Source of the DNA: an uncultured Prevotellaceae bacterium
GTDB lineage: Bacteria; Bacteroidota; Bacteroidia; Bacteroidales; Muribaculaceae
Assembly (NCBI GenBank): GCA_946410125.1
Contig: CAMJZF010000002.1
Span: 1-51,855, forward strand
DNA: 51,855 bases
Direction: 5' to 3'
This document shows, in pieces, positions 1-51,855 of this stretch (position 1 is the stretch's first letter; every line of letters begins with the position of its first letter). The translations under genes and the position numbers were made by a program. The notes below the pieces were generated by a model. The model was not told the origin of the DNA and did no database searches. It was given only the letters and a program-made list of their open reading frames with translations.

Positions 1-1
1 G

Positions 2-79
2 TATCGCCTGACGAACACGCCTGCACTTGTTACTGATGCCGAAATCAAGTCAAACAAGTTTGACACGATTTCTGGCTGA
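2..79 (+). CDS. C-terminal tail of an unidentified protein, cut by window edge
   Basis: An open frame enters from the left edge and ends at TGA (77-79), giving 25 residues that end in KFDTISG. The composition looks protein-like, but there is no start and too little sequence to name a family. It lies directly against a GC-rich hairpin block, so it may be the last gene of a mobile element that continues left of the window. That reading is inference; it could also be a chance frame. Confidence 0.25.
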   Translation, partial: YRLTNTPALVTDAEIKSNKFDTISG

Positions 80-86
80 AAGCGGT

Positions 87-143
87 GCTGACACGCGTGA
101 GCGAAACCGACTCCTGCGTCGCGGTTCTCTCACGCACGTCAGC
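87..143. repeat. Long imperfect inverted repeat in a GC-rich block
   Basis: The arms GCTGACACGCGTGAG and CTCACGCACGTCAGC pair at 13 of 15 positions, and an inner AACCG/CGGTT pair extends the stem. Further short hairpins follow within 150-225, including TTCCG/CGGAA and ACGGA/TCCGT. The block from about 80 to 240 is visibly richer in G and C than the AT-rich sequence after it. Clustered stems beside a gene end could be a transfer origin or the terminus of an integrated element; no coding gene is seen inside. Confidence 0.5.
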
Positions 144-249
144 GATTTTACCGCACAATCGCCTTGCTCGCCTTGCACATTCCGCAAACGGAAAAGGCAG
201 TTTCACGGACTCGCTCCGTAGGGCGGTCGGGGGGTCTTGACAGACAAAG

Positions 250-270
250 AAAGGGGAAAATTCCCCTTTT
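250..270 (+). terminator. Terminator-like hairpin
   Basis: AAAGGGGA and TCCCCTTT form an 8-bp stem around a 4-base loop, followed by a short T stretch. It could end a transcript coming from the left edge. Confidence 0.4.
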
Positions 271-932
271 CATCCCCTTTTAGACTGATAATCAGCCTTC
301 TAACTTTTTCAAAGCCGGAAAAATAGAAAAAAACGTAGAATTAACACTGTTTTTTTCTGTAAAAATGCCGATGTACACTAGTTTTACGCCCCTTTTTTGG
401 CACATTTTCAAATTGTATCATTCCGTTTGTTCAACTATCATGCTCCACCATCAATCAACATTATGACTCAAAACCCCACACATCTTTGTAATTTTCTCGC
501 TTGAGCTGAAACATCACCCGGAAAACCGATGTCATCAAATAACAAATCCCGTGTAATCACGCTGAGTTTGGAACTTTCGATGTCGTCATATATCTCCATG
601 CAACAGGAGTTCCGTTGCCGCACGGAAGCCACAACGGAACTCGGTAACACTGAAGTTGATTGTCTATCAGCAGACATCAAACCGCTTGCAATAATGGAAA
701 AACGTGCCGATAGAGATGGGTTACAGGTTAGAATGCTTTTGATCGGAGACTAGAGCCCTTGAACTCAATAAAGTTGAACATCTCCCATCAACGATCTGCG
801 ATATATGCACCATAATATTGCGCAATGTCTTCGGGCTTTAAGTTTGTTGTTATGTGGGTGACGCATTAGGTTAATGTGAGAAGTGATAGGTCTGTAAATA
901 TACCATGATATGGGGATTTGAGAAATGAAAAT
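271..932. other. Gene-poor stretch without a recognisable gene
   Basis: This is AT-rich sequence between the left-edge hairpin block and the tRNA-Lys gene. Only short frames are open, including a 74-codon plus-strand frame at 529-753 and a 70-codon minus-strand frame at 468-680. They overlap each other on opposite strands, lack a visible promoter, and match no family I recognise. I see no RNA gene or insertion sequence. It may be a decayed part of a mobile element. Confidence 0.5.
529..753 (+). CDS. Weak hypothetical small protein
   Basis: This 74-codon frame begins MSSNNKSRVITLSLELS and ends in MLLIGD. It has no signal peptide, membrane segment or known motif. An open minus-strand frame covers most of the same bases, so coding is not certain on either strand. 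I list it because it is the longest plus-strand frame in an otherwise empty 700-bp stretch and might be a remnant gene of a mobile element. Confidence 0.15.
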   Translation: MSSNNKSRVITLSLELSMSSYISMQQEFRCRTEATTELGNTEVDCLSADIKPLAIMEKRADRDGLQVRMLLIGD

Positions 933-965
933 CGGCTAACCTGCTATTTATAAGCTGATTAGCCG
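933..965 (-). terminator. Probable terminator of tRNA-Lys
   Basis: CGGCTAA (933-939) and TTAGCCG (959-965) form a perfect 7-bp stem. On the minus strand it is followed by ATTTTCATTT. It lies 13 bp beyond the tRNA 3' end, where a terminator is expected. Confidence 0.45.
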
Positions 966-977
966 TCTTTTGTGGTG

Positions 978-1050
978 TGACCCCGGAGGGGCTCGAACCC
1001 TCGACCCACTGATTAAGAGTCAGTTGCTCTACCAACTGAGCCACGGAGTC
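978..1050 (-). tRNA. tRNA-Lys, anticodon CTT
   Basis: On the minus strand the 7-bp acceptor stem GACTCCG/CGGGGTC closes with one G-T pair. The anticodon arm is ACTGA-CTCTTAA-TCAGT, which places CTT at positions 34-36. The T arm is GAGGG-TTCGAGC-CCCTC and the D arm contains GGCTCAGTTGGTAGAGC. The 73 nucleotides include the discriminator A. CCA is not encoded, because CAC follows, so it must be added enzymatically. The 3' end faces the gene-poor left edge, which is the usual geometry for tRNA-integrated elements. Confidence 0.97.
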
Positions 1051-1083
1051 AAAAAAAGAAACCATTTTGTTGATTTCCGACTG

Positions 1084-1113
1084 CAAAGGTACAACTAATT
1101 TTTGAACTGGCAA
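1084..1113 (-). promoter_or_regulatory. Promoter of tRNA-Lys
   Basis: Read on the minus strand, TTG (1113-1111) is followed after 19 bp by TACCTTTG (1091-1084), a match to the Bacteroidetes consensus. Transcription would start near 1077, about 27 bp before the mature tRNA. Confidence 0.75.
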
Positions 1114-1205
1114 GCGTTTTGCGAGGTTTTTTTCAAAAAAAAGGAAAAAAAGTGGTTTTTGGACTCTTTTTTCGACTTTTGCGCATTATTTTATGGCAAT
1201 AATGG

Positions 1206-1235
1206 TTGCTGGTTTTTAAAAAATTGCTACTTTTG
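1206..1235 (+). promoter_or_regulatory. Promoter of the zinc metallopeptidase gene
   Basis: TTG (1206-1208), 19 bp, then TACTTTTG (1228-1235). Transcription would start near 1242, leaving a leader of about 150 nt before the ATG at 1395. Confidence 0.7.
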
Positions 1236-1394
1236 CGAAATGATAATTGCCTGCTTGTGGGTTTTCTTGTGAGCGGAGATTATTAGGATGGGCAAGTTTG
1301 AACTGGCTTTTAAACGGCTTGAAATATTTTGACTTGCCTGTTAACCTGAATTGGGTTTAACCATGAATTTTAAAACTAATAAAAAGAATAAAGT

Positions 1395-2291
1395 ATGAAC
1401 TTAGACGGACGTAGAGAGAGTACTAACGTAGAAGATCGTCGTGGCATGAGTGGCGGCATGAAAGCTGGCCTTGGCGGCGGTGTAATGGGTATAATAATTG
1501 CCCTGGTGATGATGTTCATGGGTGGAGGCAACGTGGGTGACGTGCTGGGTAACCTCGGCAATGTAATCCAGGTGGGCGAGCAACCGAGTGTGCGCGAGGA
1601 CGGGAAGGTGGAGTTCAGCGAGGAAGAGCAGGAGCTTGCCAAGTTCTCAAAGCAGATTCTTGGCGGTACCGAGGACATTTGGTCGCAGATTTTTGCTCAG
1701 CAGGGCTTGGGTGAATATCACAACCCCAAGATGGTGCTTTACAGTGGAGCTACCAGCACAGCCTGCGGTCAGGGTCAGGCAGCAATGGGGCCATTCTATT
1801 GCAGTGGTGACCAGAGCCTTTATCTCGACTTGTCGTTCTTCATGAGCATGAAGCAGCAGCTTGGCGCCGATGGCGATTTTGCCTATGCCTACGTGATTGC
1901 TCATGAGGTAGGACACCATGTGGAGCAGCAGACTGGCGTTCTGCAACAGATTCACAGCAAGATGGCGCGCTATGGCCAAGGCAGTGCCCAGGCCAACAAG
2001 GAGAGCGTGCGCATCGAGCTGCTTGCCGACTATTTGGCAGGTTGCTGGGCTCACTACGACAACGAGCAGTTTGGCTCGGTTGAGGATGGCGACCTCCAGG
2101 AGGCTATCGACTGTGCCTTGAAGATTGGCGATGACTATCTGCAGAAGCGTGCTCAGGGCTATGCCATGCCCGAGAGCTTCACTCATGGAACAAGCGAGCA
2201 ACGCATGCGCTGGTTCAAGGGGGGGTATCAGACCGGCGACGTGAGGCGCGGCATCAACAGTGCCATGCAGCTCGACTACAGCCAGCTCTAA
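1395..2291 (+). CDS. Neutral zinc metallopeptidase, YpfJ family
   Basis: This 298-residue protein belongs to the putative neutral zinc metallopeptidase family (Zn_peptidase, PF04228; E. coli YpfJ-like). A glycine-rich membrane segment spans about residues 24-46, so the catalytic part is probably anchored in the inner membrane facing the periplasm. The zinc motif HEVGHH is at 170-175, and the later RIELLADYLAGCWAH stretch supplies the third acidic ligand typical of gluzincins. CGQGQAAMGPFYC is a conserved family segment. The gene stands alone between the divergent tRNA-Lys and the convergent secA. The physiological substrate of the family is not established. Family assignment is firm. Confidence 0.93.
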   Translation: MNLDGRRESTNVEDRRGMSGGMKAGLGGGVMGIIIALVMMFMGGGNVGDVLGNLGNVIQVGEQPSVREDGKVEFSEEEQELAKFSKQILGGTEDIWSQIFAQQGLGEYHNPKMVLYSGATSTACGQGQAAMGPFYCSGDQSLYLDLSFFMSMKQQLGADGDFAYAYVIAHEVGHHVEQQTGVLQQIHSKMARYGQGSAQANKESVRIELLADYLAGCWAHYDNEQFGSVEDGDLQEAIDCALKIGDDYLQKRAQGYAMPESFTHGTSEQRMRWFKGGYQTGDVRRGINSAMQLDYSQL

Positions 2292-2335
2292 TTCAAGTTG
2301 CATTTCATGATTGAGCGTTAGCTCGATTTTAAACG

Positions 2336-2369
2336 ATAATCCCCTTGGGCAACAGCTCAAGGGGATTAT
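2336..2369. terminator. Bidirectional terminator between the metallopeptidase gene and secA
   Basis: ATAATCCCCTTG and CAAGGGGATTAT form a perfect 12-bp stem between two convergent genes. T-tracts are short on both sides, so termination may be modest. Confidence 0.7.
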
Positions 2370-2429
2370 GTTATTCATAATGCTTCTCGATGGGAGCAGG
2401 CCTTAGTTGGCTTTTGGTAAGGGCATCGA

Positions 2430-5400
2430 TTATATGCCGCGACCGTGGCAATTCTTGTACTTCTTGCCGCTGCCGCATGGGCATGGATCGTTGCGGCCAA
2501 TCTTTGGACCCTCGTTGCGAATGGGAGCCACAGGACCGCGTCCTGCCTGGCTGGCACCCATACCGGCCTGACGCTGAGCTGCAGCAGCCGCAGCCACGGC
2601 ATCTTGTCCGCGCCCCTCGCTGTAGCGCTGGCGACGACGAGGCTCATCGCTGGCACGCTGCACGTCGTTCTCATCCTGAACAGGAATCTGACCGCGCATG
2701 AGTGCCGATATTGCCTTGTTGTTCATGTCGCCAAGCATCACTTTGAAGAGGTCGAACGACTCGAGCTTATAGATTACCAATGGATCTTTCTGCTCATAGC
2801 TTGCATTCTGCACGCTCTGGCGCAACTGGTCGAGTTCACGCAGATGCACCTTCCAGCTCTCGTCGATAGAGAGCAGGAGAATAGCCTTTTGCCAAGCCTT
2901 GGCAATGCACTTGCACTGTGTTTCATAGGCTTCTTTCATGTCGATTACGATGCCGTAGGTGCGCTTGCCGTCGGTGATGGGGACTCGCATCTTGCCTTGA
3001 GGCTCGGGAGCACCAGCCTCCAGCTGCTGGCGGCAGATGTTCTGGATGACAGGGTTGGCAACCTCCGCGAGGCGCTCGGTCTTGCGGCGGAAAGCGGCGA
3101 GCACCGCGTCAAAGAGCTGCTCGATGCTCTTGCTGCTGTCTTGCTTGCGATACTGCTCGGCATCGAAGGGAGGCTCGATGGCAAATGTGGAAAGCACATG
3201 CAACTTCATGTCGTCATATTCCGAAGGACCAAACTTGTTGATGGTGTCCTCAATGCTGTCGTAGAGGGTGTTGATGATGTCGGTGCCAATGCGTTCACCC
3301 AGCAGAGCATGATGACGGCGGGTGTATATCACCTTGCGTTGTGCGTTCATCACGTCGTCATACTCAAGGGTGTGCTTGCGAATGCCAAAGTTGTTCTCCT
3401 CAACGCGTTTCTGTGCGTTCTCGATACTTTTGGTAACCATTGGCGACTCAATCATCTCGCCGTCGTGCAAGCCCAGACGGTCGAGCAATTTCACTACTCG
3501 CTCGCTGGCAAACAGACGCATAACCTTGTCTTCGAACGACACGAAGAATACCGAGCTACCGGGGTCACCCTGACGGCCGGCACGACCACGCAGCTGGTTG
3601 TCGACGCGGCGCGACTCGTGACGCTCGGTGCCTATGATGGCAAGACCGCCAGCCTCTTTAACCTCGGGGGTGAGCTTGATATCGGTACCACGACCTGCCA
3701 TGTTGGTAGCGATGGTCACAACGCCCTTGCCGTTTACCTGACGTCCTGCCTGAGCCACGATGTCGGCCTCCTTTTGGTGCAGCTTGGCATTGAGCACGTT
3801 GTGCTCGATGTGCCGCAGGCTGAGCTGGCGGCTCAGTCGCTCCGATATTTCAACCGAAGTAGTACCCACCAGAGTTGGGCGACCGGCTTCGCGCATCTTC
3901 ACTATTTCGTCAATAACGGCATTGAACTTCTCTTTCTCGGTCTTGAACACGCGGTCGGGGTTGTCCTTGCGGATGACTGGGCGGTTGGTTGGGATGTTTA
4001 CAACGTCGAGTTTGTAAATCTCCCAGAACTCGCCAGCCTCGGTCATCGCTGTACCGGTCATACCAGCCAACTTGTGATACATGCGGAAGTAGTTCTGCAG
4101 CGTGATGGTGGCAAAGGTCTGTGTGGCAGCCTCAACCTTCACGCCCTCCTTGGCCTCGATGGCCTGGTGCAGACCGTCGCTATAGCGGCGACCTTCCATG
4201 ATGCGGCCGGTTTGCTCATCCACAATCTTCACTTTTCCTTCTTCGTCAACGATATACTCGTCGTCGCGGTTGAAGAGGGTGTAGGCTTTGAGCAGCTGTG
4301 TAACGGTGTGCACGCGCTCGGCCTTTACCGAGTAGTTCTGCAGTAGTTCGTCTTTCTTCTGCAGTTTCTCTTCTTCGCTCAGCGGCTCGTTGGTCACTGC
4401 CGAGAGCTCGCTGGCGATATCGGGCAGCACAAAGAACTTGGGGTCGTCGGTGCCTCGGGTGAGCACGTCAATACCCTTGTCGGTTAGCTCAACGGTGTTG
4501 TTCTGCTCCTCAATGATGAAGTAGAGCGGGTCGGTTACCACGTGCATCTCGCGGCTGTTGTCTTGCATGTAGAACGCCTCGGTCTTGAGCATCGCCTGCT
4601 TCACGCCCTCTTGCGAGAGGAACTTGATGAGGGGCTTGTACTTGGGCAATCCCTTGAAGGCACGGTAAAGCAGCAAGGTGCCTTCCTTGACGGTTGCCGG
4701 GTCGTCGCTGCCCATCATGCGGCGGGCATCGCTGAGCAACTGGGTGACGAGGCTGCGCTGTGCGGCATAAACACGCTCCACGTTGGGCTTGTATTCGTCA
4801 AACATCTGGTCCTCTCCACGTGGCACGGGACCAGAGATAATCAATGGTGTGCGTGCATCATCAATGAGCACCGAGTCCACCTCGTCGACGATGGCATAGT
4901 GATGGGCACGCTGCACGCAGTCTTCGGGTGCCATTGCCATGTTGTCGCGCAGGTAGTCGAAACCAAACTCGCTGTTGGTACCAAATGTAATGTCGCAGTT
5001 GTAGGCGGCGCGACGCTCCTCGCTGTTAGGCTCGGTTTTGTCGATACATGCCACGCTCAAGCCGTGGAACATATATAGTGGTCCCATCCACTCCGAGTCA
5101 CGTTTGGCAAGGTAGTCGTTGACGGTAACCACATGCACGCCACAGCCTGCAAGGGCGTTAAGGAACACTGGCAGTGTGGCAACGAGTGTCTTACCCTCAC
5201 CGGTAGCCATCTCGGCGATCTTGCCTTGATGCAGCACCGAACCGCCAATGAGCTGAACATCATAGTGAATCATGTTCCAGGTCATCTCGTTACCACCGGC
5301 TTCCCAGGTGTTGTGGTAGATGGCCTTGTCGCCCTCAATGTCGAGGAAGTCATGACCGTCGGCAGCGAGTTTGCGGTCGAAGTCGGTAGCTGTGACCTCA

Positions 5401-5780
5401 ATGTCCTCGTTCTCGGTAAAGCGTCGTGCTGTATCTTTTACAATGGCAAAAACCACTGGCAACACCTCGTTGAGCTTGTCCTCAATGCGGTCGAGAACTT
5501 CTTTCTCAATCTTATCGATTTTGGCCCACAGCGGTTCGCGTTCCTCATACTCCAGCGTCTCGATTTCTGCCTTGATGGCAGCTATTTCGTCGCGTTGTGG
5601 TTGCACGTAATCTTGAATCTCTTGCCTTATTGCGGCACTGCGGGCACGCAATTCGTCGTTCGACAACTGCTCGATTTCGGGATATACTTTCTGAATCTCA
5701 CGCACGATGGGCATGAGTTTCTTTAAGTCGCGGTCGCTCTTGTTGCCGAAGAGTGATTTTAATAAACTGGTAAATGACAT
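2430..5780 (-). CDS. secA: Preprotein translocase ATPase SecA
   Basis: SecA drives unfolded preproteins through SecYEG at the inner membrane by ATP hydrolysis. The 1,116 residues carry Walker A MATGEGKT at 191-198, the [20 protein letters not shown] helicase segment near 295, and the nucleotide-binding fold 2 signature GRGTDIKL. At the C-terminus is a zinc-binding SecB/ribosome-binding motif, [13 protein letters not shown]. Walker A lies about 90 residues further in than in E. coli SecA (about 901 residues) because of a charged insertion around 55-130, typical of Bacteroidetes SecA. A low-complexity alanine/glutamine linker precedes the zinc motif. The start [18 protein letters not shown] aligns with the usual SecA N-terminus. 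It is transcribed alone. Confidence 0.99.
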
Positions 5781-5859
5781 GTTGTGTATATGTTGTTTTT
5801 ATTTTTTTCAAAATAATGTTTTTGTAGCAAAAAACGTGCCAAAAACTTATCAAACTGCA

Positions 5860-5886
5860 AAATTACATAAAATCTTTGAAACACAA
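5860..5886 (-). promoter_or_regulatory. Probable secA promoter
   Basis: On the minus strand TAATTTTG (5867-5860) matches the -7 box. The nearest TTG upstream (5886-5884) is only 16 bp away, shorter than the usual 19-20, so the -33 element is doubtful. Predicted start near 5853. Confidence 0.4.
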
Positions 5887-5907
5887 AAAATCAAACATGA
5901 AATATTA

Positions 5908-5927
5908 AATCAAACCAGGGTTTGATT
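5908..5927. repeat. Perfect palindrome upstream of secA
   Basis: AATCAAAC and GTTTGATT are exact inverted copies separated by CAGG. It sits about 40 bp upstream of the putative secA -7 box and could be an operator; there is no T-tract to suggest a terminator. Confidence 0.4.
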
Positions 5928-5971
5928 ATAATCATACGCTCTTAAGACAAAAAATCTCACAATGGCAAAAA

Positions 5972-6007
5972 AAGCGGTGTGAAACCGGGAGAGGTCACAC
6001 ACCGCTT
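5972..6007 (-). terminator. Terminator of the OPT transporter gene
   Basis: On the minus strand AAGCGGTGTG and CACACCGCTT form the stem, with a 2-base bulge, followed directly by seven T. It lies 43 bp downstream of the OPT stop codon. Confidence 0.85.
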
Positions 6008-6049
6008 AGTGGGGACTTTTTAGCCAATCACTACTGTGATGGCATTTTT

Positions 6050-8068
6050 TTACTTGTCGCTCTTCTTGGCACGCAGGCAGGAGAAAATGAAGTAGATGAT
6101 GAGAGCGATGTAAACAACGAGACCTAAGGTGCTGGAAACACCATCGGAGAGGGGACTCTCATACTTGAAGCCTCCAAATTTCATTGCGGCGCTTACAACT
6201 CCCATGAGAGCCCCACCGGCGATGAAGCCGCTGGCAATGAGTGTACCCTTGTCCATGCGAGCCTTGTTGATGCGCTCGTCCTTGCTGCGAGAACTAACAA
6301 ACCAGCTTATGATACCACCAATGAGCAGCGGAGTGTTGAGCTGGAATGGGATGAACATACCAAGCGAGAATGGCAGAGCCGGAACTTTGAGCCAGTTGAG
6401 CAGGCAAGCGAGGATTGCACCGCAGATGTAGAACATCCATGGGGTTTCGCCGCCAGTCATCAATGGGTCGATAACGGCAGCCATGGCATTGGCTTGAGGA
6501 GCAACGAGAGGAGTCTCGCCGGGAACGGCGCCGTCGTAAAAGCCGTAAGTCTTGTTGAGGATGATCATCACACCGCCCACGGTGGCTGCCGAGAGCACTG
6601 TGCCGAGCATCTTCCAGGTTTGCTGCTTGGCAGGAGTAGTACCAATCCAGTAACCGATTTTCATGTCGGTTACCATGCCTCCAGCCATCGACAAAGCAGT
6701 ACAAACCACACCGCCAATTATCATCGAAGCAACGATGCCTTGCCAGCCGCTAAGCCCAACGGCAACAAAGATGCCCGAAGCCACAATCAGCGTCATGAGC
6801 GTCATGCCACTCACGGGGTTACTGCCCACGATGGCGATGGCGTTGGCGGCTACTGTGGTGAAGAGGAAAGCAATCACCACCACCACGATAAATGCCACGA
6901 TGGCTTGTGGAAGGTTGTGAATTACTCCTATCCAGAAGAAGATGAAGGTTACCAGCAGGGCTGCAGCCAGGGCAAACACGAGGGTCTTCATCGAGATGTC
7001 GCGCTGTGTGCGCTCTTCTTTCTCGACGCTGCCGCCCTTCTTGAACGACTTGCCGGCAAGCCCAACGGCATTCTTGATAACTCCCCACGACTTGATGATG
7101 CCAATGATACCACTCATGGCGATACCACCAATACCAATGGAGCGTGCAAAGTCCTTAAAGATGACATCGGTCTCGAGAGCCGCAATGTCGGGACTTACCG
7201 AAGCAAACAGGGGAACAACAATCCACCAGATGAAAGCGCTACCGGCAAAGATAATGAAGCTGTACTTAAGGCCAATGATGAAGCCCAGACCAAGAGTGGC
7301 GGCACTAACGTTGACCTTGAAGAGGAACTTGGTTTGGTCGGCAAGGTTCTGCATGGCAGGAATAGCGGTAGTTGAGATTACCTCTTTCCACCATCCAAAC
7401 GAGCTCATGAGGAAGTCGTAGACACCACCCACGAGACCTGCTATGAGCAATGGCTTAGCCTGCTCTCCGCCCTTTTGCCCCTGAACGAGCACCTGGGTGG
7501 TGGCTGTTGCTTCGGGGAATGGGAAGTCGCCGTGTTTCTCCTTAACGAAGTACTTGCGGAAGGGGATAAAGAACAGAATGCCGAGCAAGCCACCGAGCAA
7601 CGAGCTGAGGAACACCTCAAGGAAGTTGACGGTCATCTCGGGATACTTCTGCTGTAGGATGTAGAGTGCAGGTAGGGTGAAGATAGCACCTGCCACGACG
7701 ATACCGCTGGCGGCACCAATCGACTGGATGATGACATTCTCGCCAAGCGAATTCTTGCGCTTGGTAACGCTTGCGATACCGGCGGCGATAATTGCGATGG
7801 GGATAGCCGCCTCAAACACTTGTCCCACTTTCAGTCCCAGATAGGCTGCTGCGGCACTGAAGATTACCGCCATCAACAAGCCCAGCGAAACGGAGTAGGG
7901 GGTTACCTCGGGATAATTCTTCTCGGGGCGCAGGATTGGGATGTACTTCTCGCCTTCCTTCAACGGCCTGAATGCGTTTTCGGCAAGCTCAATAGCATCG
8001 TCCTGTGGAGCATCTTGGGCACCAGTTGGCTCAAGTGGCTCTTGTAATAGATCTTTCTCGTCTTGCAT
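6050..8068 (-). CDS. Oligopeptide transporter, OPT family
   Basis: This 672-residue polytopic inner-membrane protein has about 15-16 hydrophobic segments, the range known for the OPT family. It begins with an acidic cytoplasmic N-terminus (MQDEKDLLQEPLEPTGAQD) and enters the first membrane segment near residue 55. Recognisable family stretches include AAAYLGLKVGQVFEAAIP, FPFPEATATTQVLVQGQKGG and VSGMTLMTLIVASG. OPT proteins move small peptides or metal chelates with protons; the exact substrate cannot be read from sequence. The gene is monocistronic, with a terminator after it and AGTTATCAGT-type repeats before it. A minus-strand TATCTTTG at 8118-8111 is a likely -7 box with no clear -33 partner. 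Confidence 0.93.
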   Translation of the reverse strand: MQDEKDLLQEPLEPTGAQDAPQDDAIELAENAFRPLKEGEKYIPILRPEKNYPEVTPYSVSLGLLMAVIFSAAAAYLGLKVGQVFEAAIPIAIIAAGIASVTKRKNSLGENVIIQSIGAASGIVVAGAIFTLPALYILQQKYPEMTVNFLEVFLSSLLGGLLGILFFIPFRKYFVKEKHGDFPFPEATATTQVLVQGQKGGEQAKPLLIAGLVGGVYDFLMSSFGWWKEVISTTAIPAMQNLADQTKFLFKVNVSAATLGLGFIIGLKYSFIIFAGSAFIWWIVVPLFASVSPDIAALETDVIFKDFARSIGIGGIAMSGIIGIIKSWGVIKNAVGLAGKSFKKGGSVEKEERTQRDISMKTLVFALAAALLVTFIFFWIGVIHNLPQAIVAFIVVVVIAFLFTTVAANAIAIVGSNPVSGMTLMTLIVASGIFVAVGLSGWQGIVASMIIGGVVCTALSMAGGMVTDMKIGYWIGTTPAKQQTWKMLGTVLSAATVGGVMIILNKTYGFYDGAVPGETPLVAPQANAMAAVIDPLMTGGETPWMFYICGAILACLLNWLKVPALPFSLGMFIPFQLNTPLLIGGIISWFVSSRSKDERINKARMDKGTLIASGFIAGGALMGVVSAAMKFGGFKYESPLSDGVSSTLGLVVYIALIIYFIFSCLRAKKSDK

Positions 8069-8124
8069 ATTATTTAATTAGTTTATTAGGTTATTGTCGG
8101 TTTTAAGTTGCAAAGATATGAAAT

Positions 8125-8193
8125 AGTTTTCAGTTTTTAGTTATCAGTTGTTAGTTTTTTAGTTGTCAGTTTTCAGTAATCAGTAATCAGTTG
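8125..8193. repeat. Degenerate AGTTATCAGT-type repeat array
   Basis: About seven imperfect copies of a 7-11 bp unit resembling AGTTNTCAGT/AGTTATTAGT run from 8125 to 8193 between the divergent OPT and delta' genes. The last copy reaches the -33 element of the delta' promoter. The same unit recurs at 25397, 26556 and 36218. Confidence 0.75.
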
Positions 8194-8221
8194 TGGGTTT
8201 TATTTTTTTTGTTTATATTTG
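8191..8221 (+). promoter_or_regulatory. Promoter of the delta' subunit gene
   Basis: TTG (8191-8193), 20 bp, TATATTTG (8214-8221). Transcription should start near 8228. This lies downstream of the ATG at 8193 and so rules that codon out as the start, favouring the ATG at 8253. Confidence 0.75.
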
Positions 8222-8252
8222 CAGTCAAGAATACAGCTATATTGATTTTGAG

Positions 8253-9374
8253 ATGAAATTCAGTGATATAATAGGAAATGAGAAGGCGATAGAGCAGTTG
8301 CGACGCATGGTAGACAGTGACAACATAGCCCATGCACTGCTGTTTCACGGCGAGCCTGGAGTGCCCAAACTCGCTCTCGCTCTTGCCACGGCTCAGTATA
8401 TCCACTGCACTAACCGCCACAACGGCGACTCGTGCGGCGAATGTCCGTCGTGCCTTCAGCACCAGTCGTTGAACCATGCCGACACCTTCTTCTCCTATCC
8501 AATAACCAAAAAAGGAGAAAAGCCCGTGAGTGAGGACTTTGATGCCGAGTGGAAGGAGTTTTTGGGAGAAGGAGTGATAGCCGAGGACTATGAGCGCTGG
8601 CTCGCACTGTTAGGCAACAGCAATGCGCAGCCCATAATCTATGCGAGCGAGAGCGACAACATAATACGCAAGCTGAGCCTTAGTGCTTACACTTCGAAAT
8701 ATAAGGTGCTGGTGATGTGGCAAGCCGACAAGATGAACCCCGGATGTGCCAACAAATTGCTGAAACTCATCGAGGAACCCGACCCCGACACCATATTCCT
8801 ACTCACCACCGATAATGCCAAGGCGATATTGCCGACTATCTATTCTCGCACCCAGCGCATTGAATTGCGAAAACCATCAACGCAGCAAATTGCCGAATAC
8901 ATGGCCCGGTTGAAGGGCATGGACATTACCGAGGCCCTGGCTCTTGCCGATCCAGCCGATGGCAATGTGCTGCAAGCGTTGCGCAACATGGACCGTGGCA
9001 GCGAGACCCATGATTTTCATGAGCAATTTGTGAAGCTCATGCGTCTTGCCTACATGCGTGACTTGGCAGGGCTGAAGCTGTGGAGTGAGGACATTGCCGA
9101 ATATAAGCGTGAAAAGTCGCAGCGATTCTTGAGTTATGCCTCGCGCATGGTGCGCGAGAACTATATATATAACTTGCACCTGCCGGAGCTGAACTATGAG
9201 ACAGCCGAGGAGGCACAGTTTAGCAAGAACTTTGCCCGCTTCATTAACGAGGACAACGTGGAGCGCCTGCTCAAGCTATTTGGCGACGCGATTCGTGACA
9301 TTCGCGGTAACGCTAACGCGAAGATTGTCCTTTTTGACGTGGCGGTGAAGGTAACGATACTTATTAAGAAATAG
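8253..9374 (+). CDS. holB: DNA polymerase III delta' subunit
   Basis: This is the clamp-loader subunit that, with gamma/tau and delta, opens the sliding clamp at replication forks. It has 373 residues. The AAA+ P-loop position reads HGEPGVPKLALA (32-43), without the GK(S/T) needed for ATP binding, as expected of non-ATPase delta'. A four-cysteine zinc module lies at C52, C61, C64 and C67 (CGECPSC). The segment LVMWQADKMNPGCANKLLKLI corresponds to the Walker B/sensor region. The start MKFSDIIGNEKA is chosen because the promoter lies downstream of the earlier ATG, and because clamp-loader proteins usually begin so. It is followed after 65 bp by the nuclease gene, probably in one operon. Confidence 0.93.
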   Translation: MKFSDIIGNEKAIEQLRRMVDSDNIAHALLFHGEPGVPKLALALATAQYIHCTNRHNGDSCGECPSCLQHQSLNHADTFFSYPITKKGEKPVSEDFDAEWKEFLGEGVIAEDYERWLALLGNSNAQPIIYASESDNIIRKLSLSAYTSKYKVLVMWQADKMNPGCANKLLKLIEEPDPDTIFLLTTDNAKAILPTIYSRTQRIELRKPSTQQIAEYMARLKGMDITEALALADPADGNVLQALRNMDRGSETHDFHEQFVKLMRLAYMRDLAGLKLWSEDIAEYKREKSQRFLSYASRMVRENYIYNLHLPELNYETAEEAQFSKNFARFINEDNVERLLKLFGDAIRDIRGNANAKIVLFDVAVKVTILIKK

Positions 9375-9439
9375 TGGAGAAGGTCATCTTTTTGGCACCG
9401 AGGGTTGGAATGTTTATCTTATCAGTTTAAAATAGAGAT

Positions 9440-12418
9440 ATGTATACACCGTTTTTGCGTCAGGTGGCGCAGTATTTTCAGGAAAAAGGCGATATTGGCA
9501 ACTATTGCTTTGTGTTGCCAAACCGCCGCAGTTGCACTTTCTTGGAACGTGAGCTGGACCTTGCAGCCAAGAACGCTTATTTCATGCCCGACATCATCAC
9601 CATCACCGACCTGGTGACGCGCTTGTCGGGTCTCACTGCCGTGCCGGCTGTTGAGGCGGTGTTTAAGCTGTATAAGTGCTATGTTGGGCTGTCGGGCAAT
9701 GAGGAATATCCGTTCGACAACTTTGTGTACTGGGCCAATGTCGTGCTTAATGACTTTAACGATGTAGACATGTATCTCGTTGACCCAGAGCAGATATTCA
9801 CCAATGTCAGGGAACTGCGTGAAATCCAGGCCAACTATCTCGATGACGACGTGCGTGAAATTGTGTCGCGATACCTCAACATGAGTGTTGATGGCAATTC
9901 GGGCGATGATGACAGTTTCTGGAAAGACAACTATAAGGACAGCGGTAGTGAAGATGCCGCAGTGAAGGCAAGTTTCATGCGGCTGTGGAGGAGCCTGCTG
10001 CAGCTTTACAGGGAGTATAACCAAAGCCTTTCGGAGAGTGGCCTTAGCTCAATGGGAAACATCTATCGCAGTGCCTGCGAGGCAGTGAAGGACGGCAACG
10101 ACCTTGGGCATGATAAATATGTGTTTGTGGGATTTAATATCCTGTCGGCAAGCGAACTCGCCATCTTCAAGCGATTGCAGAATCGTGGCAAGGCATTGTT
10201 TTTCTGGGATACCGCCTCGCCGGCTTTCAAAGCTGCCAAGGGGTTTCCCGTCAACCCTGGAGGCATGTCGGTGAACTTCCTGCTCAAGGAGTTTCCACAA
10301 CCCATCGACTTTTTGGGTGAGGAAATAGACGGGTTTCCTAAAATCGAGGCAGTGGGAGTTCCCTCCGACGTAGGGCAGACGCGCTATGCCAGCGAGGTAA
10401 TAGCCACGCTCTCGCATGAACACAGCTTCGAGGTGAGCAACGGCCTTAACACTGCCCTTGTGTTGCCCGATGAGAGCCTTTTTGTTCCTATGCTCAACTG
10501 CCTGGGCGATGGCATCGACATAAATGTTACCATGGGCTATCCGCTACCGAGCAGTGATATTGCCTCGCTGATGAGAATTGTGGCAAAAATGCACCGTCAG
10601 GCTCGTCGCAAGGCTAATGACGAGTGGACTTTCTATAGGAGCGATGTTAGGACCTTACTGTCGCATCCGTTGATAAAGGTGTGCTACCCTGAAGATGCCT
10701 TGAATGTGACAGTAGCCATCGACAACGGCAATCTGTTTGCCGTGCCTCAGTCGCTGATGCTTGCCACCAGTTTGGCACCGCTGTTCAAAGGTGTTGACAA
10801 CCTTGACAGCGTTGAAGATGTTCGCTTGTATCTTGACAACCTCATTGGCTTTTGCAACGATGTCCTCTCTCGCTTGAGAGGGAGTGGTGATGATGACGAG
10901 GATAATGAGGATAATGCCCTGACCCTTCAGGAGGCATTTGTGATGCAATACATCGAGGTGCTGACACGTCTTGATGATGCCCTTTCAAGATATGAGCTGC
11001 CGCTGTGTGAGGCAACGATTTTCTTCCTTATCGACCGCTTGTCGTCGATGTTCTCCATACCCTTTGAAGGCGAGCCATTGCAAGGAATGCAAATCATGGG
11101 TGTGCTTGAGACCCGTTGTCTCGACTTTGAGAATGTGATAATTATCTCGGCCAATGAGGACGTACTTCCCCGCAAGATGCGCAGCAACTCGTTCATAAGC
11201 GACTATATGCGTAAGGCTTACCACATGTCGACGGTTGCCGACCAGGAGGCAATGTGGGCCTACAACTTCTATCGCCTTATTGGTCGTGCCGAGAATGTGT
11301 TCCTGATTTATGACACGAGCACCAAGTCGAGTGATTCAAAGGAGGTAACGCGTTATGTGCCACAGCTCGAAATGGTGTATGGCTGCGACATTGCGCACAT
11401 CCACTTGAACTTGAAGACCAATATCTCTAAAGATATTTGCATTGATGTCCCAAAGAAAGACCATGTGGCTGACGTTTTGGAGTCATTTAAGAAAAACGGA
11501 AGCAGGAAACTCTCGGCAAGTGCCATAAATGAATATATCAACTGCCCACTGATGTTTTATTTTCATCGTGTGGAGCGTTTGAGTACCGACGATGTTGACG
11601 AGGACTTCATGGGTGCAGGCGTCGTAGGAACGATAGTGCATGAAACACTGCAGCAAGTCTATTATCCAGATGAAAACGGAGCAAAACGCCAAGGCGAATT
11701 TAAGGTGACTTGTGCCGACATCGAGCGTTTCAAGACCCATAAACTTAAGGATGTCGTCAAGCGCAAGGTGAATGAAAAACATGTGCGCACCGCCAACCTT
11801 GACGCACCACTAAACGGAGAAGCGGCAATTATAAGCGTTGCAATCCAGAATATGGTGACCGGCACACTCAACTACGACATGAAATTGCTTAATAACATTG
11901 ATAGCAATTACTTCACGGTGCTGGAGTGCGAGCAGAGTCACGATATTACTCTGGACTACGGTGGTGTGGAGTTTAATTTTACCTATACCGCCGACCGCAT
12001 TGACCGACTTGCCGACGGCACAATAAGAATGGTTGACTACAAGACAGGATCGGACAAGACCGAGTTCAAGGACATGAATGACCTCTTTGACGCCAACAAG
12101 GATAAGCGCAGCAAGGCTGTGCTGCAGTTAATGCTCTATTGCAACGCCTACGCTAAAGAGATGAAATGCACCGAAGCCATCAAGCCCGTTATTTACCAGC
12201 TCAGAGACATTAACCAAAGCGGTGTGTTTAACGTGGTGGATAAGAGTAAAGAGGAGGTGACCGATTACCATGACTTTAACGAAGAGTTCACGGCTCGCAT
12301 GGATGAAGTGATCAAGGGTTTCTTCAATCTTGACAATCCATTCTCGCAAACTACGAATACAAAGCCCAAGTCGTCACCTTGCCGATACTGTAAATTTGTA
12401 GACTTCTGCCGCTGGTAA
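9440..12418 (+). CDS. AddB-like PD-(D/E)XK iron-sulfur nuclease
   Basis: This 992-residue protein is related to the AddB subunit of AddAB recombination nucleases. The N-terminal helicase-like region (FVLPNRRSCTFLERELD) shows no Walker A lysine motif, so it is probably an inactive, scaffold-like helicase domain. The C-terminal nuclease carries IVHETLQQVYY near residue 730, the catalytic RMVDYKTG motif near 862-869, and an iron-sulfur staple formed by C702, C981, C984 and C990 (spacing C-x2-C-x5-C at the end, as in AddB). Its expected partner, a RecB/AddA-type helicase-nuclease, is not in the window. It follows the delta' gene, suggesting shared expression of replication and repair functions. 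Family assignment is firm; the complex is inferred. Confidence 0.88.
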   Translation: MYTPFLRQVAQYFQEKGDIGNYCFVLPNRRSCTFLERELDLAAKNAYFMPDIITITDLVTRLSGLTAVPAVEAVFKLYKCYVGLSGNEEYPFDNFVYWANVVLNDFNDVDMYLVDPEQIFTNVRELREIQANYLDDDVREIVSRYLNMSVDGNSGDDDSFWKDNYKDSGSEDAAVKASFMRLWRSLLQLYREYNQSLSESGLSSMGNIYRSACEAVKDGNDLGHDKYVFVGFNILSASELAIFKRLQNRGKALFFWDTASPAFKAAKGFPVNPGGMSVNFLLKEFPQPIDFLGEEIDGFPKIEAVGVPSDVGQTRYASEVIATLSHEHSFEVSNGLNTALVLPDESLFVPMLNCLGDGIDINVTMGYPLPSSDIASLMRIVAKMHRQARRKANDEWTFYRSDVRTLLSHPLIKVCYPEDALNVTVAIDNGNLFAVPQSLMLATSLAPLFKGVDNLDSVEDVRLYLDNLIGFCNDVLSRLRGSGDDDEDNEDNALTLQEAFVMQYIEVLTRLDDALSRYELPLCEATIFFLIDRLSSMFSIPFEGEPLQGMQIMGVLETRCLDFENVIIISANEDVLPRKMRSNSFISDYMRKAYHMSTVADQEAMWAYNFYRLIGRAENVFLIYDTSTKSSDSKEVTRYVPQLEMVYGCDIAHIHLNLKTNISKDICIDVPKKDHVADVLESFKKNGSRKLSASAINEYINCPLMFYFHRVERLSTDDVDEDFMGAGVVGTIVHETLQQVYYPDENGAKRQGEFKVTCADIERFKTHKLKDVVKRKVNEKHVRTANLDAPLNGEAAIISVAIQNMVTGTLNYDMKLLNNIDSNYFTVLECEQSHDITLDYGGVEFNFTYTADRIDRLADGTIRMVDYKTGSDKTEFKDMNDLFDANKDKRSKAVLQLMLYCNAYAKEMKCTEAIKPVIYQLRDINQSGVFNVVDKSKEEVTDYHDFNEEFTARMDEVIKGFFNLDNPFSQTTNTKPKSSPCRYCKFVDFCRW

Positions 12419-12451
12419 CGGGGATGGGGGAGTGGTGTGAAGGGTAGGGCG

Positions 12452-13174
12452 TCAGTCGTTATCTTTTATCTGCTGCCATTCCTGTTCGCTAATGCGCTTG
12501 CCGTTATGGAAGTGCCCGTGCTTGTCACGCACCTCGTTGCCGTTGACTTCGAAGGTGGCATAGTCGGCATCCTCAAGCAGTTCACCGCAATACCAGATGT
12601 GTGACTTGTCGCGGCTGTAGAGCCCTTCCCATTCCTCGTCATAGGTAAGAGGGTCGGCAAGAGGCAGAATCTTGCCAAAACGATACACATACTTGCTATC
12701 GACGGCAGTGTTCCAGCATTTTACGGTAAACGACTTTACATCGACGGTGTTGATGCGAATGCTGTCGTAGTAAGCCCATTTGTTGTCCTTAGCCCAGATG
12801 TCATCCTCATTGCGCTTGAGAATGACAAACGCATCGACATGGCTTACATGCAAAGGCACACCTTTATAGTAATAGTCGTTCTTGTCGTGGAAGAGCGGAT
12901 ACTTGTCGGCCTTCATCGATGCAACATCAACACCGGGGACTAAGCGCGCCTTGAAATAGGCATGCCTGCCATCGTGCCCAAGCCAGTTTCCCAAACTCTT
13001 GAAAGTAGAAGGGTTGACTTGGGGGAGAGTGTCATACATGGTTCCAAAGCTGAAAGTCCAATAGCTATGGCAAATGGTGTTGCCTTGCTTAACGTACTCG
13101 CCGTCGCTGTTGCAGGCACTCATCAGCAGCACTAAAACCGGTAATGCCCACAAGATGTTGATTATTCGTCTCAT
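12452..13174 (-). CDS. DKNYY-repeat lipoprotein
   Basis: This 240-residue protein has a lipoprotein signal (VLVLLMSAC, lipid-modified C21) followed by NSDGEY. The mature part has several repeats of the DKNYY type (PF13644), such as HDKNDYYYKGVPL and WAKDNKWAYYDS, in which an Asp-Lys-Asn turn precedes tyrosines. DKNYY proteins are common, mostly uncharacterised envelope proteins. It converges with the nuclease gene and has its own promoter overlapped by a dyad. No function can be assigned beyond envelope location. Confidence 0.8.
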   Translation of the reverse strand: MRRIINILWALPVLVLLMSACNSDGEYVKQGNTICHSYWTFSFGTMYDTLPQVNPSTFKSLGNWLGHDGRHAYFKARLVPGVDVASMKADKYPLFHDKNDYYYKGVPLHVSHVDAFVILKRNEDDIWAKDNKWAYYDSIRINTVDVKSFTVKCWNTAVDSKYVYRFGKILPLADPLTYDEEWEGLYSRDKSHIWYCGELLEDADYATFEVNGNEVRDKHGHFHNGKRISEQEWQQIKDND

Positions 13175-13184
13175 AATTCTGTCG

Positions 13185-13227
13185 CGTTAGTTTTTGCAAA
13201 AATAAAAACAAAAACGCTAACGTGCAA
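13185..13227 (-). promoter_or_regulatory. Promoter of the DKNYY lipoprotein gene with overlapping dyad
   Basis: On the minus strand TTG (13227-13225), 20 bp, TATTTTTG (13204-13197). An inverted repeat with outer arms CGTTAG/CTAACG and inner arms TTTTTG/CAAAAA (13185-13222) brackets the -7 box, so a repressor could act here. Predicted start near 13190. Confidence 0.65.
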
Positions 13228-13243
13228 GAAAAAGAGATTTTTT

Positions 13244-13292
13244 ACCCGAATTGGTCATTAGGATTTTCTGTCGCCTAATGACCGATTCGGGT
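13244..13292. repeat. Palindromic element ACCCGAATTGGTCATT, long form
   Basis: ACCCGAATTGGTCATTAGG and CCTAATGACCGATTCGGGT pair with a single mismatch over 19 bp around an 11-base loop. It lies between the DKNYY and DUF4954 genes, 25 bp beyond the DUF4954 stop, so it may end that transcript, although the minus strand lacks a T-tract after it. A short form is at 15291-15311. Confidence 0.7.
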
Positions 13293-13316
13293 TTAATGCC
13301 TTGATGAGATTAAATG

Positions 13317-15173
13317 CTACATATACAGCTTGCTGTTCTCGAAATCAACTTCACTTTCAAGCTGGTTGACGAACTCGTCGAGGACATCACGCTCCACGTC
13401 GCCGAGGTTAAACTCCTTCTCAGCATCTTTGCGTATCAGCTCTATCCACTCACGGCGAGCAGCCACATAGTCGGCATGAACTCGTTCCACAGCTTCGGCA
13501 TCGAGGTTGTCGATTCCATAGTAGTCGAGAATCATGCGGTAGGTCCATGTCCAGCGATACTCGTTGTAGTTGTTGTGGATGGCAACAAAGCGGTCGAGCA
13601 CGTCATTGATTGACGTGAGTGTGCCGTTGATGACGTCGTCGACAAGGCGCTTCTCCTCGCTTGCAGGCAAAAGCATACCCGAGAGGTCAACCCATGGGCC
13701 TTCGCCGGCATGTGAAGCCGGCACTACCGGTAGGTGACGCTTGAGCACCGCCCCCATGTAGATGCGCAATGCGAGGTCGTAGTAGCGAATGCCCTTGCGC
13801 AGCAACGGTGCCTTGATGACGTACTCATGGTAGTTGTAGGTACTCACATTGTCGCCGCTGGCTGCACGCAAATTCTCCAGGATTTTCTTTCCCCTGAGCA
13901 CCTCGCTGATAGAGAAAGGACTCAACCAGTCGAAATTGACAATGCTCTTGCGATCGGCAATACGACGCTTGTCGCGGTTGGGCCACTTGCGTATGTCACG
14001 GTAGAGTCCCACAGTGGCAAAGTTGCGTCCCGGCACCAGATACATGGTGTCGCTGTAGGCGATAAGGTAGGAGAATGGCAGGTCGCGAGTGTCGGGGTGA
14101 TACATCAGTTTGCCAAATAGCACGCTGAAGGTGCCAATGTTGGCTGGCATCAACAGGTAAGCACCGCTTGCTGTCTTGCTTCCACGCTCGAGTATGCCGT
14201 AGTGCATGGGCCCCATTTTGTAGGCATGGTTGCTGAAGTTGGTAGCAGAGCCGGCATTGTAGAAAGAGAACATGCCGCCAATGAGCAGCGAACTCTTGTG
14301 GTGACTCACGGTGAATGGTCCGCAGAAGGCAGCGCAAGCCTCACCGTTAGACATGTAACTATTGGCAAAGAACACGCTGCTTGCCGCTGTAAATCCGTTA
14401 CTTAGCTCACATGCCTCTCCCACCATGCAGTCGACAATTTTCACGCTGTTGATGATTTTGGAGCCACCGCTGATTATCGAGTTTTCGCAAATCACTCCAG
14501 TCCCAATAGTTATGGGATTGTTGATTGTGCTGCTGATAGTGCAGTTACTCAGTCGAGACCCTCCGCTAATGTGGCATCCGTCACCGATGACCGAATTGGT
14601 GATTTCGTTGGTGTTGGTGATTATCACATTATTGCCAATGGTGCTGCACTCGGGTCGCGAGTCGTTGATGAACTTGTCGACGAGGGCGTTCAAAGCCTTG
14701 TTGAAAGCCTTGTTGCCAAACTGCTTGACCATCAAAGCCGCTAATTGGCTGTTCAGTCCGTCAAAGAGTAGCAGATTGCCCTTTCCCACTTCGTTGAGCA
14801 CCGAGATTAGAATGCCTTGGCCATAGTTGGCGTCAGGGCGTGTCTCGATGGTGCACACGTTGGAAATGTGACATTGGTTGCCGACGATTACATTATTCAT
14901 GAAATTGCCGATGTTCTCAATGAGACAGTTGTCGCCAATGGTTACATTGCGCAGGGTGGCGTTGACGATTCCACAACGCTTCACAAATCCATCGCTCACT
15001 TCGATAGAACCAGTGCAACTGCCCAGGTGAGCCGTGCCATAGAACGTTACACGGTGCAGGCAATGTGGGTCAAATTGGTCGGTTACATATACGTTATGCC
15101 AGTTCTCGGCCTGGCATCCATTCATCTCAAGTGTTGATATTTCTTCCCTTTTCAGGTTGCGATAGGCGTTCAT
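13317..15173 (-). CDS. DUF4954 family protein with hexapeptide-like beta-helix
   Basis: This 618-residue protein matches the DUF4954 family found mainly in Bacteroidetes. The first half has tandem hexapeptide-like turns (for example NATLRNVTIGDNCLIENIG and GNNVIITNTNEITNSVIGDG), indicating a left-handed beta-helix like that of sugar acyl- and nucleotidyltransferases. The second half is mixed alpha/beta with no motif I can assign. There is no signal peptide, so it is probably cytoplasmic. Substrate and reaction are unknown; a nucleotide-sugar or acyl-transfer role is only an analogy. It lies downstream of the glp regulator on the same strand, and related palindromes lie on both sides. Confidence 0.85.
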   Translation of the reverse strand: MNAYRNLKREEISTLEMNGCQAENWHNVYVTDQFDPHCLHRVTFYGTAHLGSCTGSIEVSDGFVKRCGIVNATLRNVTIGDNCLIENIGNFMNNVIVGNQCHISNVCTIETRPDANYGQGILISVLNEVGKGNLLLFDGLNSQLAALMVKQFGNKAFNKALNALVDKFINDSRPECSTIGNNVIITNTNEITNSVIGDGCHISGGSRLSNCTISSTINNPITIGTGVICENSIISGGSKIINSVKIVDCMVGEACELSNGFTAASSVFFANSYMSNGEACAAFCGPFTVSHHKSSLLIGGMFSFYNAGSATNFSNHAYKMGPMHYGILERGSKTASGAYLLMPANIGTFSVLFGKLMYHPDTRDLPFSYLIAYSDTMYLVPGRNFATVGLYRDIRKWPNRDKRRIADRKSIVNFDWLSPFSISEVLRGKKILENLRAASGDNVSTYNYHEYVIKAPLLRKGIRYYDLALRIYMGAVLKRHLPVVPASHAGEGPWVDLSGMLLPASEEKRLVDDVINGTLTSINDVLDRFVAIHNNYNEYRWTWTYRMILDYYGIDNLDAEAVERVHADYVAARREWIELIRKDAEKEFNLGDVERDVLDEFVNQLESEVDFENSKLYM

Positions 15174-15208
15174 TTATTAAAAAACAAATTAGGTTAAAAT
15201 AGTTCAGC

Positions 15209-15235
15209 ACGGCAAAAGTATGAATTATTTGCCGT
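15209..15235 (-). promoter_or_regulatory. Dyad over the putative DUF4954 promoter
   Basis: ACGGCAAA (15209-15216) and TTTGCCGT (15228-15235) are perfect inverted copies. The left arm overlaps a minus-strand -7 box, TACTTTTG (15220-15213). No good TTG is found 19-20 bp upstream, which may indicate an activated or repressed promoter. Confidence 0.45.
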
Positions 15236-15290
15236 TAAAACATAAACTTTTAGGGTTTTAACCTTCATTGCGAATCCTAACCAACTTTTA

Positions 15291-15311
15291 ACCCGAATTG
15301 GTCATTCGGGT
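15291..15311. repeat. Palindromic element ACCCGAATTGGTCATT, short form
   Basis: ACCCGAA and TTCGGGT form a perfect 7-bp stem with the 7-base loop TTGGTCA, and the first 16 bases equal those of the element at 13244. It is followed on the plus strand by TTTTAAGGCATTTTTT. It lies between the DeoR regulator and DUF4954. Confidence 0.65.
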
Positions 15312-15370
15312 TTTAAGGCATTTTTTATATAAAAGAAAAATAGGTTAGTTTGGCCTATCGATTAATGATT

Positions 15371-16135
15371 TTACTGGGCGATGATGAGAGTGATGCCGTG
15401 GTCGTTGATCAGGTTGATCACGTTTTGGCTTACTCCAGCGTCGGTAATAATCACGTCGATGTCCTCGATGTTTCCTATCTTGGCAAAGCCTCGTTTTCCA
15501 AACTTGCTTGAGTCGGCCAGGACGATAACCTTTTGTGCCGCCCTTATCATCTGCTGGTTGAGTTCGGCCTCTCTCATGTCGGTAGTGGTAAATCCAAAGT
15601 CGAAATCAATGCCGTCGACACCGATAAAAAGTTTGGAGAATGAGCAGTTTTCAAGAATCTGCTTGCTGTATTGCCCCACAACCGAAAGGCTGCTGTGCCT
15701 CAACATCCCTCCCAGCTGGATGATGTCGTTGTTTTCGTCTTGCGATAGAATCTCACTTACTGTCAACGACGCGCTCACAACGGTAAGCCTGTGAATGGGC
15801 TTAATGTTTCGTGCCAGAGCATGGACGGTCGTGCCCGAGGCGATGATGATGGAGTCGTCACGCGTGATGAGTTTGGCGGCTTCTCGTCCTATGGCATCCT
15901 TTTGTTCAACGGCTATTTTCTCTTTCTCATTCACCGACCGGTTGTAGGAGAAAGGATTAATGATGATGGCCTTACCGTGACTGCGATAAAGCTTGTTGGC
16001 TTGTTCGAGTTCGGTGAGGTCTTTCCTTATTGTTACTGTCGAGACGTTGAGCAGCTCGGCGAGTACTGTAACAGTAATAGCTTCCTCCTTTAGTAGTATT
16101 TCCAAGATTTGAGCCTGGCGTTTTTTCTTAATCAT
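15371..16135 (-). CDS. glpR: DeoR-family regulator, probable glycerol-3-phosphate repressor GlpR
   Basis: This 254-residue protein has the DeoR helix-turn-helix at about residues 5-57 (ITVTVLAELLNVSTVTIRKD) and the C-terminal sugar-phosphate sensing DeoRC domain (DDSIIIASGTTVHALA, LGGMLRHSSLSVVGQYS, LFIGVDGID). Such proteins generally repress neighbouring catabolic genes until a phosphorylated effector binds. It is divergent from glpABC across a 389-bp intergenic region, which supports glycerol 3-phosphate as effector. The start MIKKKRQAQILEILL is standard for the family. The function as GlpR is inferred from context; the family call is firm. Confidence 0.85.
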   Translation of the reverse strand: MIKKKRQAQILEILLKEEAITVTVLAELLNVSTVTIRKDLTELEQANKLYRSHGKAIIINPFSYNRSVNEKEKIAVEQKDAIGREAAKLITRDDSIIIASGTTVHALARNIKPIHRLTVVSASLTVSEILSQDENNDIIQLGGMLRHSSLSVVGQYSKQILENCSFSKLFIGVDGIDFDFGFTTTDMREAELNQQMIRAAQKVIVLADSSKFGKRGFAKIGNIEDIDVIITDAGVSQNVINLINDHGITLIIAQ

Positions 16136-16176
16136 ACAATTACTATATATAAATAATGTGTTAATGACTTTTGGAA

Positions 16177-16193
16177 GAAACTGTGGAAGTTTC
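16177..16193. promoter_or_regulatory. Candidate operator at the regulator's own promoter
   Basis: GAAACT and AGTTTC are perfect inverted copies separated by 5 bp, centred near the predicted start of the regulator transcript. The right arm continues as AGTTTCGTT, sharing TTTCGTT with the site downstream of the glpA promoter. Autoregulation is inferred. Confidence 0.4.
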
Positions 16194-16197
16194 GTTG

Positions 16198-16228
16198 CAA
16201 AAGTATATTATTTCTATGAAAGAAGCAA
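16198..16228 (-). promoter_or_regulatory. Promoter of the glp regulator gene
   Basis: On the minus strand TTG (16228-16226), 20 bp, TACTTTTG (16205-16198). Predicted start near 16191, leader of about 56 nt. Confidence 0.7.
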
Positions 16229-16378
16229 ATTATTTGTATTTTTTTCAAAAAGAACATTGAAGATGGTGATTTAATATAAAAAGAGAAACATTGGTCAGGT
16301 AAAATTTATGGATTAAATGTACAAATTTATATAATTTTAAATAAAAGGCGATTTTTTTTTGAAAAAAACGTGATTTTT

Positions 16379-16409
16379 TTTGTTTATTAAAAAAATGTAC
16401 CTACATTTG
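16379..16409 (+). promoter_or_regulatory. Promoter of the glpABC operon
   Basis: TTTG (16379-16382), 19 bp, TACATTTG (16402-16409), an excellent Bacteroidetes promoter match. Predicted start near 16416, leader of about 109 nt. The 170 bp between the two divergent promoters are extremely AT-rich with long T and A tracts. Confidence 0.75.
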
Positions 16410-16430
16410 TTGCGAAATAAAAAAATACCC

Positions 16431-16445
16431 ATTTCGTTTCGAAAT
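16431..16445. promoter_or_regulatory. Candidate GlpR operator in the glpA leader
   Basis: ATTTCG and CGAAAT are inverted copies around TTT, about 15 bp after the predicted start, a good roadblock position. DeoR-family boxes are often built on TTTCG-type half-sites, and TTTCGTT also occurs at the regulator's own promoter. The binding protein is inferred. Confidence 0.4.
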
Positions 16446-16480
16446 TATTTTTAAATCTAAGATACCATAGTCATTGAGCA

Positions 16481-16501
16481 AAAGCTCTGAAAAAGAGCTT
16501 T
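16481..16501 (+). promoter_or_regulatory. Hairpin in the glpA 5' leader
   Basis: AAAGCTCT and AGAGCTTT form a perfect 8-bp stem around GAAAA, ending 23 nt before the glpA ATG. No T-tract follows, so it is more likely an mRNA-stabilising or translation-affecting stem than a terminator. Confidence 0.5.
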
Positions 16502-16524
16502 ACCTTAAGGCAAACATGATTTAA

Positions 16525-18150
16525 ATGAATACAGTAAACAACAATAATTATGACGTGATTGTGATTGGTGGAGGTATCACCGGAGCAGGAACAGCTCGAG
16601 ATTGCGCCATGAGAGGCTTGAAAGTGCTTCTTGTTGAGAGGCATGATTTCTCAACTGGCGCTACAGGTCGCAACCACGGCTTGCTACACAGTGGCGCTCG
16701 CTATGCGGTTACCGACCATGAGAGCGCCACTGAATGTATCAAGGAGAACATGATTCTGCGCAAGATAGCGCGTCACTGCGTAGAAGAGACCGAGGGTCTG
16801 TTCATTACACTTCCTGAGGATGACCTCAACTTCCAGTCGACCTTTGTGCAGAAGTGTAACGATGCCGGCATTCGTGCCGAGGTCATCGACCCCGAGCTTG
16901 CCCGAATCATGGAGCCAGCTGTAAATCCAGAGTTGATAGGAGCAGTGAAAGTGCCTGACGCGTCGGTCGACCCGTTCCGCCTTACCATGGCCAATGTGCT
17001 CGATGCGAAGCTTCATGGAGCCGATGCACTTGTCTATCACGAGGTGGTGGATGTGCTGGTAGAGCAAAACCGTGTTGTGGGTGTGAAACTGCGTAATAAC
17101 CATAACGGAGAAACCTTTAACGCTTATTCTAAAATCACTATCAATGCTGCCGGAATTTGGGGCACCCTTGTAGCCCAGATGGCAGGAGTGAAAATCAATA
17201 TGTTCCCCGCTAAGGGGTCGCTACTCATATTTGGTCACCGCGTAAACAACATGGTGATAAATCGTTGTCGCAAGCCTGCAAATGCCGACATCCTCGTTCC
17301 CGACGATGCGGTGTGCGTGATAGGCACTACCAGCGACCGCGTTCCCATTGAGACATGTGATGACATGCGCGTTACACCCGAAGAGGTGGAGCTGCTGCTC
17401 GCCGAGGGCATGAAACTTGCTCCCTCATTAGGCACAACCCGCATCCTGCGAGCCTATGCCGGCGTGCGTCCACTGGTCGCCAGCGATGATGATCCCAGCG
17501 GTCGCAGCATAAGTCGCGGAATTGTTACCCTTGACCACGAGAAACGTGACGGCCTTGCAGGACTGCTTACTATCACCGGCGGCAAGATGATGACCTATCG
17601 CCTCATGGCCGAAGAAGTGACCGACCTCGCCTGCGAGAAGCTCGGAGTAACTAAGAGGTGTGAAACTGCAACCACTCCGCTGCCTGGCAGTGAGCCAATT
17701 GAGAAAGAGAAAAAAATCAGCTTCTCTCAAAAAGCGGCAGCAGGTCGTCATGGAACCCTTAACAGAGATGTTGAGCGTGGTGACGTTACAAGCGACGCAC
17801 TGGTGTGTGAGTGTGAGGGCGTGAGCGTGGGAGAGGTGAGATATGCCGTTACCAAGCTTCATGTTCACAACCTTATTAACCTGCGTCGTCGCACCCGTGT
17901 GGGCATGGGAACCTGCCAGGGTGAGCTGTGTGCATGCCGCGCCGCAGGAGTGATGTGTGGCGATGATGAGGGCGCGCAACGAGCAATCAACGACCTGTCG
18001 GGCTTCATGAATGAGCGATGGAAGGGTCAGCAGCCGGTTGCCTGGGGCGACAACCTTGCCGAGGCGCAACTTACTGCCAAGATATACCAAGGCATGCTTG
18101 GTGTTGACAAATTAGCCAATGAAAGGAGGGTGGAATACTATGAAATTTGA
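16525..18150 (+). CDS. glpA: Anaerobic glycerol-3-phosphate dehydrogenase subunit A
   Basis: This catalytic FAD subunit oxidises sn-glycerol 3-phosphate to dihydroxyacetone phosphate and passes electrons to quinone through GlpB and GlpC. It has 541 residues, as in E. coli. The dinucleotide-binding motif VIVIGGGITGAGTARD starts at residue 11, and the DFSTGATGRNHGLLHSGARY stretch (41-60) is nearly identical to characterised GlpA. The C-terminus has a BFD-like [2Fe-2S] domain with C428, C430, C464 and C469 (CECEG and GTCQGELCAC). It is the first gene of glpABC and overlaps glpB by 11 bp. Identity is firm. Confidence 0.97.
   Translation: MNTVNNNNYDVIVIGGGITGAGTARDCAMRGLKVLLVERHDFSTGATGRNHGLLHSGARYAVTDHESATECIKENMILRKIARHCVEETEGLFITLPEDDLNFQSTFVQKCNDAGIRAEVIDPELARIMEPAVNPELIGAVKVPDASVDPFRLTMANVLDAKLHGADALVYHEVVDVLVEQNRVVGVKLRNNHNGETFNAYSKITINAAGIWGTLVAQMAGVKINMFPAKGSLLIFGHRVNNMVINRCRKPANADILVPDDAVCVIGTTSDRVPIETCDDMRVTPEEVELLLAEGMKLAPSLGTTRILRAYAGVRPLVASDDDPSGRSISRGIVTLDHEKRDGLAGLLTITGGKMMTYRLMAEEVTDLACEKLGVTKRCETATTPLPGSEPIEKEKKISFSQKAAAGRHGTLNRDVERGDVTSDALVCECEGVSVGEVRYAVTKLHVHNLINLRRRTRVGMGTCQGELCACRAAGVMCGDDEGAQRAINDLSGFMNERWKGQQPVAWGDNLAEAQLTAKIYQGMLGVDKLANERRVEYYEI
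18124..18130 (+). promoter_or_regulatory. Strong Shine-Dalgarno for glpB
   Basis: AGGAGGG lies 9 bp before the ATG at 18140, inside the 3' end of glpA. Such a perfect Shine-Dalgarno is unusual in Bacteroidetes and decides the glpB start against the ATG at 18119, which would put the motif inside the gene. Confidence 0.7.
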
Positions 18151-19381
18151 TGTCATAATAATAGGAGGCGGACTGAGTGGTCTCACAGCAGGCATCGCAC
18201 TTGCCGAGGCAGGAAAAGATGTGGCACTTGTGAGTGCCGGTCAAAGCACCCTTCATTTTGGTGGAGGTTCGCTCGACCTGTTAGGCTATGATGAGCAAGG
18301 CAACGAGGTTAAGAACCCGCTTGACGCCATTTCCAATCTTAATGGAAACCATCCTTACAAAAAAATAGAAGACGTGTCGAGGTTAGCTGGCGTGGCGAAA
18401 AAGGTGCTCGAGAGAGCAGGAATCGCCACTGCCGGCGAAGCCAACCACAACCACTGGCGCGTGTCGCCAATAGGCGCCCTGCTGCCCACTTGGCTGAGCC
18501 TTGAAGGCATGGCAACAGTAGAAGATGCCGGCACTATGCCATGGAAACGAGTGGCACTCGTCAATGTCGTCAACTTTTTAGATTTTCCCACTAAATTCCT
18601 TGCCGCCGGCTTGCGCAATCGTGGTGTGGAAGTTGATGTGAAAGCATTCACTCTACCTGAGCTGGAGCAGTTGCGCAAGAGCCCAACCGAGATGCGCTCG
18701 ACCAATATAGCAAAAGTTATAGAGACCAACAACCTTATTGCAAAGATAGCAAATGAGGTGAACGATATTGCGGGTGGCTATGACATGGTGCTTCTTCCGG
18801 CAGTGTTGGGAATTGGCAGTAGCGAAACAAGCAGGCATCTGCTCAAAGCCATTAAAGTGCCGGCAAACTATGTGGCAACCTTGCCACCATCGGTTCCCGG
18901 CGTGAGAATGCAGACGTTGCTTCGCAAGCGCTTTACTGCCCTTGGCGGAACATTCTTCACAGGCGATCAAGTGATAGAAGGTAACTTTGAAGGAGACACA
19001 CTCAAGGGAGTAAAAACCGCGAAACTCGATGGTACCACTCTTGAGGCCGACAACTTTGTGCTTGCTACCGGTTCATTTATGAGCCGTGGTCTTGTTGCCG
19101 ACTATAACCATGTGTATGAGCCGGCCCTTGGCGTTGACGTTGAAGACCTTGGCCTTGACCGTAATACTTGGTCTAAGATTGATGTTACCGAATCTCAGCC
19201 CTACATGGAAATGGGCGTAAAGACCGATTCCTGTCTGCGTTGCCAACGTGCCGGCAATACTATAGCCAACCTGTATGCTGCAGGTTCGATACTGGGAGGA
19301 CACAACAGCATCAAACGCCTTGACTCGGCCGGCGTTGACATGCTCACAGCATTGCAGGCCGTTAATAATATATTAAAATAA
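18140..19381 (+). CDS. glpB: Anaerobic glycerol-3-phosphate dehydrogenase subunit B
   Basis: This 413-residue flavoprotein mediates electron transfer between GlpA and the membrane-associated GlpC. It begins MKFDVIIIGGGLSGLTAGIA, an FAD-binding Rossmann motif, followed by LHFGGGSLDLLG, typical of GlpB. Near the C-terminus, SCLRCQRAGNTIANLYAAGS is the conserved second FAD-contact region and includes a cysteine pair. The start at 18140 is preferred because AGGAGGG is correctly spaced before it. It overlaps the glpA stop by 11 bp and ends 11 bp before glpC, so the three genes are translated from one message. Confidence 0.95.
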   Translation: MKFDVIIIGGGLSGLTAGIALAEAGKDVALVSAGQSTLHFGGGSLDLLGYDEQGNEVKNPLDAISNLNGNHPYKKIEDVSRLAGVAKKVLERAGIATAGEANHNHWRVSPIGALLPTWLSLEGMATVEDAGTMPWKRVALVNVVNFLDFPTKFLAAGLRNRGVEVDVKAFTLPELEQLRKSPTEMRSTNIAKVIETNNLIAKIANEVNDIAGGYDMVLLPAVLGIGSSETSRHLLKAIKVPANYVATLPPSVPGVRMQTLLRKRFTALGGTFFTGDQVIEGNFEGDTLKGVKTAKLDGTTLEADNFVLATGSFMSRGLVADYNHVYEPALGVDVEDLGLDRNTWSKIDVTESQPYMEMGVKTDSCLRCQRAGNTIANLYAAGSILGGHNSIKRLDSAGVDMLTALQAVNNILK

Positions 19382-19392
19382 CACTGACGATT

Positions 19393-20646
19393 ATGGCAAC
19401 CGAAACACAGACCCAGAATGTGAGCGTCAACAACTTTGAGCAGTGCTTGAAATGCTCGATTTGCACAGTCTATTGCCCTGTATCGGCAGTAACACCATTA
19501 TATCCCGGTCCCAAGCAGGCGGGTCCCGACGGCGAGCGTTATCGCCTGAAGGACAAAGTCTTCTTTGATGAGTCCTTAAAGATGTGCCTCAACTGCAAGC
19601 GCTGTGAGGTGGCATGCCCCAACGATGTGCACATTGGCGACATCATCCAGGCTGCACGCATCAAGTACAGCACTCACAAGCCCAGTTTGCGCGACATGAT
19701 GCTCGCTAATACCGACCTGGTGGGCACTATGGCTTCGCCCTTTGCCCCCATTGCCAACCCCGTGCTTAAGCTTAAGCCCATGAAGGCTGTGCTGCACAGT
19801 GTGATGGGCATTGACAAGCACCGCACCTTCCCCGACTACTCAAACCGCAAGTTTGAGTCTTGGTTCAAGAAGGAAGCAGCGCCCAATCAGGATCAGTACA
19901 GCAAGCACGTGAGCTACTTCCATGGCTGTTATGTAAACTATAACTATCCTCAGCTTGGCAAAGACATGGTGAAGGTGATGAATGCAGTGGGCTATGGCGT
20001 GCATTTGCTCGAAAAAGAGAAATGCTGCGGTGTGGCTCTCATCGCCAACGGCATGTCGAAGCAGGCAAAGCGCCAGGGCGAGGTTAACATGTCGTCGATG
20101 CGTAAAGCCATTGTCGAAGGCCATGTAGTGCTGACATCAAGTTCGACCTGCACATTCACCATGCGTGATGAGTATGACCACCTTCTTGGCATTGACAATC
20201 ATGACGTGCGCGATAGTATAAGCCTTGCTACTCGATTCTTGTTCCAACTCATTGAGAAGGGTGAGATTAAGCTTGAGTTCCGCAAGGACTTTCACAAGCG
20301 TGTGGCCTATCACAGCGCATGCCACATGGAGCGCATGGGATGGGTGCCATACAGCACTCGCTTGTTGCGCATGATTCCAGGCTTGGAGTTTGTAATGCTT
20401 GAGTCGCAATGCTGCGGCATAAGCGGCACCTACGGCTTCAAGAAGGAGAATTATGAGCGTTCGCAAGCAATTGGCAAAGGTCTGTTTGACCAAATCAATG
20501 ATGTGGCTCCCGACTGTGTAGCCACCGACTGCGAGACCTGCAAATGGCAAATCGAAATGTCGACCGGCGTGCCCGTTATGAATCCAATATCGATTATTGC
20601 CGAGGCACTTGATGTGGAGGCAACAATTATAAGTAATAAGAAATAA
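19393..20646 (+). CDS. glpC: Anaerobic glycerol-3-phosphate dehydrogenase subunit C
   Basis: This 417-residue iron-sulfur subunit anchors GlpAB to the membrane and delivers electrons to the quinone pool. Two [4Fe-4S] motifs lie at C18-C21-C24-C28 (CLKCSICTVYCP) and C65-C68-C71-C75 (CLNCKRCEVACP). Two CCG domains follow, with C211-C212 (KCCGVAL) and C340-C341 (CCGISGTYGFKKE), as in heterodisulfide-reductase-like subunits. It starts 11 bp after glpB. The next gene, glpT, is 166 bp further on and separated by a hairpin. Confidence 0.96.
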   Translation: MATETQTQNVSVNNFEQCLKCSICTVYCPVSAVTPLYPGPKQAGPDGERYRLKDKVFFDESLKMCLNCKRCEVACPNDVHIGDIIQAARIKYSTHKPSLRDMMLANTDLVGTMASPFAPIANPVLKLKPMKAVLHSVMGIDKHRTFPDYSNRKFESWFKKEAAPNQDQYSKHVSYFHGCYVNYNYPQLGKDMVKVMNAVGYGVHLLEKEKCCGVALIANGMSKQAKRQGEVNMSSMRKAIVEGHVVLTSSSTCTFTMRDEYDHLLGIDNHDVRDSISLATRFLFQLIEKGEIKLEFRKDFHKRVAYHSACHMERMGWVPYSTRLLRMIPGLEFVMLESQCCGISGTYGFKKENYERSQAIGKGLFDQINDVAPDCVATDCETCKWQIEMSTGVPVMNPISIIAEALDVEATIISNKK

Positions 20647-20688
20647 ATATAGGCTTTTTTCACACGCATTTTATCCTGCTCCTTCCAG

Positions 20689-20713
20689 CCCCTTCTAATT
20701 GGTTTAGAGGGGG
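20689..20713 (+). other. Intercistronic hairpin between glpC and glpT
   Basis: CCCCTTCTAA and TTAGAGGGG pair with one wobble around a short loop. No T-tract follows. It may stabilise the glpABC message or partly uncouple glpABC from glpT expression. No TAnnTTTG box with good spacing is seen in the 166-bp gap. Confidence 0.4.
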
Positions 20714-20812
20714 AACAAAGGAGAAAGAGTTCTCAGGAAGCGAGAGTTTCAAAAGATGGAATAAAGTGAAACAACATATAATATTAACAGTTAACAATTA
20801 ATAGATTTAAAA

Positions 20813-22219
20813 ATGGGTAAATTTTTAGCTCCACCGGCTTATAAACCGGAAAGAACAGGACCAGAGGCCGATGCCGAATACCGCCGACTGAGGTGGCAGG
20901 TGTTCATTGGCATCTTCATTGGCTATGCCGGCTTCTATCTTGTTAGAAAGAACCTGTCGATGGCAATCCCAATGCTGGAGCCATTTGGTTTCACCAAGGG
21001 AGAGCTTGGCACGGCATTGGCAATGAATGCTCTTGCCTATGGTTTCTCTAAGTTTGTGATGGCAAGCGTGAGCGACCGCAGTAATGCACGTCGTTTCTTG
21101 CCGCTGGGACTAATCCTCTCGGCAGTTGCCATGATGTTCATGATCATCCCCATCCAGTACTTCAGCGAGCAAAAGGCACTTGCCATTTTCCTGATGGGTG
21201 CCTTTAACTTCCTAGTAGGTTGGTTCCAGGGAATGGGCTGGCCTCCTTGCGGACGTGTGATGACCCGCTGGTTCTCGATTAAAGAACGCGGCACGTGGAT
21301 GAGTGTGTGGAACTGCGCCCACAACGTGGGTGGTGCTCTCGTTGGCCCTATGGCCGCCTACGGCGCGATGTGGTTTGGCAGCTGGTTCTACGGAAATGAT
21401 GAGAAGATGTACTTCCTTATTGGAACCTATGCGTTCCCTGCGGCAGTAGCCATTCTTATCGCCATTATTGCTTATGTTCTCATTCGCGACACACCACAAT
21501 CGTGTGGTCTTCCCTCAATCGAGAAGTGGAGCGGCTCGGCATCTAAGAATTATGACGAGAAGAAGAGTGAGCAGACACTTAGCGTGAAAGAAATCTTCAA
21601 GATAGTTCTTTCTAATAAGTTCTTGTGGTTCATTGCCCTTGCCAACTCCTTTATCTATATGGTTCGCTACGGATGTCTTGACTGGGCTCCAACAATATTG
21701 AGCAGTCAGGGCGTAGACATTAAGAGCGCCGGATGGGCTTATTTTGCCTATGAGTTTGCTGCCATTCCAGGAACAATCTTCTGTGGTTGGCTCAGTGACA
21801 AGGTGTTCAAGGGCCGTCGTGCCATGCCAACCATGCTTTTCATGGCAGTCATCATCATCGCCATTGTAATCTACTGGCAGAACATGAACAACTTGTGGGT
21901 TGTGGTTAGTTGCCTTATCGCCATTGGTTTCCTCATCTATGGCCCGGTGATGCTTATTGGTGTTCAGGCACTTGACCTTGCTCCAAAGAATGCAGCCGGC
22001 ACAGCCGCCGGTCTTACCGGCTTCATGGGCTATGTGCTTGGTACCGCTATCCTCGCCAACACATTGCTCGGTTTCGTTGCCGACAACTGGGGCTGGTCGT
22101 GGGTATTCATCCTGCTGATGATAGCCTGTGTACTCGCAATCTTCTTCATGGCATTGACCTATAAGGAGGAACAGTATCTTGTTGCCGACCGCAAAGGCGA
22201 GAACGTGGAGAAGAAATAA
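20813..22219 (+). CDS. glpT: Glycerol-3-phosphate transporter, MFS (GlpT)
   Basis: This inner-membrane antiporter of the organophosphate:phosphate family exchanges cytoplasmic phosphate for glycerol 3-phosphate. The 468 residues form about 12 membrane segments. Family signatures are WQVFIGIFIGYAGFYLVRKN near residue 30, SKFVMASVSDRSNARRFLP, and the amphipathic MGWPPCGRVMTRWFSIKERG stretch between segments 4 and 5. LIGVQALDLAPKNAAGTAAG near 380 is the conserved C-domain signature of the family. Its position after glpABC and before the glycerophosphodiesterase makes glycerol 3-phosphate the likely substrate. Confidence 0.94.
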   Translation: MGKFLAPPAYKPERTGPEADAEYRRLRWQVFIGIFIGYAGFYLVRKNLSMAIPMLEPFGFTKGELGTALAMNALAYGFSKFVMASVSDRSNARRFLPLGLILSAVAMMFMIIPIQYFSEQKALAIFLMGAFNFLVGWFQGMGWPPCGRVMTRWFSIKERGTWMSVWNCAHNVGGALVGPMAAYGAMWFGSWFYGNDEKMYFLIGTYAFPAAVAILIAIIAYVLIRDTPQSCGLPSIEKWSGSASKNYDEKKSEQTLSVKEIFKIVLSNKFLWFIALANSFIYMVRYGCLDWAPTILSSQGVDIKSAGWAYFAYEFAAIPGTIFCGWLSDKVFKGRRAMPTMLFMAVIIIAIVIYWQNMNNLWVVVSCLIAIGFLIYGPVMLIGVQALDLAPKNAAGTAAGLTGFMGYVLGTAILANTLLGFVADNWGWSWVFILLMIACVLAIFFMALTYKEEQYLVADRKGENVEKK

Positions 22220-22281
22220 CCTCTACTAAATAAAAAAAGAAATATATATTTTATATTAACAATTAAATCAAATTAAATCGT

Positions 22282-23904
22282 ATGTTTAAAAATCTCATTC
22301 GATTAGGCGTTGCCAGCTTGGCTCTGGTGGCCCTTACAACCTCTTGCTCCAAGGAGCAGCAGTTTACCAGTGAGAAGACCGATGCCAAGCGTGTTGAGGT
22401 GCAAGTGCTCAACGCCGACCTGGCCAAGGTTCGTGACTATGTTCCCCTCTATGCAGTGATTGCTCACCGCGGTTCCACTTTCTGGGCTCCTGAGGAGACC
22501 GAGAGCTCATGGCGATGGGCACGTGAGATGGGTGCCGACTACCTTGAGAGCGACGTTCAGTGCACCAAGGACGGTATCGTTCTTGCCAACCATGATGAGA
22601 ATCTCAAGCGCACAACCAACATCGAGAACGTCTTCTCTGAGAACGTTCCCACCAGCCGCGTGGCATTCTACATGAGCCTTGGTTTCTCTAAAGCCGATGC
22701 CGAGGCACAGTATGGCCGCGACATGGCGGCATTCCGCCCCTTCTACGCACTTAGCTACTACTATGCCGAGCTCCTCATGCTCGATGCCGGCTCTTGGTTC
22801 AACGAGACCAGCCTGGAGCAGTCTCGTCCAAGCTTTGAGGCAAGCGAGACCGGTTCGTTCAGCGGTGGTAAGATTGTCTACAGCAACGGTCAATACATCA
22901 GTGCTCTTCAAGACCAAATTGCCTATGCCGAAGGCAAGCACTTGATTCGCGACGCCAATGGTCGCCGTGTGCTCAGCTATAAGGTAAAAGACGAGTACCA
23001 GGGCATGACACTTGAGCAAATCTATAACGCAATCAAGGCTAAGGGTCAGTACAATGCCAAGTATATGGACTTCATCGAGTATGATTTCGCCAACGCTTAC
23101 GAGCCCGACCCACAGGACACTGGCAACCGCCCAGGTATCTATGTAGAGTTCAAAGAAAGCTGGCTCAACCCTGGAAATATGGAGCAGCGTGTGTATGACG
23201 TGCTTAGCGAGTGCAACTGGAACATCATCGAGAAGCCTGCTACTGAGACTGCCTTCTACAAGGGTGGAAAAGTTAACGTGGGCAATACCAACGGTAAGGT
23301 AATCCTGCAAACCTTCTCGTTCGACGCTCTGCGCCGTGCCAACGACGTCTTCAAGGGCCGCATCCCCATGTGCTACCTGCTGTGGATTAGCGAGCCAGCC
23401 TATGCTACCGATATCGCCATCGACGACCCAACAGGCTATGCCGCCTTCATCAAGTGGGCTCAAGACAATGGTGCTCACATCATTGGTCCCGCCATTAGCG
23501 GTGCTCCCAACAACTATCCTGAGATGAACGCACCCTGGCAGGCCTACATGATTCGCAAGAGTGGCATGATTAACCATCCTTACTCGTTCGACTCTTGGGC
23601 TCAGATGTGCAAGTACATGGGCTACTACAACTACGGCCTTGAGACCGAGTTTGACGACCTCCTTCGTCTTGAGATTCCTGCTACAGCCTATACTACAACA
23701 AGCTATCCAAGCAGTGTGCCTGTATACATGGACGGTTTCTTTACCAACCGCACTGAGATGTCGCTCAAGTATATGATTGAGAACGGCTTCCGTGGCAACT
23801 CTAAGCTCCCCAACCCATTCCATCCGGGTCAGACCTACGACAACTCACAGGCCAACGTTACAGTTCCCGATGCAGTAGAAACCCTTAAGAGACTGGGTTA
23901 CTAA
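22282..23904 (+). CDS. glpQ: Glycerophosphodiester phosphodiesterase lipoprotein, GlpQ-like
   Basis: This enzyme hydrolyses deacylated phospholipids such as glycerophosphocholine to glycerol 3-phosphate and an alcohol. The signal peptide ends in a lipobox (ALTTSC, lipid on C22), so it is an envelope lipoprotein rather than a soluble periplasmic enzyme like E. coli GlpQ. GDPD catalytic residues are visible: H62-R63 (IAHRGS), E71 (APEET), E89 and D91 (YLESDVQ), and H104 (NHDENL). At 540 residues it is much longer than E. coli GlpQ (about 358), with an insertion of roughly 120 residues around 130-250 that I cannot assign. It lies 62 bp after glpT. Inner- or outer-leaflet location cannot be decided. 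Confidence 0.92.
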   Translation: MFKNLIRLGVASLALVALTTSCSKEQQFTSEKTDAKRVEVQVLNADLAKVRDYVPLYAVIAHRGSTFWAPEETESSWRWAREMGADYLESDVQCTKDGIVLANHDENLKRTTNIENVFSENVPTSRVAFYMSLGFSKADAEAQYGRDMAAFRPFYALSYYYAELLMLDAGSWFNETSLEQSRPSFEASETGSFSGGKIVYSNGQYISALQDQIAYAEGKHLIRDANGRRVLSYKVKDEYQGMTLEQIYNAIKAKGQYNAKYMDFIEYDFANAYEPDPQDTGNRPGIYVEFKESWLNPGNMEQRVYDVLSECNWNIIEKPATETAFYKGGKVNVGNTNGKVILQTFSFDALRRANDVFKGRIPMCYLLWISEPAYATDIAIDDPTGYAAFIKWAQDNGAHIIGPAISGAPNNYPEMNAPWQAYMIRKSGMINHPYSFDSWAQMCKYMGYYNYGLETEFDDLLRLEIPATAYTTTSYPSSVPVYMDGFFTNRTEMSLKYMIENGFRGNSKLPNPFHPGQTYDNSQANVTVPDAVETLKRLGY

Positions 23905-23955
23905 TAATTATAATTTAGTTTTATTACACATTAAATTGAATAAGACAATATAATC

Positions 23956-25293
23956 ATGAAGAAATATATAATTTTGCCAGCTCTCTTACTTTTTGCACTG
24001 GGAGCAGCAGCGCAGGACTTCGACAACGATCCAACCCTGCAACTTGAGAAAAAAGATGCCAAATTCACCATTGGAGCCCGCTTCATGGCCGATGCTGCAA
24101 CCTATCACAGCGACTTTACACCGTTGCAGAGCGGAGCTTCAATTAGCGATGCCCGCATCCGCACATCGTTCACCTACAAGAACTGGTATCTCTATGCTGA
24201 CTTTGGTTTTGGTGGAGGAAAGTTTTCACAGAAGAACATCTTTGCACAGTGGAGCACTGTAAATGAAAAAGGTGAATCGCACTCGATTAAGGCCGGTTAC
24301 TACAATGACCCTGCCGGTTCAATGGCACGCAACACCTCGCTTGGCAGCTATCACTTCATTTCTCGTCCCGGATCGAGCTATGCACTTGGCGAGGGACGTG
24401 AGCTTGGTGTAACTTACAAGTACAACAGCGACAAGTTCATGGCCTATCAGGGCGTGTTCACCGAGAACCAGTATAACAAAATCAAGGCTGGTTTCAATGG
24501 CGTGACCGTTGCCGGTCGTTACCTGGTGCGTCCCGTGTATGATTCTAACCAGACACTGCACATTGGCGTGAGCGGACGTTTTGCCAAGCTTGGAGGCGGA
24601 GAGGTGTTCAAGAACATCCTCAAGAAGACCTATCACATGGGACAGACTCTTGAAACCTATGTTGACGAGGACGAGCAGTTTGTAAACGCCGACCTGGAGT
24701 GGGCCAACACCGTTACCAACCTGGGAGCTGAGCTTCTCTATCACAACAACCGTTTCTTCATTCGTGGTGAATACTTCTACAAGCACGTTAACAAGAGCCG
24801 CGACACCTATTCACTCATGATCGATGCTCAGGACAACATCGACGGCTGGGGCTCGCTCGAAGCATGGGAGAATGCCAACAAGCTGCGCTCTAACAACTTC
24901 CATGGTGGCTATGTTGAGGCTGGTGTCATCCTCTTTGGCAACGGTTATCGCTACAACAAGGCCGACGGTCTGCTGGGCGGTCTCAACGGCAAGGCTCTGG
25001 AGCTCGTGGCACGCTACAACTACACAGGCCTGAACGACCTCACCGATGGTGAGTACTTCAACGCTGGTCGTGGTCACTACTATGCAGCCGGCTATATGGA
25101 AGACTGGCCAGGAACAGGCGCTACCAGCGTGGGTGGTGGTAATCTTCACAGTGCTACCATTGGACTGAACTACTCATTCAACAAGTATGTTCAACTGATG
25201 GTGGACTACACCTACCACAAGCTCACCAGCGACTATTATCCCAACGACAAGAACTTCCACGTGGGCCAAGCCCGTGTTCAGTTCACATTCTAA
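23956..25293 (+). CDS. Outer-membrane porin of the phosphate-selective (OprP/OprO) type
   Basis: This 445-residue protein has a signal peptide (ILPALLLFALGAAAQ, cleavage after about residue 20). The rest is rich in alternating aromatic and polar beta-strands and ends ARVQFTF, the terminal phenylalanine signal for BAM insertion. Strands such as WYLYADFGFGGGKFSQKNIF and FIRGEYFYKHVNKSR resemble phosphate-selective porins. It starts 51 bp after the phosphodiesterase gene and is followed by a strong terminator, so it is the last gene of the glp transcript. Its operon position suggests it admits glycerol 3-phosphate or glycerophosphodiesters. The class is probable; the substrate is inferred from context only. 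Confidence 0.8.
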   Translation: MKKYIILPALLLFALGAAAQDFDNDPTLQLEKKDAKFTIGARFMADAATYHSDFTPLQSGASISDARIRTSFTYKNWYLYADFGFGGGKFSQKNIFAQWSTVNEKGESHSIKAGYYNDPAGSMARNTSLGSYHFISRPGSSYALGEGRELGVTYKYNSDKFMAYQGVFTENQYNKIKAGFNGVTVAGRYLVRPVYDSNQTLHIGVSGRFAKLGGGEVFKNILKKTYHMGQTLETYVDEDEQFVNADLEWANTVTNLGAELLYHNNRFFIRGEYFYKHVNKSRDTYSLMIDAQDNIDGWGSLEAWENANKLRSNNFHGGYVEAGVILFGNGYRYNKADGLLGGLNGKALELVARYNYTGLNDLTDGEYFNAGRGHYYAAGYMEDWPGTGATSVGGGNLHSATIGLNYSFNKYVQLMVDYTYHKLTSDYYPNDKNFHVGQARVQFTF

Positions 25294-25313
25294 CGCATAG
25301 GATATATTCTATC

Positions 25314-25351
25314 AAAAAAAGGCAAATTGCTCAGGCAGTTTGCCTTTTTTT
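25314..25351 (+). terminator. Terminator of the glp operon
   Basis: A7-GGCAAA and TTTGCC-T7 pair around a 12-base loop that itself can form TTGC/GCAG. This strong intrinsic terminator lies 20 bp after the porin stop. Confidence 0.93.
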
Positions 25352-25360
25352 AATAAAATC

Positions 25361-25391
25361 TTGGTTGTTATAGTTATTATTATTAAATTTG
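25361..25391 (+). promoter_or_regulatory. Promoter of the small lipoprotein gene
   Basis: TTG (25361-25363), 20 bp, TAAATTTG (25384-25391). Predicted start near 25398. The short leader consists almost wholly of a repeat unit (25397-25420). Confidence 0.7.
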
Positions 25392-25396
25392 CCAAA

Positions 25397-25420
25397 CTAA
25401 AAACTAATAACTAACAACTG
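25397..25420. repeat. AGTTATCAGT-type repeat, reverse orientation
   Basis: On the minus strand this reads as TCAGTTGTTAGTTATTAGT and onward, the same unit as at 8125, 26556 and 36218 but inverted. It ends at the ATG of the lipoprotein gene and so forms its untranslated leader. Confidence 0.6.
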
Positions 25421-26011
25421 ATGAAAAAGTTATTTAAATTGCTTTGCCTTGTGGCTCTTGTAGCAACGATGGCAGGTTGTGGCGATGATGAGTTTGAGGT
25501 CTTCAATATTTTTGACACAACCAATTATGAGATCCCTACCACCAGCGACATTGATAAAGTGTCGGAATCAACATTCAACAACAATATAGTTGGTTATGGA
25601 TGGAAACAAACTGAAACGCATGAGATTAATCCCGATGGCTCCTACACACGCGAGGACTATTGGGCCTATATGGTAGGCGGGGGTCCTGCTATTTGGGAAT
25701 TCATTCCTAATGAAATGATTTCCTATTTCTGGAGCGATGCAATTCCTGCTTTTGTCTTTAACCGTCAATCATGCTCCTATAACGAGAATGACAACATTGT
25801 CTCAATTGACGGCAGACCATTCATGCGAATAATCCACTACAGCGACACGCAAATTAAAGTGGTGGCAAGAGTTGGCGTAACCTTTGATAAGGACAAGAAC
25901 CAAAATCGCAATGTGTTCCTGTATATCACATTGCGGCGCTTGGGTGCCGAAGAGCTTGAAAAGGTGCGCGAAAAATATAACCAGAATGTTAACGACTTTA
26001 GTCATCAATAA
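25421..26011 (+). CDS. Putative surface lipoprotein, unknown function
   Basis: This 196-residue protein has a lipoprotein signal (CLVALVATMAGC, lipid on C20). The residues after the cysteine are GDDEFEVF; an acidic run here resembles the lipoprotein export signal that sends Bacteroidetes lipoproteins to the cell surface. The mature part is mixed beta, with WKQTETHEINPDGSYTRED and FLYITLRRLGAEELEKVREKY, and resembles small lipocalin-like or DUF-type proteins without a motif I can name. It has its own promoter and terminator, so it is monocistronic and independent of the preceding glp operon. Confidence 0.75.
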   Translation: MKKLFKLLCLVALVATMAGCGDDEFEVFNIFDTTNYEIPTTSDIDKVSESTFNNNIVGYGWKQTETHEINPDGSYTREDYWAYMVGGGPAIWEFIPNEMISYFWSDAIPAFVFNRQSCSYNENDNIVSIDGRPFMRIIHYSDTQIKVVARVGVTFDKDKNQNRNVFLYITLRRLGAEELEKVREKYNQNVNDFSHQ

Positions 26012-26032
26012 TATATCTGATTATTGATAAAG

Positions 26033-26074
26033 AAAAAGGGAAGAAAAGATTGTTAGGTCTTTTCTTCCCTTTTT
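26033..26074. terminator. Bidirectional terminator
   Basis: AAAAAGGGAAGAAAAGA and TCTTTTCTTCCCTTTTT form a perfect 17-bp stem with an 8-base loop, between the convergent lipoprotein and hsp15 genes. T-rich ends are present on both strands. Confidence 0.93.
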
Positions 26075-26091
26075 GGATATTGAGCCGAAGG

Positions 26092-26544
26092 CTATTTGTT
26101 GTTGAGCTTTTCTTCGTCTTCTTCGGTCCAGAGGGGATTTTCGTCGTCCCAGTCGTCGAAGCCGAAGAACGCTTCGTCGGTAAATTCCTTCATCTCTCGT
26201 CCATCCTTCTTGGTGGGACGTCCCATGCCTTTTTGCCTGCGCACAAATCCTCCAATGCGTGCCATTTCAAGGATTTTGTACTGGTCGTCGGGGGTGATGT
26301 TTTTGAGGTAGTTGGGTACGAGCTTTGCGCCCACGCGGTTGTTGAGCAACCCCACTACTTGAAAGGTGAAGGTGATGGGTGGCTTGCGCACCTCGATGAC
26401 GTCGCCCACCTTGATGTTGTGAGAAGGCTTTACGTTCATTCCCTTGATGGTGACGCGGCCAAGTTTGCACTGGTCGGTAGCCAGCGAACGTGTTTTGAAA
26501 ACCCTGGTGGCCCAAAGCCACTTGTCGATGCGCATTTCGGTCAT
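26092..26544 (-). CDS. hslR: S4-domain RNA-binding protein, Hsp15 family
   Basis: Hsp15 binds 50S subunits carrying a stalled nascent chain and helps recycle them. The 150 residues open with the S4 domain (MRIDKWLWATRVFKTRSLA, then CKLGRVTIKGMNVKPSHNIK), the hallmark of Hsp15. The tail is acidic (WDDENPLWTEEDEEKLNN), which is usual for the Bacteroidetes version. The start could be the first Met or the Met at residue 4, which directly precedes the S4 motif. It is the last gene of an rplY-pth-hslR operon, all ribosome-recycling or translation functions. Confidence 0.9.
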   Translation of the reverse strand: MTEMRIDKWLWATRVFKTRSLATDQCKLGRVTIKGMNVKPSHNIKVGDVIEVRKPPITFTFQVVGLLNNRVGAKLVPNYLKNITPDDQYKILEMARIGGFVRRQKGMGRPTKKDGREMKEFTDEAFFGFDDWDDENPLWTEEDEEKLNNK

Positions 26545-26555
26545 AATTGGATGGT

Positions 26556-26580
26556 AGTTTTCAGTAGTCAGTAATCAGTT
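26556..26580. repeat. AGTTATCAGT-type repeat
   Basis: AGTTTTCAGTAGTCAGTAAT followed by CAGTT: about three units in the 70-bp gap between pth and hslR. Confidence 0.6.
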
Positions 26581-26614
26581 CTCTTCCCTCTCACTCTTCC
26601 CTATTTCCTCTCAC

Positions 26615-27178
26615 CTATTTATTGTTGTAGTTGGTCATGGCGAAACTGAGCCCGCTGAGGCAGAAGGCCTTGATTGCTTCAACGACCTTAGCTGTGCGGT
26701 CGGGGAGGAGCTGCTGTTCTTCACTTGTGAATGGGGTGAGGACATAGTCGACTTGAGCACCTTCGGGAAAGTCGTTGCCAATTCCAAAGCGCAGCCGAGC
26801 ATAGTTTTGTGAGCCTATCAGCTGGTTGATGTTCTTCAAGCCATTGTGTCCACCGTCGGCGCCCTTGCCACGGAGCCTGATGGTGCCAAATGGTAGTGCA
26901 AGGTCATCAACGATGACGAGCACGTGGTCGAGATCGATTTTCTCTTTCTGCATCCAGTAGCGCACTGCTTCTCCACTGAGGTTCATGTAGGTAGATGGCT
27001 TCAAGAGCACCAGTTGCTGGTTCTTGAGTCTCATCTGCGCCACAGCACCATATCGTTGTGAAGAAAAAACAACATTGGACGCCTTGGCAAAGGCATCCAA
27101 TATTGTAAAACCAATGTTGTGTCGGGTACCTTGGTACTCTGAGCCAATGTTTCCCAGCCCAACAATCAAGAATTTCAT
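26615..27178 (-). CDS. pth: Peptidyl-tRNA hydrolase
   Basis: It releases tRNA from peptidyl-tRNAs that drop off ribosomes. The 187 residues begin [20 protein letters not shown], with N10 and catalytic H20 at the same positions as in E. coli Pth. The [11 protein letters not shown] segment carries the substrate-binding asparagine and [11 protein letters not shown] the conserved aspartate. The frame is open 141 bp further upstream, but that part overlaps the 3' end of rplY and adds a basic segment absent from the family, so I place the start at 27178. It lies 67 bp after rplY. Confidence 0.96.
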
Positions 27179-27245
27179 CGTGTTGATGTCTTGAGGTTTA
27201 TCGGTTTCGCTGTTAGAGCGTTTAGAGAAAATGCGCTTGAGTAGA

Positions 27246-27929
27246 TTACTCAGCAGCACCTTCTTCACCCTCCTCGGCCTCGGCGGCTGCAGCTGCAGCG
27301 GCACGTGTGGCGCGAACACCAGTGATTACGAGATCCTTAGCGTTGGCAAGTTCAAAGTTGTCGAACTTCAAGTCACCAACCTTAATGGCATGACCAATGG
27401 CAACGTTGTCAACGTTAACAACAATGCGCTCGGGGATGTTGGTGTAGATACCTTTAACTTTCACCTTCTTCATGCCCAGGAAGAGCTTACCACCAGCCTT
27501 AACACCGGCAGCGTGGCCTTCAATCTTAACAGGCACGGGAACGGTAACAGGCTTGTCCTCAGTAACCTCAAGGAAGTCGAGGTGCAGGATGCTGTCGTTT
27601 ACTGGATGCCACTGGATGTCCTTGAGAACAGCCATTTTCTCAACACCGTTGAGGTTGAGAGCTACAACAAACACATCGGGAGTGTAGATGAGCTTGCGAA
27701 CATCGCTGAAGTTAACTGTGAAGTCGGTTGTGATCACGGCTTTGCCGTCGCGACCAATCTCAACAACCTTCTCGCCCTCGGCGAGAGTGCCGTCGTACTT
27801 GCCGTCCTTCAACTCTACTACCTTACCGCCATTCAAGACGCAAGGAATCTTTTTGCTGGCGCGAAGCGCCTTTGCAGCCTTCTTGCCAAGGTCGGTTCTT
27901 GGCTCTGCATTTAATTGAAAAGTCTTCAT
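27246..27929 (-). CDS. rplY: 50S ribosomal protein L25, Ctc form
   Basis: This is the 5S-rRNA-binding ribosomal protein of the long Ctc type, with an N-terminal L25 domain (about 1-92) and the TL5/Ctc C-terminal beta domain. The 227 residues begin [20 protein letters not shown] and end in an alanine/glutamate-rich tail ([16 protein letters not shown]) common in Bacteroidetes. The strong upstream promoter and position ahead of pth repeat the rplY-pth order found in many bacteria. Confidence 0.97.
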
Positions 27930-28002
27930 TTTTAATAAGTTGTGTTACTCAAAATTAAGTTATTTAGCTTAATTTCCCATCACACGGGAGCTTAAAGCGG
28001 TG

Positions 28003-28033
28003 CAAAGGTACAATGATTTTTTTGATTGCGCAA
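28003..28033 (-). promoter_or_regulatory. Promoter of rplY-pth-hslR
   Basis: On the minus strand TTG (28033-28031), 20 bp, TACCTTTG (28010-28003). Predicted start near 27996, leader of about 67 nt. Confidence 0.78.
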
Positions 28034-28109
28034 AATTTTTTTCACGTCAATTGAGAAAAAGCGATATTATAATGCGTTTTAAGTTTTACATAAAAGGGTT
28101 GGTGAAATA

Positions 28110-28141
28110 TTTGCTTGTGGCATTGGGAATGATTATATTTG
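28110..28141 (+). promoter_or_regulatory. Promoter of the orphan plug lipoprotein gene
   Basis: TTTG (28110-28113), 20 bp, TATATTTG (28134-28141). Predicted start near 28148, leader of about 15 nt. Confidence 0.75.
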
Positions 28142-28162
28142 TAGACTAAAAAAGTTGATGTT

Positions 28163-28558
28163 ATGAAGAACGTGTTGTTATGGTTAATTGTATTGTGCCA
28201 GTGTGGCTGTGGCAGTTGGCGTGAAGAGTCTATGTCGCGAGGAGTGGGAAATGTGTCGGTAACTACCGCCACACAGAGTCTTGAAGGAAAGGAGAGTGGT
28301 GTGCTTTTCAACTCTTCGTCGGGAAATCCTGAGATATCACCCTCGCTGCTAATACGCGGCATTGGCTCAATCAATGCCGGCACCGAGCCTCTATATGTTG
28401 TTGATGGAATGGTATATAACGGCCCCATCAACATGATAAACCCGAGCGACATTGAGTCGATAAAAGTCCTTAAGGACCCTGCAGAGACTTCAATCTACGG
28501 CATTAGAGGCGGCAATGGTGTAGTGGTGATAACGACAAAGAAAGGAAAGGGTAAGTAG
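28163..28558 (+). CDS. Stand-alone TonB-receptor plug-domain lipoprotein
   Basis: This 131-residue protein has a short signal and a cysteine-rich lipobox region (LLWLIVLCQCGCGS). Most of the mature part is the SusC/RagA plug domain: SLLIRGIGSINAGTEPLYVV, the VDGMVYNG stretch, then DIESIKVLKDPAETSIYGIR and GVVVITTKKG. It stops exactly where the beta-barrel of a TonB receptor would begin; the next 1 kb on this strand is non-coding, so this is not a frameshifted receptor. Its promoter shows it is a real gene. Function is unknown; a free plug anchored by lipid could regulate or partner a barrel protein. Confidence 0.85.
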   Translation: MKNVLLWLIVLCQCGCGSWREESMSRGVGNVSVTTATQSLEGKESGVLFNSSSGNPEISPSLLIRGIGSINAGTEPLYVVDGMVYNGPINMINPSDIESIKVLKDPAETSIYGIRGGNGVVVITTKKGKGK

Positions 28559-28565
28559 TTGCCGG

Positions 28566-29759
28566 TTATCGTTTTATTGTGCTAAGTGCTTTAATGGAGA
28601 GGATCAAGGAAGTGGCAATTAGCGGATAGAATGCGGGGTTGGCTACCTGGAGTGCTGTGAGCCACACTACCGTCATGGTTGCGATGAGGGCGATGTTGCA
28701 GTAATGGCACCACTTGAGCAACCGTGAGGCTTTTTTGCACCATGGCAAGACGGCAAGCAACAGCAACAGCGGATGTAGCCACAGGATGTTGTAGTTGGGC
28801 ATCACTGCTTCGTGGGTTGAGATGAACTCGACAAAGAAAATGATGCATCCTGCCAGAGCGGCAATGGTGAAGAAAATGGTGTGATACCAGCGTGAATTCT
28901 TGCCGCACTTCCAATCAAGCATTATGACTATTACAGTGATAGCGAGTAGAATCACAGCGAAGAACATAGGGGTGAGATACCAGGGGGTGGGTGGTGCAAC
29001 AATACCATTGTCGCTGCCTGGCTTGATGACTTCGCTGCGCGTAACCAGGGGAACAGACTTGCCGTCGCGCATGACATTGATGCTGTCGATGGCATGCATA
29101 AGGAACAATGGCACGAAGGTGTGGGTGCGGGCATCGATAACGGTGTCGCAAGCGGCACCGAGCACAAGGTCGATACCGAATTGTTCCCATGGATAGTTGC
29201 GCGTGTAATGAGTCATTACCTGACGCAGTGTCTTGCCAACGATATATTGGCAGTGGGTGTAGTCAAGTTGGTGGCCGAGCGCGGTTTCTATCACGTCGCG
29301 AGGGCGGGTAGAGCAGTTGTCGCTAAAGTGACGGTAGCGGTACTCGCGGTTGTCAGGCATTACGTTCCAGGCGAGGATGTCCCACACTCGCTGTGCCTGT
29401 TGCTGAGTGAGGTTTAGGTGCTGCTGCACCATCTTGCGACCCTCTTTAATGCCAGCATCGAGTTGTGGCGGCATTATAGCGCACAGGTAGTCGGTTTCGC
29501 CCATGATATAGCGAGTTACAAATCCTGGAGAATCGAAATCAAACACACCATAATTTATATAATATGAGCCAGTGGAGTCGGTCAATAGTATCTCGCTGTG
29601 GCCGAACACTTCAAAAACCTCGTTACCCGGGTAGTAGGTGATAAGGCTCACCTCAATGGGATTGGCTTTGGCAATGGTGTCGCTTGCAGGTTTTTGCGCG
29701 TTGGCAAACAGGCAGGTGAGCAACACTGTTATTAATAAAAAGAGGCGTGTTTTCTTCAT
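28566..29759 (-). CDS. DUF4105 (Lnb N-terminal type) membrane protein
   Basis: This 397-residue protein has a signal peptide (LFLLITVLLTCLFANAQ) and a periplasmic DUF4105 domain of about 230 residues. That domain contains INYGVFDFDSPGF, the RHFSDNCSTRPRDVIE cysteine-containing core and EQFGIDLVLG. Four hydrophobic segments then occupy about residues 255-395. DUF4105 resembles papain-like amidase folds, and the Cys and upstream His are candidate catalytic residues; that is inference. It starts 4 bp after the ABC-F gene on the same strand and is probably cotranscribed with it. Confidence 0.82.
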   Translation of the reverse strand: MKKTRLFLLITVLLTCLFANAQKPASDTIAKANPIEVSLITYYPGNEVFEVFGHSEILLTDSTGSYYINYGVFDFDSPGFVTRYIMGETDYLCAIMPPQLDAGIKEGRKMVQQHLNLTQQQAQRVWDILAWNVMPDNREYRYRHFSDNCSTRPRDVIETALGHQLDYTHCQYIVGKTLRQVMTHYTRNYPWEQFGIDLVLGAACDTVIDARTHTFVPLFLMHAIDSINVMRDGKSVPLVTRSEVIKPGSDNGIVAPPTPWYLTPMFFAVILLAITVIVIMLDWKCGKNSRWYHTIFFTIAALAGCIIFFVEFISTHEAVMPNYNILWLHPLLLLLAVLPWCKKASRLLKWCHYCNIALIATMTVVWLTALQVANPAFYPLIATSLILSIKALSTIKR

Positions 29760-29763
29760 AATG

Positions 29764-31635
29764 CTATTGTTCTTTTTCGCTGAGTTCGAGCCAGCGCAGT
29801 TCTTTCTCGTCGAGAAGTTCTTGCAGTTGGCTATAGCGTGCGCTTTTTTTATCCATGTCGTTAATCACTTCGCCGCTGGCGAAGAGGTCGTCGAGCTGAC
29901 GTTTCTCGGCATTGAGCTGCTCAATCTCGCCTGTGAGCTGTTCCAGCTCGCGTTTTTCTTTGAAAGAGAGTTTGCGTGAGTTGTCGCGCACGTTGTACTG
30001 CACTTTTTCGCGCGGCTTGGCGTTGGCTCTCGCCGCCTCGGCATCGAGCTTGTCGTGATAATCTTTCCAAGCGCGATATTCACTGTAGTTCCCTGGGAAA
30101 TCCTTGACGATGCCGTTGCCCAGGAAAACAAAAGTGTGGTCAACTGTCCTGTCCATGAAAAAGCGGTCGTGACTCACGATTATCACACACCCGTTGAATT
30201 TCGAGAGATAGTCTTCAAGTATTTCGAGAGTGGAGATGTCAAGGTCGTTGGTAGGCTCGTCGAGGATGAGGAAGTTGGGCTTGCTCATGAGCACCATGGC
30301 GAGGTAGAGCCTGCGTTTCTCGCCTCCGCTAAGGGTGGAGATAAACTTTTGCTGGTCGGCATTGGTAAAGAGAAAAAGGTTGAGGAACTGTGCTGCGGTA
30401 TAATGCGTTTTCTCGTCGAAGTAGATGTACTCGGCTACGTCGCGCACAGCATCAATTACACGCTTGCCCTCGTCGAAGTGCATGCCTTCCTGGCTGTAGT
30501 AGCCAAACCGCACGGTTTTTCCCAGCTCGAAGTGCCCGCTGTCGCAAGGCACTTCACCGAGCAGGAGCTTGATGAACGTTGACTTGCCCACACCGTTGTC
30601 TCCCACGATTCCCAACTTCTCATAGCGCGCAAAGGTGTATTCAAAGTCTTTGAGAATCACCTTGTCGCCAAATGCCTTGCACACGTTGTGGGCGATGAAT
30701 ATTTTCTTGCCGATGTAGGCCGAACTGACATTGAGCCTGACGTCGCCAGGGTCGCGAAAGCCTTGAGCGCGTTCCTTTAGGTCGTAGAACGCATCAATGC
30801 GATATTGTGCCTTGTGCTGTCGTGCCTGTGGCTGTCGCCGCATCCATTCCAGCTCGGTGCGCAAGAGGTTTCGTGCTTTCTCCACTTGGGCATTTTGTGC
30901 CTCGATGCGCTCGGCACGTTTTTCGAGGTAGTAGTTGTAGTTGCCGTCGTAGGAAAAGATTTCCTGCTGGTCGAGCTCCATAATGCGTGTACAAATGTTG
31001 TCAAGGAAGTAGCGGTCGTGGGTGACCATCAAGAGAGTCATGGTGCTTCGCCGCAAGTAGTTCTCAAGCCACTCAATCATGTCGATGTCGAGGTGGTTGG
31101 TGGGCTCATCGAGGATAAGGAACTGTGGCTCGTCGATGAGAATCTTGGCGAGAGCCACACGCTTTACCTGCCCACCGCTAAGCTCTCCCACAGGCTGATG
31201 AAAGTCATCAATCTTGAGTTTCGTGAGAATTTGCTTGAACCGCTCCTCATAGTCCCAGGCATGACAGTTGTCCATTGCCTGGATTGCAGCGGTGATGGCT
31301 TTGGGGTCGCCACTGTGGGCGGCACGCTCATAGGCGAGAACCGCGCGCGCACTTGGGTCGTCACCCTCTAAGCAGGCGTCGATTACCGTCTTGGCCTCTT
31401 CAAAGGTGGGAATTTGTGGCAGATAACCGATTCGCAGGTTGTTACGGTAGATGATGGTTCCCGAGTCGGGGGTGTCGACTCCTGCCAGCAAGTTGAGCAA
31501 AGTGCTCTTGCCGGTTCCGTTCTTGGCGATAAGCCCCACCTTGTCGCCCTCATCAAGTCCGAAAGATATGTCGCCAAAAAGCAAGTCGTAGCCAAAAGAC
31601 TTGGTTAAGTTTTCTACCTGTAACAGTGCTGACAT
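29764..31635 (-). CDS. ABC-F family ATPase
   Basis: ABC-F proteins have two fused ATPase domains, lack membrane segments, and act on ribosomes. The 623 residues contain Walker A AKNGTGKST at about 38-46 and GDNGVGKST near 340-348, and the signature motifs LSGGQVKRVALA and LSGGEKRRLYLA. Walker B is FLILDEPTNHLDI and FLILDEPTNDLDI. A charged coiled coil (FKEKRELEQLTGEIEQLNAE) makes up the C-terminal 85 residues, as in Uup-type proteins. The class is firm; translation-factor versus antibiotic-protection role cannot be told. Confidence 0.94.
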   Translation of the reverse strand: MSALLQVENLTKSFGYDLLFGDISFGLDEGDKVGLIAKNGTGKSTLLNLLAGVDTPDSGTIIYRNNLRIGYLPQIPTFEEAKTVIDACLEGDDPSARAVLAYERAAHSGDPKAITAAIQAMDNCHAWDYEERFKQILTKLKIDDFHQPVGELSGGQVKRVALAKILIDEPQFLILDEPTNHLDIDMIEWLENYLRRSTMTLLMVTHDRYFLDNICTRIMELDQQEIFSYDGNYNYYLEKRAERIEAQNAQVEKARNLLRTELEWMRRQPQARQHKAQYRIDAFYDLKERAQGFRDPGDVRLNVSSAYIGKKIFIAHNVCKAFGDKVILKDFEYTFARYEKLGIVGDNGVGKSTFIKLLLGEVPCDSGHFELGKTVRFGYYSQEGMHFDEGKRVIDAVRDVAEYIYFDEKTHYTAAQFLNLFLFTNADQQKFISTLSGGEKRRLYLAMVLMSKPNFLILDEPTNDLDISTLEILEDYLSKFNGCVIIVSHDRFFMDRTVDHTFVFLGNGIVKDFPGNYSEYRAWKDYHDKLDAEAARANAKPREKVQYNVRDNSRKLSFKEKRELEQLTGEIEQLNAEKRQLDDLFASGEVINDMDKKSARYSQLQELLDEKELRWLELSEKEQ

Positions 31636-31683
31636 TTTGCTGTTGTAAGAGTTCAGTAATCGGTTGGGTGTATCGCTTTAAAC

Positions 31684-31716
31684 AAACGCCAGGCCCATGG
31701 GTGGAACCTGGCGTTT
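31684..31716 (-). terminator. Terminator of the fumarate reductase operon
   Basis: AACGCCAGG and CCTGGCGTT form a 9-bp stem, extended by flanking A-T pairs, with T stretches on both strands. It lies about 20 bp after the iron-sulfur subunit gene. Confidence 0.9.
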
Positions 31717-31735
31717 TTATAATGAGCATTGCGGT

Positions 31736-32491
31736 TTAATCGCTGCATTTAGCGCAAATGTACTCGCGGTTGAGTCGGGCAATGTTGCTCAGCTTGATGT
31801 TCTTGGGGCACTCGGCGGCGCAAGCACCAGTGTTGGTGCAGTTGCCGAATCCCAGCTCGTCCATCTTCTGGAGCATTGCTTTCACGCGCTTCTTGGCTTC
31901 GGCCTTACCTTGTGGCAGTAGAGCAAACTGGCTCACCTTTGCCGAAACGAAGAGCATTGCCGAACCATTCTTGCAGGCTGCCACGCAGGCACCGCATCCA
32001 ATGCAGCTGGCACTGTCCATCGCTTCGTCGGCATCGACTTTGCTGATGGGGATAGCGTTGGCATCCTGTGCGCCGCCGGTATTGAAGCTTACATAACCGC
32101 CGGCCTGCTGAATCTTGTCGAAAGCATTGCGGTCGACCATTAAGTCCTTAATAACAGGGAAAGCTGCCGAGCGCCAGGGTTCAACGGTAATGGTCTCTCC
32201 ATCCTTGAAACGGCGCATGTAAAGCTGGCAAGTGGTAGCTCCGGTAGCAGGTCCGTGAGGATGTCCATTGATATATAGCGAGCACATACCGCATATTCCC
32301 TCGCGGCAGTCATGATCGAAAGCGATGGGCTCCTCGCCACGCTCAACAAGTTGCTCGTTGAGGATGTCGAGAGTCTCAAGGAACGAGGTGTCGGTAGGGA
32401 TGTCTTGGAGCTCATAAGTGACAAATTCGCCCTGTGCTTTGGGATTTGCTTGTCTCCAAACTTTCAATTTTACGCTTATGCTATTTTCCAT
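31736..32491 (-). CDS. sdhB: Succinate dehydrogenase/fumarate reductase iron-sulfur subunit
   Basis: It transfers electrons between the flavoprotein and the membrane quinone site. The 251 residues contain the plant-type [2Fe-2S] motif [15 protein letters not shown], a [4Fe-4S] motif [11 protein letters not shown], and a third cluster motif [14 protein letters not shown]. It is the last gene of the operon, 6 bp after the flavoprotein subunit. In anaerobic Bacteroidales the complex usually runs as fumarate reductase with menaquinol; direction is inferred from lineage. Confidence 0.97.
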
Positions 32492-32497
32492 AATTCA

Positions 32498-34507
32498 TTA
32501 GTTTTTGTAGTTGCGTGTTTGTACCTTAATTGCCTCGTAGTGTAGTGGTTCCTTAATTAGAGATGGAGCCTTGGTGTCGTCGCCGTTGTATTTCCAGCAA
32601 GCAACATAGAAGAAGTTTTCATCGTCGCGTTTAGCTTCGCCTTCTTCGGTTTGGTGCTCCTCACGGAAGTGTCCACCGCAAGATTCCTCACGGTTCAAGG
32701 CATCATAGGCGATGAGTTCGCCCATTGTGATGAAGTCGCGCAGACGGAACGCCTTGTCAAGCTCGATGTTCATGCCCTCTTGGTCGCCGGGAATGAACAG
32801 ATTGGTCTCAAATTCCTTGCGCAGTTCTTTGATTTTCTCAAGGGCAGTTTCGAGACTCTCTTTGGTGCGTCCCATTCCCACATAGTCCCACATGATGTTA
32901 CCCAGCTCCTTGTGGATAGAGTCAACCGAGCGGTTGCCCTTGATGTTCATGAGGTTGTCGAGGTCGGCTTGAACGCGCTCTTCGGTTTCCTCAAACTCAG
33001 GCAGGTCGGTAGAGAACCTGGGCACTGTGATTTGGTCGCTGAGGTAGTTCTGGATGGTGTAGGGGAGCACGAAGTAACCGTCGGCAAGACCTTGCATAAG
33101 AGCTGATGCGCCGAGTCGGTTAGCGCCGTGGTCGCTGAAGTTGCACTCACCAATTGCAAAGAGTCCCTTGATAGAGGTCTGCAACTCATAGTCTACCCAT
33201 ATACCGCCCATAGTGTAGTGGATGGCAGGATAGATCATCATTGGATTGTAGTACTTGACTCCGTTGATCTCGTTGGCGAGTTCGCCGGGATTAACGTCGG
33301 TAATTTCCTCATACATGTCGAAGAGGTTGCCATAGCGCTGGCGCACTACATCGATGCCGAGGCGGTTGATGGCCTCGCTGAAGTCGAGGAATACGGCTTG
33401 ACCGGTGTTGTTAACACCAAATCCCTTGTCGCAACGCTCCTTGGCGGCACGGCTTGCCACGTCGCGTGGCACGAGGTTACCAAAGGCAGGATAGCGACGC
33501 TCAAGATAGTAGTCACGTTCCTCTTCGGGGATGTCACTGCCCTTGATTTGTCCGGCTTGCAGTTTCTTGGCATCCTCAATGTTCTTGGGCACCCAGATGC
33601 GTCCATCGTTACGCAGCGACTCGCTCATGAGAGTGAGCTTCGATTGCTTGTCGCCATGACGTGGAATACATGTTGGGTGAATTTGAACGTAAGCAGGATT
33701 GGCAAAGTAGGCTCCCTTGCGGTAGCAAGCCATCGCAGCGCTCACGTTGCATGCCATAGCGTTGGTCGAGAGGAAATAGGTGTTGCCATAGCCTCCGGTG
33801 GCAATTACCACAGCATGAGCAGCAAAGCGCTCGAGCTTGCCTGTAACGAGGTTCTTGGCGATGATGCCGCGTGCGCGTCCGTCAATAATTACCACGTCGT
33901 GCATCTCATAGCGGTTGTAGCTCTTAACGTTGCCCATCTCGATTTGACGGTTGAGCGACGAGTAAGCACCAAGCAGCAGCTGTTGTCCAGTCTGTCCCTT
34001 GGCATAGAATGTGCGGCTTACCTGTGCGCCGCCAAAAGAGCGGTTGGCGAGCAGACCTCCATATTCGCGTGCAAAGGGAACACCCTGTGCCACGCATTGG
34101 TCGATGATGTTGTTCGACACCTCGGCAAGGCGGTAAACGTTGGCCTCACGGGCACGGTAGTCACCACCCTTTACAGTGTCGTAGAACAAGCGATAAACAG
34201 AGTCACCGTCGTTCTGATAGTTCTTGGCGGCATTGATACCACCCTGTGCTGCAATAGAGTGAGCACGGCGTGGTGAATCCTGAATGCAGAAGTTGAGCAC
34301 CTTGAAACCCATCTCTCCCAGAGTGGCAGCGGCACTGGCACCAGCCAGACCTGTACCCACCACGATGATGTCCAAGCGACGCTTGTTGGCAGGGTTAACG
34401 AGTTTTTGATGTGCCTTATAGTTAGTCCATTTCTCAGCTACTGGACCCTCAGGAATTTTAGAGTCGATAGCAGGCTGAGCAACGTTTTTCTTTAAGTTTT
34501 CTTCCAT
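32498..34507 (-). CDS. sdhA: Succinate dehydrogenase/fumarate reductase flavoprotein subunit
   Basis: This catalytic subunit with covalent FAD interconverts fumarate and succinate. The 669 residues have the Rossmann motif [19 protein letters not shown] (47-65), the FAD-linking histidine H83 in [14 protein letters not shown], and the active-site segment [15 protein letters not shown]. The length and N-terminal extension match the type B (Wolinella/Bacillus-like) enzymes of Bacteroidetes. It lies between the cytochrome b and iron-sulfur genes with short spacers. Confidence 0.98.
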
Positions 34508-34546
34508 TTTTCAAAAAAAGTTTTAATGATTAATTACTCAGCTTAA

Positions 34547-35233
34547 TTAGATCAACTCGCCGATACATGGGCAGCTATCGGTCGCAAATTTAATAGTGAG
34601 AGCGATGGCCTCGACGGCGAAGAGCAGCATCACGATGGTAGCCCACCACCAGCCAATGCACTTCCAGCGGCACAACCACTTGTCGTTGTTGGCACCAAGC
34701 GACTGGAATGCGCTCCAGAATCCGTGAGTGATGTGGAACCAGATGGCGCAGAACCCAATCAGGTAAACAGGCAAAACCCAAGGTTGGCTAAAGGTGGCTT
34801 CAAGAGCTTGAGAGCCCGAATACACATCTCCGCCGGTAATTTCGGGAAGCTGCATCTTAGCCCAGAACTGGAACAAGTGCAACACGAGGAAGCACAGCAC
34901 GATGATGCCCAGCACGAGCATGTTTTGTGAAGCCCATTCAACGCTCTTGGGACGTGCAGTGACAGCATAGCGGTCGTTGCCGCGAGCACTGCGGTTCTGT
35001 AAAGTAAGCCAGAAGGCGAAGATGATGTGAATCACAAAACCTGCGGCGAGCACCAGGGTGCCCAGCAGAGCATACCAGTTGGCACCAAGGAACTCACAAA
35101 CAGCCTCATAAGCATCGAGCGAGAGGACAGCTACTGCGTTCATCAGTGCGTGGAATGTTAAGAATAGGATTAGAAAAAGTCCGGTGACACTCATCACCAC
35201 TTTCCTTCCTACCGAAGATTTGAATAACCACAT
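34547..35233 (-). CDS. sdhC: Succinate dehydrogenase/fumarate reductase cytochrome b subunit
   Basis: This 228-residue single membrane subunit has five hydrophobic segments, as in type B enzymes that carry two hemes. Histidines in the membrane segments (LTFHALMN, AAGFVIHIIFAF, FLVLHLFQF and WFHITHGFW) are candidate heme ligands. It is the first gene of the operon, 39 bp before the flavoprotein, and begins MWLFKSSVGRKVVMSVTGLF, a standard start for this family. Confidence 0.96.
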   Translation of the reverse strand: MWLFKSSVGRKVVMSVTGLFLILFLTFHALMNAVAVLSLDAYEAVCEFLGANWYALLGTLVLAAGFVIHIIFAFWLTLQNRSARGNDRYAVTARPKSVEWASQNMLVLGIIVLCFLVLHLFQFWAKMQLPEITGGDVYSGSQALEATFSQPWVLPVYLIGFCAIWFHITHGFWSAFQSLGANNDKWLCRWKCIGWWWATIVMLLFAVEAIALTIKFATDSCPCIGELI

Positions 35234-35326
35234 AGTAGAGTTTAGAATTTAGTTATTAATTGATTTATTTAATTATTAATCAAGTTGATAAGCACCACAC
35301 GCGATGCGCATGGCGGAATTTCAGTG

Positions 35327-35357
35327 CAAATTTACCATTTTTTGCCGTCATTTGCAA
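35327..35357 (-). promoter_or_regulatory. Promoter of the fumarate reductase operon
   Basis: On the minus strand TTG (35357-35355), 20 bp, TAAATTTG (35334-35327). Predicted start near 35320, leader of about 87 nt. Confidence 0.75.
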
Positions 35358-35384
35358 CTTCAAAAGGCAAAAATCTTTATAACA

Positions 35385-35416
35385 TTTTGTATTAATTTAA
35401 ATTATATATAATTTTG
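35385..35416 (+). promoter_or_regulatory. Promoter of the NAGPA-like lipoprotein gene
   Basis: TTTTG (35385-35389), 19 bp, TAATTTTG (35409-35416). It is divergent from, and about 30 bp from, the fumarate reductase promoter. Predicted start near 35423. Confidence 0.7.
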
Positions 35417-35454
35417 CAATAAAAGAAACCGTAATTATTCTCAAAATTTTTTAT

Positions 35455-36219
35455 ATGACTTTTCTTAAATGGATAATGATGGGCATAGTGTCTGCCGCGC
35501 TAATGGGTTGCGGCTCTTCAAAGCAAAACATCTTGACTGGTAGCGGAGTGATTGCCGGCGAGGCGACTGCCGCCGGCAAGCAAGTGATAGTAATGCGCCC
35601 CACTGGTAATGCGCAGGTGCGTTTTGTAAGTCACAAGCAAAATGGCTTTGGGGGTGCTCCGAGTGTTGATGACACCTCGATTGTTCTTAATGTTGCGGCT
35701 GCTTTCACGCTCGACACCGAAACAATGGACGTGTGTGGTGACCATGTGGTAGCCGGAGAGCTTATCAAGGGTTATGACGACGTGACGGCAACCGGCCATG
35801 CGCTGATAGTGAATAATAAGGTGAAGATATTGCCAAACAGCAGGCTTGAAGAGTCGATTGGGCTTGCTGTTGACAAGAAAGGCTATCTGTTTCAGCAATG
35901 TCTTATTGTGGAAGATGGCAAAGGCAGGGTAGAGCGGGTGCCCCAAGCTATCCGTGACCGTCGGGCTCACATCATCTACCGGGCGGCGTGCACGATGAGT
36001 GATGGCTCGCTGGCGATAGTTCAGGGTGCCGAGAAGATGTATTGTGATGAGTTTGTCGATGCTTTGGTTGCCTTGGGAGCCCGGCAGGCATTATATCTCG
36101 ACATGGGCACTTGGGCCTGGGGATGGGTGAGAGAAAGCGGAAAGCCTGTTCGTGAACTTGCCGAGCATTTTTCTAATACACGCTATCAAAGCAACTGGCT
36201 TCAAGTGATAGCTAAGTAG
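35455..36219 (+). CDS. Phosphodiester glycosidase-like (NAGPA) lipoprotein
   Basis: This 254-residue protein has a lipoprotein signal (SAALMGCGSS). The fold resembles the NAGPA/phosphodiester glycosidase family (PF09992): alternating strands, then a C-terminal GARQALYLDMGTWAWGWVRE where typical members have a conserved LDGGG-type loop. That loop is altered here (DMGTW), so activity is uncertain. Characterised relatives remove N-acetylglucosamine from phosphodiester-linked glycans. It is monocistronic, with repeats starting immediately at its stop codon. Family call is moderate, function uncertain. Confidence 0.6.
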   Translation: MTFLKWIMMGIVSAALMGCGSSKQNILTGSGVIAGEATAAGKQVIVMRPTGNAQVRFVSHKQNGFGGAPSVDDTSIVLNVAAAFTLDTETMDVCGDHVVAGELIKGYDDVTATGHALIVNNKVKILPNSRLEESIGLAVDKKGYLFQQCLIVEDGKGRVERVPQAIRDRRAHIIYRAACTMSDGSLAIVQGAEKMYCDEFVDALVALGARQALYLDMGTWAWGWVRESGKPVRELAEHFSNTRYQSNWLQVIAK

Positions 36220-36277
36220 TTTTTAGTTATCAGTTATCAGTTATTAGTTTTCAGTTTTCAGTAATCAGTTTTCAGTT
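36218..36277. repeat. AGTTATCAGT-type repeat array
   Basis: About six units (AGTTATCAGTTATCAGTTAT and onward) begin at the stop codon of the NAGPA-like gene. This is the clearest array of the family in the window. Confidence 0.75.
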
Positions 36278-36314
36278 CCTGTAGATATATGGGTTGAGGA
36301 CGGGCCATGCTAAA

Positions 36315-36409
36315 ATAAAAAAAGCCCGGCTCTCACGAGTGGGACTTTAAATTTATGAATAGAATCTGTATAGAAAAGTGCAATATAATATTGCTGTCCT
36401 AATTATTAT
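36315..36409 (-). ncRNA. Candidate small RNA, about 95 nt
   Basis: On the minus strand a -7 box TACCTTTG (36423-36416) predicts a start near 36409. The transcript would contain a small hairpin GCAATATTATATTGC. It would end in a longer imperfect stem (36348-36321, arms AAAGTCCCACTC and GAGCCGGGCTTT) followed by TTTTTTTATTTT, a typical intrinsic terminator. No minus-strand gene lies between, so promoter and terminator appear to bracket a non-coding transcript. The -33 element is weak (TTTCG rather than TTTG). No known RNA family recognised. Confidence 0.45.
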
Positions 36410-36415
36410 GCGGTG

Positions 36416-36423
36416 CAAAGGTA
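36416..36423 (-). promoter_or_regulatory. -7 box of the candidate small RNA
   Basis: Minus-strand TACCTTTG, identical to the boxes before tRNA-Lys and rplY. Confidence 0.5.
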
Positions 36424-36574
36424 TAAACGATTTTCATGAGCCGAAAGGTTTGTTTTTCCTTTGTTTTGTTCCATTTTTCGGATTTGGTCAAAAAAATAAC
36501 CATTTTGGGTAGTTTTTTGTTCGTTATGTTTTGTTTTTTTGTACATGAAAAGGTAAAAAACAGAGAAAAAAATC

Positions 36575-36603
36575 TTTGTTTAAAAGGAAATACACTATAT
36601 TTG
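36575..36603 (+). promoter_or_regulatory. Probable promoter of the DUF3298 gene
   Basis: TTTG (36575-36578), 17 bp, TATATTTG (36596-36603). The spacer is 2 bp shorter than usual. Predicted start near 36610. Confidence 0.55.
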
Positions 36604-36685
36604 CGGTTGGGAAAAATGTCAAAAATGAAAAGTGAACACACATAATAACCGATATAAAAAATATTAACCGCTAAAACATAGAATT

Positions 36686-37513
36686 ATGAAATCGAATTTT
36701 TTACTCCTGTCGTTCCTCTTGGTGACGTTGAGTGTCTCGGCAGTGACAAAGGTCAAGACACAGAATTTTGTTGTGACTGACTCTATCCGTGTTTTTGAGC
36801 AGGAAGACCAGGATGGAGTAGGCTACAAATTCTCAAAGCATTTAAGTGTTGATTGGCCTGTGACAGTTAATGGCAAGAAGTCGGCGGCTCTCACTAAATT
36901 CTTGCTCGACTCGGTGTTTGGCGCCTATCAGCATCGCGACATCTATACCAGCTATACCGATGACGTGAAAGTGCTAAAAGGCTATGTGAGCAAGGGCGTC
37001 CATCGTGCCCTTCGGGAGAGTGATTTGGTAAAAGAATTTATCGTTAAGGAGCCAGGCGAAGTGGCGAATATAAATAGCGAGGAGTGGCCCATGAGCTGCT
37101 GGTATGAGGACATGGAGCTTAAGGTTGACCGCATTGTTGGCGACCTGGTGTTCTTCTCGGCCTACTATGATGATTACTATGGTGGTGCTCACAATATGTT
37201 CGCAACTAGTTATCTGGCGTTTGATGCTAACCTTAACAAGCCCATTAACCTAAAGGATATAGTTGCGAGCCCTAAGAAATTGCTGCGTCTCCTTCCTAAT
37301 TATGACAAGCGCGATGCCGATGTCAAGTGGTGGAAAGATATTGAAGTTGACGATATTGACAATTTCTATATCGATGGTGGCAAGTTGATATTCTCGTTCT
37401 CTCCTTATGCCATAGGGCCATTCGCCGATGGTCAAGTCGAGGTGCCGGTGCCTCTCAAGACATTGCGTGCCAAGGGACTTCTTACTCCCTACGGCAAGAA
37501 ACTGATAAAATGA
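36686..37513 (+). CDS. DUF3298 domain secreted protein
   Basis: This 275-residue protein has a signal peptide (LLLSFLLVTLSVSAVT) and no lipobox, so it is periplasmic. The C-terminal half is the DUF3298/RsiV-like domain: YYGGAHNMFATSYLAFDANL, INLKDIVASPKKL, and IFSFSPYAIGPFADGQVEVP near the end. In other bacteria RsiV uses this fold to bind lysozyme; the Bacteroidetes proteins are uncharacterised, and no anti-sigma segment or sigma factor is present here. A GH25 lysozyme-like gene lies nearby on the other strand, but no functional link is shown. Confidence 0.82.
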   Translation: MKSNFLLLSFLLVTLSVSAVTKVKTQNFVVTDSIRVFEQEDQDGVGYKFSKHLSVDWPVTVNGKKSAALTKFLLDSVFGAYQHRDIYTSYTDDVKVLKGYVSKGVHRALRESDLVKEFIVKEPGEVANINSEEWPMSCWYEDMELKVDRIVGDLVFFSAYYDDYYGGAHNMFATSYLAFDANLNKPINLKDIVASPKKLLRLLPNYDKRDADVKWWKDIEVDDIDNFYIDGGKLIFSFSPYAIGPFADGQVEVPVPLKTLRAKGLLTPYGKKLIK

Positions 37514-37615
37514 CTTGACCGCCACGCTGCGCCGGAGTATTTTACAAATTGCCGTGAATTGACCGCAAATTATCAATAATAGAAACAAACTAATACACAT
37601 CACCCCCTCTCAATC

Positions 37616-37663
37616 TGAACTGCACCCCAAAAGTTAGACACAAAACTTTTGAGGTGCAGTTCA
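37616..37663. mobile_element. 48-bp palindrome resembling two fused insertion-sequence ends
   Basis: TGAACTGCACCCCAAAAGTT and AACTTTTGAGGTGCAGTTCA are inverted copies with a single mismatch, separated by 8 bp. The outer ends are TG and CA, and TGAACTGCACC-type termini are characteristic of some IS3-family elements. It therefore looks like both ends of an insertion sequence with everything between lost. No clear target duplication flanks it. It lies about 100 bp after the DUF3298 gene and may serve as its terminator. Confidence 0.5.
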
Positions 37664-37868
37664 CGATAGCAAGTGTGATTTTTTTTATTTTAAGCGAAGC
37701 AACCTTTATATTTTCCAGCGTAAGCTGGCTTTTCGAGGAGCTCCGCTCGTAACTTTTTGAGATAATTTACTTGTTAACTTGGTTTGGTCTTGGTTTTATT
37801 GGTTTTCTTGGTTTGAAAAAGCTGTATCTATTTATTATCAGTAGTTGTTTGATAAAAAAGTTGTGTGT
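37664..37868. other. Non-coding stretch after the fused ends
   Basis: This contains short stems (CCAGC/GCTGG near 37718) and a TTGGTTT-rich direct-repeat run at about 37778-37816. I see no gene or promoter. It may be residual mobile-element sequence. Confidence 0.4.
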
Positions 37869-38471
37869 TCAGCACTCAAAAACTTTTTCGTTGCGTCGTT
37901 TTTTTTCTTTTTTCAGTTCTTGTTCTTGCTTCTCGGCATCGCTCTTTTTTTGGATTTTTTGTTTGGGTTTTTCTCGCTCGTTAGGCTTTTGGTCGTTGCC
38001 CTCGGAGAAGCTTTTGAGGATGTCTTCCACTACTTCCTGGTTGCCGAGGAGGTAGTTGATGATGACTTCAAGAACGGTGGAGGTTTTTTCGCTCACCAGG
38101 TAGCTAATCATGCATCGCGTGCCGTCGGGCATGGTGCCTTCGAGTGAATAGCACTTGAAACCTTTAACCTTGAGGGTTAGTAGCTTTGTGTCATACATGT
38201 TGTAACCCAGTGCACGGCTCTTGAGGCGCTCGTCAAGGTTCTTCTTGTTGGTGTTCTCGTTCTTGATGTATCGCTGCAGAGTCATCACCATCTCGTCCCA
38301 TTCTACCTGAGCCGAATTGGGGTCCTGGAAGAAGCTGAAGGGAACATATCCACCATCGGGAGCTTCAAAGGCGATGTTATACTTGTCCCAGGTGTAGACC
38401 TTGGCTTGCATGGTGGCTGTGAGCGCCATTGCCAACAGCGTTATGAGGGATAAAAATCTTTTAGAGTTCAT
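37869..38471 (-). CDS. Secreted protein of unknown function with lysine-rich tail
   Basis: This 200-residue protein has a signal peptide (MNSKRFLSLITLLAMALTAT). The core (residues 25-150) is a compact alpha/beta domain with WDKYNIAFEAPDGGYVPFSF and DGTRCMISYLVSEKTSTVLE, reminiscent of small periplasmic stress-type domains. The last 45 residues are almost all charged (KPKQKIQKKSDAEKQEQELK). The start at 38471 is chosen because it gives a normal signal peptide; the frame is open 13 codons further upstream. It overlaps the GH25 gene by 11 bp and is the last gene of the pyrG operon. I do not recognise the family. Confidence 0.7.
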   Translation of the reverse strand: MNSKRFLSLITLLAMALTATMQAKVYTWDKYNIAFEAPDGGYVPFSFFQDPNSAQVEWDEMVMTLQRYIKNENTNKKNLDERLKSRALGYNMYDTKLLTLKVKGFKCYSLEGTMPDGTRCMISYLVSEKTSTVLEVIINYLLGNQEVVEDILKSFSEGNDQKPNEREKPKQKIQKKSDAEKQEQELKKEKKRRNEKVFEC

Positions 38472-39321
38472 CATCGATATAATATTCATCTTGGTTTTCG
38501 TCAAATTCATAGTAAACGGTGTCGGTCTGTAGTGGGGTGAGGGTCTTTAGCCATTCCTCCCACTGCTGCGCCGAGCCATTGAAGACGTTTAGGTCGACAT
38601 CGCCCCAAATTCCCTTGACGCGCCCCCAGTGGCTGTACTGCTGCATTTGGTGTGGAATGTGCCGCAGCTTGTCGGGTTGCTTAAAGGTGCATAGCCACAG
38701 GTTGATGTTGATTTGTCCGTTCTTAATGTACTTCTTGTAGCCGTCGCCGTTGGTGTAAATCATCACCTTGTGGCCTCGTGAGCGCAGGTTGTCGAGCATG
38801 GCGTCGAGGTGCTTTTGAGTGCGCTCGTCTTTAATCTGCTCGTCGTTGCTCCAGTCCTCCACGTCGACCACAAGAGGGAGGTCAAGCTTGCGCCAGCCCA
38901 CCATCTCGAGGAAGTTCTTGGCCTGGTTGAGGCCGTCGGTCTTCTTGCGGAAGAAGTGATAGGCACCAACCTTGAGGCCGCTTGCGCGTGCTTTGTCGTA
39001 GTTGACGGCAAACTTAGAGTCGTGGTGGTCTTCTCCCTCGGTGGCCTTGATGAAGACAAAGGAATAACCGTCGGCTTTCACCTTGTCGAAGTCGATGTCG
39101 CCGTTGTGTGACGACACGTCGATGCCCACAATGGGGTACTTGTTGCGGTCGATGACAATTTCGCCGCGCCACCAGTGGAAGATGTCGGTGCGGTTCTTAT
39201 AGGCCCATAACATCAAGAGCCCAAACGCCACAGCCAAAGCCACAAGAGCAATGAGCGCTCGCTTGAGTAGCTTGCGTCGCTTGAGCGACCTGGCTGTGAC
39301 GGTTGTGCTTGTCTTGGTCAT
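38461..39321 (-). CDS. Glycoside hydrolase family 25 (lysozyme-type) membrane protein
   Basis: GH25 enzymes cleave the MurNAc-GlcNAc bond of peptidoglycan. The 286 residues have a basic N-terminus and one membrane anchor (about 22-43), then the GH25 barrel: VGIDVSSHNGDIDFDKVKAD, FVFIKATEG, GLKVGAYHFF, and VVDVEDW, which holds the catalytic DxE. The catalytic domain is therefore periplasmic and tethered to the inner membrane. Its place after yidC and a TM2 gene in one operon suggests an envelope housekeeping role. Family assignment is firm. Confidence 0.92.
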   Translation of the reverse strand: MTKTSTTVTARSLKRRKLLKRALIALVALAVAFGLLMLWAYKNRTDIFHWWRGEIVIDRNKYPIVGIDVSSHNGDIDFDKVKADGYSFVFIKATEGEDHHDSKFAVNYDKARASGLKVGAYHFFRKKTDGLNQAKNFLEMVGWRKLDLPLVVDVEDWSNDEQIKDERTQKHLDAMLDNLRSRGHKVMIYTNGDGYKKYIKNGQININLWLCTFKQPDKLRHIPHQMQQYSHWGRVKGIWGDVDLNVFNGSAQQWEEWLKTLTPLQTDTVYYEFDENQDEYYIDDEL

Positions 39322-39355
39322 GGTAGTGGAGTGATGCTGTTATAAGAGATAAGTG

Positions 39356-39868
39356 TCAGAATATAGGGAAAGAGACTGCCGGATTGACGTATTTGTCTTC
39401 AAATTCCTGCTGACTCATGCAAAGCATCATGATGCCTTGAATAAGGGCGATGATGCCGGTGACTGCCGCAAGGACGAAGCAGCTGAGGATGCTTGCAATG
39501 AGGAAAACGACTCCAGCGGTGGTCTTGCCAAGATAGAAGTAGTGAACGCCAAATGCCCCCACTAAAATTGCGAGCAGGCCTGCAATGCCTCGGCTCTTGC
39601 CCGACGGTCCATTGGCAAAGATGTCGTTGGGCTGCATGTAAGGCTGCTGATAAGCTCCCTGCTGTCCTCCATAAGGAGGTTGCTGGTAGGCACCCTGCTG
39701 CCCGTAGGGAGGTTGCTGCTGTTGCTGGTTTGCATGGCGGAACACAGGCGGTTCTTGCCCGTTGATGGCTTGAAAATCGTTGCCACAATATGGGCACTTT
39801 ATATTGCTTACCTCACACTCGGTAATGATGTTTTTGCCACATTGAGGGCATTTGTAACTGATTGACAT
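39356..39868 (-). CDS. Zinc-ribbon and TM2 domain protein
   Basis: This 170-residue protein starts with a zinc ribbon (KCPQCGKN and KCPYCGNDF), then a glutamine/proline/tyrosine-rich linker (PPYGQQGAYQQPPYGGQQ). Two membrane helices of the TM2 domain (PF05154) follow, around GIAGLLAILVGAFGVHYFYL. A start at 39904 is also open and overlaps the yidC stop codon. The start at 39868 is preferred because the zinc ribbon follows at once; the extra residues are a hydrophobic stretch not seen in such proteins. Role unknown. Confidence 0.85.
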   Translation of the reverse strand: MSISYKCPQCGKNIITECEVSNIKCPYCGNDFQAINGQEPPVFRHANQQQQQPPYGQQGAYQQPPYGGQQGAYQQPYMQPNDIFANGPSGKSRGIAGLLAILVGAFGVHYFYLGKTTAGVVFLIASILSCFVLAAVTGIIALIQGIMMLCMSQQEFEDKYVNPAVSFPIF

Positions 39869-39903
39869 GATAATAAGAATTAAAAGTTCATAGATGATTA
39901 TCA

Positions 39904-41976
39904 TTAACGGCGACGCTTAGCGTTGCGTTTTTGCTGTTCGAGCTGCTGACGTTGTGCTTCTTCGAGTCGTGCCATGAAACCGCTTTTCTTCTTGGGCTTC
40001 TTGGCGTTCTCGGCCATAACGGCACGCACCTTGTCCTCTTTCACCATCAATCGTGTGAGATAGGTCTGGATGATGGTGATAAGCAGTGAAACAAAGTAGT
40101 AGTAGCTAAGACCTGCTGCGTAGGTATTGAAGAACACGAGGAACATCAGTGGCATCAAGTACATCATCCACTTCATGCCTGGCATCTGGCTTGATGACTG
40201 CGACTGCATGTTGATGTAGGTGTAACCGATGTTGGTTGCTGTCATGAGCAAGCAGAAGATGCTCAGGTGGTCGCCCAGGAATGGGATGCTGAACGGCAGT
40301 GAGATAATGGCATCGGGGGCACTCAGGTCGGGAGCCCACAGGAAGGACTGACCGCGCAGGTCGATGCTTGACGGGAAGAACCAGAACATGGCGATGAGGA
40401 ATGGCATTTGCAGCAACATTGGCAAGCAGCCACCCATGGGGTTGGCACCAGCCTGCTTGTAAAGCTCCATGGTCTTCTGCTGCTTCTTCATGGCATCGTT
40501 GGGGTCGGGATATTTCTCGTTGATGGCAGCGATGTCGGGTTGCAGAATCTTCATCTTGGCTTGCGACATGTAGCTCTTGTAGGTGAGAGGCCACAAGACG
40601 AGCTTGAGCAAGATGGTGAGCACGAGAATGACGATGCCCAGGCTCCATCCAAACTTGCATAGCCAGTTGAAGACAGGCATCACGATTCCCGAGTTGATCC
40701 AACGGAAGAGCGTCCATCCCAGTGAAACAAGACGAGTGAGGTGCAAATCCTCTTTAGGCGAGAACTTGTCGTAGCTTGAAAGCAGCGCATAGCGGTTGGG
40801 GCCAAAGTAGAAATAGAACGAAGCCGGTTCGGGGTTCTTAGAGCTATAGTCGATGCTGGAAGTGATGCTCAAATCCTTGAGGTAATGATCATATTCCTTG
40901 GGGTTGCGTTCTTGATCAAAGGCATTGCTCTTGAGCTGTGCGCCGCTGAACCACTGGTTGGCGATGAGCACTGTTGAGAAGAACTGGCTCTTGCCCGAAA
41001 TCCACTTGATGCGCTCTTGCACGTTCTCGTCTTTGTTGCCGTTCTCGCTCAGGTTGTTGACGTCGTCATTGTCGCCCTGTATTTTCCAATAAAGAGCACT
41101 GTTGCGCTCCTCAAACTGCTTTCCAGCCTCTTGCCGCTTGATTTTCTGTTCCCAAGCAAAATCCATGTTGCTGATATTGGTTGGAATCACTTTTTCCATG
41201 CCACTCTGGAGCACTTCCATTTTCACCATGTAAGTTCCAGGCACGAGAGTGTAGCGCAGGCTCCACTTGGCGCCACCCTCGAGGTTCATGGTCATTGTCA
41301 CCGAGCTGTCGGTTTTCTCTTCGGGTGTGAAGAAGAAGTCGCGAGTGTCGAAGCGCTGTGTGTCGGAGTTGAGAATAAAGCTGTACTGGTTGTTCTCGGG
41401 GTTGATTATTTCTACCGGCTCGCTCTTGTGTTTCTTGTAATCCTCTTGAGTGCGGTAGACCACATAGCCCTTGAGTGTGGCACGGCTCACCATGCCGCCC
41501 TTAGAGCTTATCTCGATTGCCAAAGAGTCGTTCTCAAGCTTTACTATTGTGTTCTCGCCGGTGAGATTGGCACTGAACGCCGATGCCTGAACATACTTGC
41601 TGATAACGTTTTTTACAGCCAGCACAGCAAGGTTCTGCGCCTTAGGGTCATCGCTCTTAGGCACAGCAAGCGAAGCGAAATCGACAGTCTTGCCTTCAAT
41701 TTTCACTGTGCCGGTGGCTTTCCCGTCCTGGTTGGTGAGATTAACGCCCTCAAAAGTTATAGTGCCATTCTTGGCGGTGAGAGAGTCGAGCAGAGAAATC
41801 TCGGCACTTGTCAGCGTGTCGACACTTGCGTCGGCAGTCTGCTGCGCGGCTTTCTGCTCGGTGTTGGCAGCTTGCTGCTGTGAATTCTGTGAGTTTTCAT
41901 CTTTGGGTTGCAGATACATGAATCCGAAGATTACCGCACACATGAGCAACATGCCTATGACCGTGTTTTTGTCCAT
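39904..41976 (-). CDS. yidC: Membrane protein insertase YidC
   Basis: YidC/Oxa1 inserts and folds inner-membrane proteins, with or without SecYEG. The 690 residues have an N-terminal anchor (GMLLMCAVIFGFMYLQ), a large periplasmic domain of about 430 residues, and the conserved five-helix core: GWSLGIVILVLTILLKLVL, the cytoplasmic hairpin with MSQAKMKILQPDIAAINEKY, GANPMGGCLPMLLQMPFL, and MPLMFLVFFNTYAAGLSYYY. The C-terminal tail is basic (KPKKKSGFMARLEEAQRQ), suited to ribosome contact. It follows pyrG by 49 bp, an order common in Bacteroidetes. Confidence 0.98.
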   Translation of the reverse strand: MDKNTVIGMLLMCAVIFGFMYLQPKDENSQNSQQQAANTEQKAAQQTADASVDTLTSAEISLLDSLTAKNGTITFEGVNLTNQDGKATGTVKIEGKTVDFASLAVPKSDDPKAQNLAVLAVKNVISKYVQASAFSANLTGENTIVKLENDSLAIEISSKGGMVSRATLKGYVVYRTQEDYKKHKSEPVEIINPENNQYSFILNSDTQRFDTRDFFFTPEEKTDSSVTMTMNLEGGAKWSLRYTLVPGTYMVKMEVLQSGMEKVIPTNISNMDFAWEQKIKRQEAGKQFEERNSALYWKIQGDNDDVNNLSENGNKDENVQERIKWISGKSQFFSTVLIANQWFSGAQLKSNAFDQERNPKEYDHYLKDLSITSSIDYSSKNPEPASFYFYFGPNRYALLSSYDKFSPKEDLHLTRLVSLGWTLFRWINSGIVMPVFNWLCKFGWSLGIVILVLTILLKLVLWPLTYKSYMSQAKMKILQPDIAAINEKYPDPNDAMKKQQKTMELYKQAGANPMGGCLPMLLQMPFLIAMFWFFPSSIDLRGQSFLWAPDLSAPDAIISLPFSIPFLGDHLSIFCLLMTATNIGYTYINMQSQSSSQMPGMKWMMYLMPLMFLVFFNTYAAGLSYYYFVSLLITIIQTYLTRLMVKEDKVRAVMAENAKKPKKKSGFMARLEEAQRQQLEQQKRNAKRRR

Positions 41977-42025
41977 AATAATATATAGTAATGTTAAGTT
42001 TAAATGTTAGTTTTAAGAGTGAAAC

Positions 42026-43741
<1,716 letters not shown>

Positions 43742-43774
43742 TCATGGCGAGGTTGAGATGGCAAAAACCGCTTG

Positions 43775-46237
43775 TCATTTTAGGAACAAGTAGGTTGTTA
43801 CACTGTGTTTGCCAAGATAGAAAGCTTTGGCTTTTACCAGCTTACAGTTGGCAGGTACTTTTACTTCACCGTTCCATAAAGGAGATTGCTCGGTGGGCTC
43901 GGTGCCGTCGAATGTGTAATGTATCTGTGCCATAGGGTATTGAGCGTTGGCCCACAGCATTCCGTCTTCTACTATGATTCCAGGTTGTGCGACATGGAAA
44001 TTGTAGCCTCGCTTGTTGAGCATGGGCAGTTCCCAGAATCCGATATTTATGTTGTAATCTTCACGAGCAAACGACATCTGGACTTCATCGCCTGACCAGA
44101 GTGGCAACGAATTCCATCCTCGCTCGGCGACGCCAAAAATCTTTGGGATGAGAAGGCGTTCCACTTCACTGAAGTTGCGCAGGGTTTCACCCCACAGCTG
44201 TGCTTGAACACCGATGATATTCTCTCGACGGTTAAGCGGTGTCTTGCCCTCGGAGTTGTCGCCATAGAGGTTCCACGGCTCGGCTTGCCATGAGTCAAAC
44301 TCGTTGACACATCCGCCCCAGTGCAATCCTTGCTCGTACTGATGCCAGCTGTACCCCATGTCCATGTAGAACTTGTCGACATTAGACAAGATGGTAGGAT
44401 AGCCTGCATTTGCCACCTTGTAAGGCACCTCGATGCGGCTGCCGATGGTGCTCCATGCATTCACACCTGCAAAACGCGGAGCCACACGCCTGTTGAAATC
44501 GTCGCTATGGTTAAGCGCCACTTCTTGCCAGCCTTCAATCTTGATGCCGCGCTTTGAGAGCATGAGGGAAACGCGGTCGATGTAATGCTCCATCATGGCG
44601 TGGGTGTCTTTCATTTTCATCTTTGCCATGAGGGTCATGACGGCAGGACTGTTGTCCCAGCAATGGTTTGCCACTTCGTCACCGCCAAGATGCACTATGT
44701 CGAGGCTGAGATTGGCGGCGCGATACATTTTTTCGAGTTCTCTAACCACCTTGCCCAGAAACCTGTAAGTGCCCTCTATGGCAGGGTTTAGCACGTTGTC
44801 GGGGTAGGACTGAATCGACTTGTAACCACCCTTGTCGTCGGGGTCCCAAAGCATGTATTCCTGAGCTTCCTTTAAATTGTAGTGAGCGAGCCGGTTATAG
44901 CGGTATTTCATTGCCACGATTGCGGCGCGTGAGTGCCCTGGCGTGTCAATTTCAGGGATAATCTTGATGCCGCGAGAATTGGCATACTTGAGCAGCTCAA
45001 TGAATTGCTGGCGAGTGAAATAGCCGTTGGCACTCTGGTTTAGGTCGTCGGGGTTGCCGTTGCCATCAAAAATCTGTGCTAAGAATCCGTCTTCTAATTC
45101 GTTGAGGGTACATCCTCGGCGTGAAGCCACCTGTGTGAGTTCGGGTAGTCCCGGAATTTCCAGCCGCCAAGCCTCGTCGTCGGCAAAATGGAACTGGATA
45201 GTGTTGATTTTATAGAGAGCCAGCAGGTCGATGAGTTTTTTCATCTCGTCAAGGCCATAGAAGTTGCGGGCCACGTCGGCCATGAAACCGCGATAATGGA
45301 AATCGGGTTCGTCAATAATTTTGCACACAGGCAATTCGTTGCGTTTTGAGTGGCTGAGAGCGGCGATGAGAGTCTTTGCCCCGTTAAGAACGGCAATATC
45401 GGTAACACCTGTAATTACAATGCATGAGTCAGTTACTTCCATTTCATAATGCTCGATGTTGGTGCTCAGCTTGCTTTCGACACGAGTTTCAATAAAGAAA
45501 GGGCAGTCGTCCATGACATGAATGCCATAAAACGCAAGGTTTTTTGTTAAGAAATCTTTTACTCTGCCAAAGTCCTTGTTACGTCTCTTGAAGAATGAAG
45601 GAGTCTTGAACGAGACTAAGTTGGGCAGGCGCACTGTGTTCAACTCATTGTTGACAATCACTTGCTTAGGGGTTGGTAGAATGCTTTTGGGAGAGTCGCT
45701 TATAAACCCACTGTAGACCTCATCGTTGAAGGCATAGACCTTTGCGCCGTCGGGATAATCGTCGGAGGCACCCCATTGGCCAGGCTCCTTGAGTTCGCTA
45801 CGTTCTATGTTAACTGCAATAGGGTGGCGGGTGTCTCGGTCAAGCACCACATGCCCTCCCACAGGTGCATACCACAGATTCACGAATGTACCTCTCATCA
45901 TCATGTCAATGACCAGCGAGTCGCCTGCCGCAAGGGTCGAATAGTGCTCGTTGGGCTTGACCTGATAATAGGTCGTGGAAATTTCCTTGATGTCGACGGG
46001 ACAAGTGGGGGAGAGCTCCAGCTGTCGAGAAAACTGGTTGAAGAAGAACATCCAGTTGTCGCCGAGAGGCTTGCCGCTGATGTTCTTGATGACAAATTTT
46101 GAGCTGTAATAGCCTGGTTTGGCATTGTTTTGCCCCATGTCCCATCTTACGGCGACAGGAGCTTGGGCGGCAAGGTTTAGAGCCGCAGCCATCATTGCTG
46201 TTGCAATAAGCAGCGACTTAAAAGTAGATGTTGTCAT
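43775..46237 (-). CDS. Beta-N-acetylhexosaminidase, GH20
   Basis: This 820-residue secreted enzyme releases terminal N-acetylglucosamine or N-acetylgalactosamine. It has a signal peptide (LLIATAMMAAALNLAAQ), an N-terminal beta domain of the CHB_HEX type (about 28-175), a small GH20b domain (NSILPTPKQ-like start near 190), and the catalytic barrel from about 310. D520-E521 in VHLGGDEVANHCW are the substrate-assisted pair, and FHYRGFMADVARNFYGLDEM and TIQFHFADDEAWRLEIPG are conserved barrel segments. A chitobiase C-terminal domain finishes the protein. It overlaps the phosphatase gene by 4 bp (ATGA), implying coupled translation. Confidence 0.95.
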   Translation of the reverse strand: MTTSTFKSLLIATAMMAAALNLAAQAPVAVRWDMGQNNAKPGYYSSKFVIKNISGKPLGDNWMFFFNQFSRQLELSPTCPVDIKEISTTYYQVKPNEHYSTLAAGDSLVIDMMMRGTFVNLWYAPVGGHVVLDRDTRHPIAVNIERSELKEPGQWGASDDYPDGAKVYAFNDEVYSGFISDSPKSILPTPKQVIVNNELNTVRLPNLVSFKTPSFFKRRNKDFGRVKDFLTKNLAFYGIHVMDDCPFFIETRVESKLSTNIEHYEMEVTDSCIVITGVTDIAVLNGAKTLIAALSHSKRNELPVCKIIDEPDFHYRGFMADVARNFYGLDEMKKLIDLLALYKINTIQFHFADDEAWRLEIPGLPELTQVASRRGCTLNELEDGFLAQIFDGNGNPDDLNQSANGYFTRQQFIELLKYANSRGIKIIPEIDTPGHSRAAIVAMKYRYNRLAHYNLKEAQEYMLWDPDDKGGYKSIQSYPDNVLNPAIEGTYRFLGKVVRELEKMYRAANLSLDIVHLGGDEVANHCWDNSPAVMTLMAKMKMKDTHAMMEHYIDRVSLMLSKRGIKIEGWQEVALNHSDDFNRRVAPRFAGVNAWSTIGSRIEVPYKVANAGYPTILSNVDKFYMDMGYSWHQYEQGLHWGGCVNEFDSWQAEPWNLYGDNSEGKTPLNRRENIIGVQAQLWGETLRNFSEVERLLIPKIFGVAERGWNSLPLWSGDEVQMSFAREDYNINIGFWELPMLNKRGYNFHVAQPGIIVEDGMLWANAQYPMAQIHYTFDGTEPTEQSPLWNGEVKVPANCKLVKAKAFYLGKHSVTTYLFLK

Positions 46238-46719
46238 AACTTATATTTAGTGATTATTTCGTCAAGCAGATTGCCACAGGCATCCTCAAGCAGGTCGAGG
46301 ACGAGTTCAAAGCCCTCGGCACCTTCATAATAAGGGTCGGGGACATAATCGTAGTGAGCGCGCAGTTTCACGATGTAGTCGCCCATCATCACGATTTTTG
46401 ACTCCTGTTGCGGCGAGGCGGCGAGGCGAATGAGGTTGCGGCGGTTGCTCTCGTCCATGGCAACGATGATGTCGAAAAGGTCGAAATCATCGCTCGAAAT
46501 GGGACGTGCGCGATGGTTGAGGTTGTAGCCGCGCCGGCTGGCGTGATGGCGCATACGAGGGTCGGGGAGTTGTCCTCGGTGCCCGCTGTAGGTGCCAGCC
46601 GAGTCAATTTCAAAGCGATGAGCCAGCCCACGCTCGTTGATGAGCCTTTGCATCACCCCCTGGGCGGCAGGCGACCTGCAAATGTTTCCGAGGCAAACGA
46701 ATAAAACCTTTATTTTCAT
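46234..46719 (-). CDS. Low-molecular-weight protein tyrosine phosphatase
   Basis: This 161-residue cytoplasmic phosphatase has the P-loop CLGNICRS (C9 nucleophile, R15) at the N-terminus and the general-acid aspartate in VPDPYYEG near residue 127. Family members act on phosphotyrosine, often in envelope polysaccharide control. The Met is the only plausible start because the P-loop follows at once. The predicted transcription start lies within 2-3 bp of this ATG. It overlaps the downstream hexosaminidase gene by 4 bp. Confidence 0.95.
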   Translation of the reverse strand: MKIKVLFVCLGNICRSPAAQGVMQRLINERGLAHRFEIDSAGTYSGHRGQLPDPRMRHHASRRGYNLNHRARPISSDDFDLFDIIVAMDESNRRNLIRLAASPQQESKIVMMGDYIVKLRAHYDYVPDPYYEGAEGFELVLDLLEDACGNLLDEIITKYKL

Positions 46720-46727
46720 AATGAGTG

Positions 46728-46757
46728 CAAAAGTACAAAACTTTTCCCAATCGTCAA
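46728..46757 (-). promoter_or_regulatory. Promoter of the phosphatase-hexosaminidase operon, nearly leaderless
   Basis: On the minus strand TTG (46757-46755), 19 bp, TACTTTTG (46735-46728). With the usual 6-7 bp to the start site, transcription begins at about 46721, only some 2 nt before the ATG. Confidence 0.7.
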
Positions 46758-46802
46758 AAAGGGAAAAAGATTTGGTGTTTTTTATGAATTCTGCCTTTTG
46801 AA

Positions 46803-46833
46803 TTGTGCAATATGAATTATTTATCTATCTTTG
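46803..46833 (+). promoter_or_regulatory. Promoter of panC
   Basis: TTG (46803-46805), 20 bp, TATCTTTG (46826-46833). Predicted start near 46840. The in-frame TTG at 46831 overlaps this box and cannot be the start codon. Confidence 0.75.
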
Positions 46834-46863
46834 CAGGCGATTTTGAAATCATATTGTAATTAC

Positions 46864-47721
46864 ATGAAAATAATATCTAAAGTCGACGAGCTGAGAAAGC
46901 ATGTCGAAATGTTTCGTGAAGAGGGCAAAACCATAGGTCTTGTACCCACGATGGGGGCATTGCACGAGGGTCACCAGTCGCTGGTGGAGCGTGCTCGCCG
47001 AGAGAATTATGTAGTGGTCGTGAGTGTTTTTCTCAACCCCACTCAATTTAACAATAAAGAGGACTTGCGCACCTATCCGCGCACAGCCGATGCCGATGCC
47101 GCTTTGCTGGAGCGTTGCGGTGTGGACATTGCTTTCATGCCCACTGTTGAGGATATATATCCCGAGCCCGACACTCGCGTTTTCAAGCTTGGCCCGGTAG
47201 CCGAGGTGATGGAGGGAGCCATGCGCCCTGGCCATTTTAATGGAGTGTGCCAGATTGTTAGCAAGCTCTTCATGATGGTTGAGCCCACCCGTGCCTATTT
47301 TGGCGAGAAAGATTTCCAGCAGATTGCCGTGATACGCGCAATGGTCAAGCAGCTTGGCTTTAATCTTGAAATAGTCACCTGCCCATGTGTCCGTGAGGCC
47401 GACGGCCTGGCAAAGAGCAGCCGAAACGTGCGCCTTACCCCGCTGGTTCGCAAGATAGCACCCAATATCTATCGTGTGTTGTGCGACAGTAGGGAGTTTG
47501 CCCAAGACCACTCAGTTGAGCAGACTCACGACTGGGTAGTAGCCACACTCAACGCTTATCCTGAGATGGAAGTGGAATATTTCTCGATTTGCGACGGCAT
47601 TACCTTGCAGCCAGTAACCAGCTGGGACGAAAGTGATTATATAGTAGGTTGCATTACCGTTTACTGTGGTGATGTGAGAGAAATCGACAACATTAGCTAT
47701 AAAAAGCCTGGAAATTTATAA
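46864..47721 (+). CDS. panC: Pantothenate synthetase
   Basis: It condenses pantoate and beta-alanine with ATP to pantothenate. The 285 residues show [20 protein letters not shown] with the HxGH motif at H34 and H37, [17 protein letters not shown], and the KMSKS-like segment [13 protein letters not shown]. The start [13 protein letters not shown] at 46864 follows the promoter and matches the family. It is followed by panD, which supplies its beta-alanine substrate. Confidence 0.97.
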
Positions 47722-47787
47722 TGTGGCACGCTATTTGCTAATTGTAGTACACACACATTGATTATTTCTCCTAAAAAGTATTGCACC

Positions 47788-48138
47788 ATGTTTATTCAAG
47801 TTGTAAAATCGAAGATTCATCGTGTCACCGTTACCGGTGCCAACCTCAACTACATAGGCAGTATCACAATCGATCAGGACTTGCTCGATGCAGCCGGTAT
47901 CGTTGAGGGCGAGCGTGTTTTCATTGTCGACAACAACAATGGCGAGCGATTAGACACCTACGTCATTCCCGGCGAGCGTGGCAAGGGCGAGGTGTGCCTC
48001 AATGGCGCAGCAGCTCGCAAAGTGCAGCCTGGCGACATAGTGATAATCATGTCCTATGCCCTTATGACTCCCGATGAGGCTAAAGGCTTCAAGCCAAAGG
48101 TGGTTTTCCCCGACACAGCTACAAATCGATTAATTTAA
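47788..48138 (+). CDS. panD: Aspartate 1-decarboxylase
   Basis: It makes beta-alanine from aspartate for PanC. The 116-residue proenzyme self-cleaves between G24 and S25 (NYIGSITID) to form the pyruvoyl cofactor. [20 protein letters not shown] is the conserved core near residue 70. The start at 47788 puts the cleavage site exactly where it lies in known PanD; the frame is open 10 codons further upstream. Clustered with panC. Confidence 0.97.
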
Positions 48139-48191
48139 ACTTAAAACCTATCACTTTAAACTTAAGACTTAACACTTAGGACTTAACACTT
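48139..48191. repeat. ACTTAA-type degenerate repeats
   Basis: Copies of ACTTAAG, ACTTAAC and CACTTAGG run from the panD stop codon to just before ffh. The unit differs from AGTTATCAGT but occupies the same kind of place, directly after a stop codon. Confidence 0.6.
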
Positions 48192-48202
48192 ATATTATAT
48201 CC

Positions 48203-49519
48203 ATGTTTGAAAATTTAAGCGAAAGACTTGAACGGGCGTTCAAGGTTTTAAAAGGAGAAGGCAAAATCACCGAGATTAACGTTGCCGAGACACTCAAGGA
48301 GGTTCGCCGCACTCTCATCGAGGCCGACGTTAACTATAAGGTAGCCAAGACCTTTACCGACACAGTAAAGCAGAAAGCAATAGGTCAAAACGTAATCAAC
48401 TCACTCAAGCCTAAAGAGTTGATGATTAAAATAGTCCACGATGAGCTCACCGAGCTCATGGGTGGCGAGCAGGCACCATTCAACATCGAGGGTCATCCGG
48501 CAATAATACTTATGTCGGGTTTGCAAGGTTCGGGTAAGACAACATTTTCGGGCAAGCTTGCCAACCGCCTGAAAAAGCGTGACCCGCTTCTTGTGGCTTG
48601 CGACGTGTATCGTCCCGCCGCTATCGAGCAGCTCAAGGTGCTGGGCGAGCAGATTGGCGTGCCAGTATATTCCGAGCCCGAGAACAAGAATCCGGTGGAG
48701 ATTGCGCAGCACGCAGTAGCCGAGGCAAGGGCCAAAGGCTATGGAGTGGTAATCGTCGATACTGCCGGTCGTCTTGCCGTTGATGAGCAGATGATGCAGG
48801 AAATCAAGGCTATCAAGGACGCTATCCAGCCCAACGAGACCCTGTTTGTAGTCGACTCGATGACTGGTCAGGATGCTGTCAACACCGCCAAGGCTTTCAA
48901 CGACCGCCTCGACTTTGACGGCGTGGTACTCACCAAGCTCGACGGTGACACCCGTGGCGGTGCTGCATTGAGCATTCGCTCGGTGGTCAACAAGCCCATC
49001 AAGTTTGTGGGTACCGGCGAGAAGATGGAGGCTATCGACCCCTTCCGTCCATCGGGTATGGCCGACCGCATCCTCAACATGGGTGATATTGTGTCGCTCG
49101 TTGACCGCATGCAACAGCAATATGACGAGGAGCAGGCCCGTGAGTTGCAAAAGAAGATTGCGAAGAACAAGTTTGACTTCAATGACTTCATTTCCCAGAT
49201 AAATAAAATAAAGAAGATGGGTAACCTCAAGGACCTTGCATCGATGATTCCCGGTGTGGGCAAGGCCATCAAGGATATTGACATCAACGATGACGCTTTC
49301 AAGGGCATAGAGGCTATAATCCACTCCATGACCCCCTATGAGCGCGAGCATCCCGAGGTTATTAACGGCAGTCGCCGTCAGCGCATTGCACGTGGCAGCG
49401 GCACAAGCATTCAGGAAGTTAACCGCCTGCTCACCCAGTTTGACCAGACCCGCAAGGCTATGCACAAGGTGAGCAACATGAGTCCCAAGCAGCTCATGCG
49501 TGCCGGTCGCCGTCGCTAA
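48203..49519 (+). CDS. ffh: Signal recognition particle protein
   Basis: This SRP54 GTPase binds signal sequences and 4.5S RNA and hands ribosomes to FtsY. The 438 residues have the N domain (1-85) and the G domain with Walker A SGLQGSGKTT (105-114), DTAGRL and TKLDGDTRGGAAL. The M domain (about 310-438) ends in the basic RNA-binding helix SRRQRIARGSGTSIQEVNRL and KQLMRAGRRR. Length and order are standard. Confidence 0.98.
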   Translation: MFENLSERLERAFKVLKGEGKITEINVAETLKEVRRTLIEADVNYKVAKTFTDTVKQKAIGQNVINSLKPKELMIKIVHDELTELMGGEQAPFNIEGHPAIILMSGLQGSGKTTFSGKLANRLKKRDPLLVACDVYRPAAIEQLKVLGEQIGVPVYSEPENKNPVEIAQHAVAEARAKGYGVVIVDTAGRLAVDEQMMQEIKAIKDAIQPNETLFVVDSMTGQDAVNTAKAFNDRLDFDGVVLTKLDGDTRGGAALSIRSVVNKPIKFVGTGEKMEAIDPFRPSGMADRILNMGDIVSLVDRMQQQYDEEQARELQKKIAKNKFDFNDFISQINKIKKMGNLKDLASMIPGVGKAIKDIDINDDAFKGIEAIIHSMTPYEREHPEVINGSRRQRIARGSGTSIQEVNRLLTQFDQTRKAMHKVSNMSPKQLMRAGRRR

Positions 49520-49640
49520 CTGATGCCTGGCAAGTGGCTTGATTTCCGTTTTTCCAGGCGGTGTTCCATCTCATCGGGTTGAGAACAAAATATTTCACGC
49601 ATTTTTTCGTTTTAAAGAAAAACGTTATAATAAAATTGTC

Positions 49641-50111
49641 ATGAAGAAATTTTTAGCATTTGCGTTGGTTGCGATGCTGGGCATCACTTCGGCAATGGCT
49701 CAAAAAGGACAAATGGCTATTGGAGGCAATCTGCTCTACGGCACCGAGATTAACTCGATTGGTCTGGGAGCAAAGTTCCAATATGGCATTCTGGAGCACT
49801 TGCGTGGTGAGGCGTCGTTCAACTATTATTTCCAGAACAAGGGTTTCCACATGTGGGACCTTAATGCCAACGCTCATTATCTGTTTGACATAGCGCCCAA
49901 ATTCCGCGCTTATCCACTGGCTGGACTCACCGTGGTGAACAAGAGCTACAGCGACGTTGACGACTCAGTAACCCGTTTCGGCTTGAACCTGGGTGGTGGC
50001 TGCGAGTATGACCTGCGTCCCAATGTCGTTCTCAACGCCGAGTTCAAGTACTCTATCGTGAGCACAATCGACCAGGCGGTGTTAAGCGTGGGTGCGGTGT
50101 ACAAGTTTTAG
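49641..50111 (+). CDS. Small outer-membrane beta-barrel protein
   Basis: This 156-residue protein has a signal peptide (FLAFALVAMLGITSAMAQ). The mature 135 residues form about eight beta-strands ending AVYKF, an OmpA/OmpX-like eight-strand barrel. LRGEASFNYYFQNKGFHMW and RPNVVLNAEFKYSIV are typical strands. The ATG at 49641 begins the signal peptide; the frame is open further upstream without a signal. Function unknown. Confidence 0.82.
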   Translation: MKKFLAFALVAMLGITSAMAQKGQMAIGGNLLYGTEINSIGLGAKFQYGILEHLRGEASFNYYFQNKGFHMWDLNANAHYLFDIAPKFRAYPLAGLTVVNKSYSDVDDSVTRFGLNLGGGCEYDLRPNVVLNAEFKYSIVSTIDQAVLSVGAVYKF

Positions 50112-50176
50112 TGCGCATTTTGAATGCTTGGTGTAACGTTTGCACCTATAAATTTTGTGTAAAAAATCTTAATCTC

Positions 50177-50207
50177 TTGTGAGTTAGCGATTTTTTATCT
50201 ACTTTTG
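50177..50207 (+). promoter_or_regulatory. Promoter of the thioredoxin-fold gene
   Basis: TTG (50177-50179), 20 bp, TACTTTTG (50200-50207). Predicted start near 50214, giving an unusually long leader of about 134 nt that contains an AGTTGA/TCAACT stem. Confidence 0.7.
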
Positions 50208-50347
50208 TCGCCCATTTGAGTTGATGGGGTGTTTTTCTCCTCAACTGCGATGGTTGGGTCACGGGATGGGAATAAATGTTAAGGTTGATTGTTAAATGTT
50301 TGTTCCACAGCAGTTGACTCGCATAATGTTGAAGTAAAAAATTAAGT

Positions 50348-50830
50348 ATGAAACATTTTTGTTATCTTATAGTTACATTGGTTTTGGTAGCTCTGTTCAC
50401 GTCGGCAAGTTCCACTATTAACAGCGACAGCCGCTTGGGCACTACGGCACCCAATTTTACCATTGGCAATGAAGAAGATGTGGTTTCGCTTAAGCAGTTC
50501 CGTGGTAAGTATGTTTTGTTGAGCATCTGGTCCTCGGCCGACGCTAATTCAAGACTTGCAAACATGAAGTTTAACAAAATGGCTCAGAGCAACGACAAGC
50601 TGGTGCAGCTGTCGGTTAATTTCGACCGCAGCCGTGCACTCTTTGGCGAGATTGTAACTGCCGACAGCCTTGACACTTCAAGCCAGTACTTCTGCGAGCC
50701 TCAGGACCGAAATGCGTTCAAGCAAAAGTGGGGGATAGCCGATAATTACTGCACTTTCCTAATCAACACAAAGGGTGTGGTTATTGCCGTTAACCCCAGC
50801 GAGAAAGAGCTTGCCAAGGCACTTAAGTAA
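50348..50830 (+). CDS. Thioredoxin-fold secreted protein lacking the CXXC motif
   Basis: This 160-residue protein has an N-terminal signal (FCYLIVTLVLVALFTSAS) and a TlpA/redoxin-like fold: APNFTIGNEEDVVSLKQFRG, KYVLLSIWSSADANSR, FDRSRALFGEI, and a C-terminal FLINTKGVVIAVNPSEKELA. Where active TlpA proteins have WCxxC, this one has WSSAD, so it cannot be a thiol oxidoreductase by the usual mechanism. Other cysteines (in QYFCEP and NYCTF) are not arranged as CXXC. It may be a binding or chaperone-like derivative. Confidence 0.82.
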   Translation: MKHFCYLIVTLVLVALFTSASSTINSDSRLGTTAPNFTIGNEEDVVSLKQFRGKYVLLSIWSSADANSRLANMKFNKMAQSNDKLVQLSVNFDRSRALFGEIVTADSLDTSSQYFCEPQDRNAFKQKWGIADNYCTFLINTKGVVIAVNPSEKELAKALK

Positions 50831-50873
50831 ATTCCCCCGCGGGAAAAGAGTGTGACAGTCACATGAGATGGAG

Positions 50874-50914
50874 TCGCAGCGAGAGGAGCAATCCTGGTCG
50901 CGGCGATTTTTTTT
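50874..50914 (+). terminator. Terminator of the thioredoxin-fold gene
   Basis: TCGCAGCGA and TCGCGGCGA pair with one mismatch, with an inner AGGA/TCCT stem, followed by eight T. A perfect TGTGAC-A-GTCACA palindrome lies just upstream at 50851-50863. Confidence 0.92.
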
Positions 50915-51302
50915 GCGCCTTCATCAAGTGGTGGAGAGCTTTGCGAATGAGCAAAGGGGAGGTGTAAAAGGGTGGGGAATATATGTTGTAAAACATAAAC
51001 ATTAACTCTTGAGGAATAGATGTGTGTTTTTTTTAAACAAACCTTCCAATTTTAACAACAAAAATTAGAATATTTCAAAAAAAAATTGTTTCTTTGCACC
51101 TTAATTAAAGTGCATTAATGCCCACTTAAACCTTCAATGCGATATAGAGGCCTCGTGAATTGAGATTCTTGTCGGGTTACCGAAAGTGGATTTATAACAT
51201 AAACAGTGATTTGATAACATGATGAACCAACTTTCTAACATGTTGCATTATTGCATATTATGGGAAAATTTTAAAATAACTAATAATTATTAATTTTTTT
51301 CA
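50915..51302. other. Long leader/intergenic region before susC
   Basis: This is mostly AT-rich. A box TTTCTTTG (51089-51096) resembles the -7 element except for its second base, and would give a leader of about 200 nt. AAGTG and CACTT flank ATTAATGC at 51109-51127. I see no gene here. Confidence 0.4.
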
Positions 51303-51855
51303 ATGCTTATGAGTCTTAAAAAACTTTTATTGCTAACGGCTGCAATATTGTTGTCACTCGGAGCCTCAGCTCAGGTTAAGGTTACGGGTGTCGTTATTTC
51401 GGCCGAGGACAATGAACCCGTTATTGGTGCTCATGTATCGGAAAAAGCAAAACCCACCAATGGTACTGCCACCGACATCGATGGTAAGTTCACCATTACT
51501 GTGCCCTCTTACAAGAGCCACATCATTGTTAAGTACATGGGTCTTGCCGATGCCGATGTTCAGGTCACCCAGGGTGAGATGAAGATTGTTTTGACCGCCG
51601 ATGAGAAAACTACACTCCAAGAGGTGGTTGTAACAGGTTATCAAAACGTAGACAAGCGCCTCTTTACCGGTGCTACCACAAGCATCAAGGCCGACAAGGC
51701 TAAGCTCGATGGTGTGGCCGATGTGTCGCGTGCCCTTGAAGGCCGTGCTGCCGGTGTGAGTGTGCAAAACGTGTCGGGTACCTTTGGTACCGCTCCCAAA
51801 ATTCGTGTGCGTGGTGCTACTTCAATCTACGGTAGCAGCAAGCCATTGTGGGTTG
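51303..51855 (+). CDS. SusC/RagA-type TonB-linked outer-membrane receptor, N-terminal part
   Basis: The first 184 codons of a receptor continue past the right edge. A signal peptide (LKKLLLLTAAILLSLGASAQ) is followed by the CarboxypepD_reg-like domain (VTGVVISAEDNEPVIGAHVS, FTITVPSYKSHIIVKYMGLA). Next comes the TonB-box-like TLQEVVVTGYQ and the start of the plug domain (VSRALEGRAAGVSVQNVSG, KIRVRGATSIYGSSKPLWV). SusC proteins pump glycans or peptides across the outer membrane with a SusD partner, expected just outside the window. Start is ATG at 51303 or 51309. Confidence 0.94.
   Translation, partial: MLMSLKKLLLLTAAILLSLGASAQVKVTGVVISAEDNEPVIGAHVSEKAKPTNGTATDIDGKFTITVPSYKSHIIVKYMGLADADVQVTQGEMKIVLTADEKTTLQEVVVTGYQNVDKRLFTGATTSIKADKAKLDGVADVSRALEGRAAGVSVQNVSGTFGTAPKIRVRGATSIYGSSKPLWV

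Follow-up and report, generated by a model that had tools for sequence, protein, structure and literature searches.

By what route could a bacterium of the order Bacteroidales carry glycerophosphodiesters from its outer membrane to its quinone pool? The question is raised by a locus in a stretch of 51,855 nucleotides from an uncultured Prevotellaceae bacterium (the window), where a repressor gene diverges from a run of glpABC, glpT, a phosphodiesterase gene and a porin gene. Open reading frames and family searches bore out the gene content, order and strand claimed in an earlier note on this DNA:

15371..16135, minus strand: repressor of the DeoR family (called 'GlpR' for its position), transcribed divergently from glpA; PF00455/PF08220
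16402..16445, plus strand: putative promoter/operator, with a TAnnTTTG-type -7 element (16402-16409) and GCGAAA (16412-16417)
16431-16445, plus strand: palindrome ATTTCGTTTCGAAAT, within the putative promoter/operator
16525..18150, plus strand: glpA, anaerobic glycerol-3-phosphate dehydrogenase subunit A; TIGR03377, 758.9 bits (cut-off 552.8 exceeded)
18119..19381, plus strand: glpB; TIGR03378, 396 bits (cut-off 174.15 exceeded)
19393..20646, plus strand: glpC, Fe-S membrane-linking subunit; TIGR03379, 597 bits (cut-off 279.9 exceeded)
20813..22219, plus strand: glpT, organophosphate:phosphate antiporter; TIGR00712, 541.7 bits (below the cut-off of 632.55)
22282..23904, plus strand: GlpQ-like glycerophosphodiesterase (GDPD), a lipoprotein carrying insertions; Cys22 of the lipobox placed by eye, PF03009
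23956..25293, plus strand: outer-membrane porin with an OprO/OprP-like fold (predicted model)
25314..25351, plus strand: intrinsic terminator closing the locus; 17-bp stem, -23 kcal/mol

Gene products of the locus

All three subunits of GlpABC exceed their NCBIfam cut-offs. GlpT, whose best model is the sub-cut-off TIGR00712, is a relative of the E. coli protein (1pw4, E 1e-138, alignment spanning residues 4-448), with identity at R45, H165 and R269, which we take to be substrate-site residues. The regulator scores best against the AgaR model of NCBIfam, at 213.5 bits below the cut-off of 260, and 'GlpR' is therefore a name by position.

The esterase matches PF03009 (E 5.1e-18), scores far under the cut-offs of the NCBIfam GDPD equivalogs and has B. 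subtilis GlpQ as its nearest solved structure. We aligned 28 rows, comprising the window protein and 27 of 76 long GDPDs; of these 76, 28 were non-redundant, and L084 was removed for its over-extended start. The lipobox Cys22 is invariant, and H62, R63, E89, D91, H104, E289, Q343, F345, Y434 and F487 are kept in 28/28 rows. These ten positions are the equivalents of the GlpQ substrate and metal residues named in the excerpt of PMC7086022 consulted, E289 and F487 being assigned by motif and not by alignment to a solved structure. With its PF03009 match and its catalytic, Ca2+ and glycerol-3-phosphate residues, the protein belongs to the GlpQ-type GDPDs, and the retained residues support sn-glycerol-3-phosphate as its likely product.

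The porin is harder to place. It has no match in Pfam-A even at E 10, PF07396 included, and none in NCBIfam, so its kinship to OprP/OprO rests on the predicted fold, which has 16 long strands by our own count, and on the distant homologue L034. The latter matches PF07396, and profile comparison with L034 and L044 combined gave a probability of 100% and E 1.9e-50. The phosphate-selective type proposed in the earlier note is supported by the predicted fold and the distant homologue and not by a direct family match. PDB sequence searches with the porin and its diverged relatives returned nothing significant, which precludes a residue-level map onto OprP. In the alignment of 34 of the 80 porins described below plus that of the window, the residues conserved at 90% or more in predicted strands include 14 Arg/Lys versus 7 Asp/Glu. 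A fold of the OprP/OprO type, as modelled here, suits an anionic solute.

Conservation across genomes

Do these genes form a unit? Among 119 family genomes, a full-length GDPD orthologue occurs in 12, the porin is adjacent in 12/12, and all 12 fall among the 39 with GlpC (Fisher 4e-7, kinship ignored). We further retrieved loci by the porin and kept the best 80 of 97, in which the presence of the porin is thus by construction; close relatives are frequent among them (34 porins are non-redundant at ~88%), and the counts ignore kinship. The GDPD gene lies directly 5' of the porin gene in 80/80 of these loci, with a median gap of 44 bp. An uninterrupted glpA-B-C-T-GDPD-porin run is found in 56 of the best 80 of 97 and glpT-GDPD-porin in 11 further ones. 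The type strains of Bacteroides clarus and B. gallinarum (L139, L140) carry the complete locus. While glpC lies within 61 of the 80, in 16 of the remaining 19 a GlpC exceeding its cut-off is encoded at another place in the genome, making it present in 77/80. In G039, G083 and B. clarus, diverged homologues of the two genes (28-35% identity) likewise lie side by side. The view of the earlier note that the locus is one functional unit is upheld by this pairing, which travels with glpABC and glpT; the refuting outcome that the note had set for conservation did not occur, as the pair is co-conserved with glpABC.

L127 (Prevotellamassilia timonensis) and L133 have the pair, and searches of their genomes gave no over-cut-off GlpC and no GlpT; the L109 genome has GlpT and no GlpC over cut-off. 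The gene calls at L084 show no glpT between glpC and the GDPD gene.

The claim that glycerol kinase and the glycerol facilitator are absent needs a distinction. Searches gave no kinase in the window genome (84% complete), nor in the same-genus GlpC carriers G040, G060 and G109 (96-98% complete). A MIP channel, in contrast, does exist elsewhere in the window genome (G000:C17), its best named equivalog being aquaporin Z (205 against a cut-off of 256) and not the glycerol facilitator. As a general rule, a lack of free-glycerol use is not supported, since GlpK is over cut-off in 4/12 of the GDPD-porin genomes of the family. The suggested tie to the nearby fumarate reductase likewise found no support, and we rejected this enzyme as a member of the unit: frdAB occurs in 0/80 of the porin-defined loci (best 80 of 97), and in 57 of these the sequence extends 9.5 kb or more beyond the porin.

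Regulation and transcription

The repressor gene directly adjoins the uninterrupted glpA-to-porin run in 52 of the best 80 of 97 loci. We place the -7 element at 16402-16409 by its TAnnTTTG-type motif, presumably a promoter element at that position. The word [AG]CGAAA is enriched 5' of glpA, with at least two copies upstream in 72% of 58 relatives scored versus 3.5% of 284 control genes. In four family genomes that carry the pair and glpABCT on separate contigs, 2-4 copies precede the GDPD gene. Across separately headed operons (n=16), at least two copies occur in 5 (P 0.026), one in 1 and none in 10; those without any copy include the operons of L127, L128 and L133 as well as six glpT operons of the Prevotella type (L113, L114, L116, L117, L118, L121), the stretch scored in L114 and L118 being coding or mis-started. 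The P values for this word are not blind, as it was picked by eye from the sequences before scoring.

The strong terminator that the earlier note saw after the last gene was confirmed: its 17-bp stem (-23 kcal/mol) has a z of -4.9, and 0/200 shuffles were equally stable. Over the whole window, terminators are at chance level (11 versus 12.4 expected) and sigma-70 promoters at chance or little above (19 versus 13.8 expected, sd 3.5). We rejected a conserved gene beyond the porin, because the same-strand downstream genes differ (by eye, for example recR, der or alanine dehydrogenase); the operon therefore seems to end with the porin. Co-transcription of the locus is suggested solely by the gaps and the operator-like word, and a single transcript is not assured, as the 166-bp gap between glpC and glpT can fold as a hairpin.

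Discussion

We think it likely that this locus takes sn-glycero-3-phosphodiesters, or the products of their cleavage, from the outer membrane to the quinone pool. The GDPD lipoprotein would be anchored in the outer membrane, possibly facing outside, and, judging by its conserved active site, would cut these diesters into sn-glycerol-3-phosphate and an alcohol; candidate substrates are headgroup diesters of deacylated phospholipids or the ends of poly-glycerol-phosphate. The OprO/OprP-like porin may then pass the anion across the outer membrane, or the uncut diester if GDPD faces the periplasm. At the inner membrane, GlpT would, as its family does, swap the imported sn-glycerol-3-phosphate for phosphate. 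Oxidation by GlpABC and electron transfer to menaquinone are established for these families; here, glycerol-3-phosphate would become dihydroxyacetone phosphate, with electrons flowing to menaquinone and then probably to fumarate reductase. In the same-genus GlpC carriers, where searches gave no glycerol kinase, catabolism through GlpABC would start mainly from imported glycerol-3-phosphate. From the motif statistics, the divergent DeoR-type repressor may control the operon through an operator overlapping the glpA promoter.

But which diesters are cut, and for what gain? The earlier note had named glycerophosphocholine of host or dietary origin as an example, a choice that finds no support: according to the excerpt of PMC7086022, B. 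subtilis GlpQ is an exolytic wall-teichoic-acid hydrolase that also cleaves other phospholipid headgroup diesters, so that glycerophosphocholine is not singled out. This enzyme being the nearest solved structure, GDPD could instead be a teichoicase that attacks neighbouring Gram-positive cells and trims their wall teichoic acid of the poly(sn-glycerol-3-phosphate) kind, an alternative that differs in substrate alone and leaves the rest of the route identical. A surface esterase could reach the polymer, and the part consulted of a review (PMC9229137) reports that S. aureus GlpQ uses both wall teichoic acid and headgroup diesters. However, no sequence feature favours the polymer over small diesters, and the large insertions in the GDPD barrel may help or hinder; we consider teichoic acid as the substrate rather unlikely.

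The pair could also be mainly a phosphate supply, with the porin passing phosphate as its OprO/OprP-like fold might suggest. At L127 it lies 28 bp after the alkaline phosphatase PafA (NF042991, 729.9 bits, over 650), in a genome where the search found no over-cut-off GlpC, no GlpT and no GlpK. This neighbour is confined to one lineage, whereas GlpC is found in 77/80 genomes and the uninterrupted glpA-to-porin run in 56 loci (best 80 of 97). Moreover, GlpT exchanges phosphate outward, and GlpT-GlpABC thus yields carbon and electrons, not net phosphate, which makes phosphate scavenging improbable. We give equally little credence to the idea that the cell recycles headgroups of its own phospholipids in the periplasm and that the porin is a general channel, even though E. 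coli GlpQ is periplasmic. The window lipoprotein starts with C-S-K-E-Q-Q, only a partial match to the rule for surface export of Bacteroidetes lipoproteins in the excerpt of PMC5080379. By hand count, however, at least two acidic residues occupy positions +2 to +5 after the Cys in 26/28 GDPD rows, like the SDDDD signal of B. fragilis (the exceptions being the window and L065), and internal recycling needs no porin strictly paired with the enzyme.

If the preferred route is true, many Bacteroidales own a dedicated path for glycerophosphodiesters, a nutrient class beyond the polysaccharide-centred view of the order, and these compounds feed anaerobic respiration, in some members without glycerol kinase. 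Turnover of phospholipid (or teichoic acid) would be tied to menaquinone-dependent energy conservation and to the release of choline or ethanolamine, and a porin family unrecognised by Pfam and NCBIfam would gain a function. The locus-bearing records include ruminant assemblies, and we take the locus-bearing species to be gut, oral and vaginal by habitat.

How does the locus compare with known systems? In the E. coli glp regulon, glpTQ is divergent from glpABC. Both systems share a GlpQ-type esterase, a GlpT-family antiporter, the GlpABC dehydrogenase and a DeoR-family repressor, but here the esterase, transporter and dehydrogenase genes are unidirectional with a dedicated OprO/OprP-like porin, the esterase is a lipoprotein of about twice the GlpQ core, no glpK was found in genus members with the pair (G000, G040, G060), and the search of the window genome gave a single MIP channel, which resembles aquaporin Z. 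GlpQ of B. subtilis and S. aureus differs in that the enzyme here is a lipoprotein with about 190 extra residues as insertions and a porin partner. OprP/OprO of P. aeruginosa has other partner genes, and the window porin, with no direct PF07396 match, shares 16% identity with it. Polysaccharide utilisation loci of Bacteroidetes group an exported enzyme with outer-membrane uptake, inner-membrane transport and a regulator, and the same logic is seen here; family searches of the locus genes found no SusC/SusD, with the porin in their place, so that it does not count as such a locus. Among the matches listed from open-licence PMC papers, none dealt with the locus by title or abstract start, and the excerpt of PMC10434189 does not show it. 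The core looks like the E. coli pathway and the outer-membrane part like an apparently undescribed addition.

Finally, a broader reading, possible but tentative, is that GlpABC serves as a hub for interchangeable modules that capture substrates at the outer surface. One module would be GlpT, the GlpQ-like lipoprotein and the OprO/OprP-like porin; the other a second GlpT-family transporter, a HAD-IIA phosphatase, another Porin_O_P porin and a propeller-like protein, perhaps an unrelated enzyme that frees phosphorylated glycerol from another extracellular substrate. This protein (for example L041:12158-13123), named for blade-like repeats read by eye, has a signal-peptide-like start (by eye), and its alignment gave no family match and no significant PDB sequence match. 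In the 119 family genomes it occurs in 13, 12 of them with GlpC, and never together with the GDPD orthologue (12). Within one genus, the same position after glpT holds the GDPD gene in G000 and the propeller-like gene in G109. The modules are not strictly exclusive, as both genes co-occur in three loci of the best 80 of 97 (L118, L121, L128), and G028 and G066 carry the propeller-like gene with a window-type porin and without GDPD.

Results

Conservation of the glp locus and its outer-membrane genes

The window, contig C2 of a 143-contig genome that is 84% complete, carries the following locus:

15371 to 25293: seven genes, namely a DeoR-family regulator (divergent; called glpR here for its position), glpA, glpB, glpC, glpT, a GDPD-family lipoprotein resembling the glycerophosphodiesterase GlpQ, and a porin with a predicted OprO/OprP-like fold

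By gene coordinates, glpA and glpB overlap, glpB and glpC are spaced 11 bp apart, and the remaining intergenic gaps measure 166, 62 and 51 bp; the locus ends in a hairpin with a 17-bp stem and a U tract (-23 kcal/mol, z -4.9). The gap between glpC and glpT (20640-20815) can also fold into a long hairpin (-37.8 kcal/mol, z -2.4) that lacks a U tract and is perhaps a processing or attenuation element. Upstream of the regulator lies a gene for a DUF4954/DUF6819 protein (13317-15173). By porin identity, the closest records belong to Porphyromonadaceae, Prevotellaceae or Muribaculaceae according to their labels, and several of these assemblies come from ruminants.

The earlier note had stated that its reading would be refuted if the porin and the phosphodiesterase were not conserved together with glpABC, and two surveys did not refute it on this count. 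Among 119 genomes of the family, GlpC scores over the cut-off in 39, a porin orthologue of more than 250 bits is present in 14, all of which fall within the GlpC-positive set, and a full-length GDPD orthologue is present in 12. In 12/12 of the latter the GDPD gene adjoins the porin gene, and in eight the pair in turn adjoins glp genes; in the other four (G016, G039, G068 and G085) it lies on a different contig from them. Two porin genomes (G028 and G066) lack this GDPD, and G109, from the same genus as the window genome, encodes both GlpC and GlpT but lacks the pair. A second porin copy with 49% identity and no GDPD neighbour sits roughly 6 kb away from the main locus in one family genome (G025:C2:53604-54881, in locus L039), and in L037 (8646-12065, genome G037) the operon is split by two ORFs of 306 and 800 aa between glpC and glpT, the longer one on the other strand.

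A wider scan, in which the porin served as query and is therefore present by construction, retained the best 80 of 97 loci; the titles of their records span Muribaculaceae, Prevotella and relatives, Barnesiella, Bacteroides and Alistipes/Rikenellaceae. In 80/80 of these retained loci GDPD is followed by the porin. The arrangements upstream of the pair are given below.

Gene arrangements among the best 80 of 97 loci
glpR/glpA-B-C-T-GDPD-porin: 52
glpA-to-porin run without an adjacent glpR call: 4
glpT-GDPD-porin: 11
GDPD-porin without glpT directly before it: 13, of which 5 at a contig edge

The gene glpC lies inside 61 of the 80 loci, and GlpC scores over the cut-off elsewhere in the genome for 16 of the other 19, giving 77/80 genomes with GlpC; it was not found over the cut-off in the genomes of L109, L127 and L133, nor was GlpT in those of L127 and L133. 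Diverged GDPD and porin homologues (28-35% identity) in L139 (Bacteroides clarus), L034 (G039) and L044 (G083) again form an adjacent pair.

Glycerol entry and a candidate operator word

GlpK was not found in the 84%-complete window genome or in G040, G060 and G109 of the same genus. Across the 119 family genomes it exceeds the cut-off in ten, all ten being among the 39 with GlpC; in G054, which has no GlpC over the cut-off, GlpK falls just below it (572.6 against 590.35). A search of the window genome found a single MIP channel, which is aquaporin-Z-like, and two more GDPD-family proteins are encoded elsewhere in that genome.

The operator-like word [AG]CGAAA occurs upstream of glpA at a mean of 2.36 per 250 bp, with at least two copies in 72% of 58 loci, whereas upstream of 284 other genes the mean is 0.27 and 3.5% have at least two copies. 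In the four genomes with a separate pair (G068, G039, G085 and G016), 3, 4, 4 and 2 copies precede the pair, and 3, 1, 3 and 1 copies stand at the respective glpA promoters. This distribution supports, but does not prove, that the glpA operon and the separate pair would form one regulon, because the word was selected after inspection of the sequences, although before scoring. Sixteen separately headed operons were scored: five have at least two copies, one has a single copy and ten have none, and a regulon based on this word leaves most Prevotella-type operons uncovered.

Discussion

How, then, might the unit work? The reference system is glpTQ-glpABC of E. coli; the unit described here would work alike and differ by adding a dedicated outer-membrane step. 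Of the integrated pathway set out in the earlier note, in which glycerophosphodiesters would be taken up and oxidized, the conservation of the genes has held up, but the specific substrate, its host origin and the linkage to fumarate reductase are not established. No description of the locus was found in open-licence PMC papers, among the matches listed.

In Prevotellamassilia timonensis (L127:6597-8213), a gene for the alkaline phosphatase PafA stands directly upstream of the GDPD-porin pair, and neither GlpC over the cut-off nor GlpT or GlpK was found in the genome; the gain from the pair there is likely phosphate.

In related genomes, the position of the GDPD-porin module is occupied by another outer module, which includes a highly conserved protein whose blade-like repeats, read by eye, resemble a propeller:

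L041:12158-13123 (G066): propeller-like protein, also in L042, L045, L048, L053, L055, L059, L118, L121 and L128

The protein has no match in Pfam, NCBIfam or PDB sequence searches. It is found in 13/119 family genomes, 12 of them GlpC-positive, and never together with the GDPD orthologue in this set (0/13); among the wider loci, L118, L121 and L128 hold both modules. We propose this propeller-like outer module as an alternative to the GDPD-porin module and regard it as the most novel lead of the analysis. Near glpABC, 19 of the 40 loci L025-L064 also carry a HAD-IIA (phosphoglycolate-phosphatase-like) gene, for example L049:4658-5524, together with a second GlpT-family transporter of about 31% identity to GlpT.
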